A stretch of 64,000 nucleotides of DNA from positions 124,001 to 188,000 of the forward strand of contig NZ_FNGV01000008.1 of NCBI RefSeq assembly GCF_900103215.1. The letters run 5' to 3'. Below are positions 1 through 64,000 of this stretch, in pieces (position 1 is the first letter of the stretch; every line of letters starts with the position of its first letter). Source of the DNA: Kriegella aquimaris. GTDB taxonomy: Bacteria; Bacteroidota; Bacteroidia; Flavobacteriales; Flavobacteriaceae. The position numbers were made by a program, and so were the translations under genes. The notes beneath the pieces were generated by a model. That model ran no database searches. It was given only the letters and a program-made list of their open reading frames with translations, and had not been told where the DNA came from.

Positions 1-276
1 TTTTGGGGCGTATATCAATTCTCTACTTGCATACCAGCTTTTTTCCCAAGATGTGCCCTTACCTTTAGTTTTTTCTTCCAATTCGGCAGCATGCTCCGTT
101 ACATATTGCTCGTTGGTAAGGTTCTTCTTAAGTAGGGTCATATTATCGTAAACGAATTCAACGTTTACTTCTTTTTGACCCTTTAAAAAATCAAATTCGC
201 CTTGTGCGATTTTTAGTTTTTGGGCATTGATACCGGTACAGACCAAAATTAATAGTAGTGTCAAGTGTTTCTTCAT
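1..276 (-). CDS. Secreted hypothetical protein, 3' end cut off by window edge
   Basis: An open frame reads from an ATG at 276 to the window edge, giving the first 92 residues. It starts with a typical signal peptide (MKKHLTLLLILVCTGINA, then Q), so the product is probably exported to the periplasm or outer envelope. The mature part is charged and contains FDFLKGQKEVNVEF and a Lys/Glu-rich stretch. I do not recognise the family and see no catalytic motif. The next gene downstream lies outside the window. The neighbour upstream ends at 408, leaving about 130 bases in which I see no clear promoter. That it is a real gene is well supported by the signal peptide and uninterrupted frame; its function is unknown. 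Confidence 0.7.
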   Translation of the reverse strand, partial: MKKHLTLLLILVCTGINAQKLKIAQGEFDFLKGQKEVNVEFVYDNMTLLKKNLTNEQYVTEHAAELEEKTKGKGTSWEKSWYASRELIYAPK

Positions 277-407
277 AATTGTAGTTAATTTGTATGTTAG
301 TGTTTTAATGGTATTCGGTTATAAAGGTTAACAAATTGAAACAAGAGAACGGGCATTCTAAAAAAATATTCTAGAATCAATAGCGAATTTGGTACGTTAG
401 TGGTTTT

Positions 408-1763
408 TTAATCGTCAATGGCTGAAAAGACCATTTGTCTAAATTTCCAGCCCGTTTGGTCATTTACAGGTCCTTGGGTCTGTTTCATTAAGATGCCGAT
501 TATATTTTCTTCGGGATCGGCAAAATATTGGGTATTAAAGTATCCTCCCCAATCAAAGGTTCCCGTGCTCCCTTGTCCTCCAGCATCTTGACCGTCGGAT
601 GTCACTACACCAAAGGCGAGTCCGTAATGTTTCAGCCCATTACCGAACTTATCGGCTGTTTGGTTGCCCATAATACTTTGCACCGTGGTACGGCTAAGAA
701 TTCTTTTTCCATTCAATTCTCCTTCGTTCAAATACATTTGCAAAAAGGTGGCATAGTCTTTTGCGGTACTTGAAAGTCCGGCGCCACCTGAGAAAAACCG
801 TTTGGCTCCTTTTATAGGGTAGTCGATCTCAAATCTTGAATCTTCGAACCTCTCCCATTCTTCGTCTTCATTTTTTGACTGAACAGAGACTAAACGATTG
901 TGTTTCGCTTTCGGAAGGTAGAACCACGTATCGTTCATGCCCAATGGGTCGAAAATACGGGTTCGCAGAAATTTATCAAATGGCACTCCCGAAATCACTT
1001 CAATAAAATAGCCTAGCACATCCAAGCCTTCACTATAAGTGAATTTTTCACCCGGTTCATGATGTAGTGGAAGCCGAGATAGCTTTTTAATGTTTTCCCC
1101 AATACTAATATTCTCTGAAGTGAAAGCGTCAACAACCCCCGCTTTCTGGTATATTTTTCTAAAACGGTCATCACCATCAATCATTCCGTAACCAATGCCG
1201 GAGGTATGCGTGATTAAATCACGAATTGTTATTTGGTTTTTCGCAAGTTTTGTAGAATAGGTAGAGTCAGATTCGTTAAACGTATCCAGTATCTCGGCTT
1301 TTCCGAATTCGGGGAGATATTTGGAAATAGGGTCATCCAATTTAAATTTCCCTTCTTCCCAGAGCATCATCACGGCTGTGGATGTAATGGCCTTGGTTTG
1401 AGATGCAATTCTAAAAATGGCATCTTTCTCCATTGCTTTCTTAGATTTGTTGTCGGCCATGCCGTAGGCATTGTGAAAAACTATTTTCCCATTTCTGGCA
1501 ATAAGCGCTACAACGCTCGGTACTTCTCCGTCTGAAATTGCTTTTTGGAGCATAGCATCGATGCGCATTAACCTTTCGGGAGACATACCCTCTTCGTTAT
1601 TTGCTGCTGAAAGGGGAGGTGAAGACTGTTTTGAAATTGTCTGTGCACTTGTCTGAAAAAAAGACAAACAAACAATAATGAAAAACAGAAAATTTCTGGT
1701 AATCGAATATGAAAAAAAGAAAGTATGGAGGTTTAAGCTACCTTTTTTAGAAGGTCGAAACAT
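408..1763 (-). CDS. Serine hydrolase of the beta-lactamase/AmpC-like family, exported
   Basis: About 451 residues. The class C beta-lactamase/esterase fold is indicated by the nucleophile motif SQTK (about residue 121, SxxK), a YSE motif in the place of the usual YxN, and the C-terminal FDWGGYFNT and GILMKQTQG segments. The N-terminus carries a hydrophobic stretch ending FFQTSAQ, which fits a signal peptide. Family members hydrolyse esters, amides or peptidoglycan-like substrates; the substrate here cannot be predicted. I chose the ATG at 1763 because the ATG at 1793 only adds residues before the export signal; even so, the first about 30 bases overlap the end of the Cys-rich gene upstream. 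A second member of this family sits at 13.8-15.1 kb. Confidence 0.85.
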   Translation of the reverse strand: MFRPSKKGSLNLHTFFFSYSITRNFLFFIIVCLSFFQTSAQTISKQSSPPLSAANNEEGMSPERLMRIDAMLQKAISDGEVPSVVALIARNGKIVFHNAYGMADNKSKKAMEKDAIFRIASQTKAITSTAVMMLWEEGKFKLDDPISKYLPEFGKAEILDTFNESDSTYSTKLAKNQITIRDLITHTSGIGYGMIDGDDRFRKIYQKAGVVDAFTSENISIGENIKKLSRLPLHHEPGEKFTYSEGLDVLGYFIEVISGVPFDKFLRTRIFDPLGMNDTWFYLPKAKHNRLVSVQSKNEDEEWERFEDSRFEIDYPIKGAKRFFSGGAGLSSTAKDYATFLQMYLNEGELNGKRILSRTTVQSIMGNQTADKFGNGLKHYGLAFGVVTSDGQDAGGQGSTGTFDWGGYFNTQYFADPEENIIGILMKQTQGPVNDQTGWKFRQMVFSAIDD

Positions 1764-1927
1764 GGACAACGCCCACAACGTTTGGATTCGCATTTTTTAT
1801 ATTTTTTGCAACATTTAGTTTTACAACCTTTGGGAACCATCTCTTTAAGAACTGCTTTACGTTCTTTTTTCAAAGATTTTTTGGCTTTCTTTTCTTCTTT
1901 CTTGGCTGCTTTTTTCTTTTTGCCCAT
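1733..1927 (-). CDS. Small Lys/Cys-rich protein, 64 residues
   Basis: The first half is almost entirely lysine, glutamate and alanine. The second half packs seven cysteines into about 22 residues, in the pattern C-x3-C-C-x5-C-x4-C-x2-C-P-C, and ends FDLLKKVA. The spacing suggests metal or Fe-S binding, or a disulfide-rich fold, but no named family is claimed. I recall similar short lysine-rich proteins with a CCKKY...RCxRCPCFDL tail from flavobacteria, which supports it being real. It lies 69 bases after the ferritin gene on the same strand, has a candidate -7 element of its own, and overlaps the start of the serine hydrolase by about 30 bases. The iron link is inferred from position only. 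Confidence 0.7.
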   Translation of the reverse strand: MGKKKKAAKKEEKKAKKSLKKERKAVLKEMVPKGCKTKCCKKYKKCESKRCGRCPCFDLLKKVA

Positions 1928-1949
1928 GATGCAATTTTTCCAAACGCAC

Positions 1950-1957
1950 CAAAAATA
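1950..1957 (-). promoter_or_regulatory. Candidate -7 element before the Cys-rich gene
   Basis: Read on the minus strand this is TATTTTTG, a match to the Bacteroidota -7 consensus TAnnTTTG, placed about 23 bases before the ATG of the Lys/Cys-rich protein. No TTG lies at the usual -33 distance, so it may be weak or fortuitous. If real, the small gene can be expressed apart from ferritin. Confidence 0.35.
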
Positions 1958-1996
1958 CTATTTTAAATCAATCTAAATAAAAGATATTTGTTAAAT

Positions 1997-2512
1997 TTAA
2001 TTAGGTGTATCGGCGGCGCTGTTGGCTGTAATTTGCTGAACATCACGGTCGAAAAGATAGAGGCCGCCTTTGTCGTCACCTATAAGATTAATCTTGTCTA
2101 GAATGGTTCGTGCCAATGCTTCTTCTTCAATTTGTTCTGCCACATACCATTGTAGAAAATTATGGGTGGCATAATCTTTCTCTTCCAAAGAAATATGTAC
2201 CAAGTCGTTGATGCTGGCGGAAACCAAAATTTCATGGTCTAGTAACTCCTTGAACATTTTTTGAAAGGTGCCAAATTCGGTTTTAGGTTGGGTTAGATCC
2301 GATATCTGGGCGTGACCGCCCCTTTCATTGACATATTTTATGAGTTTGAGCATGTGCAATCGTTCTTCATCCGATTGTGTGTACATGAACTTTGCAATTC
2401 CACCTAAACCCTTAACTTCGGCCCATGAGGCCATGGAGAGATAAATTTGTGACGATTCGGCCTCAATCCTAATTTGCTTGTTTAATGCCTTTTCCAACTT
2501 TTTAGACAACAT
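1997..2512 (-). CDS. ftnA: Non-haem ferritin
   Basis: 171 residues, the usual ferritin length. The ferroxidase ligands are all in place with spacing identical to E. coli FtnA: E17, E50, H53 (in DEERLHML), E94, Q127 and E130 (AEQIEEEAL). Ferritin oxidises Fe(II) to Fe(III) and stores it as a mineral core inside a 24-subunit cytoplasmic shell, protecting against iron-driven oxidative damage and buffering iron supply. The C-terminal tail (about 20 residues, Ala/Asp/Thr-rich) is typical of bacterial members. Downstream on the same strand is the Lys/Cys-rich peptide gene; upstream is an unrelated PAP2 gene. Confidence 0.96.
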   Translation of the reverse strand: MLSKKLEKALNKQIRIEAESSQIYLSMASWAEVKGLGGIAKFMYTQSDEERLHMLKLIKYVNERGGHAQISDLTQPKTEFGTFQKMFKELLDHEILVSASINDLVHISLEEKDYATHNFLQWYVAEQIEEEALARTILDKINLIGDDKGGLYLFDRDVQQITANSAADTPN

Positions 2513-2567
2513 AAAAAATGATTTTGTCTAAAGTTACAAATTATTGATTACCATAATGTAGGTGCCA

Positions 2568-3407
2568 TCAGAAATGTATGGCAAGACCCATTTGACCGGG
2601 ACCAAAATTGAGGTTCCAACTTAAATTTTTAGAACCATCATTGTATTTCTTATCGTATTTCGCATCTAAATACCGGTCGATTGATTCAACAGTGAAGATG
2701 CTAATGGCAATTCCTATGGCAAAATCGGTAACCCAATGTTGGCGATCCCAAACACGGGAAACTCCTGGGATCAAACCGACTAAATAGATTCCCGATTTTA
2801 CCCAGGGACTTTTAAACTGCTTGGCGATGGCATAGGCATTTGTAAACGCCATAATGGTATGGCCAGAGGGGAAGGAATGAAAATTTCTACTGTCACTAAA
2901 AGGCATGAATGTATCCTTGGTTTTGCCACTTACTGGTCGGGCCCTACCCACCGATGACTTCAAAATTTGTTGTAAAAGCCCCGCGGCCGTAGCCGACGAT
3001 ATCAGAAGTACCCCTGTTCTTCGTAATTTTTCGTTTTTTGTTATTAGACCAGTTAAGTAGACTCCTGAAGTAACCATGTAATTGTTTTCAGGGTTGCCAT
3101 AGAATTCACCATAGTCTCTTATAAACTGTGGTACGCTTTCCCGTTGGTTGCTTATAAAACGAGATGAGTCGTCGTCTAGAAGATAAAGTACTCCAGTGCC
3201 TGCAACCACCCCTCCAAAAGTTTTCCATTGTTTTCCTTTCCAGTGTAGCGGCCTACTGTACGAATAGCCAACGCCTTTGATAATATTACCAAAATCGTAT
3301 TTGAACATGCTCCAACGTGTCTCTGAATTGTCATTTAAAGTATCTTGACAGAACAAGGAGACCGATGAAGCGAGAAATAGAATAGTTAAAAGGTTTTTCA
3401 TAACCAT
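2568..3407 (-). CDS. PAP2-family acid phosphatase
   Basis: 279 residues starting with a signal peptide (LLTILFLASSVSLFCQ). All three PAP2 signature blocks are visible: K150-x6-R157-P158 (SVGRARP), PSGH around residues 180-183, and SR-x5-H-x3-D at S217, R218, H224 and D228. These enzymes remove phosphate from lipid phosphates such as phosphatidic acid or undecaprenyl diphosphate, or from soluble phospho-monoesters, on the outer face of the inner membrane. Hydrophobic segments between the blocks fit membrane association. It begins 5 bases after the stop of tex, so the two are probably co-transcribed. An alternative ATG two codons in (3401) is equally possible. Substrate unknown. Confidence 0.9.
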   Translation of the reverse strand: MVMKNLLTILFLASSVSLFCQDTLNDNSETRWSMFKYDFGNIIKGVGYSYSRPLHWKGKQWKTFGGVVAGTGVLYLLDDDSSRFISNQRESVPQFIRDYGEFYGNPENNYMVTSGVYLTGLITKNEKLRRTGVLLISSATAAGLLQQILKSSVGRARPVSGKTKDTFMPFSDSRNFHSFPSGHTIMAFTNAYAIAKQFKSPWVKSGIYLVGLIPGVSRVWDRQHWVTDFAIGIAISIFTVESIDRYLDAKYDKKYNDGSKNLSWNLNFGPGQMGLAIHF

Positions 3408-3412
3408 CGAAT

Positions 3413-5536
3413 TTACTGATGCATTGCCAACTGAATTCGCTTTCTAGCTACGTCTACCGACAAAACTTTTACTATTACCTGCTGGTGTAGATGTACATGT
3501 TCGTTTACATCTTTAACAAAGCTATTCGATAGGTTGGAAATATGAATGAGTCCACTTTCTTTAATGCCAATATCGACAAAACAGCCAAAGTTGGTGATGT
3601 TATTTACAATTCCCGGTAGTAATTGCCCTTCTTGAACGTCGGTTATCGCCCGAATATTTTGATTGAATGCAAATACCTTTGCTTTTTCGCGCCGATCCAA
3701 TCCCGGTTTTTCCAATTCTTCCAAAATATCTTTCAGTGTGGGCAACCCAATACTATCGGTACAATATAAATTTAGGTCAATATTTTGCAATATAGATTTG
3801 TTGCTGATTAATTCTGTGAGAACGACACCCTTATCTTTGGCCATTTTTTCTACTACAGCATAGCTTTCAGGATGCACGGAAGAATCGTCCAGAGGATTTT
3901 TAGCTTCTTTAATCCGTAAAAACGCGGCACCTTGCTCAAAAGCTTTTGCGCCCAAACGTGGTACTTTTCTAATTTGAGAGCGACTTTTGAATGCACCGTT
4001 CTCATTGCGATAATTGAAGATGTTCTCAGCCAGTTTCGGGCCAATACCCGATACGTAGCTCAATAAGGGAACACTTGCTGTGTTAATATTTACCCCAATG
4101 GCATTCACACAGCTTTCTACCACAGAATCTAATGAGGTCTTTAGTTTTGTTTGATCCACATCATGTTGATATTGGCCAACTCCAATCGATTTGGCGTCAA
4201 TTTTGACGAGTTCGGCCAAGGGATCGGCCAATCTACGTCCAATGGAAACGGCACCTCTAACGGTAACATCATAATTTGGGAATTCGTCACGGGCAATTTT
4301 TGATGCGGAATAAATGGAAGCGCCGGCCTCGCTGACAACAAAGACTTCTATGGGGTTCTTAAATGATATGCGTTTTATCAGGCGTTCCGTTTCTCGGGAT
4401 GCCGTACCGTTACCAATAGCGATTGCCTCTATCTTATAGGCATCGGCCAATGAACTTATTTTTTTTATGGCTCCAGAACTATCATTTTTTGGGGCATGCG
4501 GATAGATAGTTTCATTATGTACTAAATCTCCTTGGGCTGTTAAGCAGACGACTTTACAACCGCTTCTGAACCCAGGGTCAATGGCCAGAATGCGCTTTTC
4601 GCCTAAAGGGGCGCCGAGCAAAAGTTGTTTTAGGTTTTTAGAAAATACTTGAATGGCATCTATATCGGCTTTTTCTTTGGCCTTTTTTAAAAGCTCATTC
4701 GATAGCGAAGGAAATAATAGGCGCTTGTATGTATCTTCAATTGCTTGATTGATGTGCTCCGTACAGGGTCCTTTTGATTTTAAAAGGCGTTGCCGTATTT
4801 TTTCAATAGCGCTTTCATCATCTATTTCAATTTTGACACGTATGAATTTTTCGTTTTCCGCGCGCAGAATGGCCAATAGTCGGTGTGAAGGACAACGGTT
4901 TATAGGTTCGCTCCAATCAAAATAATCCCTGAATTTCTGGGCTTTTTCATCCTCTTTTTTTGTGGAGATTACTTTGGTGGTTATCTGACCTAATTTTTCC
5001 AGTTGATGCCGAATCTGATTTCTGATATCACTACGTTCATTTATCCATTCGGCTATAATATGACGTGCGCCTTCAAGGGCTTCTTCTTTATTTTCGATGT
5101 TTTTATTCAAATATCTTGAGGCAATAGCATCAATATCGGTAGCATTTTGGACCATAACGATTTTGGCCAGTGGCTCCAATCCATTTTTTAGGGCGGTTTC
5201 CGCTTTTGTCTTTCGTTTTTTCTTAAAAGGAAGGTATAAATCTTCCAAAGAAGTTAAATCTGCCGATTGTTGAAATTTTTGGCGAAGCTCAGTAGTAAGT
5301 AAGCCTTGTTCTTCGACAGCTTTAATAATGGAATCCTTTCGTTTTTCCAAAGATTCAAATTGACTCTTGAAATTTAGGATGGCCCCCACTTGCACTTCAT
5401 CCAAATTACCCGTGCGCTCTTTGCGATAGCGCGAAATAAAAGGAATGGTACAATCTTCATTGAGTAGGGTCACCGTATTCTGAATGCTCTTTTCAGGGAG
5501 ATTGGTGTGATTGGAAATATATTTGAGAAGTTGCAT
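3413..5536 (-). CDS. tex: Tex-family RNA-binding protein
   Basis: 707 residues, the usual Tex length. It shows the N-terminal helical Tex domain (SRYRKERTGNLDE near residue 35), the YqgF/RNase H-like core (ILAIDPGFRSGCKV, about residue 320), the paired HhH region (SGIGPKLAENI and RKVPRLGAKAFEQ) and a C-terminal S1 RNA-binding domain (GIVNNITNFGCFVDIG... GLIHIS). Tex binds RNA and associates with the transcription and translation machinery. It is followed at once by the PAP2 gene and preceded by 135 bases after metG. No disruption seen. Confidence 0.96.
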   Translation of the reverse strand: MQLLKYISNHTNLPEKSIQNTVTLLNEDCTIPFISRYRKERTGNLDEVQVGAILNFKSQFESLEKRKDSIIKAVEEQGLLTTELRQKFQQSADLTSLEDLYLPFKKKRKTKAETALKNGLEPLAKIVMVQNATDIDAIASRYLNKNIENKEEALEGARHIIAEWINERSDIRNQIRHQLEKLGQITTKVISTKKEDEKAQKFRDYFDWSEPINRCPSHRLLAILRAENEKFIRVKIEIDDESAIEKIRQRLLKSKGPCTEHINQAIEDTYKRLLFPSLSNELLKKAKEKADIDAIQVFSKNLKQLLLGAPLGEKRILAIDPGFRSGCKVVCLTAQGDLVHNETIYPHAPKNDSSGAIKKISSLADAYKIEAIAIGNGTASRETERLIKRISFKNPIEVFVVSEAGASIYSASKIARDEFPNYDVTVRGAVSIGRRLADPLAELVKIDAKSIGVGQYQHDVDQTKLKTSLDSVVESCVNAIGVNINTASVPLLSYVSGIGPKLAENIFNYRNENGAFKSRSQIRKVPRLGAKAFEQGAAFLRIKEAKNPLDDSSVHPESYAVVEKMAKDKGVVLTELISNKSILQNIDLNLYCTDSIGLPTLKDILEELEKPGLDRREKAKVFAFNQNIRAITDVQEGQLLPGIVNNITNFGCFVDIGIKESGLIHISNLSNSFVKDVNEHVHLHQQVIVKVLSVDVARKRIQLAMHQ

Positions 5537-5671
5537 AGGCCCTGGTTCAATTAGTGAATTCGACGAAGTAGGGTCATTCTGTGAAGACCCTGTAGAAAGC
5601 CTGATGTCAGATGCAATTCTTACAACCGGCTCGCTTTATTACGATGCTTGATCAATGAATATACCCGCAAA

Positions 5672-7765
5672 CTAATTGATGCCTTCCCCATTCCCGACAT
5701 TCTCTTCATCAGGATTTAAAAACACCAATTTGCCATCTGTGTTTTCGGTCATCAAAATCATTCCCTCACTTTCAACGCCACGGAGCGCTCGAGGAGCCAA
5801 ATTGACCAATACGGTCACTTTTTTACCGACGATGTCTTCGGGCTCGAAACTTTCGGCAATACCCGAGACGATAGTGCGGGTGTCAATACCGGTATCTACT
5901 TTCAATACCATTAATTTCTTTGTCTTCGGCATTTTTTCGGCTTCCAAAATTGTGCCGACACGCATGTCTATTTTAGTGAAATCATCAAAGTTGATTGTAT
6001 CTTTTTGTGGCATTACTACTTTATTTTCGTTTTCGTTCGCTTTTTTGGTAGCCTCTAGCTTATTAAGCTGAGCTTGAATTTCCTCATCCTCAATTTTTCT
6101 AAAAAGGAGTTCCGATGGTCCAATTTTATGATTGGATGGAAGCAAAGCCTCTTTGGTGGGAACGTCTTGCCAGGTTGAAACTTCATCCTCGGTCAACGTA
6201 GAATTTAGAATGTTTTTTAATTTATTCGAGGTAAACGGTAAAAAGGGTTCACTTAAGATAGCCAAACCTGTAGCAATCTGAAGGGCCACAAACATGATTG
6301 TCTTCACCCGGTCTTCATCTTGTTTGATGACCTTCCAAGGTTCTTCATCGGCCAAATATTTATTACCCAAACGGGCCAAATTCATCAATTCTTGTCCTGC
6401 TTCCCGAAAACGATAGCGCTCCAAAGAATCGGATATGGTTTGTGGAAATTTTCTAAGTTCTTGCAAAGTTGCCAGATCGACTTCAGAAAAATTTGAAGGC
6501 TCCGGAACTATTCCTTCATAATATTTTTGGGTCAAAACCACGACACGATTAATGAAATTTCCGAAAATGGCAACCAATTCATTATTATTTCGGGCTTGAA
6601 AATCTTTCCAAGTAAAATCGTTATCCTTGGTTTCTGGGGCGTTTGCGGTCAAGGTATAGCGCAGTACGTCTTGCATATCCGGAAATTCCTCTAAATACTC
6701 GTGCAACCAGACTGCCCAGTTTTTACTAGTGGAGAGTTTGTTGCCTTCTAGATTCAAAAATTCATTGGCCGGAACATTGTCGGGCAAAATGTAATCGCCG
6801 TGCGCCTTTAAAATTGCAGGGAAAATGATGCAGTGAAAAACGATGTTGTCCTTGCCGATAAAATGCACCAATTTAGTGTCTTCCGATTTCCAGTAGGGCT
6901 CCCAATCTTTATCATTCTTTTCTGCCCACTCTTTGGTTGATGAAATATAGCCAATGGGCGCATCGAACCATACGTAGAGTACCTTGCCCTCTCCGCCTTT
7001 GACAGGAACGGGAATGCCCCAATCAAGGTCCCGGGTTACGGCTCGTGGCTCCAATCCGCCGTCGATCCAAGATTTGCACTGCCCATAGACATTGGGTTTC
7101 CAGTCCGATTTATGTCCTTCCAGAATCCATTTTCTTAAAAAATCCTCGTAGCGATTTAAGGGTAGAAACCAGTGTTTGGTTTCCTTTAAAGTAGGAATTC
7201 CACCGGTAATGGTAGATTTCGGATTGATTAAATCGGTAGCATTCAACGAAGACCCACAATTTTCGCACTGATCGCCATAGGCTTCGTCATAACCACATTT
7301 CGGACAAGTACCAATTACAAAACGATCGGCCAAGAACTGTTTGGCTTCATCATCATACAATTGTGCTGTAGTTTCTTCGATAAAATCGCCTTGGTCGTAC
7401 AATTTTTTAAAGAAATCGGAAGCTGTTTGATGATGTATCGGGGCAGAGGTACGGGAATAGTTATCAAAGGTGATACCGAAGTCTACAAATGATTTCTTAA
7501 TAATACCGTGGTATTTGTCAATGATATCTTTTGGGGTTACCCCTTCCTTTTTGGCCTTCATCGAAATGGCCACTCCATGTTCATCGCTTCCCCCAACAAA
7601 AACGACATCTTGCCCCGTCAGGCGTAAGTAGCGGACATAGATATCGGCAGGAACGTAAACTCCGGCCAAATGACCGATATGAATAGGACCATTGGTGTAT
7701 GGCAGTGCGGCGGTGACAGTATATCTACTGGCCTTTGAAAGGGCATTTTTTGTGGTTTCAGGCAT
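5672..7765 (-). CDS. metG: Methionyl-tRNA synthetase
   Basis: About 697 residues. Class I features: [14 protein letters not shown] (HIGH motif), a four-cysteine zinc knuckle ([18 protein letters not shown]), and [12 protein letters not shown] (KMSKS-type loop). The last about 110 residues form the EMAP/Trbp111-like tRNA-binding domain ([18 protein letters not shown]), as in the long homodimeric form. It charges initiator and elongator tRNA-Met. The ATG at 7765 is chosen over one at 7786 because a near-perfect promoter lies at 7784-7813 and its -7 box overlaps the upstream codon. Confidence 0.97.
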
Positions 7766-7783
7766 CAAAAGTGAATTAGGCCA

Positions 7784-7813
7784 CAAAAATAGCGTTTTTT
7801 ACAAGGGAACAAA
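7784..7813 (-). promoter_or_regulatory. metG promoter, Bacteroidota type
   Basis: On the minus strand: TTTG at 7813-7810, an 18-base spacer, then TATTTTTG at 7791-7784, matching the -33/-7 consensus (TTTG, TAnnTTTG). Transcription would start near 7778, giving a leader of only about a dozen bases before the ATG at 7765. Confidence 0.7.
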
Positions 7814-7832
7814 CCTTCATAAAACTAAAAAG

Positions 7833-7876
7833 TAAAACCTCCAGCAATACCGCAATCGTTATTGTTGAAGGTTTTA
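7833..7876 (-). terminator. Rho-independent terminator after the DUF1800/DUF1501 operon
   Basis: Arms of 17 bases (7833-7849 and 7860-7876) pair with two imperfect positions around a 10-base loop. It starts 19 bases after the DUF1501 stop and is followed on the minus strand by the T-rich stretch CTTTTTAGTTTT. It separates the operon from the metG promoter. Confidence 0.75.
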
Positions 7877-7894
7877 AAGAGATCGGGGGCGAAT

Positions 7895-9613
7895 TTAAGC
7901 CAGCATTACAGATTTGCTCATTTTATGATCTTGTACTTGAATTCTATAAATATATTTTCCAGCTGCTAAGTACAATGGCATTTTTTCACGAATATTAATT
8001 TCTGTTGATCCTTCCATCATAATCTCATTAAAGACCGTACCCATATTTTGACCAAGAATATTGTACAATTGAATATCTACATGGGCGCTAAACGGCATTT
8101 CCAAATAAATATGTGGGTTGTTTTCTACAGGATAGAAGGGTCGGTGAACGATGCCGTTCAAGGCATCAGGTGTTTGTTCGATAGGATCTTCGGGATTATC
8201 AGAATCTGGATCTGGCTGCGTAGGCAATGTTGGTTGTCCATCACTGTAAACAATGTCGGGGAAATCAGTTCCACTACAGTTAAACCCTAGATTTACAGGT
8301 GTATAGGGGTGGTCTAGTAGATGTTGTTCTACCAAGGGTATATCTACACAAAGCCATTCGGCCATTACCGTAGCATAAAGATCTCTAAAATCCATGGTAT
8401 ATTCTAAATTGCCACGTCCATTAGGGTTGTCCAATGAAGAGTGTTCCCCTACAAAAGCACTCCCATTCAGACCTGAACCAAAAAATAAGGTCGGGGCCGC
8501 CTTACCGTGATCGGTACCATTAGAACCGTTCTCGAATATACGTCTTCCGAATTCAGAGAAGGTCATACTCAGTACTTTATCATCTTGTTGTGTAAAGGCA
8601 ATGTCGTCGTAAAAATTATCTATGGCCACCGATAGGTTTGTCATCAGGCGTTCATGGGTCTGTGTTTGATTGCCGTGGGTGTCAAAGCCCCCCATTGATA
8701 TCATATAAACCTTGGTTCCCAAATTTCCTTTTATCAATCGGGCCAAAAGGGCCAATTGTCTAGCGAAACCGTTATCTTGATATTCTACTTGATTTTGTCC
8801 GCGTTCATAGGCTTCGTGTATCAAGCCTGAATATTCATAGGTAGTATTGGCAACACCCCTCAAAAATTGTAATTGATCACCATACATACAGCTATCGAAC
8901 AATGCATCTTCCATTCCATAAACGACACCTGATTCGGCTATTTCTTCTAATTGATCTACATTGGAGGTCACAAACGCATAGTTGGTTTCCTCACCTTGAA
9001 AAACCAAACTTCCATATTGTCCAATTTGTATAGCAGCTGGTGCTGGCGGTGGGGTCATTAAATAATCTGGGAATAAATTCTCAAAATGGCGACCCATCCA
9101 CCCCGTGTTTAAACCACTAAACCCGGTAGAAGTCAAATCGGTGTTGGCAAAAATGTCGGAACCAGTGAAATGTGATAAACTTTGATTTTCGTAACCTACA
9201 CCATGAACAGCCTTAAATTGACCTTCTTCCCACATGGGTTGTAATGATTTCATATAGGAGGGCACTCCGTATTCGTCGGTTAGCCTCAAGACCTTACTTT
9301 CGGGAATATAGATGTTCGGTCGCGCATTGGCATATGAATCATACTGATTAATAGGAATAACGGTACTTAAACCATCATTACCTCCGGAGAGTCGTATCAA
9401 AATTAAAATATTGTCTGTTTCTGCTGCCGCAATGGCCGAAGTCAATGCGGAAGGTGCCGAAGCGGTCAAAAAATTGCTGCCCATCATCATGGATCCTGAA
9501 CCGGCAATGCCCAAGGCTTGAAGAAACGATCGTCTGCTCCAAGTTTTGTGTTCGAGATCGTGACCATCATGGTCTATGCCTTTATGGGGGGTAGTATGAT
9601 TGCTATCGCACAT
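7895..9613 (-). CDS. DUF1501 secreted protein with Tat-like signal and T9SS sorting domain
   Basis: 572 residues. The N-terminus has a twin-arginine motif (SRRSFLQALG, R27-R28) followed by a hydrophobic stretch, which predicts Tat export. The body matches the DUF1501 family, related to the alkaline phosphatase/sulfatase superfamily: LIRLSGGNDGLSTVIP near the start, SMGGFDTHGNQ, TFSEFGRR and GTDHGKA. The last about 80 residues (YPVENNPHIYLEMPF... YNILGQ... GKYIYRIQV) look like a type A type IX secretion sorting domain, preceded by a linker rich in Asp, Pro and Gln. It lies 12 bases after the DUF1800 gene; the two families are regularly paired. Biochemical role is not established. Cell-surface or secreted location is inferred. 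Confidence 0.9.
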   Translation of the reverse strand: MCDSNHTTPHKGIDHDGHDLEHKTWSRRSFLQALGIAGSGSMMMGSNFLTASAPSALTSAIAAAETDNILILIRLSGGNDGLSTVIPINQYDSYANARPNIYIPESKVLRLTDEYGVPSYMKSLQPMWEEGQFKAVHGVGYENQSLSHFTGSDIFANTDLTSTGFSGLNTGWMGRHFENLFPDYLMTPPPAPAAIQIGQYGSLVFQGEETNYAFVTSNVDQLEEIAESGVVYGMEDALFDSCMYGDQLQFLRGVANTTYEYSGLIHEAYERGQNQVEYQDNGFARQLALLARLIKGNLGTKVYMISMGGFDTHGNQTQTHERLMTNLSVAIDNFYDDIAFTQQDDKVLSMTFSEFGRRIFENGSNGTDHGKAAPTLFFGSGLNGSAFVGEHSSLDNPNGRGNLEYTMDFRDLYATVMAEWLCVDIPLVEQHLLDHPYTPVNLGFNCSGTDFPDIVYSDGQPTLPTQPDPDSDNPEDPIEQTPDALNGIVHRPFYPVENNPHIYLEMPFSAHVDIQLYNILGQNMGTVFNEIMMEGSTEINIREKMPLYLAAGKYIYRIQVQDHKMSKSVMLA

Positions 9614-9625
9614 AGTATGTAGGGT

Positions 9626-11119
9626 TTATTTTAGTTGAAACTCAGGTTGTCTTGCTAGATATTGTAGCAAAAGATACACTTGAAATGGGGCTTGTTGCCA
9701 CATGGCCAATGTCCATGATTCATCGATACCGCCTTCATAATAGGTGTCATCTACGTCGCTTCTGAATATTGCGAAGGCTTTCTCATATTCTGGTTCGCCA
9801 AGCAGGCCTTTGGGTAATATAAAGTCTATAATCTGTCTTGCGATTACATCAGGATTGTTACTATCAGTACCGTCATTTCCTGTAATCGACAAGGCAAAAG
9901 ATCGGAACTGTTCATTATCACTTTGATAGAAACCTTCGATAATAGTTTCAATGGTCAACCAACGACCGATCATGAAATTGGTGTTTATCCATGAGCGATC
10001 ACGTTGCCAACCGGCAACATCAAAGGGGTCGAAGAGTGTTTGGCCTAAAAGTCGGGTGTAATTGTTTACTTCTTCGATATTGAGATCGTCGTATGTGAAG
10101 CTGGTTTCTTTAAAAAAGTTAAAGTACATATCGTACGGACTCTTGATAATCACGCCAATGGCGTTGTCATCAAAAAAATGCTGGCTTTTAAACAGCTGTG
10201 CCAAAACGGGAGCTATTTCAAAATCGGAAGACACAAACGTGCTTGCCATTCCACTTATAATAATTTGTGCGTTGCCTGTCTCATCTCTTGAGTCAGGGTG
10301 CACAAAGAATTCATAAAGCTTTCTACAGATAAATTCCGCAATCTCGTCAGCTCGTTGCTCGAATAGAATATCGATGACATCGTCGTACCCCCAATTTCCG
10401 GTTTGCCCCAAAATGGTCTTGCTACCAGCGTCGAAACGTTCTGGATTAAACGTTACCGCTGTACAGCCTATTTCGCCTCGCTCTACGTAGCCCGTCAATG
10501 CTTTTGCAGTTTCAATAATGTCTTCTTCCGTATAGCCGTTTCCCTCTCCTAAAGTGAAAAGTTCATAGAGTTCCCGGGCGTAATTTTCGTTGGGATTATT
10601 TCCGTTGTTATAAACGCCATCTAAATAGTAAAGCATTGCGCTTGTCAGACCAATTTCGCTAACAAATGTTTTGAAATTTCGGATGGCATTGCGCTGTAGG
10701 CAATCAATATAATAATATAGAAAGGAATTACAGTTGTAGATGTCTATTTCTGTGACAAAATGATTGCTCCAAAAAAAACTCAATCGATCTCTTAGATTGT
10801 TGTCCAGTAATGCATTGGAGTAAGTCAATCGGAATTCCGAAAGTTGGGTATTCTTAATTTGATTGCGCTGCTGATCATCTTCTGGGTAGTTGGCATTGGT
10901 CCAATCTGCCCATGTGGGAGCTTGAATGGGTGCCATGTTAAATGCCTCGGCAATTAAGCTGTCTACTAATGTGCTGGCCGTTTGTCCAACAGCTTGTTCA
11001 ATAGTAGCCACAGAGGCACTAAAACCAAGTCTTCTATAGAGATGCGCCGCCTTGGTTGAATCCAAGGGAATAGTGTACGGCGCTAATGTAGAAGAATTAC
11101 AATTAACGAAGTATTCCAT
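9626..11119 (-). CDS. DUF1800 family protein
   Basis: 497 residues. Recognised by the conserved blocks HLYRRLGFSAS near residue 27, RDRLSFFWSNHFVTE, NPNENYARELYELFTLGEG, YTEEDIIETAKALTGY and the C-terminal PFQVYLLLQYLARQPEFQ. The family is known mainly by co-occurrence with DUF1501; no reaction is established. Unlike its partner it shows no obvious signal peptide, starting MEYFVNCNSSTLAPYTIP, although the first residues could hide an unusual export signal. It is the first gene of the pair, with the downstream gene starting 12 bases after its stop, so they are very probably one transcript ending at the 7.83-7.88 kb terminator. Confidence 0.88.
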   Translation of the reverse strand: MEYFVNCNSSTLAPYTIPLDSTKAAHLYRRLGFSASVATIEQAVGQTASTLVDSLIAEAFNMAPIQAPTWADWTNANYPEDDQQRNQIKNTQLSEFRLTYSNALLDNNLRDRLSFFWSNHFVTEIDIYNCNSFLYYYIDCLQRNAIRNFKTFVSEIGLTSAMLYYLDGVYNNGNNPNENYARELYELFTLGEGNGYTEEDIIETAKALTGYVERGEIGCTAVTFNPERFDAGSKTILGQTGNWGYDDVIDILFEQRADEIAEFICRKLYEFFVHPDSRDETGNAQIIISGMASTFVSSDFEIAPVLAQLFKSQHFFDDNAIGVIIKSPYDMYFNFFKETSFTYDDLNIEEVNNYTRLLGQTLFDPFDVAGWQRDRSWINTNFMIGRWLTIETIIEGFYQSDNEQFRSFALSITGNDGTDSNNPDVIARQIIDFILPKGLLGEPEYEKAFAIFRSDVDDTYYEGGIDESWTLAMWQQAPFQVYLLLQYLARQPEFQLK

Positions 11120-11312
11120 AGTTATTTTAGGCTTTAAGAACGTTCATGTGCTTAGGGGCAAATTCTTAACGCTTAAACTCTTTGGATAGTATTCTGATTC
11201 CAGTATTTTCGTTATTCTGATGAGGAATTTACAACCTTACTCATAATTTAGACGTTGAAGTGTCAACCTTTTCGATGAAATACACTATTTTGAGTTGGTT
11301 TTATTGATTTTT

Positions 11313-11672
11313 ATGGGAAAACACAATGAGTTTGGAAAAGAAGGTGAAGACCTTGCTGTCGCTTATCTAATAGAGAAGGGATATACCATCAAATGCCGGA
11401 ATTATAGGTTCTTGAAGGCGGAAATCGATATCATTGCCCAAAAAGACGATATTCTGGCAATAGTGGAAGTGCGTGCCCGGAGCAATGACCAGATTATTAA
11501 TATAGCCGACACGGTGACCAAAAAGAAAATTCAGCTTTTGGTCAATGGAGCGGATAATTATGTCACCGAGCGAAATCTAGACATCGAAGTGCGTTTTGAC
11601 ATCATTGCTATTTTAAAGAACAGTAAGATTTTTAGGATAGAGCATCTCGAAGGGGCTTTTTACCATTTTTGA
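11313..11672 (+). CDS. yraN: YraN/UPF0102 family putative nuclease-fold protein
   Basis: About 119 residues, the normal family size. Conserved blocks: GKEGEDLAVAYLIEKGY near the N-terminus, and the endonuclease-like signature E-I-D-I-I-A followed by EVRAR (about residues 44-60), as in the archaeal Holliday-junction-resolvase-like fold. UPF0102 proteins are widespread but their substrate is unproven. The ATG at 11313 is preferred over an upstream TTG because GKHNEFGKEGED begins the family alignment. The ACT-like gene follows 82 bases later with its own promoter. Confidence 0.9.
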   Translation: MGKHNEFGKEGEDLAVAYLIEKGYTIKCRNYRFLKAEIDIIAQKDDILAIVEVRARSNDQIINIADTVTKKKIQLLVNGADNYVTERNLDIEVRFDIIAILKNSKIFRIEHLEGAFYHF

Positions 11673-11704
11673 AGCACAGGATACATTAATTTAATTTTGC
11701 ACAA

Positions 11705-11736
11705 TTTGTTTTATTTATAACAATATGTTATTTTTG
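11705..11736 (+). promoter_or_regulatory. Promoter of the ACT-like gene, Bacteroidota type
   Basis: TTTG at 11705-11708, a 20-base spacer, then TATTTTTG at 11729-11736. This fits the -33/-7 consensus well and places the start of transcription about 12 bases before the ATG at 11755. Confidence 0.6.
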
Positions 11737-11754
11737 TACCAAATCGATTTTTAA

Positions 11755-12414
11755 ATGAAAACCATTTCCTCGGTTGTTGAGCACTATATCAAGAAAAAAC
11801 CTTTTTTACAAAGCGCTTTGGCACAGGGCATCATCAACCTTACATCGTTATCAAGAATTGTCAAGCCTGAAATCGAAGGGGAACTTGGAAAGGAAATTCG
11901 CAATGGTGCCATCGTTATGGCTTTAAAGCGACTTTCCGATGATTTGGAGTTTCGGGCCACACATAAAATAATCAAAGTACTCAAGAATATTGGTGAGATT
12001 ACCGTACGCTCGTCGTTGACGGATTATACGTTTTTGGCTTCTGACTCGATTCTTGGCCAACAGGCCAAACTTTTGGAAGCGATCAATGATAATCAAGATA
12101 TTTTTTATACCTCCTCAAGAGGTGTCAATGAAATCAATATTGTTATCAGTAATATCATGGATGATACGGTGGAAACTGTTTTCAAAAGTGAAAAATGTAC
12201 ACAAAAAGCCGAAGACCTATCGTCAATCACCGTGAAACTTCCTGCTGAAAATGTTTCTGTACCAGGTATCTACTACTTTATTTTTCAACGTTTGGCTTGG
12301 GAAGGCATTGTACTTTACGAAGTAATTTCTACAACAAACGAATTTACAATTTTAGTCGATGATGATCAGGTCGACATTGCCTTTAAAACGATTAAGGATC
12401 TAAAGACCTTGTAG
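11755..12414 (+). CDS. ACT-like domain protein (aspartate kinase regulatory-type)
   Basis: 219 residues. The first about 65 residues are helical (VEHYIKKKPFLQSALAQGIINLTSLSRIV), resembling a small winged-helix or HTH-like unit. The rest contains two ACT-like repeats: ILGQQAKLLEAI... VNEINIVIS near residues 105-130, and VPGIYYFIFQRLAWEGIVLYEVIS... EFTILVDDDQVDIAFKTI near 165-215. ACT domains bind amino acids and often sense them allosterically. Homologues are commonly labelled aspartate kinase, but no kinase domain is present, so that name would be wrong here. It could be an amino-acid-sensing regulator; that is an inference. It has its own promoter and converges on the thioredoxin-like gene. 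Confidence 0.8.
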   Translation: MKTISSVVEHYIKKKPFLQSALAQGIINLTSLSRIVKPEIEGELGKEIRNGAIVMALKRLSDDLEFRATHKIIKVLKNIGEITVRSSLTDYTFLASDSILGQQAKLLEAINDNQDIFYTSSRGVNEINIVISNIMDDTVETVFKSEKCTQKAEDLSSITVKLPAENVSVPGIYYFIFQRLAWEGIVLYEVISTTNEFTILVDDDQVDIAFKTIKDLKTL

Positions 12415-12433
12415 CCCAATATGCGACTTACTA

Positions 12434-13756
12434 TCAGTTCCCCTCTAAGAACGATATCACGTCTCTGTCGCTTTCTGGCTTTGCCACGATTTTTTTAGCG
12501 TTGTCTAGGATAAAGTAAGTCGGGGTGTGGCCAATAGCATAGGTTTTGGCATATTCACTTTCCCATTTTCCCAGAGAAATAGCGTGTTCGAAATTTCCCA
12601 ATTTGGCCGATTCCGTTTTCCAAGTACTATCGTCATCTTCAAGACCTACCGCAACCACTTTGACGTTGGGTTCGCGACTCAACGCCTTGTGCAATTGAGG
12701 TAGCTCTTTCAAGCAATGCGAACAGGTGCTGCTCCAAAAGATCAACACATAATTCTCAGCCCCTGATAAGTCGCTTAATTTCTTGTCAAAATTGCCTTCT
12801 TTCCAAGTTATTTCAGGCGCAATGGCTCCGATTCGTAGCCGCTTGTTCACATCGATTTCCGTCACAACTTGTTGTTGTTCAGTAGTGCTAGCAAATGGTT
12901 TTAAATAAGAGGAATAAATATAATCGGAAAGAAGGTTCAAATTATTGGCAGTCGCTTGATTCCAAAGGGAGTGAAATACATGAAACTTGTATGAGTTGCT
13001 TACTTCTGACAAATGTTCATCGAGCGTACGCGCGTTATCTTCCATTGCTTTTTCCATTTGGGTAGGGGTCATTTCCTCCAAAGGAACTGCAGTGAATACA
13101 TAATTGGTCAATTTCTCGGTCAAGAAGCCCGAAGCTTGTAATATGCTACTGTTTATGTCGAGATGCTTAAAATAGTAATCTTTTTTAAGTCGAACGTATT
13201 CGAAAACGGATACATATCTTTCTGGAATATACGGGCGATTGGCTTTGATAAAATGATTGCAAAGAAGACCTTCAGTTCTGCTTTCGAACAATTGTTGGGT
13301 CGCCGCCATTTTTTTGAGAATAGCCTCGAACTCTGGTACATCTGTTTTTTCTTGGGAATAAAAATTAACAATTTGTAGTTCTATTTTATTGATTTCATTG
13401 AAATAAGATGCGAAAAGAATATTTTCTTTTGATTCGGTGAATCGAACACCCTGATCCGCATTGAAGTCCAATTGTACATCTTCTTTTCCGTTGTATATGA
13501 TATCGATGAAAAATTCTTCCTTAGGTACGGCATATACCAATCGATAGGTGCCCGTTCGGGAGTTTTCAGGAATCTTCAACGTGAATTTGCCTTTGTCAAT
13601 CGCAGTATCGGCCACATAAGCCTCCCCAATAGGCGTTAAGCGGTAGGCAAGCAACCAAGTATAATCCTTGGCAGGGGTAAAAGTTCCTGAGATGGTGTGC
13701 TGGGCAGAGGCAAAAAAAGTAGTCAAAAATAGGAAGGCAAAAAAAGTATTTCTCAT
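12434..13756 (-). CDS. TlpA-like thioredoxin-fold protein, exported
   Basis: 440 residues with a signal peptide (FFAFLFLTTFFASAQ). The N-terminal half has the DUF4369-like sandwich typical of flavobacterial TlpA-type proteins. The C-terminal thioredoxin domain begins about residue 310 and carries the redox motif CSHC in FWSSTCSHCLKELPQL, followed by the cis-proline block GHTPTYFIL. Such proteins reduce or isomerise disulfides in the periplasm, for example in cytochrome or envelope protein maturation. It stands alone, convergent with the ACT-like gene, and has a possible -7 element upstream. Confidence 0.88.
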   Translation of the reverse strand: MRNTFFAFLFLTTFFASAQHTISGTFTPAKDYTWLLAYRLTPIGEAYVADTAIDKGKFTLKIPENSRTGTYRLVYAVPKEEFFIDIIYNGKEDVQLDFNADQGVRFTESKENILFASYFNEINKIELQIVNFYSQEKTDVPEFEAILKKMAATQQLFESRTEGLLCNHFIKANRPYIPERYVSVFEYVRLKKDYYFKHLDINSSILQASGFLTEKLTNYVFTAVPLEEMTPTQMEKAMEDNARTLDEHLSEVSNSYKFHVFHSLWNQATANNLNLLSDYIYSSYLKPFASTTEQQQVVTEIDVNKRLRIGAIAPEITWKEGNFDKKLSDLSGAENYVLIFWSSTCSHCLKELPQLHKALSREPNVKVVAVGLEDDDSTWKTESAKLGNFEHAISLGKWESEYAKTYAIGHTPTYFILDNAKKIVAKPESDRDVISFLEGN

Positions 13757-13781
13757 GGTTTAGTACGTCCAAAAATCACAC

Positions 13782-13789
13782 CAAATTTA
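13782..13789 (-). promoter_or_regulatory. Candidate -7 element before the TlpA-like gene
   Basis: TAAATTTG on the minus strand, about 26 bases before the ATG. It matches TAnnTTTG but no TTG is seen at the -33 distance, so support is limited. Confidence 0.35.
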
Positions 13790-13842
13790 ATAGATTTAAC
13801 TGCTATACCCTGTAAAATAGAGTCAAGATATTAGATATAGTT

Positions 13843-15120
13843 CTAATTGCCTGTTTCAAAATTACCGTAAACGGCATCTCTGAAACCTTTATGAAGTCCT
13901 ATCTGGTCATAAGGAAACAACTGAACAAATAACACAGCGGTAAGTTCATTCACAGGGTCGACCCAAAAAAGGGTGCTTGCGGCACCATCCCAAAAGAACT
14001 CACCGACTACACCGTTATTTTCTTCTGCGGATACGGGAGGCTTCAATCGCACCGCAAAATCGATTCCAAAACCTACCTGGCCCTTACTGGGTAAAAAAGA
14101 ACGTTCCTTCACGCTGTCGGCCAGTTGGTTGGTCGCCATCAATTCGACCGTTTCCGGTTTGAGAATGGTGACGGAATCTAAAGAGCCTTTGTGCACCAGC
14201 ATACGGGCAAAACGCATATAGTTATCGAGGGTTGAAGTCAAACCAGAACCACCACGTGTCAGAGGCCAATGGTTCAAGTAATCTGATTTTGATTGTTCGT
14301 CGGGCAACTGCATTAGATTGCCTTCTCCCTTCCGTAGGTACATCGCTGAAAAACGGTCTCTATCTTCTTCAGGAACGAAGTACCGGGTCTCGTTCATTTC
14401 AAGCGGAGTTAAAACGTGCTCCCTGACGTAGTCGGCATAAGTCTGCCCAGAAATACGTTCGACTAAAAAAGCCTGTACGTCGACACATGGGCCATATTCC
14501 CAACGTTCACCAGGATGAAAATAAAGTGGGGTATTTCCCATTTTTTCGGCCATTTGTACCAAAGTGTTCTCACGATTTAAAGCATCGGCCTCAGAGATTA
14601 GCTTACCCAGCCCTGGAATATCGCTGTTTCTTCCGAAACCGGCGGTATGACGCGTAAGGTCCCGAATGGTCATTGGGCGATGTGGTGTTTCAAGAATAGG
14701 TTGCCCTTGTGTATCTTCCCCCGCATAGACTTTGATATCTGCAAACTCTGGTGCGTATTTCGATACGGGGTCGTCAAGCTCAAACTTTCCGGCATCATAT
14801 AAGGTCATTAGGGCCGTTCCTGTAATAGGTTTTGTCATGGAATAAATTTGTACGATCGTATTGCGGCCCATAGGTTGTTGGGCATTCTGATCGGCAAATC
14901 CGAAGGCATTGTAATAGACTTCTTTGTCTTTTTCAAAAATCAATGCCGAAACTCCGGCAATATTTCCTGAATCGACAAATTTCTTTAGGGTAGAATCAAT
15001 TCTAATTTTGACCACTTCATTGAGAATGCCGTTTTCGGTATAGGGGGAAGGCTTATCTTCCTTACAACTACCAAAAAGTAGCAATAGTACTGCGAATACG
15101 TAAAAAGATTTGCTTTGCAT
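13843..15120 (-). CDS. Serine hydrolase of the beta-lactamase family, lipoprotein
   Basis: 425 residues. The signal sequence ends in a lipobox (LLFGSC, Cys about residue 19), so it is probably anchored to the periplasmic or outer membrane. The active-site motif is SMTK in YSMTKPITGTAL; YGPCVDVQAFLVE follows in the position of the YxN loop, and the HTAGFG and GGSGLTST blocks are also those of class C beta-lactamase/esterase relatives. The family includes esterases and D-amino peptidases; the substrate is unknown. It shares the layout of the gene at 0.4-1.8 kb but the sequences are clearly diverged, so they are not a recent duplicate. Confidence 0.88.
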   Translation of the reverse strand: MQSKSFYVFAVLLLLFGSCKEDKPSPYTENGILNEVVKIRIDSTLKKFVDSGNIAGVSALIFEKDKEVYYNAFGFADQNAQQPMGRNTIVQIYSMTKPITGTALMTLYDAGKFELDDPVSKYAPEFADIKVYAGEDTQGQPILETPHRPMTIRDLTRHTAGFGRNSDIPGLGKLISEADALNRENTLVQMAEKMGNTPLYFHPGERWEYGPCVDVQAFLVERISGQTYADYVREHVLTPLEMNETRYFVPEEDRDRFSAMYLRKGEGNLMQLPDEQSKSDYLNHWPLTRGGSGLTSTLDNYMRFARMLVHKGSLDSVTILKPETVELMATNQLADSVKERSFLPSKGQVGFGIDFAVRLKPPVSAEENNGVVGEFFWDGAASTLFWVDPVNELTAVLFVQLFPYDQIGLHKGFRDAVYGNFETGN

Positions 15121-15174
15121 GATGTAATATTTAAGTGATTCCGGCTCATTTCCGAAGAAAATAGTGTTGGCTTC

Positions 15175-16464
15175 CTAGGCGCCTAGTTTATGGCTTTCCA
15201 TCTTTTTATAAATCAGTTCGATCAAAAAGCATATCAAGATAATTGAAATTGCAACGATTACCCCGATTTTGTTGTCAGAATATTGCTGAATAATCAAAAT
15301 TATAGTTGCCAATAGGCATAAGGTGAAGCCAGCCAAAGGAATTGTTTTGTTTGCATTGATTTTGTTCGATAACTTAAAACCTGAATAATTCACCATGGCA
15401 AAAATCAATAAAAAACCAATGCTTCCGGCCGTTGAAATACTTTCAAGGTGAAGGGTGTTGACCAATAGTATTGTGAGTACCGCAGTAATGAACAAACCTA
15501 TTGGCTGATTCCATAACATATTGGTCAGTTCATGTGGCAATTCGTCATCTTCGGCAATCTCATAACTGACTCTGCTACCACCATACAACGAGGCATTTAT
15601 GGCAGAAAAAGTCGATATCAAGGCGGCAACGGTGATGATGGAAAATCCGATTTGACCCAACATGGGTTTGGCGGCCTCGGCCAAGACGTAGTCTTCGGCG
15701 GTTGCGATTTCTTTAAATGGCAAGGAGCCCACTGTGACAACAGCAATTATGATGTACAAAAAAATAACGAAAATGACGGAGTAATAATAGGCTCTGGGGA
15801 TGTTCTTTTTTGGGTCTTCAATATCAGGTGCAGAATTGGCAATTAGTTCAAACCCTTCATAGGCCACGAAAATGACCATACCACCTGTCAATAGGTTTAT
15901 GGGGCTTTCCCAATTTTCAAAGGATAACTGAGCGAGGTTCGGGTTGTCTGTCAATCCGTATATTCCGACCAGCACAAACGAAAGAAGGATAATCAGTTTT
16001 ATGATTACGGCATACGATTCTATCTCCCCCACCACCTTGATGCTGTAGTAGTTGATAGCTGTTGCCAAAACGATTATCGCACTTGAATAAAGGTGGCTGT
16101 CTAAAGTCTTATCGGCAGTCAATTCAAATAAATTCGGAGCATACGAGCCAAAGGCCGAAGCGTAGAGCCCTAGCATAATGATGTAGCTGACCCAGAGCAC
16201 ATTATTGAGTCCACCACTGAACACCGTTTTGCCAAAACCTTGATTAATGAATTTGACGGTGCCGCCCCGATCTGGGTAGGCGAGTGATAATTTCACATAG
16301 CTATAGGAAGTAATCAAAGCCAAAAGCCCGGCGAATAAAAATGCTACGGGGGTACCACCTTGGGCCAAGGAAACCGCGAGACCAAGTACTGCGAAAATAC
16401 CACCGCCTACCATGCCGCCAATACCAATGGACATGGCTTCCCTAAGGTTTATTTTTTCGCTCAT
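15175..16464 (-). CDS. APC-family amino-acid permease
   Basis: 429 residues, with about 12 hydrophobic segments. The first transmembrane helix has the APC glycine signature (SIGIGGMVGGGIFAVLG), where the substrate carboxylate is usually bound, and the FVAYEGFELIANSAPDIEDPKKNIPRA block is typical of the amino-acid/polyamine/organocation superfamily. It imports or exchanges amino acids across the inner membrane; the specific substrate is not evident. It ends 55 bases before the serine hydrolase lipoprotein and starts 44 bases after the esterase gene stop, so it may be co-transcribed with one of them, but this is unproven. Confidence 0.9.
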   Translation of the reverse strand: MSEKINLREAMSIGIGGMVGGGIFAVLGLAVSLAQGGTPVAFLFAGLLALITSYSYVKLSLAYPDRGGTVKFINQGFGKTVFSGGLNNVLWVSYIIMLGLYASAFGSYAPNLFELTADKTLDSHLYSSAIIVLATAINYYSIKVVGEIESYAVIIKLIILLSFVLVGIYGLTDNPNLAQLSFENWESPINLLTGGMVIFVAYEGFELIANSAPDIEDPKKNIPRAYYYSVIFVIFLYIIIAVVTVGSLPFKEIATAEDYVLAEAAKPMLGQIGFSIITVAALISTFSAINASLYGGSRVSYEIAEDDELPHELTNMLWNQPIGLFITAVLTILLVNTLHLESISTAGSIGFLLIFAMVNYSGFKLSNKINANKTIPLAGFTLCLLATIILIIQQYSDNKIGVIVAISIILICFLIELIYKKMESHKLGA

Positions 16465-16507
16465 TAATTAGTCCTTATGAGATTGGCAGCTTATTTTTTA
16501 ATCTGCA

Positions 16508-17800
16508 TTATTCCCTTAGTTTGGTGAACAGCCATTCGTTTTTAAGTTCTTGCTGTTCGGGGTATGTCCAATGTTGGGTTTTTTGAAAGAGATGTAATTC
16601 TTTTTTGCCAGGCAACACATTATATGCAGAATAGGTAGATGCTGGCGGACAGACATTGTCGTTATAGCCCCAACTGTACCAGCCCGGTACTTTAACAAAT
16701 CGCGCGAAATTCACCACATCGAAATATTTTGAATTTTCGATTTTCTCGGTTTTGTTGGTAAACTCATCGACAAAAATCTGTGGCCAACCACCGGCGCGGC
16801 CGTGTAGAAATCCCGTCATATCTGAGAGCGCGGGATAAAACGCCGCCAAATAATCGATGCGATCATCGAGTCCGGCTGTTACAATCGAAAGTGCACCTCC
16901 TTGGCTACCTCCGGTTACGGCAATGTCTTCCCCATTAAAACCGTCGACACTTTCGATAAAATCAACGGCTCTGACACAACCAAGATAGACACGGCGGTAA
17001 TAGGCGTTTTCTTTATCATCTAAATTAAATGCTTGGTAGTTGTTTAAAGGTCCTGCCCTTAAATCGTCATATACGCTTTGGTCAAGATTAACAGGAATAC
17101 CATGGATACCAATTGTGAAAGAGATAAAACCTTCCGCAGCTTCCCCAACATCACCATAGTAAGCGCGTATGCCTGCACCGGGCACATGTAATATGGCCGG
17201 ATATTTTCCTGCCGCCTTGGGCTTTGCCAGTATACCATAAATTTTGCCTTTTACATTGTCCAATTTCACATGGTAGACATCGACCTTGTCGGTACAGCGT
17301 TCGGGCATTAAGGTCAATACCGGATTCATGGGTACTTTTGCCAATTTTTCCTTACCCTCGTTCCAAAAGGCCTCAAAATCTTTGGGCAATGTTGTGGTAG
17401 GTTTGATTTTGTCAGGTTCAAAGCCAATAGTGGTGTACGATGAATATTCTTTTCCATCTACTTTTACGGAAACGGTACATCGAAGAAAGCCGGCTTCATT
17501 GAATTTTTTGGTTTTTATTTTAGTTGTATGATTTTTGAGTTTACGGGTTCCTTCGTCTAAAATTGCAATAGATCGATATCCTGGGTCAGGTTGAATGCTA
17601 TAATTGACTTCAATACCATCTAAAGGCACGTTGTGCTTGTATACCGAAATTGAAAATTCTGCCTGATCACCAATATCATAGGTCCAGTCGGTATGGTTGG
17701 GAGTTACAATGACCTCGACCAGTTCTTGTCGGGGTTGGGCGCTGCCATAAAAAGAAAAAAGGATTGCTGATACTAGGAAAGCATAAAGGTTACGTTTCAT
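16508..17800 (-). CDS. Acetylxylan esterase-type (CE7-like) hydrolase, exported
   Basis: 430 residues with a signal peptide ending FYGSAQ. Residues 25-130 form an Ig-like beta region. The alpha/beta-hydrolase domain follows, with nucleophile S299 in GGSQGG, the acid in GYNDNVCPP and histidine in KTQHWTYP. The domain matches the acetylxylan esterase/cephalosporin deacetylase (CE7) group, which removes acetyl groups from xylan-type oligosaccharides and other small esters. A carbohydrate role is consistent with the polysaccharide-lyase cluster 1-6 kb away, though they are separated by an intergenic stretch and a hypothetical gene. Confidence 0.85.
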   Translation of the reverse strand: MKRNLYAFLVSAILFSFYGSAQPRQELVEVIVTPNHTDWTYDIGDQAEFSISVYKHNVPLDGIEVNYSIQPDPGYRSIAILDEGTRKLKNHTTKIKTKKFNEAGFLRCTVSVKVDGKEYSSYTTIGFEPDKIKPTTTLPKDFEAFWNEGKEKLAKVPMNPVLTLMPERCTDKVDVYHVKLDNVKGKIYGILAKPKAAGKYPAILHVPGAGIRAYYGDVGEAAEGFISFTIGIHGIPVNLDQSVYDDLRAGPLNNYQAFNLDDKENAYYRRVYLGCVRAVDFIESVDGFNGEDIAVTGGSQGGALSIVTAGLDDRIDYLAAFYPALSDMTGFLHGRAGGWPQIFVDEFTNKTEKIENSKYFDVVNFARFVKVPGWYSWGYNDNVCPPASTYSAYNVLPGKKELHLFQKTQHWTYPEQQELKNEWLFTKLRE

Positions 17801-17959
17801 TTTTTTGATGTTGGTTTGTGTACTTTGTTACATTGGTGGTACGAAATAGTCAAAATTTCCAACCACTCTTGAAAGATAATAAAACCCAATGGAATTTTGG
17901 ACTTGCTGTTTATATAGGAAGGAAAGATTTAGTTTGGACTATTGGTGTTTTGAGCTTTT

Positions 17960-18165
17960 AAATCATCCGTCCCGCTCGGGCGGGACACCTCCCTTTGAAA
18001 AAGGAAGGAGCCACTTGGTTCAATTTTTTGATAAAGGTTCAATTAAAGGGCTTCACTCTTTGTGCCAAGAGGGGTGGGTGCCGATGCTTTAGTCGGGTGT
18101 CGGGGAGTTAAGATTAAACAGTTAACCTTCCTTCCTATGGTTTCCCGCTAGGGCAGGCCTCTTTT
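17960..18165. repeat. Palindrome-rich intergenic element (REP-like)
   Basis: The 432-base gap between the esterase and the next gene (17801-18232) holds GC-rich short palindromes unlike the surrounding AT-rich spacers: TCCCGC-TCGG-GCGGGA near 17968-17985, CCTTT-GAA-AAAGG near 17991-18005, and a related CCCGCTAGGGCAGGC near 18144-18158. Such mixtures resemble dispersed REP-like repeats of flavobacterial genomes. A 67-codon frame crossing part of it (17889-18092) looks fortuitous. I see no promoter or RNA gene in the rest of the gap. Confidence 0.45.
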
Positions 18166-18232
18166 ACCTTCGACTTTAGTTTGGCATGCACAGCAAAGGC
18201 TTCCGTCTCGGATATTGAAGTAAAGTCAATTT

Positions 18233-18766
18233 TTATAGCGCCGTTATACTACTAACTGTAATTCCGATAAAGCAATCGTCCATACAACCTTTCTTAACAT
18301 AGCCGGAAGTAGAGATTAACCCATTGTTTTTTGTCTCGAAGTATGTCGTTGCATCATTTCTTTTTATTAGCCATTCCTGTTTGGCCTTTTCATAGATTTC
18401 ATCAAGGGTCAATGCAGGGGAGGCGCTTGTAAATTCGTGTTCTGAACTATTAATATTATTTTTATCCTCAGTCCATTCCAATTGGTCCACAGGAATAAAA
18501 TCTTCTGCACCAGATGTGTATCTGAAATCTCGTTCAATAATTACCCCGTTAGAAACAGTTATGGTAGTTTGCCATCCATAAGTAGTTAAAAGGGAACCAT
18601 TAAGAACTACATATTTATATGAATTATTTGATGCGTTTCTAAAATCTATCCAAGCCTTCTCGCTATTTTCAAATTCACTTTGATAAACTAAATCGTCATC
18701 CGAGGAGCAAGAAGATATTAAACTGCTGACTAATAGTAATGTAATTATAAAAATATTGTTTTTCAT
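18233..18766 (-). CDS. Small lipoprotein, possibly DUF6174-like
   Basis: About 177 residues from the ATG at 18766, which places a signal sequence with lipobox LISSC directly at the N-terminus; the earlier ATG at 18808 would bury it. After an acidic SSDDD linker, the mature domain contains a WIDFRNASNNSYKYV stretch, an ITVSNGVII strand, LTLDEIYEKA and two cysteines in KKGCMDDCF. This vaguely resembles DUF6174 proteins, but I would not assign it firmly. Probably anchored in an envelope membrane; function unknown. It sits downstream of the lyase gene on the same strand, 165 bases away. Confidence 0.7.
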   Translation of the reverse strand: MKNNIFIITLLLVSSLISSCSSDDDLVYQSEFENSEKAWIDFRNASNNSYKYVVLNGSLLTTYGWQTTITVSNGVIIERDFRYTSGAEDFIPVDQLEWTEDKNNINSSEHEFTSASPALTLDEIYEKAKQEWLIKRNDATTYFETKNNGLISTSGYVKKGCMDDCFIGITVSSITAL

Positions 18767-18931
18767 AAATTCGTTTCTTAGACTATTGTCCAATAGATGC
18801 GAATTCATCCCTATAGTTGCGCCAAATTGTTTTCAATAATAGGGCCTAGTAACATTTAATCTGCTTATTAAAGTGGGTTTAGTTTATCGATTACTCCCTC
18901 CAATATTTGATTACCTTGCCTGCGAAATATT

Positions 18932-20872
18932 TTACAAATTGTATTTTACAATTCGTTTTTTACCGTTTTCTGTTACGGTAATTTGAAGGTGGTCATGACT
19001 TACTTTTGAAAGGGTATCAAGTTTTACTTTGATATCGGGTATTTCTTTTTCGTAAGGTGTTACTAAGGTTGTAAAGTGCACTGGCTGCTGTGCGCTTGTC
19101 TTTTTTAATCGATAGCGAAAGGCCGGCCTGGGTTCTTTTTTGGTGTATTCAAACGATACCCAGCCTTCTTCCTCCGATAGTTCCAGCCCCTTTTGTTTTT
19201 GTGTACGCACGAGTACATTCCAACCTTCCTTAAAATCAGAATTAACGGAAAAACGGTTGTGGTCGAATACAGCGTTACCGGGAGCGAGTTGAAAATGCAA
19301 ATCAATATCGCCGGTGGCTTTTCCTATGGCTTCGTCAACAATGACAAAATATCTTTTGTCTACAAAAAATACGGAGCGTCGATGCGTGAGCTGATCATAG
19401 CCGGCATTTTCAACAACTAAGATGTCAAGGTCTTCGCCTGGTTGCCAGAGGAGCAATTTCGGATCGTACTGTGTGTTTTCCCCATTTAGGGTAAGTGTTT
19501 GGTGTGATTTGGTCTGTCTGAACCATTTGCGGCCCTCGGGATTACCACTGTAAATGTAACTTCCCGAATCGGGCATCAGTGTTCGTCCACCGGCATACAG
19601 GGTAAAGGTTCCGTTATCAGGCTGGCAATGTCCGCCCCCATTCGGACCACATTTTAATACCATACTCACGGCATTCTTGTTCCACCCGCTTCTCAGCGAA
19701 TACAACCCGCTTTCTTCCAAAGCATAGGCCTTTTGTTCTGGTGCTGTTCCCTGTGTGCCACCTGTTGCGAGAAAAAGAAAATCCTTACGGTTAAAACGAT
19801 CAGACCAATCTTTGAATTTCTCCGAATATTGCATAGGCTCCCCTGCCCAAGCATCGCCGAACTGCGCATTTGTTCCATCGGGAAGCCCTAATTTCATAGG
19901 GACTTCGCACATTTTCTCTAGACTGTTGATAAACGATGCAGGAAATGCACTTTCCAGACCATTTAATTTGGCCAATTCATAGGTTCTATAAAACCATCCG
20001 ATACTGCCTATGTGGTAGCCCATGGCTAGTTCCCGCTGGTGTCCGTCGGCATTTACCTGTAGGCTCATTTCTTTGTTGAGTCGAAGAATTGCTTCGGATT
20101 TCCATTTCTGCGAATTTTTAAATTCAGGAAAGGTAAATGCAATAAAGGCCATGCCTTCCGCTTCCATCAGCGCCCAATTACTGCCCGAACTATAGGTCGT
20201 CATCAAGAATTCAGCATGTTCATAGCAGCTGTTCATAAATGCCACCAATACCTCTGGGGTAAAATGTTCCGATTTGATAAATTGATGGAATAGGCCCGTC
20301 CAACTGCGGCCCCGAATACCTGCTTCGATGGAGCGCCATGCGTATTTATGAGCCTCGTCTCGCGGATTTTTGTTTGTCCAGTCGACTAGTTGGGCACACC
20401 ATTCTTTGGCAAAGCGCTCATCGCTCGTTTTGGCGTAGACCTTTCCCATGGCATTCCAAAAATACATGCGATTGAGTTGCCATACCCATTCGTTATCGGG
20501 CACGGGTCTGGAATTCCAGTCGATATCATCACCACAAAAATGAGAGGGGTATGCCGGTTGCCCAACAAATACATGCTTAAGGGCATCGTTTGCCCATTTT
20601 TTATCCTTTTCGGAAATATTAATATCTGAGGAACCTTCCGTAACGGGGTGTTTTACAAAGCTTCTTTTCTTGTAGTATTTCAAGAGTTCTTTCCCTGTCG
20701 CTTCAAGGTTATCTTGTTTAGACACTACATGTAGCCCTGCATTTTCCAAATTTAGACGGTTCAAAAGCATCTCGGTCTCCGTCGTAAAATCGCTCGATTG
20801 ACCTTTAACTAATGGCGCAATGCATAGTAAGCTTAATACAAATAGAACTCTTGTTTTAAATAAAATGGACAT
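18932..20872 (-). CDS. Heparinase II/III-type polysaccharide lyase (PL12-like)
   Basis: 646 residues with a signal peptide ending PLVKG. The N-terminal alpha/alpha toroid (about residues 30-370) and a C-terminal beta-sandwich domain match the heparinase III layout. Expected catalytic residues are visible: Asn in GSNWALMEAEG, Tyr in MGYHIGSIGWFYR, and the metal/catalytic His blocks GGGHCQPDNGTF and KSHQTLTLNG. Such lyases cleave uronic-acid-containing polysaccharides (heparan-type glycosaminoglycans or related sulfated or uronate polymers) by beta-elimination in the periplasm. The substrate in a marine flavobacterium could differ from heparin. It starts 12 bases after the aldo/keto reductase, so they are very likely one operon. 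Confidence 0.9.
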   Translation of the reverse strand: MSILFKTRVLFVLSLLCIAPLVKGQSSDFTTETEMLLNRLNLENAGLHVVSKQDNLEATGKELLKYYKKRSFVKHPVTEGSSDINISEKDKKWANDALKHVFVGQPAYPSHFCGDDIDWNSRPVPDNEWVWQLNRMYFWNAMGKVYAKTSDERFAKEWCAQLVDWTNKNPRDEAHKYAWRSIEAGIRGRSWTGLFHQFIKSEHFTPEVLVAFMNSCYEHAEFLMTTYSSGSNWALMEAEGMAFIAFTFPEFKNSQKWKSEAILRLNKEMSLQVNADGHQRELAMGYHIGSIGWFYRTYELAKLNGLESAFPASFINSLEKMCEVPMKLGLPDGTNAQFGDAWAGEPMQYSEKFKDWSDRFNRKDFLFLATGGTQGTAPEQKAYALEESGLYSLRSGWNKNAVSMVLKCGPNGGGHCQPDNGTFTLYAGGRTLMPDSGSYIYSGNPEGRKWFRQTKSHQTLTLNGENTQYDPKLLLWQPGEDLDILVVENAGYDQLTHRRSVFFVDKRYFVIVDEAIGKATGDIDLHFQLAPGNAVFDHNRFSVNSDFKEGWNVLVRTQKQKGLELSEEEGWVSFEYTKKEPRPAFRYRLKKTSAQQPVHFTTLVTPYEKEIPDIKVKLDTLSKVSHDHLQITVTENGKKRIVKYNL

Positions 20873-20884
20873 CCAGTATTTTTA

Positions 20885-21901
20885 TTATCCCAATATCTCT
20901 TTTATCTCTTTGAGCTCCGCTTCACTGAAATCTATATTGTCAAGGGCTTTTAAGTTATCGAGCAATTGAGCTTCACGGCTAACGCCTATAAGTACCGTTG
21001 AAATACGGTGGTCTTTGAGTAGCCATGCGATGGCCATTTGAGCCAGACTCTGCCCCCGTTTTTCGGCCACTTTGTTAAGGCTGCCGACTTTTTCGAGAAC
21101 TTCGGGAGTTATTTGATCTTTCTTTAAGTAGCGGCCATCTTTGCTGGCGCGACTATCCTCTGGAATACCTTTTAGGTATTTATTGGTCAGAATACCTTGT
21201 TCGAGTGGCGAGAAGGCTATGGATCCCATTCCCTGTTTTTCCAATTCGTCCAATAACCCGTCTTCAACCCAGCGGTCAAACATATTATAACGGGGTTGGT
21301 GAATCAATAAGGGTGTTCCCAAATCTTTCATGATTTTGGCGGCCTTGGCGGTCAATGCTGCAGGGTACTGTGAAATACCCGCATATAACGCTTTACCTGA
21401 TTGAACAAGATGATGCAATGCTCCCATGGTTTCCTCCAAAGGAGTGTCGGGGTCCGGTCTATGATGATAGAAAATATCAACGTATTCTAAACCCATTCGT
21501 TTCAGGCTTTGATTCGCCGAAGCGATTAAATATTTGCGCGAACCAAAATTACCGTACGGCCCTGGCCACATATCCCAACCCGCTTTGCTGGAGATGATGA
21601 GTTCATCGCGATAGGGTTTAAAATCTTTTTGAAAAATACGGCCAAAGTTTTCTTCGGCCGCACCAAATGGGGGTCCATAATTATTGGCCAAATCAAAATG
21701 GGTAATTCCGTTGTCGAACGCGCAACGTAATAAACTACGACCTACGGTCAAGTCATCGGTGTGACCGAAATTATGCCATAGTCCCAAAGATAATAGCGGT
21801 AAAAGAATACCACTTTTGCCACAGCGACGGTATTGCATGGTATTATAACGTGCGGTATTTGCCTGATAAAGGTCAAAATGGAAGGCGTCATTTATTTTCA
21901 T
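20885..21901 (-). CDS. yghZ: Aldo/keto reductase (YghZ/L-glyceraldehyde-3-phosphate reductase type)
   Basis: About 338 residues from the ATG at 21901; the upstream codons from 21991 lack family similarity. The aldo/keto reductase tetrad is present: Asp in THFDLANNYG, Tyr in the same block, Lys in IISSKAGWDM and His in DIFYHHRPD. The segment YGPPFGAAEENFGRIF is characteristic of the YghZ/Gpr subgroup, which uses NADPH to reduce aldehydes such as glyceraldehyde-3-phosphate and methylglyoxal. It sits in an operon with the PL12-like lyase, which suggests it reduces an aldehyde or sugar released during polysaccharide breakdown; this is inference. Confidence 0.9.
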   Translation of the reverse strand: MKINDAFHFDLYQANTARYNTMQYRRCGKSGILLPLLSLGLWHNFGHTDDLTVGRSLLRCAFDNGITHFDLANNYGPPFGAAEENFGRIFQKDFKPYRDELIISSKAGWDMWPGPYGNFGSRKYLIASANQSLKRMGLEYVDIFYHHRPDPDTPLEETMGALHHLVQSGKALYAGISQYPAALTAKAAKIMKDLGTPLLIHQPRYNMFDRWVEDGLLDELEKQGMGSIAFSPLEQGILTNKYLKGIPEDSRASKDGRYLKKDQITPEVLEKVGSLNKVAEKRGQSLAQMAIAWLLKDHRISTVLIGVSREAQLLDNLKALDNIDFSEAELKEIKEILG

Positions 21902-22026
21902 AGTGTAGTTTTTTCGGTAATTACTATTCTTATAATACTTGTCGAAGTAAATTGCCCATACGAATTCTGAATATATACGAATATAAAGCAATCGAACTGA
22001 AATGTTCCATTGCTTAGGGCCCTAAA

Positions 22027-23601
22027 TTAATCATAACCGTGATATAGGTATAAAGCACCATAAGACCAATTCGGACCTTCTAAACCCGGATAGTTCAACC
22101 TATCCATCATTAAGGCGACATAACGAAAGGGATAGCCTTCTGGCAATTGAACGACATTGGGCCAAACCCTTGTCCCCGAGTTCCAGTCCCATGGAGGTAA
22201 ATCCATTTTTAAGGTACCTGCCTCTTTAAGGTCGGGATAAGTATAGATGTAAATTTCACGTTCTTTACTTCCAGAAAAACAATATCGTTTATTTCCTATT
22301 TTTTGAATGGAAGTACCCGTGGAATTATGCGTAACCGGACCAGCAATTCGTCGATAACCTTTATTCCAAAACTCCGATTCTAACATGATAGCTTTGTAAC
22401 CCTCCTGATTTTCACAAGTCAGGATGCGCCATTTGTTGGCCGTAGTATCAAATAAAATATGCGGGTCTTCAATATCGCCTACAATGCCGAACGGAGTTGC
22501 CTTCATTACAGAGAACCCAAAACGAGGGTCTTTTCTGCTCTCCACGGCCAAAAGTTGTTTTTCTTCTTCTTTGGGACGTGCAAGAGCACTAAATCCGGTG
22601 GTCAAACCCCGCCATAGACCTTCTTGTCGATCAAAGAAAATATGAGACGCCACTTCATTTCTTAGGAGTCCGTCATTACGGTCAAATAGAATAATACCTT
22701 CAAACTTGATATCGAACACGGTAGGGTCGAGGCTAAAAACACCTTGAAGATGATGGGGGAGTGCACGACCCCTGATGCTCATGGTGTACCAAAGCCGATC
22801 TTGGTCGAGCAAAGGTTCACCGTCTTCATAGGTGATAGCCCGTATATCGGCCAAGCCCATACCGCTGCTCAAAGCCGATGCCACCTTAGTAACGCGTAGC
22901 TGTCCATTCGTAATATTCAGATACAAAGAAGAATGAAATGTATTGATATATTCCTTTTTGCGTAAATCAATATGCTGATTAAAATCGCTTTGTCCTATAG
23001 GTGTGGGCAAACCGTCACGTTGGGCAAACAATGTCAGTCCGCTACCCAACATTTGAAGGATAAGTTTACCACCTACCGTTCCTTGTTTGCCATTTTTCGT
23101 GGCGATGGATTCATTTGAAATCGTCTGGGAGTTTTTAACGACTTTTTGATTTACATCAACTAGTTGACCGCTCTTGTACTTAATCGTAATGAAAAACTGG
23201 GCTGTCTTTTTGGCGTCCGAGAACTCAAAACCGATAGCACCTTCACCCGTGCAGTAGGCTAAATCTATTGTGTAAGTTGCAAAAGGGTTAAAACCTCCGA
23301 ACCATATTGAAGTTTGCGTCTCTTTTTTCGATTTAATCGACAGTTGATTGTTAATGCAAACTACTTCGGCATGATCGTCTAAATAATTTTGAACGGGGTA
23401 CATGACCGACATTTCAATGACCTCATTGGGGTTTAATACGGCCAGCGGAATGCTTTGATCGGCGTCAAATACCAATCTGCGGACCCCCTGCCGCACAAAT
23501 TTGATGTTATCGGGCGCAACCTCACTCTGTGCTGATAAATCTGAGAAACCGATAAGGGCAAGAAAGAGGAAAAAAGGAATCGATGTAAACTTATGCATCA
23601 C
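22027..23601 (-). CDS. Secreted beta-propeller-like protein, possible glycoside hydrolase
   Basis: 524 residues with a signal peptide ending FSDLSAQ. The N-terminal about 170 residues form a beta-rich carbohydrate-binding-like region. The remainder has repeated short blocks (IEDPHILFDTTANKWRILTC, FDRNDGLL, KGYRRIAGP, NRYCFSGS) reminiscent of the five-bladed propellers of GH43, GH32 and GH117 enzymes, where acidic residues lie at blade ends. I cannot assign a CAZy family. It is followed 125 bases downstream by the aldo/keto reductase and the lyase, so a saccharide role is plausible. Confidence 0.7.
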   Translation of the reverse strand: MMHKFTSIPFFLFLALIGFSDLSAQSEVAPDNIKFVRQGVRRLVFDADQSIPLAVLNPNEVIEMSVMYPVQNYLDDHAEVVCINNQLSIKSKKETQTSIWFGGFNPFATYTIDLAYCTGEGAIGFEFSDAKKTAQFFITIKYKSGQLVDVNQKVVKNSQTISNESIATKNGKQGTVGGKLILQMLGSGLTLFAQRDGLPTPIGQSDFNQHIDLRKKEYINTFHSSLYLNITNGQLRVTKVASALSSGMGLADIRAITYEDGEPLLDQDRLWYTMSIRGRALPHHLQGVFSLDPTVFDIKFEGIILFDRNDGLLRNEVASHIFFDRQEGLWRGLTTGFSALARPKEEEKQLLAVESRKDPRFGFSVMKATPFGIVGDIEDPHILFDTTANKWRILTCENQEGYKAIMLESEFWNKGYRRIAGPVTHNSTGTSIQKIGNKRYCFSGSKEREIYIYTYPDLKEAGTLKMDLPPWDWNSGTRVWPNVVQLPEGYPFRYVALMMDRLNYPGLEGPNWSYGALYLYHGYD

Positions 23602-23644
23602 CTATATTAAAAGGGTTCTAAAATATCTCGGATTTATCGCTTTG

Positions 23645-24289
23645 CTAAATGTATTTATGCGAACCATCGCATTGCGGCAATTTTTTAGATTGGCCACACG
23701 TACAATCATTGATTCCTATTCCGTCGAGAATTCGTTTCCGATATTTTTCAACCCGTGCTACTCTGGTTTTAGACTGTTTGGGTGCGGAAAAAAAGAGATT
23801 GTATGCCCTTTGACGACCAGGAGTTAAAGCTTCAAAAGCAGATTTCAAAGTGGGAGATTCATCGAGTTTCTGCTGGAATTCTTCGGGAAATACAAGATTT
23901 GTGCTTTGTTTTAAATTTACTTTGAGTCCTGCCCTTTCTATTTCAATGGCCTCATAAATATAGGCTTTTATGAGCGGTTCCGCTGTGACAATTTCTTGAA
24001 CATCGGTGAATTTAAGCATTCGAACAGATTGAGAGTTTTCTCCAGGAGCTACTAGCAGACCGTGTACATCTTTCAATAAAACTCCTTTAAAGAAACTAAG
24101 TGAAAAGTAGGCTTTAAAACTACCCAATAAGGCGATGTTGTGCTGCTTAAATGTGTAACAGGGTGTTCGCCACTTTAATTCTTCGGTAAGATTACAATCA
24201 ATAAGTATTGTTCTTAATTGTTGCAGTTCTTCCCGCCACTTTGAGGCAGCTTTAAAATATTCGTCAACCTTGGGGTTTGTTTCATTCAT
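23645..24289 (-). CDS. YdeI-like (DUF1801) protein with C-terminal CDGSH motif
   Basis: 214 residues. Residues 1-110 are the DUF1801/YdeI domain (VDEYFKAASKWREEL, LKWRTPCYTFK, LLGSFKAYFSLSFFKG), and 120-185 the YdeI OmdA-like helical part (FQQKLDESPTLKSAFEALTPGRQRAY). The last about 20 residues contain C196-T-C198-x2-S201-x3-P205-x-C207-D208-G209-S210-H211, exactly the CDGSH iron-sulfur signature (three Cys plus one His, binding a 2Fe-2S cluster). The substrate or partner is unknown. It lies alone between the propeller protein and the deacylase gene. I have the impression that similar C-terminal tails occur in other Bacteroidota members, but this needs a search. Confidence 0.88.
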   Translation of the reverse strand: MNETNPKVDEYFKAASKWREELQQLRTILIDCNLTEELKWRTPCYTFKQHNIALLGSFKAYFSLSFFKGVLLKDVHGLLVAPGENSQSVRMLKFTDVQEIVTAEPLIKAYIYEAIEIERAGLKVNLKQSTNLVFPEEFQQKLDESPTLKSAFEALTPGRQRAYNLFFSAPKQSKTRVARVEKYRKRILDGIGINDCTCGQSKKLPQCDGSHKYI

Positions 24290-24445
24290 CTATTACAAGT
24301 CTTGAATAAGATATTTTTGCTGATTAAATTAAGAATTATTCTGCTACTTCTAAATAGTTTAGTTTATATAAAATCGGTCATTTTTTAGAGATGCTTACCG
24401 TTTTACGTTGATTGACACATCTTTTAAAAGTCAAATTCATTATTC

Positions 24446-24464
24446 TTAGCTCGCTAAGAGCTAA
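24446..24464 (-). terminator. Short hairpin between the YdeI-like and deacylase genes
   Basis: A 7-bp perfect stem (TTAGCTC / GAGCTAA) with a 5-base loop, about 90 bases after the deacylase stop. The minus-strand sequence after it is A/T-rich but not a clean U tract, so the terminator call is tentative. Confidence 0.35.
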
Positions 24465-24553
24465 AATTTTTGGAGGACTTCTTAAACATGTCCATGTTTT
24501 AGATTTAGGAGTTATTTGCCCTATTTGGTACAGCCCATATTACTCACTTTTCC

Positions 24554-25753
24554 TTAAAACCATTTTTCTTGACAATAATCTTGCTTTTTTGACCGATATT
24601 CTCTGTTTTTAATGAGTAAATGGTGCTGGTCGATTTGTTTACTTCGGTATCCAAAAAGGTGGAATAGCTTTTTAGAAATAAACCTGGCTATGCGAAGGTC
24701 GACAACCATTGTATCCCTTAGTTTTGAATCCCATTTTACACCAGGGAATAATACAAAAACGCGGTCTATCATATACTTTCTTAAGATACTTGAAAGCCAT
24801 AAAAAAAATTTTGGTATTTTTCTTATCAAGAAATAACCGTCGCTACCTTGATTTTGGTAGAGCGGCATGAATATTATGGACTTCTCTTTTGAATAGATGG
24901 CGTTTCCATTGATTGTAGCCAGATTTTCATTTCTATCAATAGATTGAAAATTCGAAAAGCCCGGTTTCATAACAAAGTGTTCATTTTCATTTACATTAAA
25001 TCTATTATAAATTTCATAAAATGCCGGGTGCTTTGGCATGATTGAATTCCAAATTGATAGGTATTGGTCATATTCTATAGCTTTTTGATTTAGGGCATTC
25101 GAAAAAACAAGTGATAGGTAGATGAAAATCTTATGGTTTGTTATCGAAACTAGTTCATCATGTTGTCCTGCTTCAAATCCGAATGAAACATAACCTAGTT
25201 CATTGATGTAACTCAAAAGAGGGCCATCGAGATATTCTTCGATACCTAGAATGAGTGGAACGGGATACTGAGAGGTGAACTTTCTGTTTATCAGGCTATC
25301 ATTTACGGTTATAAATGGAACGGTTTCGCTAGACGTAGTATGGAGGTCAAAAAAATAAAATGGCCCTGTTTCGGTATCCAAAATGCCTTGTAGCAATTCG
25401 AATATTTCAAGTTGTTGCTTTTCATCTTCGTTTTTTGGACTGACACCTTCCTTTTTAAGTGCCTCCATTCTATGGGCGCTCCACAATCGATTCAGGTCCG
25501 CTTTATGATATCGTACCGATCTTTCAAGCGCCCAAAGGTTGCCACTTATTGCAATAAATGAACCTGAAAGGTCTTTTTGTTTATGCCCTAGCTCTTGAAC
25601 TACCTGATGCAATGCAAAAACACTGGCGGGCTCATTTCCATGAATACCTCCAAAAAATATTAAGCATGGCCCTGGCGTCTTGCCATCAACTCTTCCGATA
25701 ATACGATTGACATGAATCGTTTCACCCAGTGCTTTACTATGAACTTTAGTCAT
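24554..25753 (-). CDS. Aspartoacylase / succinylglutamate desuccinylase-family deacylase
   Basis: 399 residues. The M14-type zinc carboxypeptidase fold of AspA/AstE is shown by H38 and E41 (GGIHGNEPAS), the DLNR motif around residue 86, and H138 in FFDLHTTSSETVPF; these form the zinc site and substrate-carboxylate clamp. Family members remove an acyl group from an N-acyl amino acid such as N-acetylaspartate or N-succinylglutamate. The C-terminal about 150 residues extend beyond the catalytic core. The start overlaps the last 8 bases of the GCS2-CBS gene, so translation is probably coupled and the substrate may be the product of that ligase; this is inferred. Confidence 0.88.
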   Translation of the reverse strand: MTKVHSKALGETIHVNRIIGRVDGKTPGPCLIFFGGIHGNEPASVFALHQVVQELGHKQKDLSGSFIAISGNLWALERSVRYHKADLNRLWSAHRMEALKKEGVSPKNEDEKQQLEIFELLQGILDTETGPFYFFDLHTTSSETVPFITVNDSLINRKFTSQYPVPLILGIEEYLDGPLLSYINELGYVSFGFEAGQHDELVSITNHKIFIYLSLVFSNALNQKAIEYDQYLSIWNSIMPKHPAFYEIYNRFNVNENEHFVMKPGFSNFQSIDRNENLATINGNAIYSKEKSIIFMPLYQNQGSDGYFLIRKIPKFFLWLSSILRKYMIDRVFVLFPGVKWDSKLRDTMVVDLRIARFISKKLFHLFGYRSKQIDQHHLLIKNREYRSKKQDYCQEKWF

Positions 25754-27614
25754 TAAAATGAATTATGTCTTTAATTGTTATAATGCCAACCAGTTGTGTA
25801 TCATGTAAAATAGGTAAGCAGCCAATTTCGTGTTTCTTCATGAGTTCAACCGCTTCTTTTATTGGGGTCGATGTTTCAATAGTGATAACATTCTTGACCA
25901 TTATTTCACCAGCACTTATCAATTTATCGGTATTATGAACCAAATCCCAATATTGTTTTAGATACTGCCAGGTAATAAGACCGACCAATTTTTCATTTGT
26001 ATCAACTACAGGTAAGTGGTGTATGTTATTCCACTTCATATATTGAAGGGTCAAAAGTCCTAAATCGGTAGCGTGTGCCGTTACCAGTTTAGAGGTCATT
26101 ATATGACAGGCCAAACGCGCCGTAGAAGTAAAAGAAGTAAAGTCATAGAGGGGTGGCCATTCACTGACAGGGTTTCCGGAATTCTGATTTTCATGAATGG
26201 CTGCCGTAAGCGCAATCAATGCATCATCAGGTTTTAGTTTTTTCTTAAAGTTGCGATGATTTTTTACCATCCATTGTGAACCTGTATGTGTGGAAATTCT
26301 GTCTTTGATTACCCCGAGGTACTTATCTATGTCTGTTTTGTCAATCTTCATCTTTTCAAGTCCGGTTCTTGAAATAGGCAATAATACATTCAGCACAAGT
26401 TCATCTAATGGAATCGCATTCCCCACCCAGTTCATAATCGATTCGGAACCTGTTCGGGCTGCGCGAATAAAATTGGATCGAGCGTCCCTAAATTCCATAA
26501 CATCCGGAAGATTGTCAAATTCTGCTGGCCGACCAGTCATGAGTCCGACCCAAAATGCAAAATTGGCCATTTCGTCTGTTACGGTGGGCCCTGATGGAAT
26601 GTACCTGTTCTCGATCCTGATATGTGGCTTGCCATTGCCTACACCATAACATGGTCGGTTCCATCTATAGATTGTGCCATTGAGCAGATTGAGGGCGCCC
26701 AGCTTAGGAATCTTACCTTTTTTTAATTCATCGAACGAGCTGCTTTTAATTTCTTTAGTAAGCAACGTCTTGAAATGGGAAATTTCGTTTTTATAATAGT
26801 CCACTATATTTCCGGTTATCCAATTATTTCCAAAGGAGACTCTGGCTTCTTGCTCGTTTTGCGCCATAGAAACGAATCGCGTGTCAATACTTTGTTGAAA
26901 AAGGGCAATACGTGTTTCGCTCCATAGCTCTTTGCCCAATAGCAAAGGTGCATTTACACTTATACCAAGAACGGGTCCGGCAATTGCCTGAGCCCAGTTA
27001 TAGCTGGGTATAAAGTCATTCGGGTTTATTTGCAAGTGCATTTGAAAACTCGTGTTACACGCTTCGAACATAACCGAATTGTGCATGATAGAAAGTTCAT
27101 CAACTCCTAAAAGGTGCAACCTGAAATCTCCACCTCTCGCTTCTTTAAGTAAATCGTTCAATGCATAATAACGCTCATGGGGGGTCATATACTCGAATTC
27201 CAGTTCTTGTTTTGAAATACTAGGGAGAATTCCGGTCAGTATAATTTTACTATGGTTATTGTTTGCTGCCGTTTCTGCTTTTTTCAAAAGTGACCGGATT
27301 TGACTTTCAACTTTGGCAAATGCATCTTTGCAAAGCTCAATAGGGTCTAGATTGATTTCTAAATTATATTGTGCCAATTCAGTTGTGAAGTGTGGGTCAT
27401 TGATAGTTTTAAGTACTTCGAGCGCATTCTTGGCGGGTCGCCATTGTTCATTAACCAGACAGAATTCTTGTTCGGCACCAATGCGTATGATATCATCCTC
27501 TATCATCCCATTATTGAACATATATTCAAGACTTTTAAGATCATCGATCAAGTGACCTAAAAAATCAATTTTCGCTTGGTCGTCGGATTTTATATTTATA
27601 TTCTGATCTCCCAT
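25746..27614 (-). CDS. GCS2-type carboxylate-amine ligase fused to tandem CBS domains
   Basis: About 622 residues. The first about 440 residues match the glutamate-cysteine ligase 2 (YbdK-like) fold: IGAEQEFCLVNEQWRP near the start, LELN-type block ELAQYNLEINLDPIELC, MHLQINPNDFIPSYN and RIENRYIPSGPT. Such enzymes join a carboxylate to an amine using ATP. The usual length is about 370-400; here a pair of CBS domains follows (about residues 485-622: HHLPVVDTNEKLVGLITW, then IGCLPILHDTQLVGIITIKD), which typically bind adenosyl nucleotides and regulate activity. ATG at 27614 is preferred; an upstream ATG at 27674 adds 20 unmatched residues. Coupled to the deacylase by overlap. Confidence 0.88.
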   Translation of the reverse strand: MGDQNINIKSDDQAKIDFLGHLIDDLKSLEYMFNNGMIEDDIIRIGAEQEFCLVNEQWRPAKNALEVLKTINDPHFTTELAQYNLEINLDPIELCKDAFAKVESQIRSLLKKAETAANNNHSKIILTGILPSISKQELEFEYMTPHERYYALNDLLKEARGGDFRLHLLGVDELSIMHNSVMFEACNTSFQMHLQINPNDFIPSYNWAQAIAGPVLGISVNAPLLLGKELWSETRIALFQQSIDTRFVSMAQNEQEARVSFGNNWITGNIVDYYKNEISHFKTLLTKEIKSSSFDELKKGKIPKLGALNLLNGTIYRWNRPCYGVGNGKPHIRIENRYIPSGPTVTDEMANFAFWVGLMTGRPAEFDNLPDVMEFRDARSNFIRAARTGSESIMNWVGNAIPLDELVLNVLLPISRTGLEKMKIDKTDIDKYLGVIKDRISTHTGSQWMVKNHRNFKKKLKPDDALIALTAAIHENQNSGNPVSEWPPLYDFTSFTSTARLACHIMTSKLVTAHATDLGLLTLQYMKWNNIHHLPVVDTNEKLVGLITWQYLKQYWDLVHNTDKLISAGEIMVKNVITIETSTPIKEAVELMKKHEIGCLPILHDTQLVGIITIKDIIHFND

Positions 27615-27760
27615 ACTAAATTGGTGTTTAGGGGTTGGGCTAAGATTCGTTGCTGTGATTTGTCGGAGAGACAATACAGCCGAACCTAAAGATAGCTTTT
27701 TGCGCGTGATTTTCGTTTATGGAATCAGCAAGAAATTTTAGGCGTTGTTGTGGCCAGAAT

Positions 27761-28150
27761 TTATTTTAACGTTCTGCTATTCCCGCTTTTCGAAATCCAT
27801 TGTTCAGTAATTCCATAAGCCTCAAATAAAACTTTTGTCAGATTTGAGATTCTACACTTCATATTCCAAATTTTCTGGTTTCTTTCACTTTTATTATTTG
27901 TGGTGCCAACTTTTATTCGACCCCATTTTAAGGTTTCAATCCAAAGTTGGTAGTCATTCCCAGCGTCATCTTTAATACTCAAAGACCGAGCCTTTTCACC
28001 TTAATATTCGTATTGAGTATGAAGTCCAACTTTTGTTGCCCAGTCCTGAACAATTCGGTCAATTTTGAAATATCTCTTTTTCGTTGAGGAAGAACCGATT
28101 AAGAATAAATCCAAAACAGTAACTAATAAATCTACAATTCCTTCTAACAT
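27761..28150 (-). pseudogene. Small gene of unknown family broken by an in-frame TAA
   Basis: Starting at the ATG at 28150, the frame reads 49 codons (MLEGIVDLLVTVLDLFLIG..., ending LHTQYEY), meets TAA at 28001-28003, and continues in the same frame for about 79 more codons (GEKARSLSIKDDAGNDYQLW... SGNSRTLK) before a second stop at 27761. There is no ATG at the start of the second part, and the first and second parts read as one continuous protein. One base change (CAA to TAA) would explain the break. The ATG overlaps the stop of the 313-residue gene as TAATG, showing it once was coupled to that gene. Full length would be about 129 residues: N-terminal membrane-like helix then a soluble domain. 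Family not recognised. Confidence 0.7.
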
Positions 28151-29091
28151 TAAGTTTTGTGATATTGGCTATAACTTGTTGTGTTTCGTTTTTTTATTTC
28201 ATATTCAAATTTCAGAACTCTTAAATTCCATAATGTCAAAGTTTGTGTGGCAGTAATTCTATCATTCTCACTTCTTACTACGAGCTGGTCTTTAAATGAT
28301 TTAATGAACTTAGTCCATAGTTGTCCTTTTGAGTCTTTTAGCAAAAAGTAAAACCCGCTATCTCCAATTTTTTGTCCTTCGGAATCTAGAATGAGTTCCC
28401 CATTTTCTCCAATTTTTGGAGTTAAAATGACTGTTGCATTTCCTTTTGGCAAAGTGAAAATTGCTTTTATACATGACTTGCCAGATGGTATAGTGCAAGT
28501 TTCATAAACTCCCGAATAAACTATTTGGCCTGTTGATTTAAATGCTCGAAGCCAAATTGTTCTTTTAACTTCATTTGTTTCAGAATCGAGTAGTTGAATT
28601 ATTTCACTTGTCAATCCTGATGAGTTCTCTACGTTTTGAATCGGAACATTTAGTTGTTCTATTCTTTTACTGAATATTATTCTTACCAAAATGCCGAAAC
28701 CTTTAAATAATGGATTCCATTTTGCTTTTAGTTGAAGGTCATAATTAGATGTGTTTTGATAAAAGTCAATCACATCTTGAGATAAAGCGTTTAATTCATT
28801 TGTAGAGAGATTTAGTTGGTCGATTGATTCAATTAAACCCTTGTTCATTTTTTGGTTTTCAATAACCAAATGTTCTTTTTCTGCTAATTGGCTAATAAAT
28901 TTTTGACCAATGCCATTTGTGCCTCCAAAAGGACCTAAAAGCCATTTGTGCTTTGTTTTGTCAATTTTCTCCCCAAAAATAATGACCCATTGCTGAGTAA
29001 TCCAATCTTGTATACTTTGTTTTTTATATGCTATTCCCATTTTTGCTGGAACTCTTAAGTGTTGGGGATAAAATTTGATTGTCCTTTCCAC
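28150..29091 (-). CDS. Unrecognised protein, 313 residues
   Basis: No signal peptide. Notable blocks: KWLLGPFGGTNGIGQKF near residues 49-65, a helical middle rich in Asn/Leu, then a C-terminal half that is mostly beta (SGVYETCTIPSGKSCIKAIF, GFYFLLKDSKGQLWTKFIKSF, ATQTLTLWNLRVLKFEYEI). I have seen similar C-terminal wording in proteins annotated only as hypothetical, and I make no functional claim. It lies 28 bases after the CrtA-like gene and its stop overlaps the ATG of the next, now broken, gene. The three therefore look like one operon. Composition is visibly more AT-rich than the flanking genes, which hints at a separate origin. Confidence 0.72.
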   Translation of the reverse strand: MERTIKFYPQHLRVPAKMGIAYKKQSIQDWITQQWVIIFGEKIDKTKHKWLLGPFGGTNGIGQKFISQLAEKEHLVIENQKMNKGLIESIDQLNLSTNELNALSQDVIDFYQNTSNYDLQLKAKWNPLFKGFGILVRIIFSKRIEQLNVPIQNVENSSGLTSEIIQLLDSETNEVKRTIWLRAFKSTGQIVYSGVYETCTIPSGKSCIKAIFTLPKGNATVILTPKIGENGELILDSEGQKIGDSGFYFLLKDSKGQLWTKFIKSFKDQLVVRSENDRITATQTLTLWNLRVLKFEYEIKKRNTTSYSQYHKT

Positions 29092-29119
29092 TTACCAAAC
29101 TCGGCCATAGGTTTAAATC

Positions 29120-29746
29120 TTAATGTGATGAACTCAAAATGAAAATCCTTTCTTTCATTGCAGCGGAATGTCTATTAGGCTTTTCAACCGGACTATGACC
29201 ATGAACCATATCGGTCATTTCTTTTTCCGTTTTCCAAATTGAAAAAGTTGAGACTGTATTCGGAAACTTTACTGATGCCAATGAAAGTGTAGTTCCTGAA
29301 TGGTCTCTAACAAGTTTTTCTACAGGCCTACCCCAATTGATAAATCTGGGAATTGCAAAAGGTTTCATTCTTGCTATTGTTACAGCAACTACTGGAGAAT
29401 TTGGACTTTCTAATTTGTCTTTATAGTCTGGTATTTTGAATTCACTAAACTTCCCCCATTCTCTAATAAAAGACAAGCGTACATGCCAACCTTTTGCTAA
29501 TAATCTTCCAAAATGGTCTTGTACCAAATAATTTTCAAGTGCAGTTTCATTTTCCCATTGTATAAAAATAGCCACTTGTCCTATTAAAATTCTAGAGGTA
29601 GATAAGATTGGGGAACCCAATTTCATGGCTGTCATGTACTCTGAGTGAATCAGCCCTTTGGAGTTCTTAGGAATTGGATTCGAGAATATTCTCTTTATCG
29701 CTTCAAAAAAGGGAAGTTCGACTAAATGATAAGAGAATATATTCAC
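29120..29746 (-). CDS. Spheroidene monooxygenase (CrtA)-like protein
   Basis: 208 residues. Similar in layout to CrtA-like/DUF3291-like ferredoxin-fold proteins: QVAIFIQWENETALENYL, GRLLAKGWHVRLSFIREWG, PVVAVTIARMKPFAIPRF, and a TFSIWKTEKEM strand followed by HGHSPVEKPNRHSAAMKERIF, where the His-rich segment is the conserved tail of the family. Known CrtA oxidises carotenoids using haem, but the assignment of this copy to carotenoids is not justified because no carotenoid gene is in view. First gene of the AT-rich three-gene operon. Function tentative. Confidence 0.6.
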   Translation of the reverse strand: MNIFSYHLVELPFFEAIKRIFSNPIPKNSKGLIHSEYMTAMKLGSPILSTSRILIGQVAIFIQWENETALENYLVQDHFGRLLAKGWHVRLSFIREWGKFSEFKIPDYKDKLESPNSPVVAVTIARMKPFAIPRFINWGRPVEKLVRDHSGTTLSLASVKFPNTVSTFSIWKTEKEMTDMVHGHSPVEKPNRHSAAMKERIFILSSSH

Positions 29747-29798
29747 TTTGACTTTGTTTGAATTAGTAGTTCTATGGTGTTTTCAAATTATACACACC

Positions 29799-29829
29799 AA
29801 TCGGATAGCATCATTGATGCTATCCGATT
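29799..29829 (-). terminator. Perfect 14-bp hairpin after ppk2
   Basis: Arms AATCGGATAGCATC and GATGCTATCCGATT pair without a mismatch around a 3-base loop (ATT). It sits 85 bases after the PPK2 stop and before the AT-rich operon. The sequence after it on the minus strand is only moderately T-rich, so efficiency is uncertain, but the stem is the strongest found in this stretch. A regulatory or recombination role cannot be excluded. Confidence 0.6.
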
Positions 29830-29913
29830 ATTACAGGCACTTAATAAGAAACGCCTGTGGTCATATTTGAACGACCGTCCTTTTAGGGTGACCTAACTTA
29901 CTTAATCCCGGAT

Positions 29914-30687
29914 TTACTTATATGGAATCGTCTCAAGAACATGTGAAATAGCATTCAACCGAGCGCTTGATTTTTTGTCGGCGCTGATAATGGTCCACGG
30001 AGCATGTACCGTGTTCGTTTTTTCGAACATTTGCTCTTTAAACGTGCTATACTCATCCCATAATTCTTGTGCCCGCTCATCAACGGCCGTCATTTTCCAA
30101 CGTTTTAAGGGGTCTTTTTTAATATCTTTAAAACGTTTGGCCTGTTCTTCTTTCGAGATGGAAAAGTAAAGTTTGATAAGGTGGATCCCCGACTGGATAA
30201 CCATTTTTTCAAAATCGTTGACCTGCGACATAAAGATCTCATATTCGCTTTCGGTACAGAAGTTATTCACAGGCTCAACCACGGCCCGGTTGTACCAACT
30301 TCTGTCAAAAAATACAATCTCGCCCGGCTTTGGCAATTGGTAGATATATCTTTGAAAAAACCATTGTTTTCTTTCGTCGTCCGTCGGTATGTTCAAGGCG
30401 ACAATTCTGTAATGCCTCGGATTAATGTACTGGGTGAACCTTCGTATGGCCCCGCCCTTTCCGGCGGAATCACGCCCCTCACAAAGAATGACAATCTTTT
30501 CGTCGTTCTCAATGGCCCAGGCCTGCAGTTTTATTAGCTCTTCTTGTCTTTTTTGTAGTTCGAGATAATATTCTACCTCCTCCAATGATTTGACAAGGTC
30601 GACCTTTTTGTTTTTTAAAAGTGCATGTAGGCCTAGCTTCGAGTTGAGCAGGGCGACTTCTTTGTTGTTTAATTCAGATTTGCTCAT
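29914..30687 (-). CDS. ppk2: Polyphosphate kinase 2, copy A
   Basis: 257 residues, the short single-domain PPK2 form. Walker A is GRDSAGKGG at residues 71-79; Walker B-like FFDRS carries D128, followed by WYNRAVVEPV and DPLKRWKMTAVDERAQELWDEY. PPK2 uses inorganic polyphosphate to phosphorylate nucleoside mono- or diphosphates (and in reverse can make polyP). Subclass cannot be told by eye. It starts 48 bases after copy B and ends before the 29.8 kb hairpin, so the pair is probably one operon. Confidence 0.93.
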   Translation of the reverse strand: MSKSELNNKEVALLNSKLGLHALLKNKKVDLVKSLEEVEYYLELQKRQEELIKLQAWAIENDEKIVILCEGRDSAGKGGAIRRFTQYINPRHYRIVALNIPTDDERKQWFFQRYIYQLPKPGEIVFFDRSWYNRAVVEPVNNFCTESEYEIFMSQVNDFEKMVIQSGIHLIKLYFSISKEEQAKRFKDIKKDPLKRWKMTAVDERAQELWDEYSTFKEQMFEKTNTVHAPWTIISADKKSSARLNAISHVLETIPYK

Positions 30688-30735
30688 AAATTATTTCTTA
30701 CGCTACCTCGAGACTAGTCGGATTTGATAAATTTT

Positions 30736-31584
30736 TTATTTGTCGATCTGAACAATACTTCTGTGGTACCGCATTACGATATTGGGATCGGGTAATAGGG
30801 AAACCTTTGATTCTCCTTTGTTTTTATAATCGAACTGCGATAGTACGTACCGCATACTTTCAAGTCGGGCCTGTTTCTTATCATTTGCTTTTACGATGAC
30901 CCAGGGGCTAAAATTGGTATGTGTCTTACTGAACATCTCTTCCTTATGGTGCGTGTAGCTGTCCCATAATTCCTGTCCTCTCATATCTACAGGACTATAT
31001 TTCCATCTTTTTAAAGGATTGTTCAATCGGTCTTTAAACCTCTTTTTTTGTTCGTTTTTAGATATGGAAAACCAAAATTTTATAAGTTTTAGATTATCCT
31101 CGTAAAGTAAATGTTCGTATTCGGGAACTTGAACTATGAATTTTTTATATTGTTCTTTGGAACAAAAGCCCATCACAGGTTCTACAACCGCCCTATTGTA
31201 CCAGCTTCTGTCGAAAAAGGCAATTTCACCAGCATTGGGCAACACTTTTATATAGCGTCGAAAATACCATTGACCCTGTTCTACATCGGTAGGTTTGGTC
31301 AATGCAACAACCTTTGATGTTCGGGGATTTAGGTGCTCTTTAAATCGTTTTATCGAACCTCCTTTTCCTGATGCATCCCTTCCTTCGAATAGTACGGCAA
31401 CTCGTAATTTTTGCTGCACTATCCAATTTTGGAGGTTGACCATTTCGGCCTGCAATCTGGCAAGTTCTTCCTCGTAACTTATTTTTTTTAAGGTCTTGGC
31501 TATCGGAATTTTATTTTTTTTCGCAATCGCGATTAAATCACCACGGGTTTTTGCTTCCAACAAATGATGAGGTTCAAAATTCAT
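30736..31584 (-). CDS. ppk2: Polyphosphate kinase 2, copy B
   Basis: 282 residues. Walker A is GRDASGKGG at residues 68-76 and the FFDRS block carries D125; WYNRAVVEPVMGFC and NPLKRWKYSPVDMRGQELWDSY follow. It is clearly homologous to copy A but well diverged, with a longer C-terminal tail (KVSLLPDPNIVMRYHRSIVQIDK). The differences in the Walker A order (SA versus AS) and tail suggest different nucleotide preference, as seen in PPK2 class I and III enzymes, but this needs testing. It is the upstream gene of the pair. Confidence 0.92.
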   Translation of the reverse strand: MNFEPHHLLEAKTRGDLIAIAKKNKIPIAKTLKKISYEEELARLQAEMVNLQNWIVQQKLRVAVLFEGRDASGKGGSIKRFKEHLNPRTSKVVALTKPTDVEQGQWYFRRYIKVLPNAGEIAFFDRSWYNRAVVEPVMGFCSKEQYKKFIVQVPEYEHLLYEDNLKLIKFWFSISKNEQKKRFKDRLNNPLKRWKYSPVDMRGQELWDSYTHHKEEMFSKTHTNFSPWVIVKANDKKQARLESMRYVLSQFDYKNKGESKVSLLPDPNIVMRYHRSIVQIDK

Positions 31585-31751
31585 AGGCTATTCATTTTTT
31601 GCCCCTTGTTGGAACGACGTTAGTTTCGATTAAGCTCAAATTTATGGTGTCATAATGAATATTCAAAACCCTTGCAGGATATTATACCATTATCCACATC
31701 AATTCTATATGGGTATGAACCTCCCTTAAAACTTTTGGAAGTCGCTTGCGG

Positions 31752-32201
31752 TTACTCCTTTGGCAGCATATTGCGAATGGCGGTTATTTTCCAACGGCCT
31801 TCCTCGTAGGCAACAATAAAAGTGCTCCACATTTTTCGAGTACTACCATCGGTATTTTGTATTTCATAACGCGCATCGACAATGGCCGTATCGGTGTTTA
31901 AAAATCGAATGTAATCAACGGTCAGGGTTCTGCTGCCCGGATTACTGTTCGAACTTCGCATCATTCCTTCTAAGGCTCCTTTTTTACCGCGACGCCATTC
32001 CCCTGTTGAAACCAATTGATCGATTTCGGTAGTTAGCAGCTGTTTTAGCGCTACGGTGTCTTTGGTTTCCCTGACTTGGGCATATTCGGCAATTAAAACG
32101 GTAATCGCTTTTTCTTGTTTAATTTGTGTTTTGGTTTCTTGGGCGTATGTACCCGTTAGTAGAAACATAGTACATAAGGCCCAAATCAGTTGTTTTTTCA
32201 T
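31752..32201 (-). CDS. Exported NTF2/SnoaL-like (DUF4440-type) protein
   Basis: 149 residues with a signal peptide ending LLTGTYAQ. The rest forms the cone-shaped NTF2-like fold: VLIAEYAQVRETKDTVALKQLLTTEIDQL, then GKKGALEGMMRS, TLTVDYIRFLNTDTAIVDARYEI and RKMWSTFIVAYEEGRWKITAIRNML. Family members bind small ligands or act as small hydrolases or isomerases; no catalytic residue can be named. It lies 42 bases after the Gfo/Idh/MocA gene and may be co-transcribed with it. Confidence 0.85.
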   Translation of the reverse strand: MKKQLIWALCTMFLLTGTYAQETKTQIKQEKAITVLIAEYAQVRETKDTVALKQLLTTEIDQLVSTGEWRRGKKGALEGMMRSSNSNPGSRTLTVDYIRFLNTDTAIVDARYEIQNTDGSTRKMWSTFIVAYEEGRWKITAIRNMLPKE

Positions 32202-32243
32202 GAGGGTGTATATTCTATCTATGAAAAAAATAGTGCCGTCTTT

Positions 32244-33530
32244 TTATACCAATCGCCATTTCTTTCGAGCCTTTCGTGATAACAGCTTGTTGGCCTCGGC
32301 ATCACCGATAAACTTTTCTTTATCAGGGTTCCATTCGAGTTTTCTTCCCAATCGCCATGAAATCAAGCCCAAATGCATAGGCAATGTCATTTCTCGGGCA
32401 TAGGCCAGATTTGATTCGGATTGAGTTCTCGACTTTACGGCATCAACGAAATTCTGCTGGTGGCCAGGCGACCGAATAATACTTTTTGGTACTTCTGGTA
32501 TATCGGTGACGGTCTCTCCGTTGATGGTAATCTTACGGTTGTTGTAATCACAGATCAAAGTTCCTTTGTCTCCTTCAAAATAGGCGCCGATTTCCATTTC
32601 TTGGGCACCGGGAACTTTGGGTGGGTTGGTAGACCAATGTAAGTTTAGATCTTCGAATTCATAGTCAATCTCGATCCACTTGGGGGTATCGGAAATTCCC
32701 GCAGCTTCTTCACCTCTGGCGGCTATGCTTTTTAATCCCTTGGGTTCTAATGCCCAAAAGGCGACATCGGCGATATGGCACCAGAAATCGGCAAACATTC
32801 CTCCGGAATAGTCTAAAAAGTAGCGATAGGTAAAGTGACAGCGCTCGGGTACATAATCTACATAAGGTGCCGGTCCGAGCCACATGTCCCAATTCAAACC
32901 TTTTGGCACGGCCACACTTTTGGGGTGGCCCAAATCAGGTGAACCATCGTTTTTCCACAAACGAACGGTATGAACCTTTCCAATGGCACCTGCTTGAATG
33001 ATTTCAACAACGCGGTGGTAGTTATCTGTAGCATGTATCTGCGTACCCAATTGAAAAATACGGTTGTGCTTCTGTTGGTTTTTGAGCATCATTTGCCCTT
33101 CCTTTACATCATACGAGAGCGGTTTTTCACCATACACATCTTTACCGGCCTGAAAAGCTAGCGTTGCAATCTGGGCGTGCCAGTGATCGGGAGTAGCACA
33201 GGTAATGGCATCTATATCATTTCGATCTAGAATATGTCTAAAATCGCCATAACCGTCCACCTTTTTGCCGGGCTGCAGCGTTTCCATTGTTTTTAAGCTG
33301 GATGCCAGATGTGCTTCATCGACATCACAAAGGGCTACCACATCGACTTCGGGTAGGCCTGCGAACCATGCCATGTGATTGTTGCCCATGCCTCCCACAC
33401 CGATGTGGGCTACTCTTAAACGGTCACTAGGGGCAACTTTGCCGTACATTGAGGGCAATAAGGTAAGGCCTAAAGCACCGAGGCTACTTTGTTTTACGAA
33501 TTCTCTACGAGAGTTGTGCTTTGATTTCAT
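32244..33530 (-). CDS. Gfo/Idh/MocA family oxidoreductase with Tat-like signal
   Basis: About 428 residues from ATG at 33530; an upstream ATG adds 13 residues before the export signal. The N-terminus carries SRREFVKQSSLGALGL, a twin-arginine-like signal. The Rossmann nucleotide-binding block is VAHIGVGGMGNNHMAW; the EKPLSYDVKEG block with the substrate-binding lysine follows, then GGMFADFWCHIADVAFWAL. Members oxidise or reduce sugars or inositols with NAD(P). Periplasmic placement is typical of flavobacterial copies near carbohydrate genes. Downstream is the NTF2-like protein; upstream is a nucleoside-hydrolase-like lipoprotein. Confidence 0.9.
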   Translation of the reverse strand: MKSKHNSRREFVKQSSLGALGLTLLPSMYGKVAPSDRLRVAHIGVGGMGNNHMAWFAGLPEVDVVALCDVDEAHLASSLKTMETLQPGKKVDGYGDFRHILDRNDIDAITCATPDHWHAQIATLAFQAGKDVYGEKPLSYDVKEGQMMLKNQQKHNRIFQLGTQIHATDNYHRVVEIIQAGAIGKVHTVRLWKNDGSPDLGHPKSVAVPKGLNWDMWLGPAPYVDYVPERCHFTYRYFLDYSGGMFADFWCHIADVAFWALEPKGLKSIAARGEEAAGISDTPKWIEIDYEFEDLNLHWSTNPPKVPGAQEMEIGAYFEGDKGTLICDYNNRKITINGETVTDIPEVPKSIIRSPGHQQNFVDAVKSRTQSESNLAYAREMTLPMHLGLISWRLGRKLEWNPDKEKFIGDAEANKLLSRKARKKWRLV

Positions 33531-33645
33531 ATAGGGTGGTTTGATTGAGCTAAATATAGGCAAAGCCAATCACAAAACCAATGGCCGTGCGCCGTAGCTA
33601 ATTAATTTCAAATTCGTAAATGACCGACATTAAAATTGAGGAAGG

Positions 33646-34611
33646 CTAATTTAAAAGTACGCCTTGCCTTTTTTTCCAATCGTTTAGATAGTCGCGGCGC
33701 CATTTGTTAACAGTTTTTGCTCCGGGTTTGTCGCCCTCTTGATATTCGGGTTGTTGTAGGTCTGTAAAGTAATTTGGGCCATGGCCCGTTTTTTGAAAGC
33801 GACCTCCCCAACTTTCCGACTCTGGGTCTTCGGGATCTCCGTGGAGCAAATAAAGTACAGAAGGGGTGTCTCCCATTTTAATATCTTTCTTCTTTTGGTA
33901 AAAAAGATTTCCCAAGGCACCCCTTCCTTTTACGTTCGAAGTTACAAAGCTTTCGTTTCCGTAATCCATTTCATTATATCCGCCCATATACATGCCGCGA
34001 AAAGTAGTATTATTTTCTATAAACCAGAAATCGGGATGATCGTTGTAGACGTAGTTTCTAGCTAGGGGGTCTAGTTTTGTGTTCCACGACCCTATAAAGT
34101 ACACCCTTATTTTCGATTTGATATCGGGCGCCGCCTGTAGTGCTTGGGCGATATCCGTAATCGAGCCCCATACAAGAACGTATAGTGGTCTTATATCGGG
34201 TTTGTGGGCTTCGTCGATAATCCGTTGCGCCCCTTCGCTAATGGCCGTGTCTGGCTTGTCGGTTTTTTGGGGATCTAAGGCGCCCTGTGAAGTAATCGAT
34301 CTCAGGTAATCTGGTGAGGGATACTCGGTAGATCGCTCTTTTAATTTGGTATAATCGGTTTCATAAGCTTCGATAGCTTCTAAAATATGCTTTTTACGGC
34401 CACCATTTGGTGGAGAGGATACCAAACCGACAATGTCCAATGTGTCGGCATAGAGCAAAAGGTGTACCATAGACTGAAAGTCGTCGGGATCACTTCCACC
34501 GATATCCGTAGAAATAAGTACACGCGGTTTTGATGGTGTTTCAGTACATGAAATAAACAGGGCGAAAATTGATGATAATAAGAAAATTGAAATTGTTTTG
34601 ACGGGTAGCAT
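33646..34611 (-). CDS. DUF1593 / nucleoside-hydrolase-like lipoprotein
   Basis: 321 residues. Signal sequence ends in a lipobox (FALFISC). The domain has the calcium-binding acidic cluster of nucleoside-hydrolase-like proteins (LISTDIGGSDPDDFQSMVHLLLYAD), plus LYVLVWGSITDIAQAL and GDPEDPESESWGGRFQ. The DUF1593 family is linked to glycan-associated (cellulose-binding Sde182-like) proteins. Cell-envelope anchored. The true substrate is unknown. It lies 115 bases before the Gfo/Idh/MocA gene on the same strand. Confidence 0.85.
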   Translation of the reverse strand: MLPVKTISIFLLSSIFALFISCTETPSKPRVLISTDIGGSDPDDFQSMVHLLLYADTLDIVGLVSSPPNGGRKKHILEAIEAYETDYTKLKERSTEYPSPDYLRSITSQGALDPQKTDKPDTAISEGAQRIIDEAHKPDIRPLYVLVWGSITDIAQALQAAPDIKSKIRVYFIGSWNTKLDPLARNYVYNDHPDFWFIENNTTFRGMYMGGYNEMDYGNESFVTSNVKGRGALGNLFYQKKKDIKMGDTPSVLYLLHGDPEDPESESWGGRFQKTGHGPNYFTDLQQPEYQEGDKPGAKTVNKWRRDYLNDWKKRQGVLLN

Positions 34612-34706
34612 GGTCGAAGTGTTAGTAAAGTGATTGAAAAATCATCCTCCTAAAATATATAAAATCGAAGTTATAACCATGCTGTAGTTCGAAAGTAAAT
34701 TAAGAA

Positions 34707-37700
34707 CTATGAAACCTCGGCCATTTGTTGTTCAAAAGGTGCCATGGCCTTCAGTGCTTTGTCGACCGAAGTAATGCGTTCAAAGACCAATAATAATCGC
34801 AGTCCGTTTCGCGTCTGTTTTTCCTTTACCTTACAGAGTTGGGGCTGGCTTTGAACAAACCGCATTACTTTCATAAAACCGGGACTTTGGTAGAATGGCG
34901 ATTGTTGATCCGAGATGAAGTAGCCAATGAGCTTTCCTTTTTTCATAACGACTTTTTCCAACCCTATACTGTTGGCAATCCATTTGATACGCACCGAGTT
35001 CAAGAGGTCTTCTACCTGCGAGGGAAGCTCTCCAAAACGGTCGATTAATTCTGCCTCGAATTTCTGTAACCCCTCTTCGTCTTTAACTTGATTCAGTTCG
35101 GTATAGAGGTTCAGGCGCTCGGTGATATTATTAATATAATCATCGGGGAAGAGCAACTCAAAATCAGAATCGATTTGCGTGTCTTTTACAAAGACTTTCT
35201 CGTGATGGCCTTCTACCTCTTCATACAGTTCCTTAAACTCATTTTCTTTAAGTTCGTCAATGGCCTCGGCCAAGATTTTCTGGTAGGCGTCGAAACCGAT
35301 TTCATTGATAAAACCGCTTTGTTCTCCACCTAACAAATCACCGGCGCCCCTTATTTCAAGGTCTTTCATTGCAATATTGAAACCACTGCCGAGTTCGGTA
35401 AATTGCTCGAGTGCCTGAATACGTTTTTGTGCCTCGCTCGTCATCATATGAAAAGGGGGCGTAATAAAATAACAAAAGGCTTTTTTGTTGCTTCGACCTA
35501 CTCGGCCCCGCATTTGGTGGAGGTCGCTCAACCCGAAGTTATTGGCATTATTGATAAAAATCGTATTCGCGTTGGTAACATCCAGACCACTTTCTACAAT
35601 GGTGGTGGAAACCAACACGTCGAATTCCCCATTGATAAAGGCCAGCATTAGAGTTTCCAGTTTTTTACCTTCCATTTGGCCGTGTCCGATTCCTATTTTG
35701 GCATCGGGCACCAAACGTTGCAACATGCCGGCCACTTCTTTGATGTTTTCGATTCGGTTATGAATGAAAAACACCTGTCCGCCCCGTTGAATTTCATATT
35801 GTACGGCATCACGAATGGTTTCCTCGGAAAAACGAATGACTTCACTTTCTATCGGATAGCGGTTCGGTGGTGGAGTATTGATGACCGACAAGTCCCGTGC
35901 CGCCATCAAGCTGAACTGCAGCGTTCGTGGTATAGGCGTTGCTGTAAGGGTCAAAACATCAACGTTTTGTTTTATTGATTTGAGCTTGTCTTTGACGGAA
36001 ACTCCGAATTTCTGTTCTTCGTCGACAATCAACAACCCTAAATCTTTAAACTGCACATTTTTATTGACCAGCTGGTGGGTGCCGATGATAATATCGACCT
36101 TTCCGGAAGCCAAATTTTCTAGCGTTTCCTTTTTTTCCTTGGGCGTTCGAAAACGATTTAAGTAATCGACCGTTATGGGCATATCACTGAGCCGCTCGGC
36201 AAAAGTGCGTTGGTGTTGAAAGGCTAAAATAGTAGTAGGAACGAGAACGGCTACCTGCTTGCCATTGTCAACCGCCTTAAAAGCTGCTCGAATTGCCACT
36301 TCGGTCTTTCCAAAACCCACATCACCACAGACCAAACGGTCCATGGGGCGCTCACTTTGCATATCTTTTTTAATATCTTCAGTGGCCTTGGTCTGGTCGG
36401 GGGTATCTTCATAAATAAACGAAGCTTCCAATTCATATTGCAGGTAACTGTCAGGGTCGTACTGGAACCCTTTTTGTAACCGTCGCTTGGCATAAACTTT
36501 TATAAGGTCGAAAGCTATTTTCTTTACCCTTGTTTTCGTTTTCTGCTTTAATTTCTTCCAGGCGGCAGAACCTAATTTATAAATTTTTGGCGGGGCGCCA
36601 TCTTTTCCATTGAACTTTGAAATCTTATGTAGCGAATGAATGCTAACATAGAGAATGTCGCGCTCGCCGTACATCAGTTTAATGGCTTCCTGTTTTTTGC
36701 CTTCGACATCAATTTTTTGAAGTCCACCGAACTTTCCGATACCATGATCGATATGGGTCACATAATCACCGATTTCAAGTTTGTTGAGGTCTTTGAGCGT
36801 AATTGCCTGTTTTTTTGCGTATCCGTTTTTAAGGTGGAATTTATGGTAGCGCTCAAAAATCTGGTGGTCTGTGTAACAAACGAGCTTAAGATCATCGGAA
36901 ATAAACCCTTGATATAATGGAAAAACCAGTGTTTTATAATGCACATCGTGACCAACTTCGTCAAAAATATCATGAAACCGTTTGGCTTGCTGTTCAGACG
37001 CGCAAAATATATAATTCGAATAACCGGCTTTATGGTTGTTGTTGAGGTCGTCGATCAACAAATCGAATTTTTTGTTGAAAGCCGGTTGGGGTTTGGTGTT
37101 GAAAACTATTACCGGTGCCGCTGTGGCGTCACCTGTTGGGTGCAGCACAGTCGAAGCCGCACCTAATTCTACAGCTGAGAATTGCTGTAACTGACTTCGA
37201 AGTAGTTTGGAGTTTACAAACAGTTCTTCCGGTTTGGCATGTTTTATTTCTGACGAAAGTTTGGTAAATGCTTCTTCGGCCTTTTGAAAGAATGAATCTA
37301 GCCGATCATAAATTAGGTCGGTGTTTTTTCCGAAGACTACCGTGTTTTCTGGTATGTATTTGAGGAAGCTTTCACGAGACTCATTTGAAAACTTGTTCTC
37401 TACATTGGGGATGATGGTAATTTTAGTGACCTTATTGGTCGAAAGTTGCGTTTCTACATCAAAAGTACGGATGCTATCGACTTCGTCGCCAAAAAACTCA
37501 AGGCGGTAGGGCTCATCATGTGAAAATGAGAATACATCGACAATACCCCCACGAACCGAAAATTCACCGGGTTCCGTAACAAAATCGACACGTTTGAACT
37601 GGTATTCGAAAAGTACCTCGTTTAGAAAATCGAGCGAAATAGAATCGTCTAACTTTATTTTCAGGGTATTCTTGTCGAGTTCTTTTCTTGTAACTACTTT

Positions 37701-38099
37701 TTCAAAAAGGGTATCGGGATAGGTGACAATAACCGCGGGTTTTTTTCGAGAATTGATACGGTTCAAAACTTCTGCCCGAAGCAAGACATTGGCATTGTCG
37801 GTCTCCTCAATTTGGTAGGGCCGACGGTAACTTCCGGGGTAGAAGAGCACGTCTTTTTCCCCAATCATTTGTTCCAGGTCGTTTAAGTAGTAGGCCGCTT
37901 CTTCTTTATCATCGAAAACCAATAAAAAAGGAACTTCTGAATTCAAAAAGACATCCGAAAGTACAAAGGATAATGAAGAACCCGTGAGTCCTTTTAATAC
38001 GATGCTTTTATCAAGATCGGCATTTTGGGCAATAGCGTCCCTCAGTTTCCGTGTCTGTGGAGACTGTTCGAACAGTTGTTGAATTGTAGCTGGGGTCAA
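34707..38099 (-). CDS. mfd: Transcription-repair coupling factor Mfd
   Basis: 1130 residues, the normal length. N-terminal UvrB-like region, then the RNA polymerase-interacting domain (KLEIGDYVTHIDHGIGKFGGL, about residues 470-490). The helicase motor shows Walker A in CGDVGFGKTEVAIRAAF, DEEQ in LLIVDEEQKFGV, TATPIPRTLQF, and motif VI in MRGRVGRS. The C-terminal TRCF domain follows (FELLFPDDYINNITERL...). Mfd removes stalled RNA polymerase at DNA lesions and recruits UvrA. It stands alone here, with about 100 bases before the nucleoside-hydrolase-like gene's start and a divergent flavoprotein gene on the other side. Confidence 0.98.
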   Translation of the reverse strand: MTPATIQQLFEQSPQTRKLRDAIAQNADLDKSIVLKGLTGSSLSFVLSDVFLNSEVPFLLVFDDKEEAAYYLNDLEQMIGEKDVLFYPGSYRRPYQIEETDNANVLLRAEVLNRINSRKKPAVIVTYPDTLFEKVVTRKELDKNTLKIKLDDSISLDFLNEVLFEYQFKRVDFVTEPGEFSVRGGIVDVFSFSHDEPYRLEFFGDEVDSIRTFDVETQLSTNKVTKITIIPNVENKFSNESRESFLKYIPENTVVFGKNTDLIYDRLDSFFQKAEEAFTKLSSEIKHAKPEELFVNSKLLRSQLQQFSAVELGAASTVLHPTGDATAAPVIVFNTKPQPAFNKKFDLLIDDLNNNHKAGYSNYIFCASEQQAKRFHDIFDEVGHDVHYKTLVFPLYQGFISDDLKLVCYTDHQIFERYHKFHLKNGYAKKQAITLKDLNKLEIGDYVTHIDHGIGKFGGLQKIDVEGKKQEAIKLMYGERDILYVSIHSLHKISKFNGKDGAPPKIYKLGSAAWKKLKQKTKTRVKKIAFDLIKVYAKRRLQKGFQYDPDSYLQYELEASFIYEDTPDQTKATEDIKKDMQSERPMDRLVCGDVGFGKTEVAIRAAFKAVDNGKQVAVLVPTTILAFQHQRTFAERLSDMPITVDYLNRFRTPKEKKETLENLASGKVDIIIGTHQLVNKNVQFKDLGLLIVDEEQKFGVSVKDKLKSIKQNVDVLTLTATPIPRTLQFSLMAARDLSVINTPPPNRYPIESEVIRFSEETIRDAVQYEIQRGGQVFFIHNRIENIKEVAGMLQRLVPDAKIGIGHGQMEGKKLETLMLAFINGEFDVLVSTTIVESGLDVTNANTIFINNANNFGLSDLHQMRGRVGRSNKKAFCYFITPPFHMMTSEAQKRIQALEQFTELGSGFNIAMKDLEIRGAGDLLGGEQSGFINEIGFDAYQKILAEAIDELKENEFKELYEEVEGHHEKVFVKDTQIDSDFELLFPDDYINNITERLNLYTELNQVKDEEGLQKFEAELIDRFGELPSQVEDLLNSVRIKWIANSIGLEKVVMKKGKLIGYFISDQQSPFYQSPGFMKVMRFVQSQPQLCKVKEKQTRNGLRLLLVFERITSVDKALKAMAPFEQQMAEVS

Positions 38100-38331
38100 C
38101 CGTTAATTTTTAATGAAACCCTATGGTCTGATTATATCCATATCGAATAGGTCAAACCTTATGGTCGAATTAACCCTGTTGCTATGAGGGTTATTTCAAT
38201 TTTTGAACTGCAAAGATAGGAATATGTGCTTAACTGACAGCGTTCATAATTTTAGAATATGGGTTAATCTTTGGTATTTAAAATTTGGATATTGTGACAG
38301 CGGGAATCACATCTCTAGAAATACAAAAATT

Positions 38332-39681
38332 ATGAAAATAGAGGAATTCGATGTATTTGTTATTGGTAGCGGAACCGCAGGGCAGACTGTTGCTGAAGCA
38401 TGTATCAAGGGTGGACTTACTGTGGCCATGGCCGATTATCGCGAGTTTGGGGGTACTTGTGCCAATAGGGGCTGTGATCCGAAAAAAGTGCTCTTGGCAG
38501 GAACTGAAGTTCTGGAAATGGCCGGACACCTTGAAGAAAAGAAAGTAGTAACACTACCTCGCCTCAACTGGAAAAAACTGCAAAAATTTAAAAAAGGGTT
38601 TACGAACGCGGTTCCTGTGAAGACGGAAGACAAACTTTCAAAGCTGGGTGTAAAACTATATCATCAATCGCCCCATTTTCTTGATGAAAATACACTGTCC
38701 GTAGAAGGTAAAACGGTGAAGGCCCATAAAATTGTGATTGCCACAGGCTATACACCACGCGAATTACCTTTTAAAGGGGCCGAACATTTAAAGACCAGTG
38801 ATGATTTCCTTAATTTAAAGAAAATGCCAAAGAGGTTGACGTTCATCGGCGCCGGTTATGTGGGTATGGAATTTGCTCATATGGCTGCCAGAGCGGGGGC
38901 CAAGGTGACGGTAATCGATACTGGTAATCGACCATTGGCCGATTTTGATACGGATTTAGTGGATGAATTGACCGAATATTCAAAACTAATGGGCATAGAT
39001 TTCATATTTAATGCCACTGTCAATGCGGTGAAAAAATCAAAAAAGAAATACCAGTTGAATTATGAAAAGAATGGGAAATCGGAGCGTATTTCGACTAAGT
39101 TAATTTTTAATACTGCAGGGCGCGTACCTGCATTGGCTGAGTTGGGACTTGAAAAAGGGAATGTCGCGTTCGATGAAAATGGAGTGAAAGTGAATACATA
39201 CCTACAAAGTACATCCAACCAAAATGTATACGCTTGTGGTGATGTTTCGAATCATTCTGTACCACTGACACCTTTATCGGGGCGAGAAGGGTATGTTGTT
39301 TCTCATAATATTATAGCGGGAAATACAAAAAAAATCGATGTGCCCGTGGTGCCTTCCGCAGTTTTTACATTGCCTAATCTTGCATCCGTAGGCTATTCGG
39401 AAAAACAAGTTAAGGAACGTTATAAAAATGTGGTCATTAAAAAAGAATCGGCTTCCGATTGGTTCAATGCCAAACGTCTCAATAGTCCAATATATTCCTA
39501 TAAAATTTTAATAAACGAACGTACCGATAAAATAATTGGAGCACACCTCTTGGGACCTTATGCCGCAGAGACCATAAATTTATTTGCTATGGCCATAAAT
39601 AATGGAATGACCACAAATGATATACAACGAACAATCTTTACCTATCCTTCCTGGGGCAACGATATGAAGAGTATGGTTTGA
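38332..39681 (+). CDS. Glutathione reductase-like FAD oxidoreductase
   Basis: About 449 residues from ATG at 38332; an earlier ATG would add 43 residues that lack family similarity. FAD-binding block DVFVIGSGTAGQTVAE, redox-active disulfide GGTCANRGCDPKK (Cys-x4-Cys), NAD(P)-binding block LTFIGAGYVGMEFAHMA, a second FAD contact VYACGDVS, and the C-terminal dimerisation domain (PNLASVGYSEKQV, LLGPYAAETINLFAMAI). The usual catalytic His-x4-Glu near the C-terminus is not obvious (the end reads TYPSWGNDMKSMV), so it may act on a small disulfide, mercuric ion or quinone-like acceptor rather than glutathione. Divergent from mfd and convergent with the TspO-like gene. Confidence 0.9.
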   Translation: MKIEEFDVFVIGSGTAGQTVAEACIKGGLTVAMADYREFGGTCANRGCDPKKVLLAGTEVLEMAGHLEEKKVVTLPRLNWKKLQKFKKGFTNAVPVKTEDKLSKLGVKLYHQSPHFLDENTLSVEGKTVKAHKIVIATGYTPRELPFKGAEHLKTSDDFLNLKKMPKRLTFIGAGYVGMEFAHMAARAGAKVTVIDTGNRPLADFDTDLVDELTEYSKLMGIDFIFNATVNAVKKSKKKYQLNYEKNGKSERISTKLIFNTAGRVPALAELGLEKGNVAFDENGVKVNTYLQSTSNQNVYACGDVSNHSVPLTPLSGREGYVVSHNIIAGNTKKIDVPVVPSAVFTLPNLASVGYSEKQVKERYKNVVIKKESASDWFNAKRLNSPIYSYKILINERTDKIIGAHLLGPYAAETINLFAMAINNGMTTNDIQRTIFTYPSWGNDMKSMV

Positions 39682-39736
39682 ATTTTGAAATGATGGCAAG
39701 AGGTATTTTTTGTTATTTACCATTGAGAATAGTTTG

Positions 39737-40534
39737 TTATTCTTTTATCCGTTCCATCAATTTGGACATTGGGTTGGTCTTCCGATTTTGATAGCCATGT
39801 ATGCCGATTGCGGCCAATAGGATAAAACTACAGAACAATGCCGAATAGGCTATCGTGTCAAGTGAACCGTTGTGTCGCACAAAAATTGCTAATAGGGACC
39901 AAATGCCTACAGCGGCAAATTCTCGCATATTTCTGTAAACAATCATGGCAATATTGATTGCTGTGGCTGCGATTATCATGACAATCGTCCAATGCTCTTC
40001 TGAAAGAAAAGCACCATCCCAACCCATTTTGGTTAAATAAAGGGAGATGTTGGCGATCGTGGCAACGGTAATCCAACCACTGTAAAGGCAAATCGGCCAC
40101 CAAACAAATGCGATGATTTCGATTGGGGCATCCCAGCGTTCCATGTTGGTATTGAGAACGATTTTTAGGAGTGAAAACAGAATGCCTAGCATAATTAAAA
40201 CCGACAGAGCGGTATAATCATAAACAAAAGCAATAACCCAGCTACAGTTCAAAATATTGGCTATAACAAACCAATAGCCCGTCTGTTCAATAAACGTACT
40301 TTCTTTTTGACTAAAAAAAGCACGGCGTACCTGAAAAATGGCGTATGCCAATAGGCTCAAGAATATAAGGCCCCAAATAGCAAAAGCGTAACTAGCGAGA
40401 GTAAAAAGGTTAACATATTTAGCACTGATTTCACCAATGGTTAAATCATTCAGGCGAACGGATTGTGAGATATAATTGACTCCGATTACCAAGATTACTG
40501 ATAAAAGGTTGAAGATGGCGAGTTTTTTTTTCAT
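39737..40534 (-). CDS. TspO/MBR-like membrane protein
   Basis: 265 residues with about seven or eight hydrophobic segments. The tryptophan-rich-sensory-protein resemblance lies in YAFAIWGLIFLSLLAYAIFQ, ANILNCSWVIAFVYD and YSGWITVATIANISLYL. TspO-type proteins bind porphyrins or lipids in membranes; the extended size here is that of the larger bacterial relatives. No operon partner: convergent with the flavoprotein, 90 bases before pdeM's end. Confidence 0.75.
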   Translation of the reverse strand: MKKKLAIFNLLSVILVIGVNYISQSVRLNDLTIGEISAKYVNLFTLASYAFAIWGLIFLSLLAYAIFQVRRAFFSQKESTFIEQTGYWFVIANILNCSWVIAFVYDYTALSVLIMLGILFSLLKIVLNTNMERWDAPIEIIAFVWWPICLYSGWITVATIANISLYLTKMGWDGAFLSEEHWTIVMIIAATAINIAMIVYRNMREFAAVGIWSLLAIFVRHNGSLDTIAYSALFCSFILLAAIGIHGYQNRKTNPMSKLMERIKE

Positions 40535-40624
40535 GTTGCGCGTTGGCTATTTGGTGGAGTTATCCATACCAATGTAGTCTTTTTAAGAGACAAAAATTAA
40601 CTGAAATAGCCTAAAAATGCGCTG

Positions 40625-41296
40625 TTATGAAAAATGTCTTCCGCGATTTGGTATGCTCAATTCTATTTTAAACACGGCGTCTTCGGTTATGGCGTAAACC
40701 TCATTGTCGTGTTTAGGTTCAAGAATGTGACTGCCGGTAAAAGTGCCGAAAGCTGGCAATATCATTTGATTCGTACTTTTAAAAAAGCATGGTAACCGGA
40801 GTGATTGCCGACCTTCGCCCCGTAACCGAATGGCCGGATGTATGTGCCCCGAAAAATTGAAATAACCATCGCGTTCCTCAGGATGGTGCGTCAATAAAAA
40901 TTCATCGGAAATCATTTCAGAGAGCACATCAATACCCAAATTTTCATATTTCAGGGGAGATATGATGTCGTGATTGCCAGCCACCAAAATGACTTTCGAG
41001 ATAACGGTGGCCATCCATTGCTCGAAAAGTTTCCACTCGCTATTAAGAGAAGAATGAAATAAATCGCCTAAAAATACGACCTCTTCGGGTGAGAAGAAGT
41101 TGATGGCTTCGTCCATTAGTTCAAAATTTCTTGTAATCGCATTCCACGGTACCGCAGCCCCGAACTTTCGAAAATGCGAGACTTTACCAAGATGCACATC
41201 ACTAATTAAGAGCATTGATTTTTCTTCCCAAAAAAGGGTGCCCGAAGGGTGAAAAATAATGGTTTGATTTCGAATTAGAGTAGATTGGGTGTTCAT
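40625..41296 (-). CDS. pdeM: Ligase-associated DNA damage response endonuclease PdeM
   Basis: About 223 residues. Metallophosphoesterase motifs are in order: LLISDVHLGKVSHFRKFG, VVFLGDLFHSSLNSEW, VAGNHDIIS and SGHIHPAIRLRGEGRQSLRLPCFF. This exact combination is that of PdeM, the phosphoesterase found with the ligase-associated Lhr-like helicase. It lies 57 bases after the helicase stop on the same strand, at the 3' end of the four-gene cassette. ATG at 41296 chosen because it starts the conserved region; the earlier one at 41314 adds six residues. Confidence 0.93.
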   Translation of the reverse strand: MNTQSTLIRNQTIIFHPSGTLFWEEKSMLLISDVHLGKVSHFRKFGAAVPWNAITRNFELMDEAINFFSPEEVVFLGDLFHSSLNSEWKLFEQWMATVISKVILVAGNHDIISPLKYENLGIDVLSEMISDEFLLTHHPEERDGYFNFSGHIHPAIRLRGEGRQSLRLPCFFKSTNQMILPAFGTFTGSHILEPKHDNEVYAITEDAVFKIELSIPNRGRHFS

Positions 41297-41353
41297 GCCA
41301 TGCGAAATTAGCAAAAAGTCCCGTGGTTACCGTTGAAAATTATAAACGTACGG

Positions 41354-43822
41354 CTATCTTCTTTTCATCAGCATAGCGGTCATGCGTTTGATGCGATCGG
41401 CCAGTTTTTCACTGCTGAGTTTTTCCCGCAATCTATCCGTGATAATGGGAAAAGAAAAGGGTGTCGGTTTTTTGCAAGCCTTCCAAACAATTTCTTGGAT
41501 AGCGATGCGCTCCAAGGCCAGACGTAAACGACCTTCTTCCAATTGATGTTCAAAGGTCTCGGTAAACGCTTGTTGAAACAGCAGGTTGTCTGGCTCGTAA
41601 TCTCGAAATACATCGAACAACAGTTGTGAATTACTCTGAAGGTGTTTCATTTTTATTCCCTTATTAGGGTATCCGGTAAAGACCAGGCCGCTGATAACTG
41701 CAATATCCCTAAATTTTCTACGGGCCATTTCAGTGGAGTTTAGACTCTTTTGCAGATCTTCTAAAAGATAATCTTTGCTAAATAGATTGTTGTCGATGAC
41801 TTGTTGTATATCGATTTCTTTATCGGAAAGTAGTTCGAATCCGTAATCATTAAAAGCCAGCGAGAAGGTGATTGGAAAGAGCAGACTAATTCGGTACCCC
41901 AGCAAACTACCCATAGCTTCGTGCACAAACCGACCTTCAAACGGATAAAAAATATGATGGTACCCATCTCGGGTTTTGAAGGTTTCTATTAAAAATTCTT
42001 GAGAATTGGGCACAATACTTTCTATGCGTTGGCGGTCAAACAAAGGGGAAAGCGATCTTATTTCTACCGATTGGTTTTTTTTGTCCAATCCCGCGGAATA
42101 CAGTTCATTTCGCAGCAATTCCGACATTTGCGCCGAAAGTGTCAGTCGTCCGCCCATCCAACTAGGAACTTTATTGGTTTTTTTGGATGAATTTCGCACG
42201 TGTACCTGCATGTCTTTGATACGGATGAATTCCAAATTACGCCCCGCAAAGGTAAAGACATCCCCTTGGGTCATTTTTGAAATAAATGATTCTTCGACCG
42301 AGCCGATATATCCACCTTTTTGATACCTTACGGTTAAATTGGCATCACCTACGATTGTGCCAATTTGAAAGCGGTGTCGCATGGCCACTCCTCTGTTATT
42401 GACTTTAAATTTGCCATCTTCCTCGATTTCTACCTTTTTATATTCGTCGTAGGTCTGAAGGCTCTGGCTGCCTAAAACCAAAAAATTTAAGAGCCATTGC
42501 CATTGGTCTTTTGACATGGCTTGATAACAAAAGGTTTGTTGAATTTCAGGGAAAATTTCATCAGGATAGAATCCGTCGGAAACTGCCAAGGTAGTAAGGT
42601 ATTGTAACAAAACATCGAAACTATTCAAATAGGGTATGCGGTCTTCTACCGCTAGTTGTTTTACAGCTTGCTGTAAGGCCGATGCCTCGACCAATTCGAG
42701 CGCGTGCGTGGGCAGAAAATAAATGACGCTTTCCTTGCCAGGTCTGTGACCACTTCGGCCAGCACGTTGCAGAAATCGGGCAACGCCCTTAGGTCCTCCT
42801 ATTTGTACTACTGTCTCAACAGGTGCAAAGTCGACTCCGAGGTCAAGGCTCGAGGTGCAAACCACCGCCTTCAGGCTTTCATTGCGTATAGCCTGTTCTA
42901 CCCAAAGCCGCGTCTCTTTATTGATGCTGCCATGATGCATCGCCATCTCTCCGGCGTATTCAGGATGCTTTTCAAGAATTTTTTGAAACCATATTTCACA
43001 CTGGCTACGTGTATTGGTAAATAATAGGGTGGTTTTGCTGTTATTGATAATAGGTATTACTTCTTCAAGCAAACGTAGGCCCAAATGGCCCCGCCAAGGG
43101 AAAGTTTCCATTTCTTTCGGAATGATACTTTTGACCGTAATTTTTTTATTCAGTTTAGCCTTGATCATCACCGAATTTTCCAAGGCGTTTGAATTTGGCC
43201 CGAGCAGCACCTGTCGTGCCTGATCCAGATTTCCTATGGTAGCCGAAATACCCCAGATACGGAGGTTTTTGGCCACACTCCTTAAACGAGACAGACCCAG
43301 TTCCATTTGAACGCCTCTTTTTGTGCCTAAAAGTTCGTGCCATTCATCGACGACTATGGCCGTACAGTCTTTAAAAATGCGATCATACCCTTTGGTAGCG
43401 AGCAGTAGTTGCAAGCTTTCTGGGGTAGTAATCAAGAGGTCGGGCATCAGTTTTTTCTGTTGTGCTCTTTCTTTAGTGCTGGTATCTCCGGTGCGTATGC
43501 CCACTGTCATTTGTGTTCCTAAATCTTCGGTTATTCGCTCTGCGGATTGTTTTATTTCTAGGGATAGCGCACGTAGAGGGGTAATCCAAATAGCTTTTAA
43601 TCCTTTTTTATGCTTGGTGCGGTACTCCGGATTTTTTTTGATGTAGTGGAGTACGATAGGAAACCAAAGCGCATAAGTCTTCCCGCTACCCGTGGGTGCG
43701 TTCAGTAATCCATGTTTCCCTTGTAAAAAGGCTTGCCATGTCTTTTTTTGAAACGGAAAAGGTTTCCAGTCTTGTTGCTGAAACCAATTTTCGGCGATAT
43801 GGTACAGTTCGTCCCTGGTCAT
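41354..43822 (-). CDS. Ligase-associated DNA damage response Lhr-like helicase
   Basis: 822 residues. DExH motor: Walker A in NAPTGSGKTYALWFP, DEWH in VVDEWHELLGTKRG, GISATIGN (motif III), and HHGSI and QRAGRSGHRPG (motif VI). The C-terminal winged-helix and Lhr-specific beta region follows. It belongs to the bacterial Lhr-like family of the ligase-associated DNA-repair cassette, which unwinds DNA 3' to 5'. It follows the ligase gene by 95 bases and precedes pdeM by 57 bases; all four genes are codirectional. Confidence 0.95.
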   Translation of the reverse strand: MTRDELYHIAENWFQQQDWKPFPFQKKTWQAFLQGKHGLLNAPTGSGKTYALWFPIVLHYIKKNPEYRTKHKKGLKAIWITPLRALSLEIKQSAERITEDLGTQMTVGIRTGDTSTKERAQQKKLMPDLLITTPESLQLLLATKGYDRIFKDCTAIVVDEWHELLGTKRGVQMELGLSRLRSVAKNLRIWGISATIGNLDQARQVLLGPNSNALENSVMIKAKLNKKITVKSIIPKEMETFPWRGHLGLRLLEEVIPIINNSKTTLLFTNTRSQCEIWFQKILEKHPEYAGEMAMHHGSINKETRLWVEQAIRNESLKAVVCTSSLDLGVDFAPVETVVQIGGPKGVARFLQRAGRSGHRPGKESVIYFLPTHALELVEASALQQAVKQLAVEDRIPYLNSFDVLLQYLTTLAVSDGFYPDEIFPEIQQTFCYQAMSKDQWQWLLNFLVLGSQSLQTYDEYKKVEIEEDGKFKVNNRGVAMRHRFQIGTIVGDANLTVRYQKGGYIGSVEESFISKMTQGDVFTFAGRNLEFIRIKDMQVHVRNSSKKTNKVPSWMGGRLTLSAQMSELLRNELYSAGLDKKNQSVEIRSLSPLFDRQRIESIVPNSQEFLIETFKTRDGYHHIFYPFEGRFVHEAMGSLLGYRISLLFPITFSLAFNDYGFELLSDKEIDIQQVIDNNLFSKDYLLEDLQKSLNSTEMARRKFRDIAVISGLVFTGYPNKGIKMKHLQSNSQLLFDVFRDYEPDNLLFQQAFTETFEHQLEEGRLRLALERIAIQEIVWKACKKPTPFSFPIITDRLREKLSSEKLADRIKRMTAMLMKRR

Positions 43823-43917
43823 GACTTACAAACGAAGTGAATGTTTAGGCCAAAGCAATAGCCCATCTTTTTTGGGGGTCATTGTTTTTGGAATATAATA
43901 GTTTTGCGAGACCAATA

Positions 43918-45591
43918 TCATTCTATAATATTTTTGGAGCTGTCTTTGGTTTCTATAGCTTTAGGAGTTTCGGCAAGTATTAATTCCTTTAAATCTTGTA
44001 TCGCATTGGCATCCTCTATTTTTTTATCATGCCGCCATCTCAAAATTCTCGGAAAGCGCGTGGCCACTCCGCTTTTGTGGCGTTTAGACAATGCAATGCC
44101 TTCAAAGGCAATTTCGAAAACATGATGGGGCTTTACACTACGTACCGGACCGAAACGTTCGAGGGTGTTCTTTTTTATCCAGGCATCGACCTTTCGGAAT
44201 TCGGCATCGGTCAACCCGGAATAGGCCTTGGCGAAAGTGACCAACTCTTTTTTACCTTCCTCATTTTCTTGCCATAAGGCGAAGGTGTAGTCGGTGAAAA
44301 GATTGCTACGGCGACCATGACCGCGCATGGCATAAGTGAGTACGGCGTCGATGGTGAGAGGGTCAACTTTCCATTTCCACCAATCCCCTTTCTTTCGGCC
44401 AACTAAATACGGAGAATCTTTTCGCTTGAGCATTAAGCCTTCACTGCGTGCCTCGCGGGAACGTTCCCGCTCTCGGGTCAAATCATTCCAGGTCGTGAAA
44501 TGCATGGTTTCAGAAAGATGCAGGGGAATCTGATTTTCAAGATTGCTTTTAGCAGTATGAATTTCACGATATAGTGCGGTCAGTAACTTTCTGCGTTCGG
44601 AAAAGGGTTTGTTCCGAATATCTACGCCTTCCCATTCCAGTAAATCGTATGCTTTTAAAATGACCGGGACTTTCTCTAAAAGAGATTTAGAAACCGTTTT
44701 TCTTCCAATGCGTTTTTGAAGATCATTGAAGGTGCCGATTTGATTTTTGGGATAGGGCAGTATTTCTCCATCGATGACCGTTCCATTGGGAATAATACCC
44801 ACAAATTTTTCAAACTCAGGATATTTGTCCGTGACCAATTCCTCTCCACGGCTCCATACAAATAATTCGTTGTTTCTAAGAATGACCTGGGAACGAATTC
44901 CGTCCCATTTATGTTCGGCTGACCATTGTGAAACATCACCTAAATCTTCCACATCGTTTTCTATGGCATAAGCCAAATAGAACGGATAAGGTTTTGATAG
45001 GTAATCACTTTTATTTTCTTCCAGAATCAATTTCTGAAACGAAATCGTGTTGGGATCCCAATTGCCCATTAACTTATATGCGAGCACATCTTCATCTAAA
45101 CCTGTCGCCTTTGCCAAGGCCCGGGTCATTAGCTTTTGGCTGACCCCAATTCGAAATGAGCCCGTAATCAATTTGGTGAAGACGAAACGGCCATAATAAT
45201 CAAGTGCGTTCCAGTTTTCAAAAAGATAGGCTTTCTTTTCAGTGTCCGTTTTGCTTTTTAAGGCGATCATCTCTTTCAAAAATTGAGTAAGGCTTTTTTT
45301 AGAGGATGACGCTGTTGACGGAACGACCAAGGCAATGGTTTCGGCCAAGTCGCCAACGATATGATAACTTTCTTCAAACAGCCACAACGGAATATTCGCC
45401 AATTCGGAGGCCCACGCCCGCAATAGCGTCGTATTTACGGGGCGTGGTGGACGCCGATGGGAGAGAATGGCGATGGTCCATACCTTATCGGCATCATTTG
45501 CCACTTTTAAGTAATCGGCCAGTGCCGTCACCTTCACCGTAGTTTTGTTGGTGCTGTCGAGGGTTTTTATGAGTGCTGCGAATGTTTTCAT
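43918..45591 (-). CDS. Ligase-associated DNA damage response ATP-dependent DNA ligase
   Basis: About 557 residues from the ATG at 45591. Nucleotidyltransferase motif I is EHKWDGIR, with the adenylated Lys about residue 218; the WSRGEELVTDKYPEF, DGEILPY, LMLKRKDSPY and GDWWKWKVDP blocks are motifs III to V. ATP-dependent ligases seal nicks through a lysine-AMP step. Being ATP-type rather than NAD-type marks it as the repair ligase rather than the replicative LigA. It lies 55 bases after the exonuclease gene and 95 bases before the helicase. Confidence 0.95.
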   Translation of the reverse strand: MKTFAALIKTLDSTNKTTVKVTALADYLKVANDADKVWTIAILSHRRPPRPVNTTLLRAWASELANIPLWLFEESYHIVGDLAETIALVVPSTASSSKKSLTQFLKEMIALKSKTDTEKKAYLFENWNALDYYGRFVFTKLITGSFRIGVSQKLMTRALAKATGLDEDVLAYKLMGNWDPNTISFQKLILEENKSDYLSKPYPFYLAYAIENDVEDLGDVSQWSAEHKWDGIRSQVILRNNELFVWSRGEELVTDKYPEFEKFVGIIPNGTVIDGEILPYPKNQIGTFNDLQKRIGRKTVSKSLLEKVPVILKAYDLLEWEGVDIRNKPFSERRKLLTALYREIHTAKSNLENQIPLHLSETMHFTTWNDLTRERERSREARSEGLMLKRKDSPYLVGRKKGDWWKWKVDPLTIDAVLTYAMRGHGRRSNLFTDYTFALWQENEEGKKELVTFAKAYSGLTDAEFRKVDAWIKKNTLERFGPVRSVKPHHVFEIAFEGIALSKRHKSGVATRFPRILRWRHDKKIEDANAIQDLKELILAETPKAIETKDSSKNIIE

Positions 45592-45646
45592 TTCATATGT
45601 ATTGCTGACAAAACAGAACATAGGTGAGTTCTGAGGCGCAATTTTT

Positions 45647-46675
45647 TCAGTTTGTTGACGTGATTTCTTCTTTAGTCGAATTTAATTCTGCCAGTTCCCC
45701 TTCGTACTGGGTTTCCTCGGTACGAGCATCATAGCCTTGTTCGCGTAGGTAACGTGAAAATATATCGCTGTAGCCATGGGTACAAATAATTTTTTCGGCA
45801 CTGGTGGCCGTAATGCTTTCGATCAACCCCTGCCAATCACAATGGTCACTCAGTACAAAACCTTTGTCAATGGCACGCCTTCGTCTGGCGCCCCGAAAGG
45901 TCATCCAGCCGCTGGCCGAGGCCGTTTCGTAAGGCACCATTTTTCGAATCCAAGAGCTACCGTGGGCACTGGGCGGCGCCAATACGATGTTTCCGAGGAG
46001 TGCTTCTTTTTTTGTTTCTGGGGTGATACGTGATGTTTCGGGAAAATCGACCAAAGGGCGTAATACTTCCGTCATATTTTCGATAGCCCCATGAGTGTAT
46101 ATTTTTCCGATATCGGTATCTAAATATTTCAATAACCGTTGTGCCTTTCCCAAGCTGTATCCGAAGAGAACGGATGTTTTTCCTTCTGACCGATTCTGTG
46201 CCCACCATTCATTGATGGCCGAAAAGACTTCATCTTGAGGTACCCATTTAAAAGCAGGCAATCCGAAAGTACATTCGGTAATAAAAGTGTGGCATTTTAG
46301 AGGTTCGAATGGGGTAGAGATGCCGTCGTTCTCTGTTTTATAATCGCCGGTAAATACCCAAACCTCCCCTTTGTATTCGACTCGAACTTGGGAAGATCCT
46401 ATGATATGACCGGCCGGGTGCAATGAAAACTGAACGCCATTAATGGTAAAGGTTTCGCCCCATTCCCTTCCGCTTACTTCGATTTCGCCAAGGCGATGTG
46501 TTATGATAGGAACATTTCGGTGATGGGTGATATACCGATTATTGCCCCAGCGACTATGATCGGCATGGCCATGGGTAATTATAGCGTTGTCTACAGGTTT
46601 CCAAGGATCAAGATAAACTTTGGCCGCACTGCAATAAATACCTTTATTCGTGAATGCAAGAAGTGGTTTTTCCAT
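45647..46675 (-). CDS. Ligase-associated DNA damage response exonuclease (SNM1-like)
   Basis: 342 residues. Metallo-beta-lactamase/beta-CASP nuclease: ITHGHADHSRWG (HxHxDH), HPAGHIIGSSQ, FTGDYKTE, a TECTFG block, and LSDHCDW and CTHGYSDIF near the end. This is the SNM1/Artemis-type exonuclease of the cassette. It is the first gene of the operon; 101 bases separate it from the divergent TerB-like gene, so the intergenic region is shared by both promoters. Confidence 0.95.
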   Translation of the reverse strand: MEKPLLAFTNKGIYCSAAKVYLDPWKPVDNAIITHGHADHSRWGNNRYITHHRNVPIITHRLGEIEVSGREWGETFTINGVQFSLHPAGHIIGSSQVRVEYKGEVWVFTGDYKTENDGISTPFEPLKCHTFITECTFGLPAFKWVPQDEVFSAINEWWAQNRSEGKTSVLFGYSLGKAQRLLKYLDTDIGKIYTHGAIENMTEVLRPLVDFPETSRITPETKKEALLGNIVLAPPSAHGSSWIRKMVPYETASASGWMTFRGARRRRAIDKGFVLSDHCDWQGLIESITATSAEKIICTHGYSDIFSRYLREQGYDARTEETQYEGELAELNSTKEEITSTN

Positions 46676-46747
46676 AGCTTTGTGAAAATACGAATTTGAT
46701 TAGAAAACAAAGTTTTGGAGATTATAAAATATGACCTCTAAAAAAAT

Positions 46748-46755
46748 TATATTTG
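46748..46755 (+). promoter_or_regulatory. Candidate -7 element before the TerB-like gene
   Basis: TATATTTG matches TAnnTTTG and lies 22 bases before the ATG at 46777. A TTTTG at 46713 is too distant (about 30 bases) to be a normal -33 element, so the promoter is only half-supported. Confidence 0.4.
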
Positions 46756-46776
46756 CCCCCAATAAAATTGTGATAT

Positions 46777-47199
46777 ATGTCTTTCGTTGATTTATACGGT
46801 AATAGTGAACATAGAAGAAATTTGGCGCATTTTGCCGCAATAGCCACTTTGGCCTCGACCGATGGGTCGATAAACGAGCAAGAGCAGGCTGTCTTGGATC
46901 AATTTGCCCGCAAGTTGGATATTACCGAAGAAGAGTATGAAGAAGTAATGGATCCCGCAAAAAAGTTTCCTATAGACCCACCGGTAAATTCGGAGAAAAG
47001 GCTTGAGCGGCTGTACGATCTGTTCAAAATAATTTTTGCAGACAACCATATTGACGACGATGAAATGGCATTGCTGCGTAAATATGCAACCGGACTTGGA
47101 TTCTCTGGTGAAACTGCAGACAAGATTATCAAAAGATCTGTACAGGTCTTTAGCGGTCGTATCGATTTTGATGATTATATATACCTTCTAAAACAATAG
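46777..47199 (+). CDS. TerB-like (tellurite resistance) domain protein
   Basis: 140 residues, a single helical TerB-like domain with the paired acidic helix pattern: NLAHFAAIATLASTDGSINEQEQAVLDQFARKL and LYDLFKIIFADNHIDDDEMALLRKYATGLG. The acidic residues in each repeat (DGSINEQE and DNHIDDDE) would bind metal ions. TerB-type proteins are associated with stress response and membrane-linked complexes. It is divergent from the ligase-associated repair cassette. A functional link is only suggested by position. Confidence 0.85.
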   Translation: MSFVDLYGNSEHRRNLAHFAAIATLASTDGSINEQEQAVLDQFARKLDITEEEYEEVMDPAKKFPIDPPVNSEKRLERLYDLFKIIFADNHIDDDEMALLRKYATGLGFSGETADKIIKRSVQVFSGRIDFDDYIYLLKQ

Positions 47200-47219
47200 T
47201 GCCTCTTTTTAGGTGACTA

Positions 47220-48227
47220 TCAATGGTATTTTTCTAGAAATTCTTGAAGTTTTGCAACCATATTTCGACTTCCGCAAAAAAACGGAATTCGCTGATGTAG
47301 TTCGGTAGGCTGTATATCTAATACCCTAGTGCGGCCACCTATAGCCAATCCGTTGGCTTGTTCGGCCAAAAACGCAATTGGGTTGCATTCGTATAAAAGT
47401 CTGAGTTTCCCTTGTTCGGTAACACTGCTCTTGGGATACATATATATGCCACCCTTAATCATATTTCTGTGAAAATCAGAAACCAGCGAACCAATATATC
47501 GCGAGGTATAAGGTCGATCACCTTCTTCTTGCTGACAATATTTGATGTAGTCTTTTACCCCTTGATGAAAATGTATGTAATTGCCCTCGTTCACTGAGTA
47601 TATTTTTCCATCTACGGGAAATTCCATATTCGGGTGTGAAAGGTAGAATGTGCCAATGGCGGGGTTCAGGGTGAATCCATTTACTCCGTGGCCCGTAGTA
47701 TAAACGAGCATCGTAGAGGTGCCGTATACAATATATCCAGCAGCGACTTGGTCTCTGCCCGGCTGTAAAAAGTCTTCCAAAGTAACTGGTGTACCGATGG
47801 GAGTGACCCTGCGGTAGATAGAAAAAATGGTGCCTACCGACACGTTTACATCGATGTTCGATGAGCCATCTAGAGGATCAATGAGTACCACATATTTATT
47901 TTGGTGGTTTTTGTCATTGCTATTGATGCTGATAAAATCATCCTCTTCTTCTGAGGCAATGCCACAAACAATCTCCCTGTTGCTAAGCGTTTGAATGAAC
48001 TTTTCATTCGCGAGCACATCGAGTTTTTGTTGATCCTCTCCTTGAATGTTTGTGTCGCCAGCGGCTCCTAATACATCGACCAGTCCCGCTTTGTTCACTT
48101 CATGGTTCACTACTTTAGCGGCTAACCGCAGTGCATTGATCAATTTTGAGAGTTCGCCTGAAGAATATTGGAACTCTGATTGATTCTCGATGATAAACTC
48201 GCCTAGGGTCTTGTGTTTTTGCTGCAT
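47220..48227 (-). CDS. fbp: Fructose-1,6-bisphosphatase, class 1
   Basis: 335 residues, the usual size. The metal/active-site signature is [26 protein letters not shown], with [14 protein letters not shown] and [10 protein letters not shown] supplying further metal ligands, and [23 protein letters not shown] near the substrate site. It hydrolyses fructose-1,6-bisphosphate to fructose-6-phosphate in gluconeogenesis. It converges with the TerB-like gene with 20 bases between stops. Upstream is the divergent GNAT gene. Confidence 0.97.
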
Positions 48228-48313
48228 AAAGGGTGGACTGTTTAGATGACCACAAATATCGGGTATTTTGTGAAACTAAGGTAGTTGTGGATATATTTCC
48301 TTTTTTAAATTTA

Positions 48314-48321
48314 TAACTTTG
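48314..48321 (+). promoter_or_regulatory. Candidate -7 element of the GNAT-lysC unit
   Basis: TAACTTTG matches TAnnTTTG and lies 19 bases before the ATG at 48341. The nearest TTG upstream (48285) is a few bases too far for an ideal -33 box. Confidence 0.45.
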
Positions 48322-48340
48322 TGTTTTATTTGTAACAAAT

Positions 48341-48820
48341 ATGAAGTTTGCAATTCGCGAAGCCGTAGCTAATGATATGCCAGAAGTACTGGAACTTATT
48401 AAAGAATTGGCTGTTTTTGAAAAAGAAGATAATGCCGTAGAGGTCTCGGCAGAAGATTTAATACGAGATGGTTTTGGACCAACGAAGTTATTCCATTGTT
48501 TTGTTGCCGAGTCGGAAGATGAGCTTGTAGGTATGGCCTTGGTCTACCCAAGGTATTCTACATGGAAAGGTGCGGTTATTCATTTAGAGGATTTAATCGT
48601 TACCGAGGCCATGCGAGGTTCAGGACTTGGGACTGCTTTATTGACCGAAGTGGTACGTTACGGTCACGCGCTTGGAGTGAAACGTATATGTTGGGAGGTT
48701 TTAGATTGGAATGAACCGGCAATTTCTTTTTATGAAAGTAAAGGTGCCAAAGTGATGCGCGATTGGGATGTTGTACAATTGGATGAATTAGGGATACAAA
48801 ATTTTATAAACAGTATATGA
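48341..48820 (+). CDS. GNAT-family N-acetyltransferase
   Basis: 159 residues. It has the GNAT fold: IREAVANDMPEVLELIKELA at the N-terminus, the beta strand LIHLEDLIV-like block HLEDLIVTEAMRGSGLGTAL that makes the acetyl-CoA pyrophosphate loop (RGSGLGTA, matching RxxGxG/A), and WNEPAISFYESKGAKV near the C-terminus. The acceptor is unknown; the small size and the SSAT-like LEDLIV wording point to amine or polyamine substrates. Its stop overlaps the ATG of the aspartate kinase by 4 bases (ATGA), so the two are translationally coupled. Confidence 0.92.
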   Translation: MKFAIREAVANDMPEVLELIKELAVFEKEDNAVEVSAEDLIRDGFGPTKLFHCFVAESEDELVGMALVYPRYSTWKGAVIHLEDLIVTEAMRGSGLGTALLTEVVRYGHALGVKRICWEVLDWNEPAISFYESKGAKVMRDWDVVQLDELGIQNFINSI

Positions 48821-50067
48821 AGGTTTTTAAATTTGGAGGGGCATCGGTAAAAGATGCCGATGGCGTAAAAAATTTGGTCAGTGTCTTAGAACTGACAGGG
48901 CATGAGAATACCATATTAGTAGTCTCTGCCATGGGCAAAACGACCAATGCCATGGAGGCCGTAGTCAAAGCCTATTTTGATGATAAGGTGAATCTGGCCT
49001 CGGTCGTTCAAGAGGTAATCGATTATCACGGCGGCATTCTATCAGATCTTTTTGATAATGACCAACATCCGATTTTTAAACGGATCAAACTATTGTTTGA
49101 TGAGGTTCAAGGTTTTTTGACCTGGAATAAATCACCGAATTACAATTTTGTGTACGATCAAGTGGTCGGTTACGGAGAATTGGTCTCTACTACGATTATT
49201 AGTGCTTATCTGAACGAGATCGGTATTGTGAATAATTGGGTAGATGTACGAAATCTGATAAAAACCAATGATAGTTATAGGGATACTGCCGTTAATTGGG
49301 AAAAGACACAAAAAAATGTTGTTGATCAAGTGGATCGGAAGATTTTGAATATAACCCAAGGATTTTTGGGTAGTGACGACAACAATTTTACCACAACATT
49401 GGGTAGGGAAGGTTCCGATTATACCGCAGCTATATTAGCGTATTGCCTTAATGCCGATTCAGTGACCATTTGGAAAGATGTTCCCGGTGTCTTGAACGCA
49501 GACCCTAGGTATTTTAAAGAAACCCAATTACTAAATAAAATATCATATCGAGAGGCGATTGAGTTAGCGTTTTATGGGGCGTCGGTTATTCATCCCAAGA
49601 CCTTGCAGCCACTGCAGCGCAAAGAAATTCCATTACATGTAAAATCTTTTATAAGTCCTAAAGATCCTGGTACCACCGTTGGAAAAGGAGTCGGTATAGA
49701 ACCAGAAGTGCCTTGTTTTATATTGAAGAAAAATCAGGTTCTGATGAAACTTTCGTCTTTGGATTTTTCCTTCATTGTTGAAAGCAGTATTAGTGAGCTG
49801 TTCCTGCTTTTTCATGAACATAAAATGAAGGTAGATCTTATACAGAATTCGGCCATTAGCTTTTCGGTTTGCGTCGATAATCGGTTCGGTAGGCTTGACG
49901 AGCTTTTGAATATTTTAAAAAGTCGATTTAAGGTAGTGTGCCACGAAGGAGTGTCTTTATACACCATACGCCATTTTAATGCCGAAGCCATAGCTTCCTT
50001 ACAGAACGGACACGAAGTATTACTGGAACAAAGAGGAAAAGAAACTTTGCAGCTAGTGGTGAAATAA
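48817..50067 (+). CDS. lysC: Aspartate kinase, monofunctional
   Basis: 416 residues. It opens with KFGGASV (the kinase signature), contains the TTLGREGSDYTAAILAY block and SVTIWKDVPGVLNADPRYF, which bind nucleotide and aspartate, and ends with ACT-like regulatory repeats (about residues 290-416). It makes aspartyl-phosphate for lysine, threonine, methionine and diaminopimelate. There is no homoserine dehydrogenase domain, so it is monofunctional. It is coupled to the GNAT gene upstream and is followed 86 bases later by olsF. Confidence 0.94.
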   Translation: MKVFKFGGASVKDADGVKNLVSVLELTGHENTILVVSAMGKTTNAMEAVVKAYFDDKVNLASVVQEVIDYHGGILSDLFDNDQHPIFKRIKLLFDEVQGFLTWNKSPNYNFVYDQVVGYGELVSTTIISAYLNEIGIVNNWVDVRNLIKTNDSYRDTAVNWEKTQKNVVDQVDRKILNITQGFLGSDDNNFTTTLGREGSDYTAAILAYCLNADSVTIWKDVPGVLNADPRYFKETQLLNKISYREAIELAFYGASVIHPKTLQPLQRKEIPLHVKSFISPKDPGTTVGKGVGIEPEVPCFILKKNQVLMKLSSLDFSFIVESSISELFLLFHEHKMKVDLIQNSAISFSVCVDNRFGRLDELLNILKSRFKVVCHEGVSLYTIRHFNAEAIASLQNGHEVLLEQRGKETLQLVVK

Positions 50068-50153
50068 TATATCCAAGGCTCTTATCTTTTGTTAAAATAG
50101 GAGGGCAGTCTTGTGTTTTTTCTATCTTTAGCTTTTCCTAAAAAGCTATATTT

Positions 50154-51968
50154 ATGGGGTTAGTGACCGCAAAAGAAGTGGCCAAAGCGATTAATGTTGA
50201 TAGGTTCGGGTTTCTCGGTAACCTTATTGCTTGGTCTCTCATGAAGGTTACGAGATTATCGAGTATCAACTCGTTTTATGACTCCATAAAACACCTCAAT
50301 GGTACAGAATATGCCGATGCCATTCTGAAACATTACGAAATCGATTTTGAGATTCCCGAAGAAGATTTTAAGAGATTGCCAAAGGAAGGTGCGTATATTA
50401 CCATTTCGAATCATCCACTGGGCGGCATAGACGGTATTCTGCTTTTGAGGTTGATGGCCGAACAAAGACCCGATTATAAAATAATGGCTAATTTCCTATT
50501 GCAGCGAATGGTGCCTATCGATCCCTATATTATTCCTGTCAATCCGTTCGAGAACCATAAAAATGTTAAAAGTAGTATCTCTGGATTCAAAAGTGCATTA
50601 CAGCATCTTAAGGATGGCCATCCTTTAGGTATTTTTCCTGCAGGGGAAGTATCGACTTTCAAAGACGGGAAACTAATTGTCGATAGGCCCTGGGAAGAGG
50701 CCGCATTGAAATTGATACGCAAGGCCAAAGTGCCGGTAGTTCCTATATATTTCCACGCCAAGAATAGCAAACTCTTCTATCGTTTGGCTAAGATGAACGA
50801 TGTATTCCGCACGGCCAAAATACCCTCGGAAGTATACAGTCAGCGAAACAGACCGATCAAGGTTCGCATAGGTCAGCCTATATCGGTGAACATGCAAGAT
50901 GAGCAAGAGACTTTAGAAGAGTATACCGCCCTGCTACGCAGAAAGACGTATATTCTTTCCAATGCATACGAGAAAGAGCGACTTATCGACCAGATTCCCT
51001 CCTCTTTAAAAATTCCTAAAGCTCCGCGAAAAATTGCAACGGCAGTTCGCACCGAGGTCATTCAGGGTGAAATCGAAAAACTGACCGAGAAAGATAGAAG
51101 ACTGTTGCAAAGTAAGAATTATGAGGTTTTTCTTGCCCCGGCAAATGAAATGCCATTTACACTAAAGGAAATCGGAAGGCAACGCGAAGTTACCTTTCGG
51201 GCCATTGGGGAAGGAACCAATAATTCGATTGATCTTGACGAATTCGACAATTACTATCATCACATGTTTTTATGGGATAATCAAGAGAAAGTGATTGTGG
51301 GCGCCTATCGCATGGGTTTTGGTTCGGAAATTTTTGCAAAATATGGTATTGATGGATTCTATCTACAAGACCTCTTTCGATTCGAGCCTGAACTTTTCGG
51401 AATGATGCAGCAATCGATAGAGATGGGTAGGGCCTATATCGTAAAAGAGTATCAGCAAAAGCCCATGCCATTGTTTTTACTTTGGAAAGGCATAGTACAT
51501 ACCACCTTACGCCACCCCGAACACAAGTATTTAATAGGTGGGGTAAGTATAAGCAATCAATTTTCGAACTTTTCAAAATCGTTGATGATCGAGTTTATGA
51601 AGAGTAACTATTGGGACCCCTATGTTGCCCAATATGTAAGACCGAAAAAAGAATTTAAAGTAAAATTAAAGGATGCCGACAAAGAGTTCGTTTTCGATGA
51701 AACCCAAGCCGACCTCAATAAATTCGATAGACTAATCGATGAAGTAGAGCCGGGCAACCTTCGCCTGCCAGTCTTGATAAAAAAGTATATCAAGCAAAAT
51801 GCAAAAGTTGTGGCGTTTAATGTTGATCCGTTGTTCAATAATTCCGTAGACGGACTGATGTATATTAAGATTGCCGATTTGCCCGAAAGTACCGTAAAAC
51901 CGGTTATGGAAGAATTTCAGGCCGAATTGGAACGAAAGTTTACCGAAGCCTTCCAAAACGGAAATTAG
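50154..51968 (+). CDS. olsF: Bifunctional OlsF-type acyltransferase (aminolipid biosynthesis)
   Basis: 604 residues. The N-terminal half is a PlsC-type O-acyltransferase: NHPLGGIDG (H87, D93) and FPAGEVSTF (E165), though the H-to-D spacing is five residues rather than the common four. The C-terminal half is a GNAT-fold N-acyltransferase (REVTFRAIGEGTNNSIDLDEFDNYYHHMFLWD, GAYRMGFG, LGGVSISNQF). This two-domain fusion matches OlsF, which acylates ornithine (or glycine) in two steps to give phosphate-free aminolipids of the flavobacterial membrane. Headgroup choice between ornithine and glycine cannot be read from the sequence. It follows lysC by 86 bases. Confidence 0.88.
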   Translation: MGLVTAKEVAKAINVDRFGFLGNLIAWSLMKVTRLSSINSFYDSIKHLNGTEYADAILKHYEIDFEIPEEDFKRLPKEGAYITISNHPLGGIDGILLLRLMAEQRPDYKIMANFLLQRMVPIDPYIIPVNPFENHKNVKSSISGFKSALQHLKDGHPLGIFPAGEVSTFKDGKLIVDRPWEEAALKLIRKAKVPVVPIYFHAKNSKLFYRLAKMNDVFRTAKIPSEVYSQRNRPIKVRIGQPISVNMQDEQETLEEYTALLRRKTYILSNAYEKERLIDQIPSSLKIPKAPRKIATAVRTEVIQGEIEKLTEKDRRLLQSKNYEVFLAPANEMPFTLKEIGRQREVTFRAIGEGTNNSIDLDEFDNYYHHMFLWDNQEKVIVGAYRMGFGSEIFAKYGIDGFYLQDLFRFEPELFGMMQQSIEMGRAYIVKEYQQKPMPLFLLWKGIVHTTLRHPEHKYLIGGVSISNQFSNFSKSLMIEFMKSNYWDPYVAQYVRPKKEFKVKLKDADKEFVFDETQADLNKFDRLIDEVEPGNLRLPVLIKKYIKQNAKVVAFNVDPLFNNSVDGLMYIKIADLPESTVKPVMEEFQAELERKFTEAFQNGN

Positions 51969-52123
51969 GTTGGTGTAACGATATTAACTCGTTCTAGTGC
52001 TGGTTGGATAGAACTTTCACCTTATCCTATTTTTTTGAAATGCACTTTGCGACTAAAATATGGCCAAAGGGTTTTCAGCTCCGGAATTTGTTTCCTAAGC
52101 CAATCAAATCCGTACTTCGTCTT

Positions 52124-52540
52124 TTAGAACCAAGGTTTTCGGCCCACTTGATAGGTGTTGTAAAACTCCTCGTCAGATTTGGTGAGGTAAATAATGCCTT
52201 CGATCAAACCGATGACACCTGGGATCCAAACAAAAAGTAGTCCAATGGCAAAACACGATAGTACATAAGCCGCAATAGAAATACCTAATAAGATAAAACC
52301 TTCCTTCTGATACCCCAATATAAATTTATGTACTCCCAAAGACCCTAATAGAATGGCCAAGATACCGGCCAGCACTTTCTTGTTTTCCCCTCCGGTCCCA
52401 CTAAAGGCCTCTTTAGCACTTTCGGTGAACTCATTGGCCGTTTTTTTTGCTTCATCAGCGAAGTCACTTGCTTTTTCTTTGGCACTGTCAAAGGCGTCTT
52501 CGGCCTTATCTTCAAAATCTTTATTATCTTCTGACATCAC
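52124..52540 (-). CDS. TM2-domain membrane protein
   Basis: 138 residues. The first about 52 residues are soluble, highly charged and helical (DKAEDAFDSAKEKASDFADEAKK, an apolipoprotein-like repeat). The C-terminal TM2 domain has two transmembrane helices with the classic motif LGSLGVHKFILGYQKEG then GVIGLIEGIIYLT. Homologues are small membrane proteins of uncertain role. Starts at one of two adjacent ATGs (52540 or 52537). It has its own promoter within the end of the VOC gene upstream. Confidence 0.88.
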   Translation of the reverse strand: MMSEDNKDFEDKAEDAFDSAKEKASDFADEAKKTANEFTESAKEAFSGTGGENKKVLAGILAILLGSLGVHKFILGYQKEGFILLGISIAAYVLSCFAIGLLFVWIPGVIGLIEGIIYLTKSDEEFYNTYQVGRKPWF

Positions 52541-52559
52541 GGTTTGGTATTGGTTAATA

Positions 52560-52593
52560 CAAATCTAAATGTAGCGAATATTTTGGAATCAAA
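52560..52593 (-). promoter_or_regulatory. Promoter of the TM2 gene
   Basis: On the minus strand TTTG at 52593-52590, a 22-base spacer, then TAGATTTG at 52567-52560, matching TTTG/TAnnTTTG with a slightly long spacer. Predicted start of transcription is about 15 bases before the ATG. It overlaps the last codons of the upstream VOC gene. Confidence 0.5.
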
Positions 52594-52975
52594 GAAATGC
52601 GCTATCAATGGGTTCCCAGAGTTCCAGTTTGTTTCCCTCGGGATCCATTATCCAAGCGAATTTACCATAATCGTATTCTTCAATTTCTCCGACTATGGTC
52701 ACGCCTTCCTTTTTCAGAACGTCAAGTAATTCAATCAGATTCTCTACTCTAAAGTTCATCATAAATGGTTTTTGACTAGGCTGAAAATAGGTAGTTTTTC
52801 CATCCATCGGACTCCATTGTGTCGAACAATCCTTGCCGTCTTTGTCTTTCCACCAAAAAGTACAACCGTATTGATCCGTTGCAAGTCCCAAGTGGTTTTT
52901 GTACCATTCCTTTGTTTTCTCTGGGTTATCGCTCTTGAAAAAGAATCCGCCCAGACCAGTTACCCTGTTCTTCAT
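52589..52975 (-). CDS. VOC-family (glyoxalase/bleomycin-resistance fold) protein
   Basis: 128 residues. One vicinal oxygen chelate module pair: GLGGFFFKSDNPEKTKEWYKNHLGL, ATDQYGCTFWW, MMNFRVENLIELLDVLKKEGV and FAWIMDPEGNKLELWEP, the last giving the C-terminal metal-ligand Glu. Family reactions include isomerisation, dioxygenation and resistance binding; the substrate here is not evident. It starts 3 bases after the stop of the DUF1801 gene, so the two are probably one transcript. Confidence 0.9.
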   Translation of the reverse strand: MKNRVTGLGGFFFKSDNPEKTKEWYKNHLGLATDQYGCTFWWKDKDGKDCSTQWSPMDGKTTYFQPSQKPFMMNFRVENLIELLDVLKKEGVTIVGEIEEYDYGKFAWIMDPEGNKLELWEPIDSAFL

Positions 52976-52978
52976 AGT

Positions 52979-53437
52979 TTACTTCTTTTTTATGTTTTTT
53001 TCATATAGCGTAATCCAATCATCGATTGTCATCTTGGTACACAGATCGGCGATTAGTTTGTAAGGAATATCATCCATTTTTTTAAAACGCACACAACTTT
53101 TGCCCATATCGAGTTTGTATTTGCACTGTCGGGCATATTCCGAGACAAACCAATCATATAATTTGGGATCCGCATATATGCCCGAATGATAAACTGCTAT
53201 AAAATTTTTTTGAGAAGCCAAGTTTATGAAGGGTAGGGGCAATTTAGGGTCGCAATGATACCCATTAGGATAAATAGTGTGCGGCACCACATAGCCCAGC
53301 ATACCATAACTCATTTGCTCTTCGAACCCTTTAGGCAGATTTTGAAGGATCACCGTTCTTATTTGTGAAACCACTTCTTGCCTTTCCTCAGGGAGTTGCG
53401 CGATGTAATCATCTGGGGAATCGGCTTTGTATTGCAT
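52979..53437 (-). CDS. DUF1801-family protein
   Basis: About 152 residues from ATG at 53437 (another in-frame ATG at 53443 is also possible; the one at 53506 adds residues with no family similarity). The DUF1801 fold is shown by DSPDDYIAQLPEERQEVVSQIRTVI, FEEQMSYGMLGYVVPH, LPFINLASQKNFIAVYHSGI and GKSCVRFKKMDDIPYKLIADL. The family is an iron-chaperone-like (frataxin/CyaY-type) fold of unknown function, related to the first domain of the YdeI-like protein at 23.6 kb. It precedes the VOC gene by 3 bases. Confidence 0.9.
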   Translation of the reverse strand: MQYKADSPDDYIAQLPEERQEVVSQIRTVILQNLPKGFEEQMSYGMLGYVVPHTIYPNGYHCDPKLPLPFINLASQKNFIAVYHSGIYADPKLYDWFVSEYARQCKYKLDMGKSCVRFKKMDDIPYKLIADLCTKMTIDDWITLYEKNIKKK

Positions 53438-53646
53438 GGCCATTAACTTTTGGGTTGAAGTATTAAATCTGAAACGATGAAAAATGATATATTCAATTAT
53501 GAACACAATCAGACATGATGAAAAAGTTCTTTTTAACCCTTTATGCCGAAGTCTACGTCAAAGCATATTTACCGAGTTTAAAAAAGGTAAAACATGGCAG
53601 CGATTGAGCCCGAAAAAATAAGAACAGTTCGCTTCAGCTATTAAAG

Positions 53647-54618
53647 TTAGCAAAATTTTGCTTTGATTTTATTTACAACGGTTTGAGCCAGCTTTTCTTT
53701 GCTTTCTATTGTCCAGCCGGCCACGTGTGGGGTGAGTAACACCTTATCCGATTCGACCAGGTACTGAAAGGCCTCTGGCATTTTATTTTCTTGCTTCTCG
53801 CCAGTATTTGATGTTTCATGGGGTATAAACATGCTCTCAAAAGACGACTTTTCATATTCAAGCACATCGAGTCCGGCACCGAGAATTTTACCTGATTTCA
53901 ATGCAACGACCAAATCTTTGGTTACCACACATTTGCCCCTGGCGGTATTGAATAACCAAAACGGTTTTTTAAAGGCATTGATGAATGCTTCATTAATCAT
54001 TCCTATGGTGCTCTCGGTTTGCGGCACATGCAGACTCAGTACATCGGTTTTTTGTTGTAGTTCGAGAATACCGACCTGTCTGGCATTTTCATCGCACACC
54101 CCACCTAGAATATCATAACAGATAACCTCGACATCAAAGCCCCTAAGTTTTTTGGCAAAAGCTTTGCCCATATTGCCATAACCGACAATTCCGACTGTTT
54201 TACCATCGAGCTCAACACCACGATTGCCCTCCCGATCCCATTTTCCGGATCGTACCTCCTTATCGGCTTTGTTCAATTTATTGAATAAAGAAAGCAGCAT
54301 GCCCAAGGTGTGTTCACCAACGGCATTACGGTTTCCTTCAGGGGCGGCAGCCAAGAAAATATCCTGTTCTTTGGCGTAACGGGTATCGATATTCTCCAAT
54401 CCTGCGCCTAATCGGCCAATAAATTTTAAGTTAATAGCTTTTTCCAGAAAAGATTGGTCTATCGAAAAACGGCTACGTATGATGAGTCCGTCATACAGAT
54501 GGATTTTATTCTCTATTTCCGTTTTTGATGAGGTATAATCCTCATCGTTCTCAAATCCTAAATCATTCAATTGTTGAATCAAAAGAGGGTGATTTGTATC
54601 TATATGTAAAACCTTCAT
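53647..54618 (-). CDS. D-2-hydroxyacid dehydrogenase (SerA-like)
   Basis: About 323 residues from the ATG that begins MKVLHIDTNHPLL; two earlier ATGs add up to nine residues outside the family pattern. The NAD-binding Rossmann motif is VGIVGYGNMGKAF; catalytic residues are Arg in FNTARGKCV, Glu in the loop before VLLTPHVAGWT, and His in the latter block. This is the D-2-hydroxyacid dehydrogenase fold shared by phosphoglycerate dehydrogenase, glycerate and formate dehydrogenases. A SerA role is possible, but no serine-pathway neighbours are visible. No operon partner on either side. Confidence 0.9.
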   Translation of the reverse strand: MKVLHIDTNHPLLIQQLNDLGFENDEDYTSSKTEIENKIHLYDGLIIRSRFSIDQSFLEKAINLKFIGRLGAGLENIDTRYAKEQDIFLAAAPEGNRNAVGEHTLGMLLSLFNKLNKADKEVRSGKWDREGNRGVELDGKTVGIVGYGNMGKAFAKKLRGFDVEVICYDILGGVCDENARQVGILELQQKTDVLSLHVPQTESTIGMINEAFINAFKKPFWLFNTARGKCVVTKDLVVALKSGKILGAGLDVLEYEKSSFESMFIPHETSNTGEKQENKMPEAFQYLVESDKVLLTPHVAGWTIESKEKLAQTVVNKIKAKFC

Positions 54619-54863
54619 TTTTTCTGTCATAGGTATTTTGGCCATTCTTCGGCATTTTAGATCTTCAATATAAGAACATCCTTGAAACTGCGAAAGGCGT
54701 TGGTTTATTTAAACCTTTTTGATACAGAATGTTTTTATATAATAATTATGAAATGGTACTATTAAATGGATGATTTACAGAAGAATAATTTTTTTGAATT
54801 TTGTTATATACAATTACAACCCCAACAATGGGGCATGTATGCGAGAGGAATCAAAAGTTTTTA

Positions 54864-55819
54864 CTATACTATGGCTTGGTTGGAGTTCCAAGTGCCATCA
54901 TTGACCTGTTTTTTTGATTCCTCGTACAGTTTTTTGAGACTTGCTTTATCCACGTCATAAACTCCTTGCATGATGCGGGGTAGATAGAAAGTTCCGTGGT
55001 CGAAAATATCCTTGCTTTCAATGGTCTTTTTCTCTTGTTCTTCATCATTCTTGGAAACCTCTGCATTGGTAATCTCTACATAGCGTTCAAGAATATTGAG
55101 TAAATTGCTTGGTACGAAATTTTTGGGAGTCAGAACCTGTCTGATATTATCTGGTTGGGAGAAGATACTTGTGGTTTCCGATATTTGGAACTCACTTTTT
55201 TCACTCGATAATATTTTGTTGGTCGGACTATGGTCTCGTACCCCGCCGTCGAATAAAAGTAGTTTTGGGAAGTCTATTGTTTCTCCTTCAAAATCATAAA
55301 TGGGTCCGTTCATGGCAACCCCGGAAGTAAAAATGGGAATCGATGCCGATGCGTTAACGAATTTTAGGAAATTTTCATAAGAGACTGTCTTAAGATTGAT
55401 ATAGAATCGTTTTCCGGTATAAAAATCCACCGAACCCACAATGCAAATTGCTTTGGTGACATCTAATTTATAGGCTTCAAATTCGGTTCTTGAGATTACT
55501 TTGGCGATTGTTTTTCCAGATTGTTCTGCTCACCCAAGTAATGTTTCCCGCCAATTATTTTACAAATTGCATTCCACGTATTGAGTTTTCCGTTTTTCTT
55601 GATAGGAGAGGTGCTGAAAAAGTCATCCATTTCAAGGTTGAGAACCTGATTTTTTATTTCTTGTCGTTTGCCCAGAGCTAATGGTAACGCCAAAATGGCC
55701 CCGGCGGAAATTCCTGAAATTACATCGGGAATATACCCGCGGTCATAGATGATTGATTCTGCGATGCCGAAGAATCCGGCGATTTTAGTTCCGCCTCCTG
55801 AAATGCCCATTTGTTTCAT
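54864..55819 (-). pseudogene. Patatin-like phospholipase gene interrupted by a frameshift
   Basis: The first part (55819-55496) encodes the N-terminal patatin blocks: oxyanion loop SGGGTKIAGFFG and the nucleophile elbow GISAG. The second part (frame -1; continuing to 54864) encodes the rest: IPIFTSGVAMNG and the active-site Asp in FDGGVRDHSPTN. In the first frame a TAA stops at 55496-55498; in the second frame a TGA at 55530-55532 prevents reading from further upstream, so the shift lies between 55499 and 55529, where a run of five A (minus strand, 55511-55515) sits. One lost base there would restore an intact product of about 318 residues. It could be a real loss, a sequencing error, or a slippage site. 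Confidence 0.85.
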
Positions 55820-55896
55820 AACTATGGTTTTAAGGTTGAAGGGGAAACGTAGAGCAATAAATATAACGAAAAATTTCTATCGAAAGTAAGGCAGGT

Positions 55897-57249
55897 TTAA
55901 ATACCCAGAACGATCTTGGCGATCGAAAAATAGATCAAGATTCCAAAAATGTCGTTACTGGTAGTGATAAAGGGTCCTGTAGCTATTGCGGGGTCGATTC
56001 CTCTTTTATGGAGAAACAAGGGAATAAATGTGCCTATAAAGCCTGCCACTAAAATTACGGCAATCAGGGAAATAGATATGGCCAGAGCGACCAGAAATTC
56101 ACCTTTCCAAAACCAAGTGAACAAAAGTAAAATAGCAGCCAAAATTACGCCATTCAATAAAGCCAAAAGCATTTCTTTGATCAATCGATTTCCCACACTC
56201 CCCTTGAGATCATCGTTGGCAAGACCTTGTACGATAATCGCGCTTGACTGTACGCCTACGTTACCGGCCATGGCCGCTATCAAAGGGGTAAAGAAAAATA
56301 AAATGGCGTGTTTGCTAATCATTGCCTCGAAACCACCCATGATAGCCGCTGCGCCCACGCCACCGACCAGCCCCAAGAACAGCCATGGCAAACGGGCACG
56401 GGTTAGATCCCAAATGCTATCATCGGCTTCCACGTCTTGTGAAATACCTGCAGCCATTTGGTAATCTTTTTCAGCCTCTTCTTTTATGACATCTACAATA
56501 TCATCAATAGTAATTCTACCTACCAGACGACCAACTTCATCAATGACGGGAATGGCTTCCAAATCGTATTTGGACATTATTTTAGCAACCTCTTCGGGTT
56601 TTTCATTTACGTTTACCCAATCTACATTCGAAATGTATACATCTTTGATGTGCGTGGTAGTAGAAGTCGTCAGCAAATCTTTTAACGATAATCGACCTTT
56701 CAATCTTTCTTCATTGTCGACCACATAAATGGAATGCACCCGAGTAACGTTCTCGGCCTGGGCACGCATTTCTTTAACACAGGTCAGCACATTCCAGTTC
56801 TCATTGACCTTTACGAGCTCTTTGGCCATGAGACCGCCTGCCGAGTTTTCATCGTAGCGCAAAAGGTCTACAATGTCTTTGGCGTGTTCTCGATCTTCGA
56901 TTTCCGAGATAACCTCTTGTACAATTTCTTTAGGAAGTTCACCAACGATATCCGCGGCGTCATCGGTATCTAGTTCACCAAGCTCTTCGGCAATCTCTTT
57001 TGAAGAAAGGTTGCTCAAAATAGCCTCACGAACATCCTCATCGACTTCGGTGAGAATATCGGAAGTTTTATCACTATCTAATAGTTTGATCAGATAAGTT
57101 GCTTCCTCTTCATCAAGTTCGTTGGCAATCTCTGCAATATCGGCATAATGTACCTCTTCCAAAAGCGCCTTGAGGTCGGCATTCTTTTGGTTTTCGATCA
57201 GCTGTTCGATTTCAGCTAAAAGCTCATCTGTGAGTTTAAATGGTGTCAT
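55897..57249 (-). CDS. mgtE: Magnesium transporter MgtE
   Basis: 450 residues, the normal length. N-terminal MgtE helical domain (residues 1-130), then two CBS domains ([27 protein letters not shown] and [23 protein letters not shown]), then five transmembrane helices (about 280-450) with the conserved block [16 protein letters not shown]. It carries Mg2+ into the cytoplasm with CBS-mediated magnesium gating. It overlaps the end of rsmA by 14 bases, so expression is coupled. Confidence 0.96.
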
Positions 57250-58114
57250 TTGCTATTTTCTTCGTAAGCTCGGCAAAATCAGCTACGGCCAATTGCTCCG
57301 GACGAAGATCAAAGATAGCATCTTCTTTTAGATTATCTGAAAGGTCAAATGTTTTTAAACTGTTACGAATGGTCTTTCTACGATGATTAAATGCCGCTTT
57401 CACGACCCTAAAGAAAAGTTTTTCATCGCAATCTAGTTTGAAATTTTTCTTGCGAACCAACCGTATTACTCCCGATTCTACCTTGGGAGGAGGGTCAAAA
57501 ACTTGGGGAGATACGGTAAAAAGATACTCTGCATCATAAAAGGCCTGTACCAGAACGGAAAGAATGCCAAAAGTTTTATTACCTCCTTTTTCACAAATGC
57601 GTTGGGCGACTTCTTTTTGGAACATTCCCGAAAATTCAGGTATTTGGTCACGATAGTCCAACATTTTAAAAACAATTTGCGTCGAAATATTATACGGAAA
57701 GTTGCCCGTAATGGCAAATTGGTCTTCCCCGAATAGGGTTTTGATATCAAACTTTAGAAAGTCTCCCTCAATAACCTTGAGCGAGCCCTTTCCGTTTAGA
57801 ATTTCAGAATGCTCTAGCGCAAAACTATGATTGAGGTAGGTAATGGATTCCTCATCAAGGTCCATAGCGATCAAGTCGATATCACGCGATAATAAATATT
57901 TGGTCAACACCCCGGTACCCGGACCAATTTCGATAACTTTTTCATAATCATTTAACGACAGTGTTTCTGCAATTTGAAGCGCAATACTTTCGTCTTTTAA
58001 AAAATGTTGTCCCAAGTATTTTTTTGCTTTTACAGGGCTGCTACTCTTAAATTTAGGATTGTTTCCTTTTTCCGAATAATGGACTTTACCTTTCTTTCTT
58101 TTTTTCTTGGACAT
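57236..58114 (-). CDS. rsmA: 16S rRNA dimethyladenosine transferase RsmA (KsgA)
   Basis: About 292 residues from ATG at 58114; an earlier ATG at 58132 adds six. After a lysine-rich start the methyltransferase motifs are in order: [26 protein letters not shown] (SAM-binding GxGxG), [10 protein letters not shown], and the catalytic NFPYNIS (NLPY-type) motif. C-terminal rRNA-binding helical domain. It dimethylates two adjacent adenines near the 3' end of 16S rRNA, a late small-subunit assembly step. Its 3' end overlaps mgtE. Confidence 0.96.
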
Positions 58115-58132
58115 GCCCTGACATTTTATCAA

Positions 58133-58453
58133 TTAATCCGTAGTGTTTTTTGCATATACCCAGGCTGACTTTCCAGATTGCAACACTACTTCTTTTCGTC
58201 TATAGGAGTTTCCTTCATAAACGTCTGTTTTTAGTAATTCCCTTTCCGATATTTCATATACCATACCGCAAATAACGTCAGTTTTTAATAATGAAGGTCG
58301 GATTACAGGATACTGGTCAAATATTTTCTGTTCTAGCATCACATAGCCTAATAGACAATCTTTCTTGCCTTTTAAGCTGCGGCCGTACAGGGCAGATTGA
58401 ATTTTTTCCTCTTGCAAAGAACCATAAGTGAACATATGGGTCATGCTGCTCAA
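58133..58453 (-). CDS. Gamma-glutamylcyclotransferase-like (AIG2/GGCT) protein
   Basis: 106 residues. The GGCT-fold motif FTYGSLQ starts the domain, and GMVYEISERELLKTDVYEGNSYRR carries the family DxYEG block, whose Glu is normally the catalytic base. Family enzymes cleave gamma-glutamyl amines into 5-oxoproline or act on related amides; the specific substrate is unknown. It overlaps DUF4286 upstream by 4 bases and ends just before rsmA, so it belongs to a compact cluster of four genes. Confidence 0.88.
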   Translation of the reverse strand: MSSMTHMFTYGSLQEEKIQSALYGRSLKGKKDCLLGYVMLEQKIFDQYPVIRPSLLKTDVICGMVYEISERELLKTDVYEGNSYRRKEVVLQSGKSAWVYAKNTTD

Positions 58454-58761
58454 TGTTCGCTTACAACTTCCAATTCGGTACGAAACGATACAAATTGGTT
58501 CGGGAAACGCTTGAGGGCATCCTCACGCAACCGAGATGCATCTTGGTCATAATAGCTCTGCAAGGTTTCCTTGTTGGCCGTGGTAAATTGTACCGAATAG
58601 GTCATGCCTCCCATTTCTTCTTCCACCAAAACTTTGCACATTTTTGCCGATAGAAACTTACCGGTGGCCAGCATGTCAGGTATGTGCGTTTCTTTCATCC
58701 ATTGCAGCCATTGGTCATGAACGGCATTTTCAATATTGGTGGTTACGTTGTAGATATACAT
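58450..58761 (-). CDS. DUF4286 family protein
   Basis: 103 residues: a single small alpha/beta module, MYIYNVTTNIENAVHDQWLQWM, AKMCKVLVEEEMGGMTYSVQF and SYYDQDASRLREDALKRFPNQFVSFRTELEV. This matches DUF4286, a ferredoxin-fold-like group common in Bacteroidota, of unknown function. It is the first gene of the DUF4286-GGCT-rsmA-mgtE cluster; its stop overlaps the GGCT start by 4 bases. Confidence 0.88.
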   Translation of the reverse strand: MYIYNVTTNIENAVHDQWLQWMKETHIPDMLATGKFLSAKMCKVLVEEEMGGMTYSVQFTTANKETLQSYYDQDASRLREDALKRFPNQFVSFRTELEVVSEH

Positions 58762-58818
58762 GTATTCAAATTAAAGTGTTCGCCTGGCTAAATTTGGACT
58801 AGCTTGCTCTTGTAAAAG

Positions 58819-60603
58819 TCAATTGATGCTGTCTCCCCTTAACATCCTGAAATTCTTACGGGCCTGTGGAAAATAGTAACTATCTTGATAGTTGTAAATT
58901 ATTTTTTCATACTGGGCTTTTGCTTTTTCAGGTTCATGCATTATGTTTCGGTAGAGTTCGGCCAATGCAAAATGGGCATCATCTGCCAAAATTCCATTGC
59001 TATAGAATTCCGTAATCTTGATGTAGTTGAATTCTGCGGACTCGTAATCTTTTTGCTGCTCCAAAAGTTCACCTTGTTTTAACAAGGCCTCGTCCTCGAT
59101 TTTTTCCCCTTTGTGGTTTTGTAAGATATCATCTAAAACCGCAATGGCTTCTTTGGTCTTGTTTTGATAGCCCAAGAGATCGGCGCGTGCATATTTTTTC
59201 AAGGCTGTTTGGGTAGAATCTTCCAGCGAGTTGTCGGATATTAAAAGGCTCAACTGCATGGCGTCATTGGCAATGAGCTGTGAGGTTGAACTCCGAAGCA
59301 CTTTTAGTTGGGTTAGTGCCCAATCAAAATCACCCTTGTAAAAACTGGTCTGTGCCACTTTATAGCGCGCATTCTGTCCAAGCACATCGTTTTTGAGGTT
59401 TTGTTGCACTTGAGAGAAATAAATCAGTGCTTCGTTGAATTTTTTGCCGTAGACTAGAATATCGCCCAAGGCCAATTTTATAAAAGCCTTTCCGCGTTCG
59501 TTCAGGGGTAGTTCAAGACTTTTTTTTAGAATATCGATGGCGGCCTGTGGGGTGTCTCTTTTAAAGGTCAAAAAATTAGCATAGGCTATTTGGAGTTGCA
59601 GGGTTTTACCTTTGTACCGATGAATATCTATCAACTCGTCATATCTTTTTTGAATTTCTGAGAGGCTCTTTTCGTCGGCATCTAAAATTTGGATATCGAT
59701 AAGGTTCAATTCTGCATTTAGTTGGGTGACTTCATCATTAGTGTTTTCTACAATATATTCAAAAATCGATTTTGCGACTGCTACCGCTCCCTCTTTCATG
59801 GCCATATCGCCGAGACTTTCCATGCGTTGCATGGAACTGCCTTCCATTCGCTTATAAATGGCTTTTTCTTGTCTAAATGCACTTGAATATTGTTTCTGTT
59901 GAACGAAAAGCCAACTTAAAAGTTCGTTCCACAAGAGATCGGGGTCTTTTTGCGCATGTTGTAGCAGTACCCTTTTTAATTTTATATTATTTTCGTTTTC
60001 GGGGTCAGCGGTAATAAAGGCGTCTATATTTCGTAATACATTCGATTTGGATGTTTTTCCCTCACTAATCAACCTAAGATACGATTCGTACATTTTATCG
60101 ATATCGCCTTGTTCCCCATAGATGCGGGCCATATGGTAATTGTAATCTAGTTTGGGGTTCAGTTCCATGGCTTTGGAATAGGCCTTTAGAGCTTGGTCAA
60201 GCAAAGCGTACTTTTGAAAACGATAACCCACACCATATCCAAAATTCGGATTTTCATCGATTTTTGCAATGGCTTTTTCATAATATATCGTAGCCTCGTC
60301 CGGAAGGTCTTGCAATGTGAAATTGTATCCTAGTTCAATGAGTAGGGTAGGATAGGCATAATCGCCTTTGATGGCTTTTAACAAGAAGGCTTCGGCATCT
60401 TTATAGCGCTCCAGTTGCTGATAACAGGCAATGAGTGCTTCAGCATAATCGGTTCTTCGCGGATTTTTATCCAACAATTTTTCATAAAAAACTACCGCTT
60501 TTTCAAAGTCGCCATCATTAAAATATTGTTTGGCCAAGAAATCATCTTGGGCCAATGCCAATTGCACGAAGCAGAAAGCCAAAATGAAGAGAAATTGCTT
60601 CAA
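58819..60603 (-). CDS. Exported tetratricopeptide-repeat protein
   Basis: 594 residues with a signal peptide ending FVQLALAQ. The whole mature region is built of helical TPR units; examples are DGDFEKAVVFYEKLLDKNPRRTD at the N-terminus, ALKAYSKAMELNPKLDYNYH near residue 140 and KDYESAEFNYIKITEFYSNG near the C-terminus. Such proteins are periplasmic scaffolds, often linked in Bacteroidota with gliding or secretion machinery, but no specific partner is visible here. Upstream of the DUF4286 cluster by 57 bases; probably a separate unit. Confidence 0.85.
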   Translation of the reverse strand: MKQFLFILAFCFVQLALAQDDFLAKQYFNDGDFEKAVVFYEKLLDKNPRRTDYAEALIACYQQLERYKDAEAFLLKAIKGDYAYPTLLIELGYNFTLQDLPDEATIYYEKAIAKIDENPNFGYGVGYRFQKYALLDQALKAYSKAMELNPKLDYNYHMARIYGEQGDIDKMYESYLRLISEGKTSKSNVLRNIDAFITADPENENNIKLKRVLLQHAQKDPDLLWNELLSWLFVQQKQYSSAFRQEKAIYKRMEGSSMQRMESLGDMAMKEGAVAVAKSIFEYIVENTNDEVTQLNAELNLIDIQILDADEKSLSEIQKRYDELIDIHRYKGKTLQLQIAYANFLTFKRDTPQAAIDILKKSLELPLNERGKAFIKLALGDILVYGKKFNEALIYFSQVQQNLKNDVLGQNARYKVAQTSFYKGDFDWALTQLKVLRSSTSQLIANDAMQLSLLISDNSLEDSTQTALKKYARADLLGYQNKTKEAIAVLDDILQNHKGEKIEDEALLKQGELLEQQKDYESAEFNYIKITEFYSNGILADDAHFALAELYRNIMHEPEKAKAQYEKIIYNYQDSYYFPQARKNFRMLRGDSIN

Positions 60604-60805
60604 ATCAAGTTTTTTGTAAAGATACGCAGATTATTTATGGTTGGCGCTCGGGTATTTAAAACGGGTAGAGCGGTAATCCTCATTTTTATTCCATCCATAC
60701 AAAATTATTGGCCAGCCGTACAACGAGGTATTAACGGCCAACTATCTTACATTATTTTTATAAAACTAGATATATAATGTAGTAGTAATATTAAACTTAA
60801 TAAAA

Positions 60806-61117
60806 ATGGCAGCATTTAGAAAAAACTGTGAACGCTACGCAGCGTTCCTATATCCGAACGGAGAAAATTCTGGAAGAATCAATTTGTATTGTGCAGATGG
60901 TTATAGGCTTTATCTTATTTTTAGAGATGGTGCTTTACCTGCAAACACTTACAATGAAAGCATCAAAACCGGTGTGGGTTATCAACCTATAGATCGATTT
61001 AGTGACTATGTCGATTTGGTAAGAAACGAAAAACCAATATCCGTCACTTTTAACACCACGAACAAAAACTATGTGGTTTATGCTTCAGGAGAGGAAGTCG
61101 GCGAAGGAGAAATGTAA
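60806..61117 (+). CDS. Hypothetical small protein, 103 residues
   Basis: Plus-strand gene between two minus-strand genes. No signal peptide or known motif. It reads as a small beta-rich domain (GRINLYCADGYRLYLIFRDG, GVGYQPIDRFSDYVDLVRNEKPISVTF, NKNYVVYASGEEVGEGE). The frame uses ordinary codons and ends before a clear bidirectional terminator, which supports it being real. No function can be given. Confidence 0.7.
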   Translation: MAAFRKNCERYAAFLYPNGENSGRINLYCADGYRLYLIFRDGALPANTYNESIKTGVGYQPIDRFSDYVDLVRNEKPISVTFNTTNKNYVVYASGEEVGEGEM

Positions 61118-61123
61118 TCTTCG

Positions 61124-61166
61124 AAATTCATGGGTATTGTAACTATTTACGGTACCCATGGAATTT
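61124..61166. terminator. Bidirectional terminator between the 103-residue gene and serS
   Basis: The arms AAATTCATGGGTA (61124-61136) and TACCCATGGAATTT (61153-61166) pair with one bulged base around a 16-base loop, and T-rich stretches flank the outer side. Both converging genes end within a few bases of it, at 61117 and 61171. Confidence 0.65.
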
Positions 61167-61170
61167 GTTT

Positions 61171-62442
61171 CTACTTTATCATGTCGAAACCACAATAAGG
61201 CACCAAGACTTCAGGAATTTGAATTCCTTCGGCCGTCTGGTAGTTCTCTAAAATTCCAGCTAAGACCCGTGGTAGTGCCAAAGCGCTTCCATTTAGCGTG
61301 TGGGCCAATTGCGACTTTCCGTTTTCATCTTTATACCGAAGTTTAAGTCGGTTGGCTTGGTAGGTTTCGAAATTCGAAACCGAACTTATTTCCAGCCATC
61401 GGTCTTGCGCTGTTGAAAAGACTTCGAAATCATAAGTTAGGGCGGCAGTAAAGCCAAGATCTCCGCCACAAAGACGCAAAATGCGATAAGGAAGTTTCAG
61501 CTCCCTTAAAATATTTTTCACGTGCTCGACCATACCATCTAGTGCATCAAACGATTTTTCGGGATGTTCAACACGTACGATTTCTACTTTGTCAAATTGA
61601 TGCAAGCGATTTAAGCCACGTACGTGGGCACCATAGCTTCCTGCTTCCCTTCTGAAGCAAGGGGTATAAGCCGTCATGCAAATAGGAAAATCTTGTTCAT
61701 TGACAATTTCGTCCCTAAAAATATTGGTTACGGGAACTTCGGCCGTTGGTATTAAATAGAGGTCATCTGCACCTATATGATACATTTGCCCTTCTTTATC
61801 GGGCAATTGTCCGGTGCCATAGCCAGATGCTTCATTGACCATATGGGGCACTTGCATTTCGGTGTAGCCAGCTTCTGTATTTTTATCCAAGAAATAAGTA
61901 ATCAGGGCACGTTGTAGTCTGGCACCTTTTCCTTTGTACACAGGAAAACCCGCTCCCGCAATTTTTACACCGAGTTCAAAATCTATGATGTCATACTTTT
62001 TTGCCAGCTCCCAATGCGGTAAAGAACCTTCTTTCAAAACGGGGATATCACCTTCTTTAAAGACTTCTTCGTTGTCGTCTTCGGTGCTTCCGGCGGGTAC
62101 TGACTCGTGGGGTACATTCGGTATTTGATAGAGCAGTTGCTGCAATTGCTCGGTTATGGCATTTAACTCGTCACCAAAGCGCTTTGAGTCTTCTTTAAGA
62201 GTGCCGGTTTTTTCCTTTAAAACATTGGCTTCTTGTGCTTTTCCCGTTTTGTAGAGGTTGCCGATTTCCTTAGATAGCTTATTGCTTTCTGCCAAGGTAT
62301 TATCTAGTTCGGTTTGAGTCGATCGTCGCTTTTCATCCAATAGGAGCACACTGTCGACGATGGGGGCCGCATCGATGTTCCGTTTTTGCAAAGCGGCTAT
62401 GATTGTATCTTTATTATCTCTTAAAGTTTGAAGCTGCAACAT
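61171..62442 (-). CDS. serS: Seryl-tRNA synthetase
   Basis: 423 residues, the standard length. N-terminal coiled-coil arm (about residues 1-110: LLDEKRRSTQTELDNTLAESNKL and later helices), then the class II core with motif 2 FRREAGSYGAHVRGLNRLHQFDKVEIV and motif 3 region TAQDRWLEISSVSNFETYQANR. It charges tRNA-Ser (and tRNA-Sec where present). A candidate -7 element lies just upstream. Confidence 0.97.
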   Translation of the reverse strand: MLQLQTLRDNKDTIIAALQKRNIDAAPIVDSVLLLDEKRRSTQTELDNTLAESNKLSKEIGNLYKTGKAQEANVLKEKTGTLKEDSKRFGDELNAITEQLQQLLYQIPNVPHESVPAGSTEDDNEEVFKEGDIPVLKEGSLPHWELAKKYDIIDFELGVKIAGAGFPVYKGKGARLQRALITYFLDKNTEAGYTEMQVPHMVNEASGYGTGQLPDKEGQMYHIGADDLYLIPTAEVPVTNIFRDEIVNEQDFPICMTAYTPCFRREAGSYGAHVRGLNRLHQFDKVEIVRVEHPEKSFDALDGMVEHVKNILRELKLPYRILRLCGGDLGFTAALTYDFEVFSTAQDRWLEISSVSNFETYQANRLKLRYKDENGKSQLAHTLNGSALALPRVLAGILENYQTAEGIQIPEVLVPYCGFDMIK

Positions 62443-62462
62443 TCTTTCCTGATTTTACGGTG

Positions 62463-62470
62463 CAAATTTA
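62463..62470 (-). promoter_or_regulatory. Candidate -7 element before serS
   Basis: TAAATTTG on the minus strand, about 20 bases before the ATG. No good -33 TTG is visible at the usual distance, so confidence is moderate. Confidence 0.4.
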
Positions 62471-62588
62471 TACTAATCTTCCGATTATAAACGGATACTT
62501 GGTGTACTGTTATGGTAAAATACGTGAATTTGTACGAATTTTATCCATTTTAAGACTGATGGGAATGAAGTTGAGCGATACCCCCTGG

Positions 62589-63755
62589 TTATTCGACAGG
62601 TTTTTTGAAAAGTAAATGAAATACCAATACCAACAGGGAATAGACAAGTCCCAAAGTGGCTACACCCGTCCATTTATAGGTTTCCCAAGCCAAGGCTCCT
62701 GTAACGGTTCCTAGCGCTCCTCCGATAAAGTAGCCGACCATATAGATGGTATTTACGCGATTTCGCGCTTCTGGATTTCTAGAGAAAATGATATTCTGAT
62801 TCGTAATATGAAGCGATTGTAGCGCCATATCGATTAAAAGGACCCCTATGATCAAACCAAAAATTGATTTTTCAGAAAATAGAAATATGACCCAAGATAG
62901 AATCATAACCATTGATGCTATGGTAATAAGCAAATTTTTATTCAAGTGATCGCTCATTTTTCCGACTTTTGAAGCGGCAAGAGCGCCGAAGATTCCTAAA
63001 ATACCGAAAGATCCGGTTACCGTGCTACCATAATTAAAAGAATCTTCCATCAAGAAAACCAAGGTAGTCCAGAAGGCACTGAATCCAGCAAAACCCAATC
63101 CTCCCCTCAAAGCGGCCAATCGTACCGAACGCTCTTTTTTGAAGTAATGTAGTATTGACTTCATGAGTTTTACATAGGTTCCTTTAAAATCGGGGTGAAG
63201 TTCTGGCAGATGTATTTTTAGTAAAACCCAATAGATAATCATAAGGCCCGAAGCCAAGTAATACATGCTTCGCCAACCATAATGTTCACCAACGAACCCG
63301 CTTATGAACCTGCTGCCTAGGATACCGATCAATAGACCGCTCATGACAATACCAATGGCGCGACCCACACTATTTTTATCGGCGAGTAAGGCAGCCATAG
63401 GAACGAATAATTGCGGAATTACCGACGAGGCACCAATGAAAAAGCTTGCAACAGTCAGCATAAGTAGCGATTTGGCTGTGGCAGCAAGAAGTAGTGAGAG
63501 TACAATGGCCAGAAAATCGACCATTATTATTCTTTTATGGGAAATTTTATCTCCCAAGGGGATAATGAACAGCAAGCCAAAAGCATAGCCCAATTGCGTA
63601 AAGAGAGGTATATTACTTACTTTCGATTCTGAAACTCCAAATGTATTGGCAATTTGGTTTAATAGGGGTTGATTGTAGTAATTATTGGCCACTACCAGTC
63701 CGGCCCCAATGGCCATTAGATATAAAAGGGAGTTGGTCAATTTCTTTTCGCCCAT
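62589..63755 (-). CDS. MFS transporter (YnfM-like)
   Basis: About 388 residues with 12 hydrophobic segments. MFS signatures: loop 2-3 motif IIPLGDKISHKRIIM (GxLaDrxGrr-type) and a central SVGRAIGIVMSGLLIGILGSRFISGF. The YnfM/drug-efflux-like layout fits an exporter of small molecules; the substrate is unknown. ATG at 63755 is preferred because it lies 8 bases after the HTTM stop; an ATG at 63794 would overlap the HTTM gene. The two genes appear co-transcribed. Confidence 0.92.
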   Translation of the reverse strand: MGEKKLTNSLLYLMAIGAGLVVANNYYNQPLLNQIANTFGVSESKVSNIPLFTQLGYAFGLLFIIPLGDKISHKRIIMVDFLAIVLSLLLAATAKSLLMLTVASFFIGASSVIPQLFVPMAALLADKNSVGRAIGIVMSGLLIGILGSRFISGFVGEHYGWRSMYYLASGLMIIYWVLLKIHLPELHPDFKGTYVKLMKSILHYFKKERSVRLAALRGGLGFAGFSAFWTTLVFLMEDSFNYGSTVTGSFGILGIFGALAASKVGKMSDHLNKNLLITIASMVMILSWVIFLFSEKSIFGLIIGVLLIDMALQSLHITNQNIIFSRNPEARNRVNTIYMVGYFIGGALGTVTGALAWETYKWTGVATLGLVYSLLVLVFHLLFKKPVE

Positions 63756-63763
63756 GGTTCTCT

Positions 63764-64000
63764 TTAGTTTGTTGGGGCTGATGGCAGTATCCAATCATGG
63801 TGTTTGAAATGATGCCAGCGTTCGCTGGCCAAATCTACCTTTGGGTCTATAAAGGCCCTGTAAGGTTTACCGTTAACACTTACTTTGGAGTTTAAAACGA
63901 ACACTGAAATGTCTTCTCCTTTTTGAGCGTATTCTTTTTTTAATTGCTGGGCAAATTGCCATATAAAATCGGGATAAGCTCCAATCTTTTGTTTCTGTTT
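63764..64000 (-). CDS. HTTM (vitamin K-dependent gamma-carboxylase-like) protein, C-terminus only
   Basis: The frame is open from the window edge to a TAA at 63764-63766, giving the last 78 residues; the start lies beyond the window. The segment YPDFIWQFAQQLKKEYAQKG, then SVNGKPYRAFIDPKVDLASERW and HHDWILP, matches the C-terminal soluble part of flavobacterial HTTM-domain proteins. The whole protein would have several membrane helices. Substrate unknown. It is followed 8 bases later by the MFS gene. Confidence 0.85.
   Translation of the reverse strand, partial: KQKQKIGAYPDFIWQFAQQLKKEYAQKGEDISVFVLNSKVSVNGKPYRAFIDPKVDLASERWHHFKHHDWILPSAPTN

Follow-up and report, generated by a model that had tools for sequence, protein, structure and literature searches.

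The 64,000-nucleotide stretch analysed here (the window) holds a gene for a GCS2-type carboxylate-amine ligase, fused to a pair of CBS domains, that runs into a gene for an AspA/AstE-type zinc amidohydrolase. The question raised by this locus is whether an amide-forming and an amide-cleaving enzyme encoded in this manner serve one pathway, and on what kind of compound they act. The analysis described below indicates that the two are almost certainly linked in one pathway.

Layout of the gene pair

Both genes lie on the minus strand. The ligase gene (622 aa) occupies positions 25746..27614 and, although an in-frame TTG is present upstream at 27674, its start was taken as the ATG at 27614 because the MGxxNV start of homologues matches there. 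The hydrolase gene (399 aa; 24554..25753) was assigned using Pfam PF24827 (E 8e-14) and a structure model. The stop of the ligase gene and the start of the hydrolase gene share the 8 nt ATGACTAA (25746..25753, minus strand). Re-reading of the sequence confirmed the coordinates and strand given to both ORFs in the original prediction, together with the 8-base overlap that it had described.

Several features surround the pair. An apparent small gene with an internal stop was seen by eye on the minus strand at 27770-28140, in the gap that separates the ligase from the ORF upstream of it. A weak similarity to CrtA (spheroidene monooxygenase), far below the cut-off, was found at 29120-29746, and two neighbouring PPK2-type polyphosphate kinase genes, both above the TIGR03707 cut-off, lie at 29914-31584. 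On the other side, positions 23645-24289 encode a protein of 214 aa that contains DUF1801 and OmdA/YdeI regions and, at its C terminus, matches a CDGSH-like zinc finger slightly below the cut-off. The wider operon of the window (two PPK2 genes, CrtA-like gene and an uncharacterised upstream gene) was considered and set aside, as none of these is among the recurrent neighbour families elsewhere.

The ligase and its CBS pair

Residues 1-490 of the ligase (26145..27614, minus strand) were delineated as a glutamate-cysteine-ligase-fold domain using an AlphaFold model, PDB matches and conservation across 108 homologues. Profile scores for the window protein itself were low: Pfam GCS2, with its cut-off at 21 bits, gave 13.9 bits (E 0.034), or 14.6 bits when the domain was scored by itself, and TIGR02050, the YbdK subfamily model, gave 17 against 176.4 bits, with no NCBIfam model scoring over its cut-off. 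Pfam GCS2 nevertheless matched 11 of 15 homologues, with E values down to 5e-7, and several relatives exceed its cut-off, for example that of genome G310 at 40.0 bits. A PDB sequence-profile search returned no GCS2 match and no close sequence relatives except for the CBS part, and hhalign gave no significant alignment to E. coli YbdK on its own. The fold was therefore settled by structural comparison only, using a model built from the 108-sequence alignment (mean pLDDT 94.3), which matched the YbdK-type structures 1tt4 (Z 36.1) and 1r8g (Z 35.7), plant glutamate-cysteine ligase (GCL; 2gwc, Z 31.1) and yeast GCL (3ig5, Z 28.3). More distant matches were E. coli GshA and Dop/PafA (Z 18-20). Judged from this model, the ligase is a divergent member of the GCS2/glutamate-cysteine-ligase superfamily, and the domain reading first made from the sequence (GCS2 plus CBS) was right: its GCS2 part, below the Pfam cut-off in the window protein, is upheld by the fold and by the relatives over the cut-off.

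Invariant positions across the 108 homologues comprise N84, E86, P131, R148, Q191, H193, Q195, W231, E233 and R235, and likewise D244, R246, W318-N319-R320, R333, E335 and R337, while G46, E48 and E50 (the latter two near-invariant) occur in every row of the alignment covering them. The acidic and arginine set E48, E50, E86, E335, R235 and R337 is thus conserved in all homologues covering these positions, its equivalence to YbdK and GCL residues being assigned by eye. On this by-eye mapping, the conserved residues appear to fall on the YbdK and plant/yeast GCL motifs that hold Mg-ATP and substrate. With E. coli YbdK (1r8g; GCS2, PF04107) the ligase shares the fold (rmsd 2.3 over 345 residues) and an N-terminal GxExE-type motif, but identity is 15%, the window protein is about 100 residues longer, and its family carries a C-terminal CBS pair and, in many lineages, a hydrolase partner. 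With plant and yeast GCL it shares, in addition to the fold, the motif order RYxxL, CxxxxQxxxQ, NSPxxxGK...R (by eye), whereas identity is again low (16%), a CBS pair is added, and no sign of cysteine as the acceptor was seen.

The tandem CBS pair spans residues 500-622 (25749..26117, minus strand) and is matched by Pfam CBS over the cut-off in two stretches (84 bits, E 9e-24). The [ST]xxD motif is retained in the second repeat, as it is in 91 of the 108 ligase homologues. The nearest folds are AcuB structures with bound AMP, ADP or Ap4A (Z ~19); adenine nucleotides are bound in these AcuB-type proteins, from which the window pair differs in being fused to a ligase, and an adenylate is the predicted ligand here.

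The hydrolase

The AstE_AspA_cat model (PF24827) scores the hydrolase at 52 bits against a cut-off of 25, whereas the NCBIfam equivalog models for AstE (37.9 against 305.65 bits) and aspartoacylase (35.6 against 180 bits) remain far below theirs. A structure model built from 18 sequences (pLDDT 90.7) matched AstE (2g9d, Z 23.3), DoeB (6twm, Z 22.3), aspartoacylase (4mri, Z 21.2) and CphZ (8ein, Z 19.9). The original prediction had stated that all zinc ligands were present, and indeed H38, E41 and H138 are invariant in the 18 sequences, as are R81, N88, R89 and the catalytic E194. Many members of the AspA/AstE family are N-acyl-amino-acid deacylases (AstE, ASPA, DoeB), and CphZ cuts a beta-Asp-Arg omega-amide dipeptide. 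The window protein resembles these M14-like enzymes in fold (Z 20-23), zinc ligands and catalytic glutamate but differs in its low identity (14-19%), its scores below the equivalog cut-offs and 85 extra C-terminal residues. This extension (residues 315-399; 24557..24811, minus strand) is missing in some genomes of family f38, in family f19 and in the fusion proteins of family f6 described below. By simple offset, the position ten before the catalytic glutamate, which we take to be Arg168 in human ASPA, is Asn184 here.

Conservation, fusion and joint inheritance

In an order-level sample, the ligase core was detected in 21 of 148 genomes; besides the window's own, 8 of these carry the hydrolase directly downstream (L006-L013) and 12, all from the streamlined-genome family f6, carry the two as a fusion (L014-L025), although some of the fusion ORFs are interrupted or cut by contig ends. 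The fusions consist of one protein of about 915-940 aa in complete copies, in the order ligase, CBS-like region, hydrolase, with a second CBS repeat that lacks the [ST]xxD motif. They are the strongest single argument for a common pathway. Of the 96 loci fetched in which the two genes adjoin, 54 have overlapping reading frames, and the median distance between the genes is -1 nt. For these figures the start codon was set to the first possible one, and some of the loci cover the same place. As adjacency is shared by these 96 loci and fusions are found in 12 ligase-bearing f6 genomes, the arrangement is not a matter of chance.

A phylum-level sample of 395 Bacteroidota genomes contained the ligase in 116 and a hydrolase of the window's group, called at E below 1e-50, in 59. 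Both were present in 56 genomes, the ligase only in 60, the hydrolase only in 3 and neither in 276 (Fisher p 2e-31, kinship ignored). Rare co-occurrence, which had been named as an outcome that would speak against the original prediction, was thus not observed, with 56 of the 59 hydrolase genomes carrying both genes. Of the 60 ligase-only genomes, 21 belong to family f32, the green sulfur bacteria (FMO protein was present in the five genomes checked), in which a CBS-less ligase adjoins a divergent AspA/AstE gene; at L145 this hydrolase gene, above the Pfam cut-off, overlaps the ligase gene by 13 nt. A ligase without any such hydrolase is found in 39 of the 116 genomes, mostly of families f28-f66, and stands alone in the loci read there. 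In family f19 both genes are present yet unlinked (5/5 genomes), and two tandem ligase-CBS genes followed by the hydrolase occur in some f38 genomes and at L089 and L105.

The two genes also share a history. Pairwise distances of ligase and hydrolase correlate with r 0.76, compared with 0.16 for the best of 500 label permutations. In trees of 42 loci, both window genes group with Algoriphagus (Cyclobacteriaceae; support 96/93 in the ligase tree, 94/87 in the hydrolase tree), a genus of a different family from that of the window's genome, and Cecembia and Cognataquiflexum fall among Flavobacteriaceae in both trees. The placement of both window genes outside their own family argues that the pair moves as a unit, and transfer as one unit would be the simplest reading of these phylogenies. 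The functional link is accordingly supported by adjacency and overlap, by the f6 fusion, by co-presence when unlinked (f19), by the mirrored trees and by joint transfer.

Some loci depart from the usual arrangement. The hydrolase of a Winogradskyella MAG (L108 7843-9033) is split into two ORFs by sequencing error or decay. An Aureispira MAG (L053 7848-12219) has a ligase-CBS gene followed by a DUF2804 gene in place of the usual hydrolase and, further on, RimK with a different AspA/DoeB-like gene. A contig labelled Verrucomicrobia (L046) carries a Bacteroidota-like pair, which reflects mis-binning or transfer. At L200, L203 and L202 (family f6), the fusion gene is flanked on its upstream side by a PD-(D/E)XK-like gene and immediately downstream by a class-I glutamine-amidotransferase-like gene, the latter being present in some f6 genomes only.

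Proposed function and alternatives

The preferred reading, given a probability of about 0.5, is that the ligase makes a gamma-glutamyl-type amide under adenylate control and that its coupled partner hydrolyses this amide. The ATP-dependent ligase would join a gamma-carboxylate donor to an amine or amino acid, the donor probably being glutamate; the C-terminal CBS pair would sense the adenylate state and gate the reaction; and the translationally coupled zinc hydrolase would cleave the resulting omega-amide, so that the pair would set the level of one small gamma-glutamyl-type metabolite. It is somewhat favoured that the two enzymes act on the same bond, the hydrolase presumably cleaving the ligase's own product. 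Of the original proposal that one compound is made and broken, the functional unit is borne out by fusion, co-occurrence and joint transfer, but strict pairing is not, since the 39 ligase genomes without the hydrolase mean that turnover by it is not obligatory, and since in three genomes the hydrolase accompanies a GshB-like ligase in place of this one. Of the two products then suggested, a gamma-glutamyl-type compound is favoured and an N-acyl amino acid is less likely, because the nearest folds are glutamate-cysteine ligases. Against the preferred reading, ATP would be wasted in a futile cycle by a permanently fused ligase and hydrolase if gating were not tight, and the CBS2 motif has been lost from the f6 fusions. 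More tentatively, the pair might constitute a self-contained, energy-gated synthesis and turnover device, a single polypeptide in one lineage, for an undescribed gamma-glutamyl-type metabolite widespread in Bacteroidota and green sulfur bacteria that serves as a compatible solute, storage or signalling compound.

The main rival, although itself unlikely, is a protect-and-release scheme, in which the ligase attaches a gamma-glutamyl group to an acceptor that further enzymes modify before the hydrolase strips the group off again, the same bond type being handled at different steps of a pathway, as is established for PuuA/PuuD and EgtA/EgtC. In its favour, one locus (L154 of genome G243, 4869-12304, minus strand) contains a single run made up of EgtB, EgtD, a tandem pair of ligase-CBS genes and the hydrolase, and in the window's genome (L194 4167-6321, contig C18) an EgtB-like gene above the TIGR03440 cut-off adjoins an EgtD-like gene slightly below the cut-off, suggesting that ergothioneine or a relative may be made in this organism; the glutamine-amidotransferase-like gene beside some f6 fusions also fits. 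However, no intermediate enzyme is conserved beside the pair across lineages, the association of EgtD with the ligase (69/116 genomes with it, 59/279 without) is confounded by phylogeny, and the L154 run was the sole one seen. An EgtA/EgtC-like part in ergothioneine metabolism was consequently rejected as the general role, EgtD distribution not being tight and linkage having been seen once. It is less probable still that the hydrolase acts upstream, deacylating an N-acyl amino acid or other amide and so feeding free amine or glutamate to the ligase. The deacylase activities common in the family and the fold matches to AstE, ASPA and DoeB agree with such a role, which would also explain ligases that manage without the hydrolase, but no acyltransferase is conserved beside the pair and the AstE and aspartoacylase equivalog scores lie far from their cut-offs. 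A chance neighbourhood with no common role, for which the presence of each gene alone in some genomes could be cited, is highly improbable in view of the conserved overlap, the co-occurrence when unlinked and the joint transfer, and is contradicted by the f6 fusions.

Thiol metabolism, with the ligase as a divergent gamma-glutamylcysteine ligase and the hydrolase recycling gamma-glutamylcysteine or glutathione, is similarly doubtful. It is favoured by the GCL fold and by six sampled Flavobacteriaceae in which, elsewhere on the chromosome from the pair, a separate cluster holds GltP-like, GshB-like (PRK12458 family) and FGase-like genes together with a QEGLA or QEGLA-like gene. Most of the ligase genomes tested, and the window's genome too, lack the GshB-like, FGase-like and QEGLA cluster, however, and glutathione was for this reason rejected as the role; in the window's genome such a role is unlikely. 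There, QEGLA was not found, the best PRK12458 match scored 93 against 408 bits, with distant ATP-grasp matches only, and the bacillithiol gene BshA exceeds its cut-off, as in 35 of 36 genomes tested. With BshA present but close relatives of GshB absent, cysteine is disfavoured as the acceptor in the window. Furthermore, N-methyl-bacillithiol is made by the green sulfur bacteria, the carriers of the CBS-less pair; in the species tested, glutathione was undetected, and glutathione genes were not found via similarity to known gshA/gshB (PMC6282198). In three genomes with the hydrolase and no ligase (G039, G486 and G396), the hydrolase gene lies beside a GshB-like ATP-grasp gene and a MATCAP/QEGLA gene, and the substrate may thus belong to a different or broader class of small amides. 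QEGLA accompanied the hydrolase in 11/18 (p 5e-6) and the ligase in 9/18 (p 0.06, not clear), kinship being ignored in both. The associations seen in the three genomes and in the six Flavobacteriaceae, although lineage-limited, point to products of glutathione-type peptide ligases as substrates of the hydrolase.

Relation to known systems

Ligases and hydrolases are paired in several known modules: RimK with AspA-like genes, NAGGN synthetase with an M42 peptidase, EgtA/EgtC, PuuA/PuuD, and cyanophycin synthetase/CphZ. The pairing of an amide ligase with a hydrolase of the corresponding bond is therefore a known type of arrangement, for which the RimK and AspA-like genes at L053 provide an instance read here. 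The window's pair differs from these modules in its ligase superfamily, in its domain fusion and in the union of ligase, CBS region and hydrolase in one chain in f6. No published characterisation of the pair was found in the open literature searched, and none of the curated family models names it; an earlier in-silico mention is possible in a 2009 survey of amidoligase gene clusters, reportedly by Iyer and colleagues.

A pair that is kept in hundreds of genomes across the phylum, has moved as a unit and has become one gene in streamlined genomes is almost certain to produce or control something of use. The fusion and the three states encountered (both genes, ligase only, and hydrolase with another ligase) make the question of the product directly testable, and the product would fill a gap in the small-molecule biology of marine Bacteroidota and green sulfur bacteria. 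A possible link to salt was noted, in that the best 80 named matches, a list chosen by similarity, come largely from marine or saline taxa.
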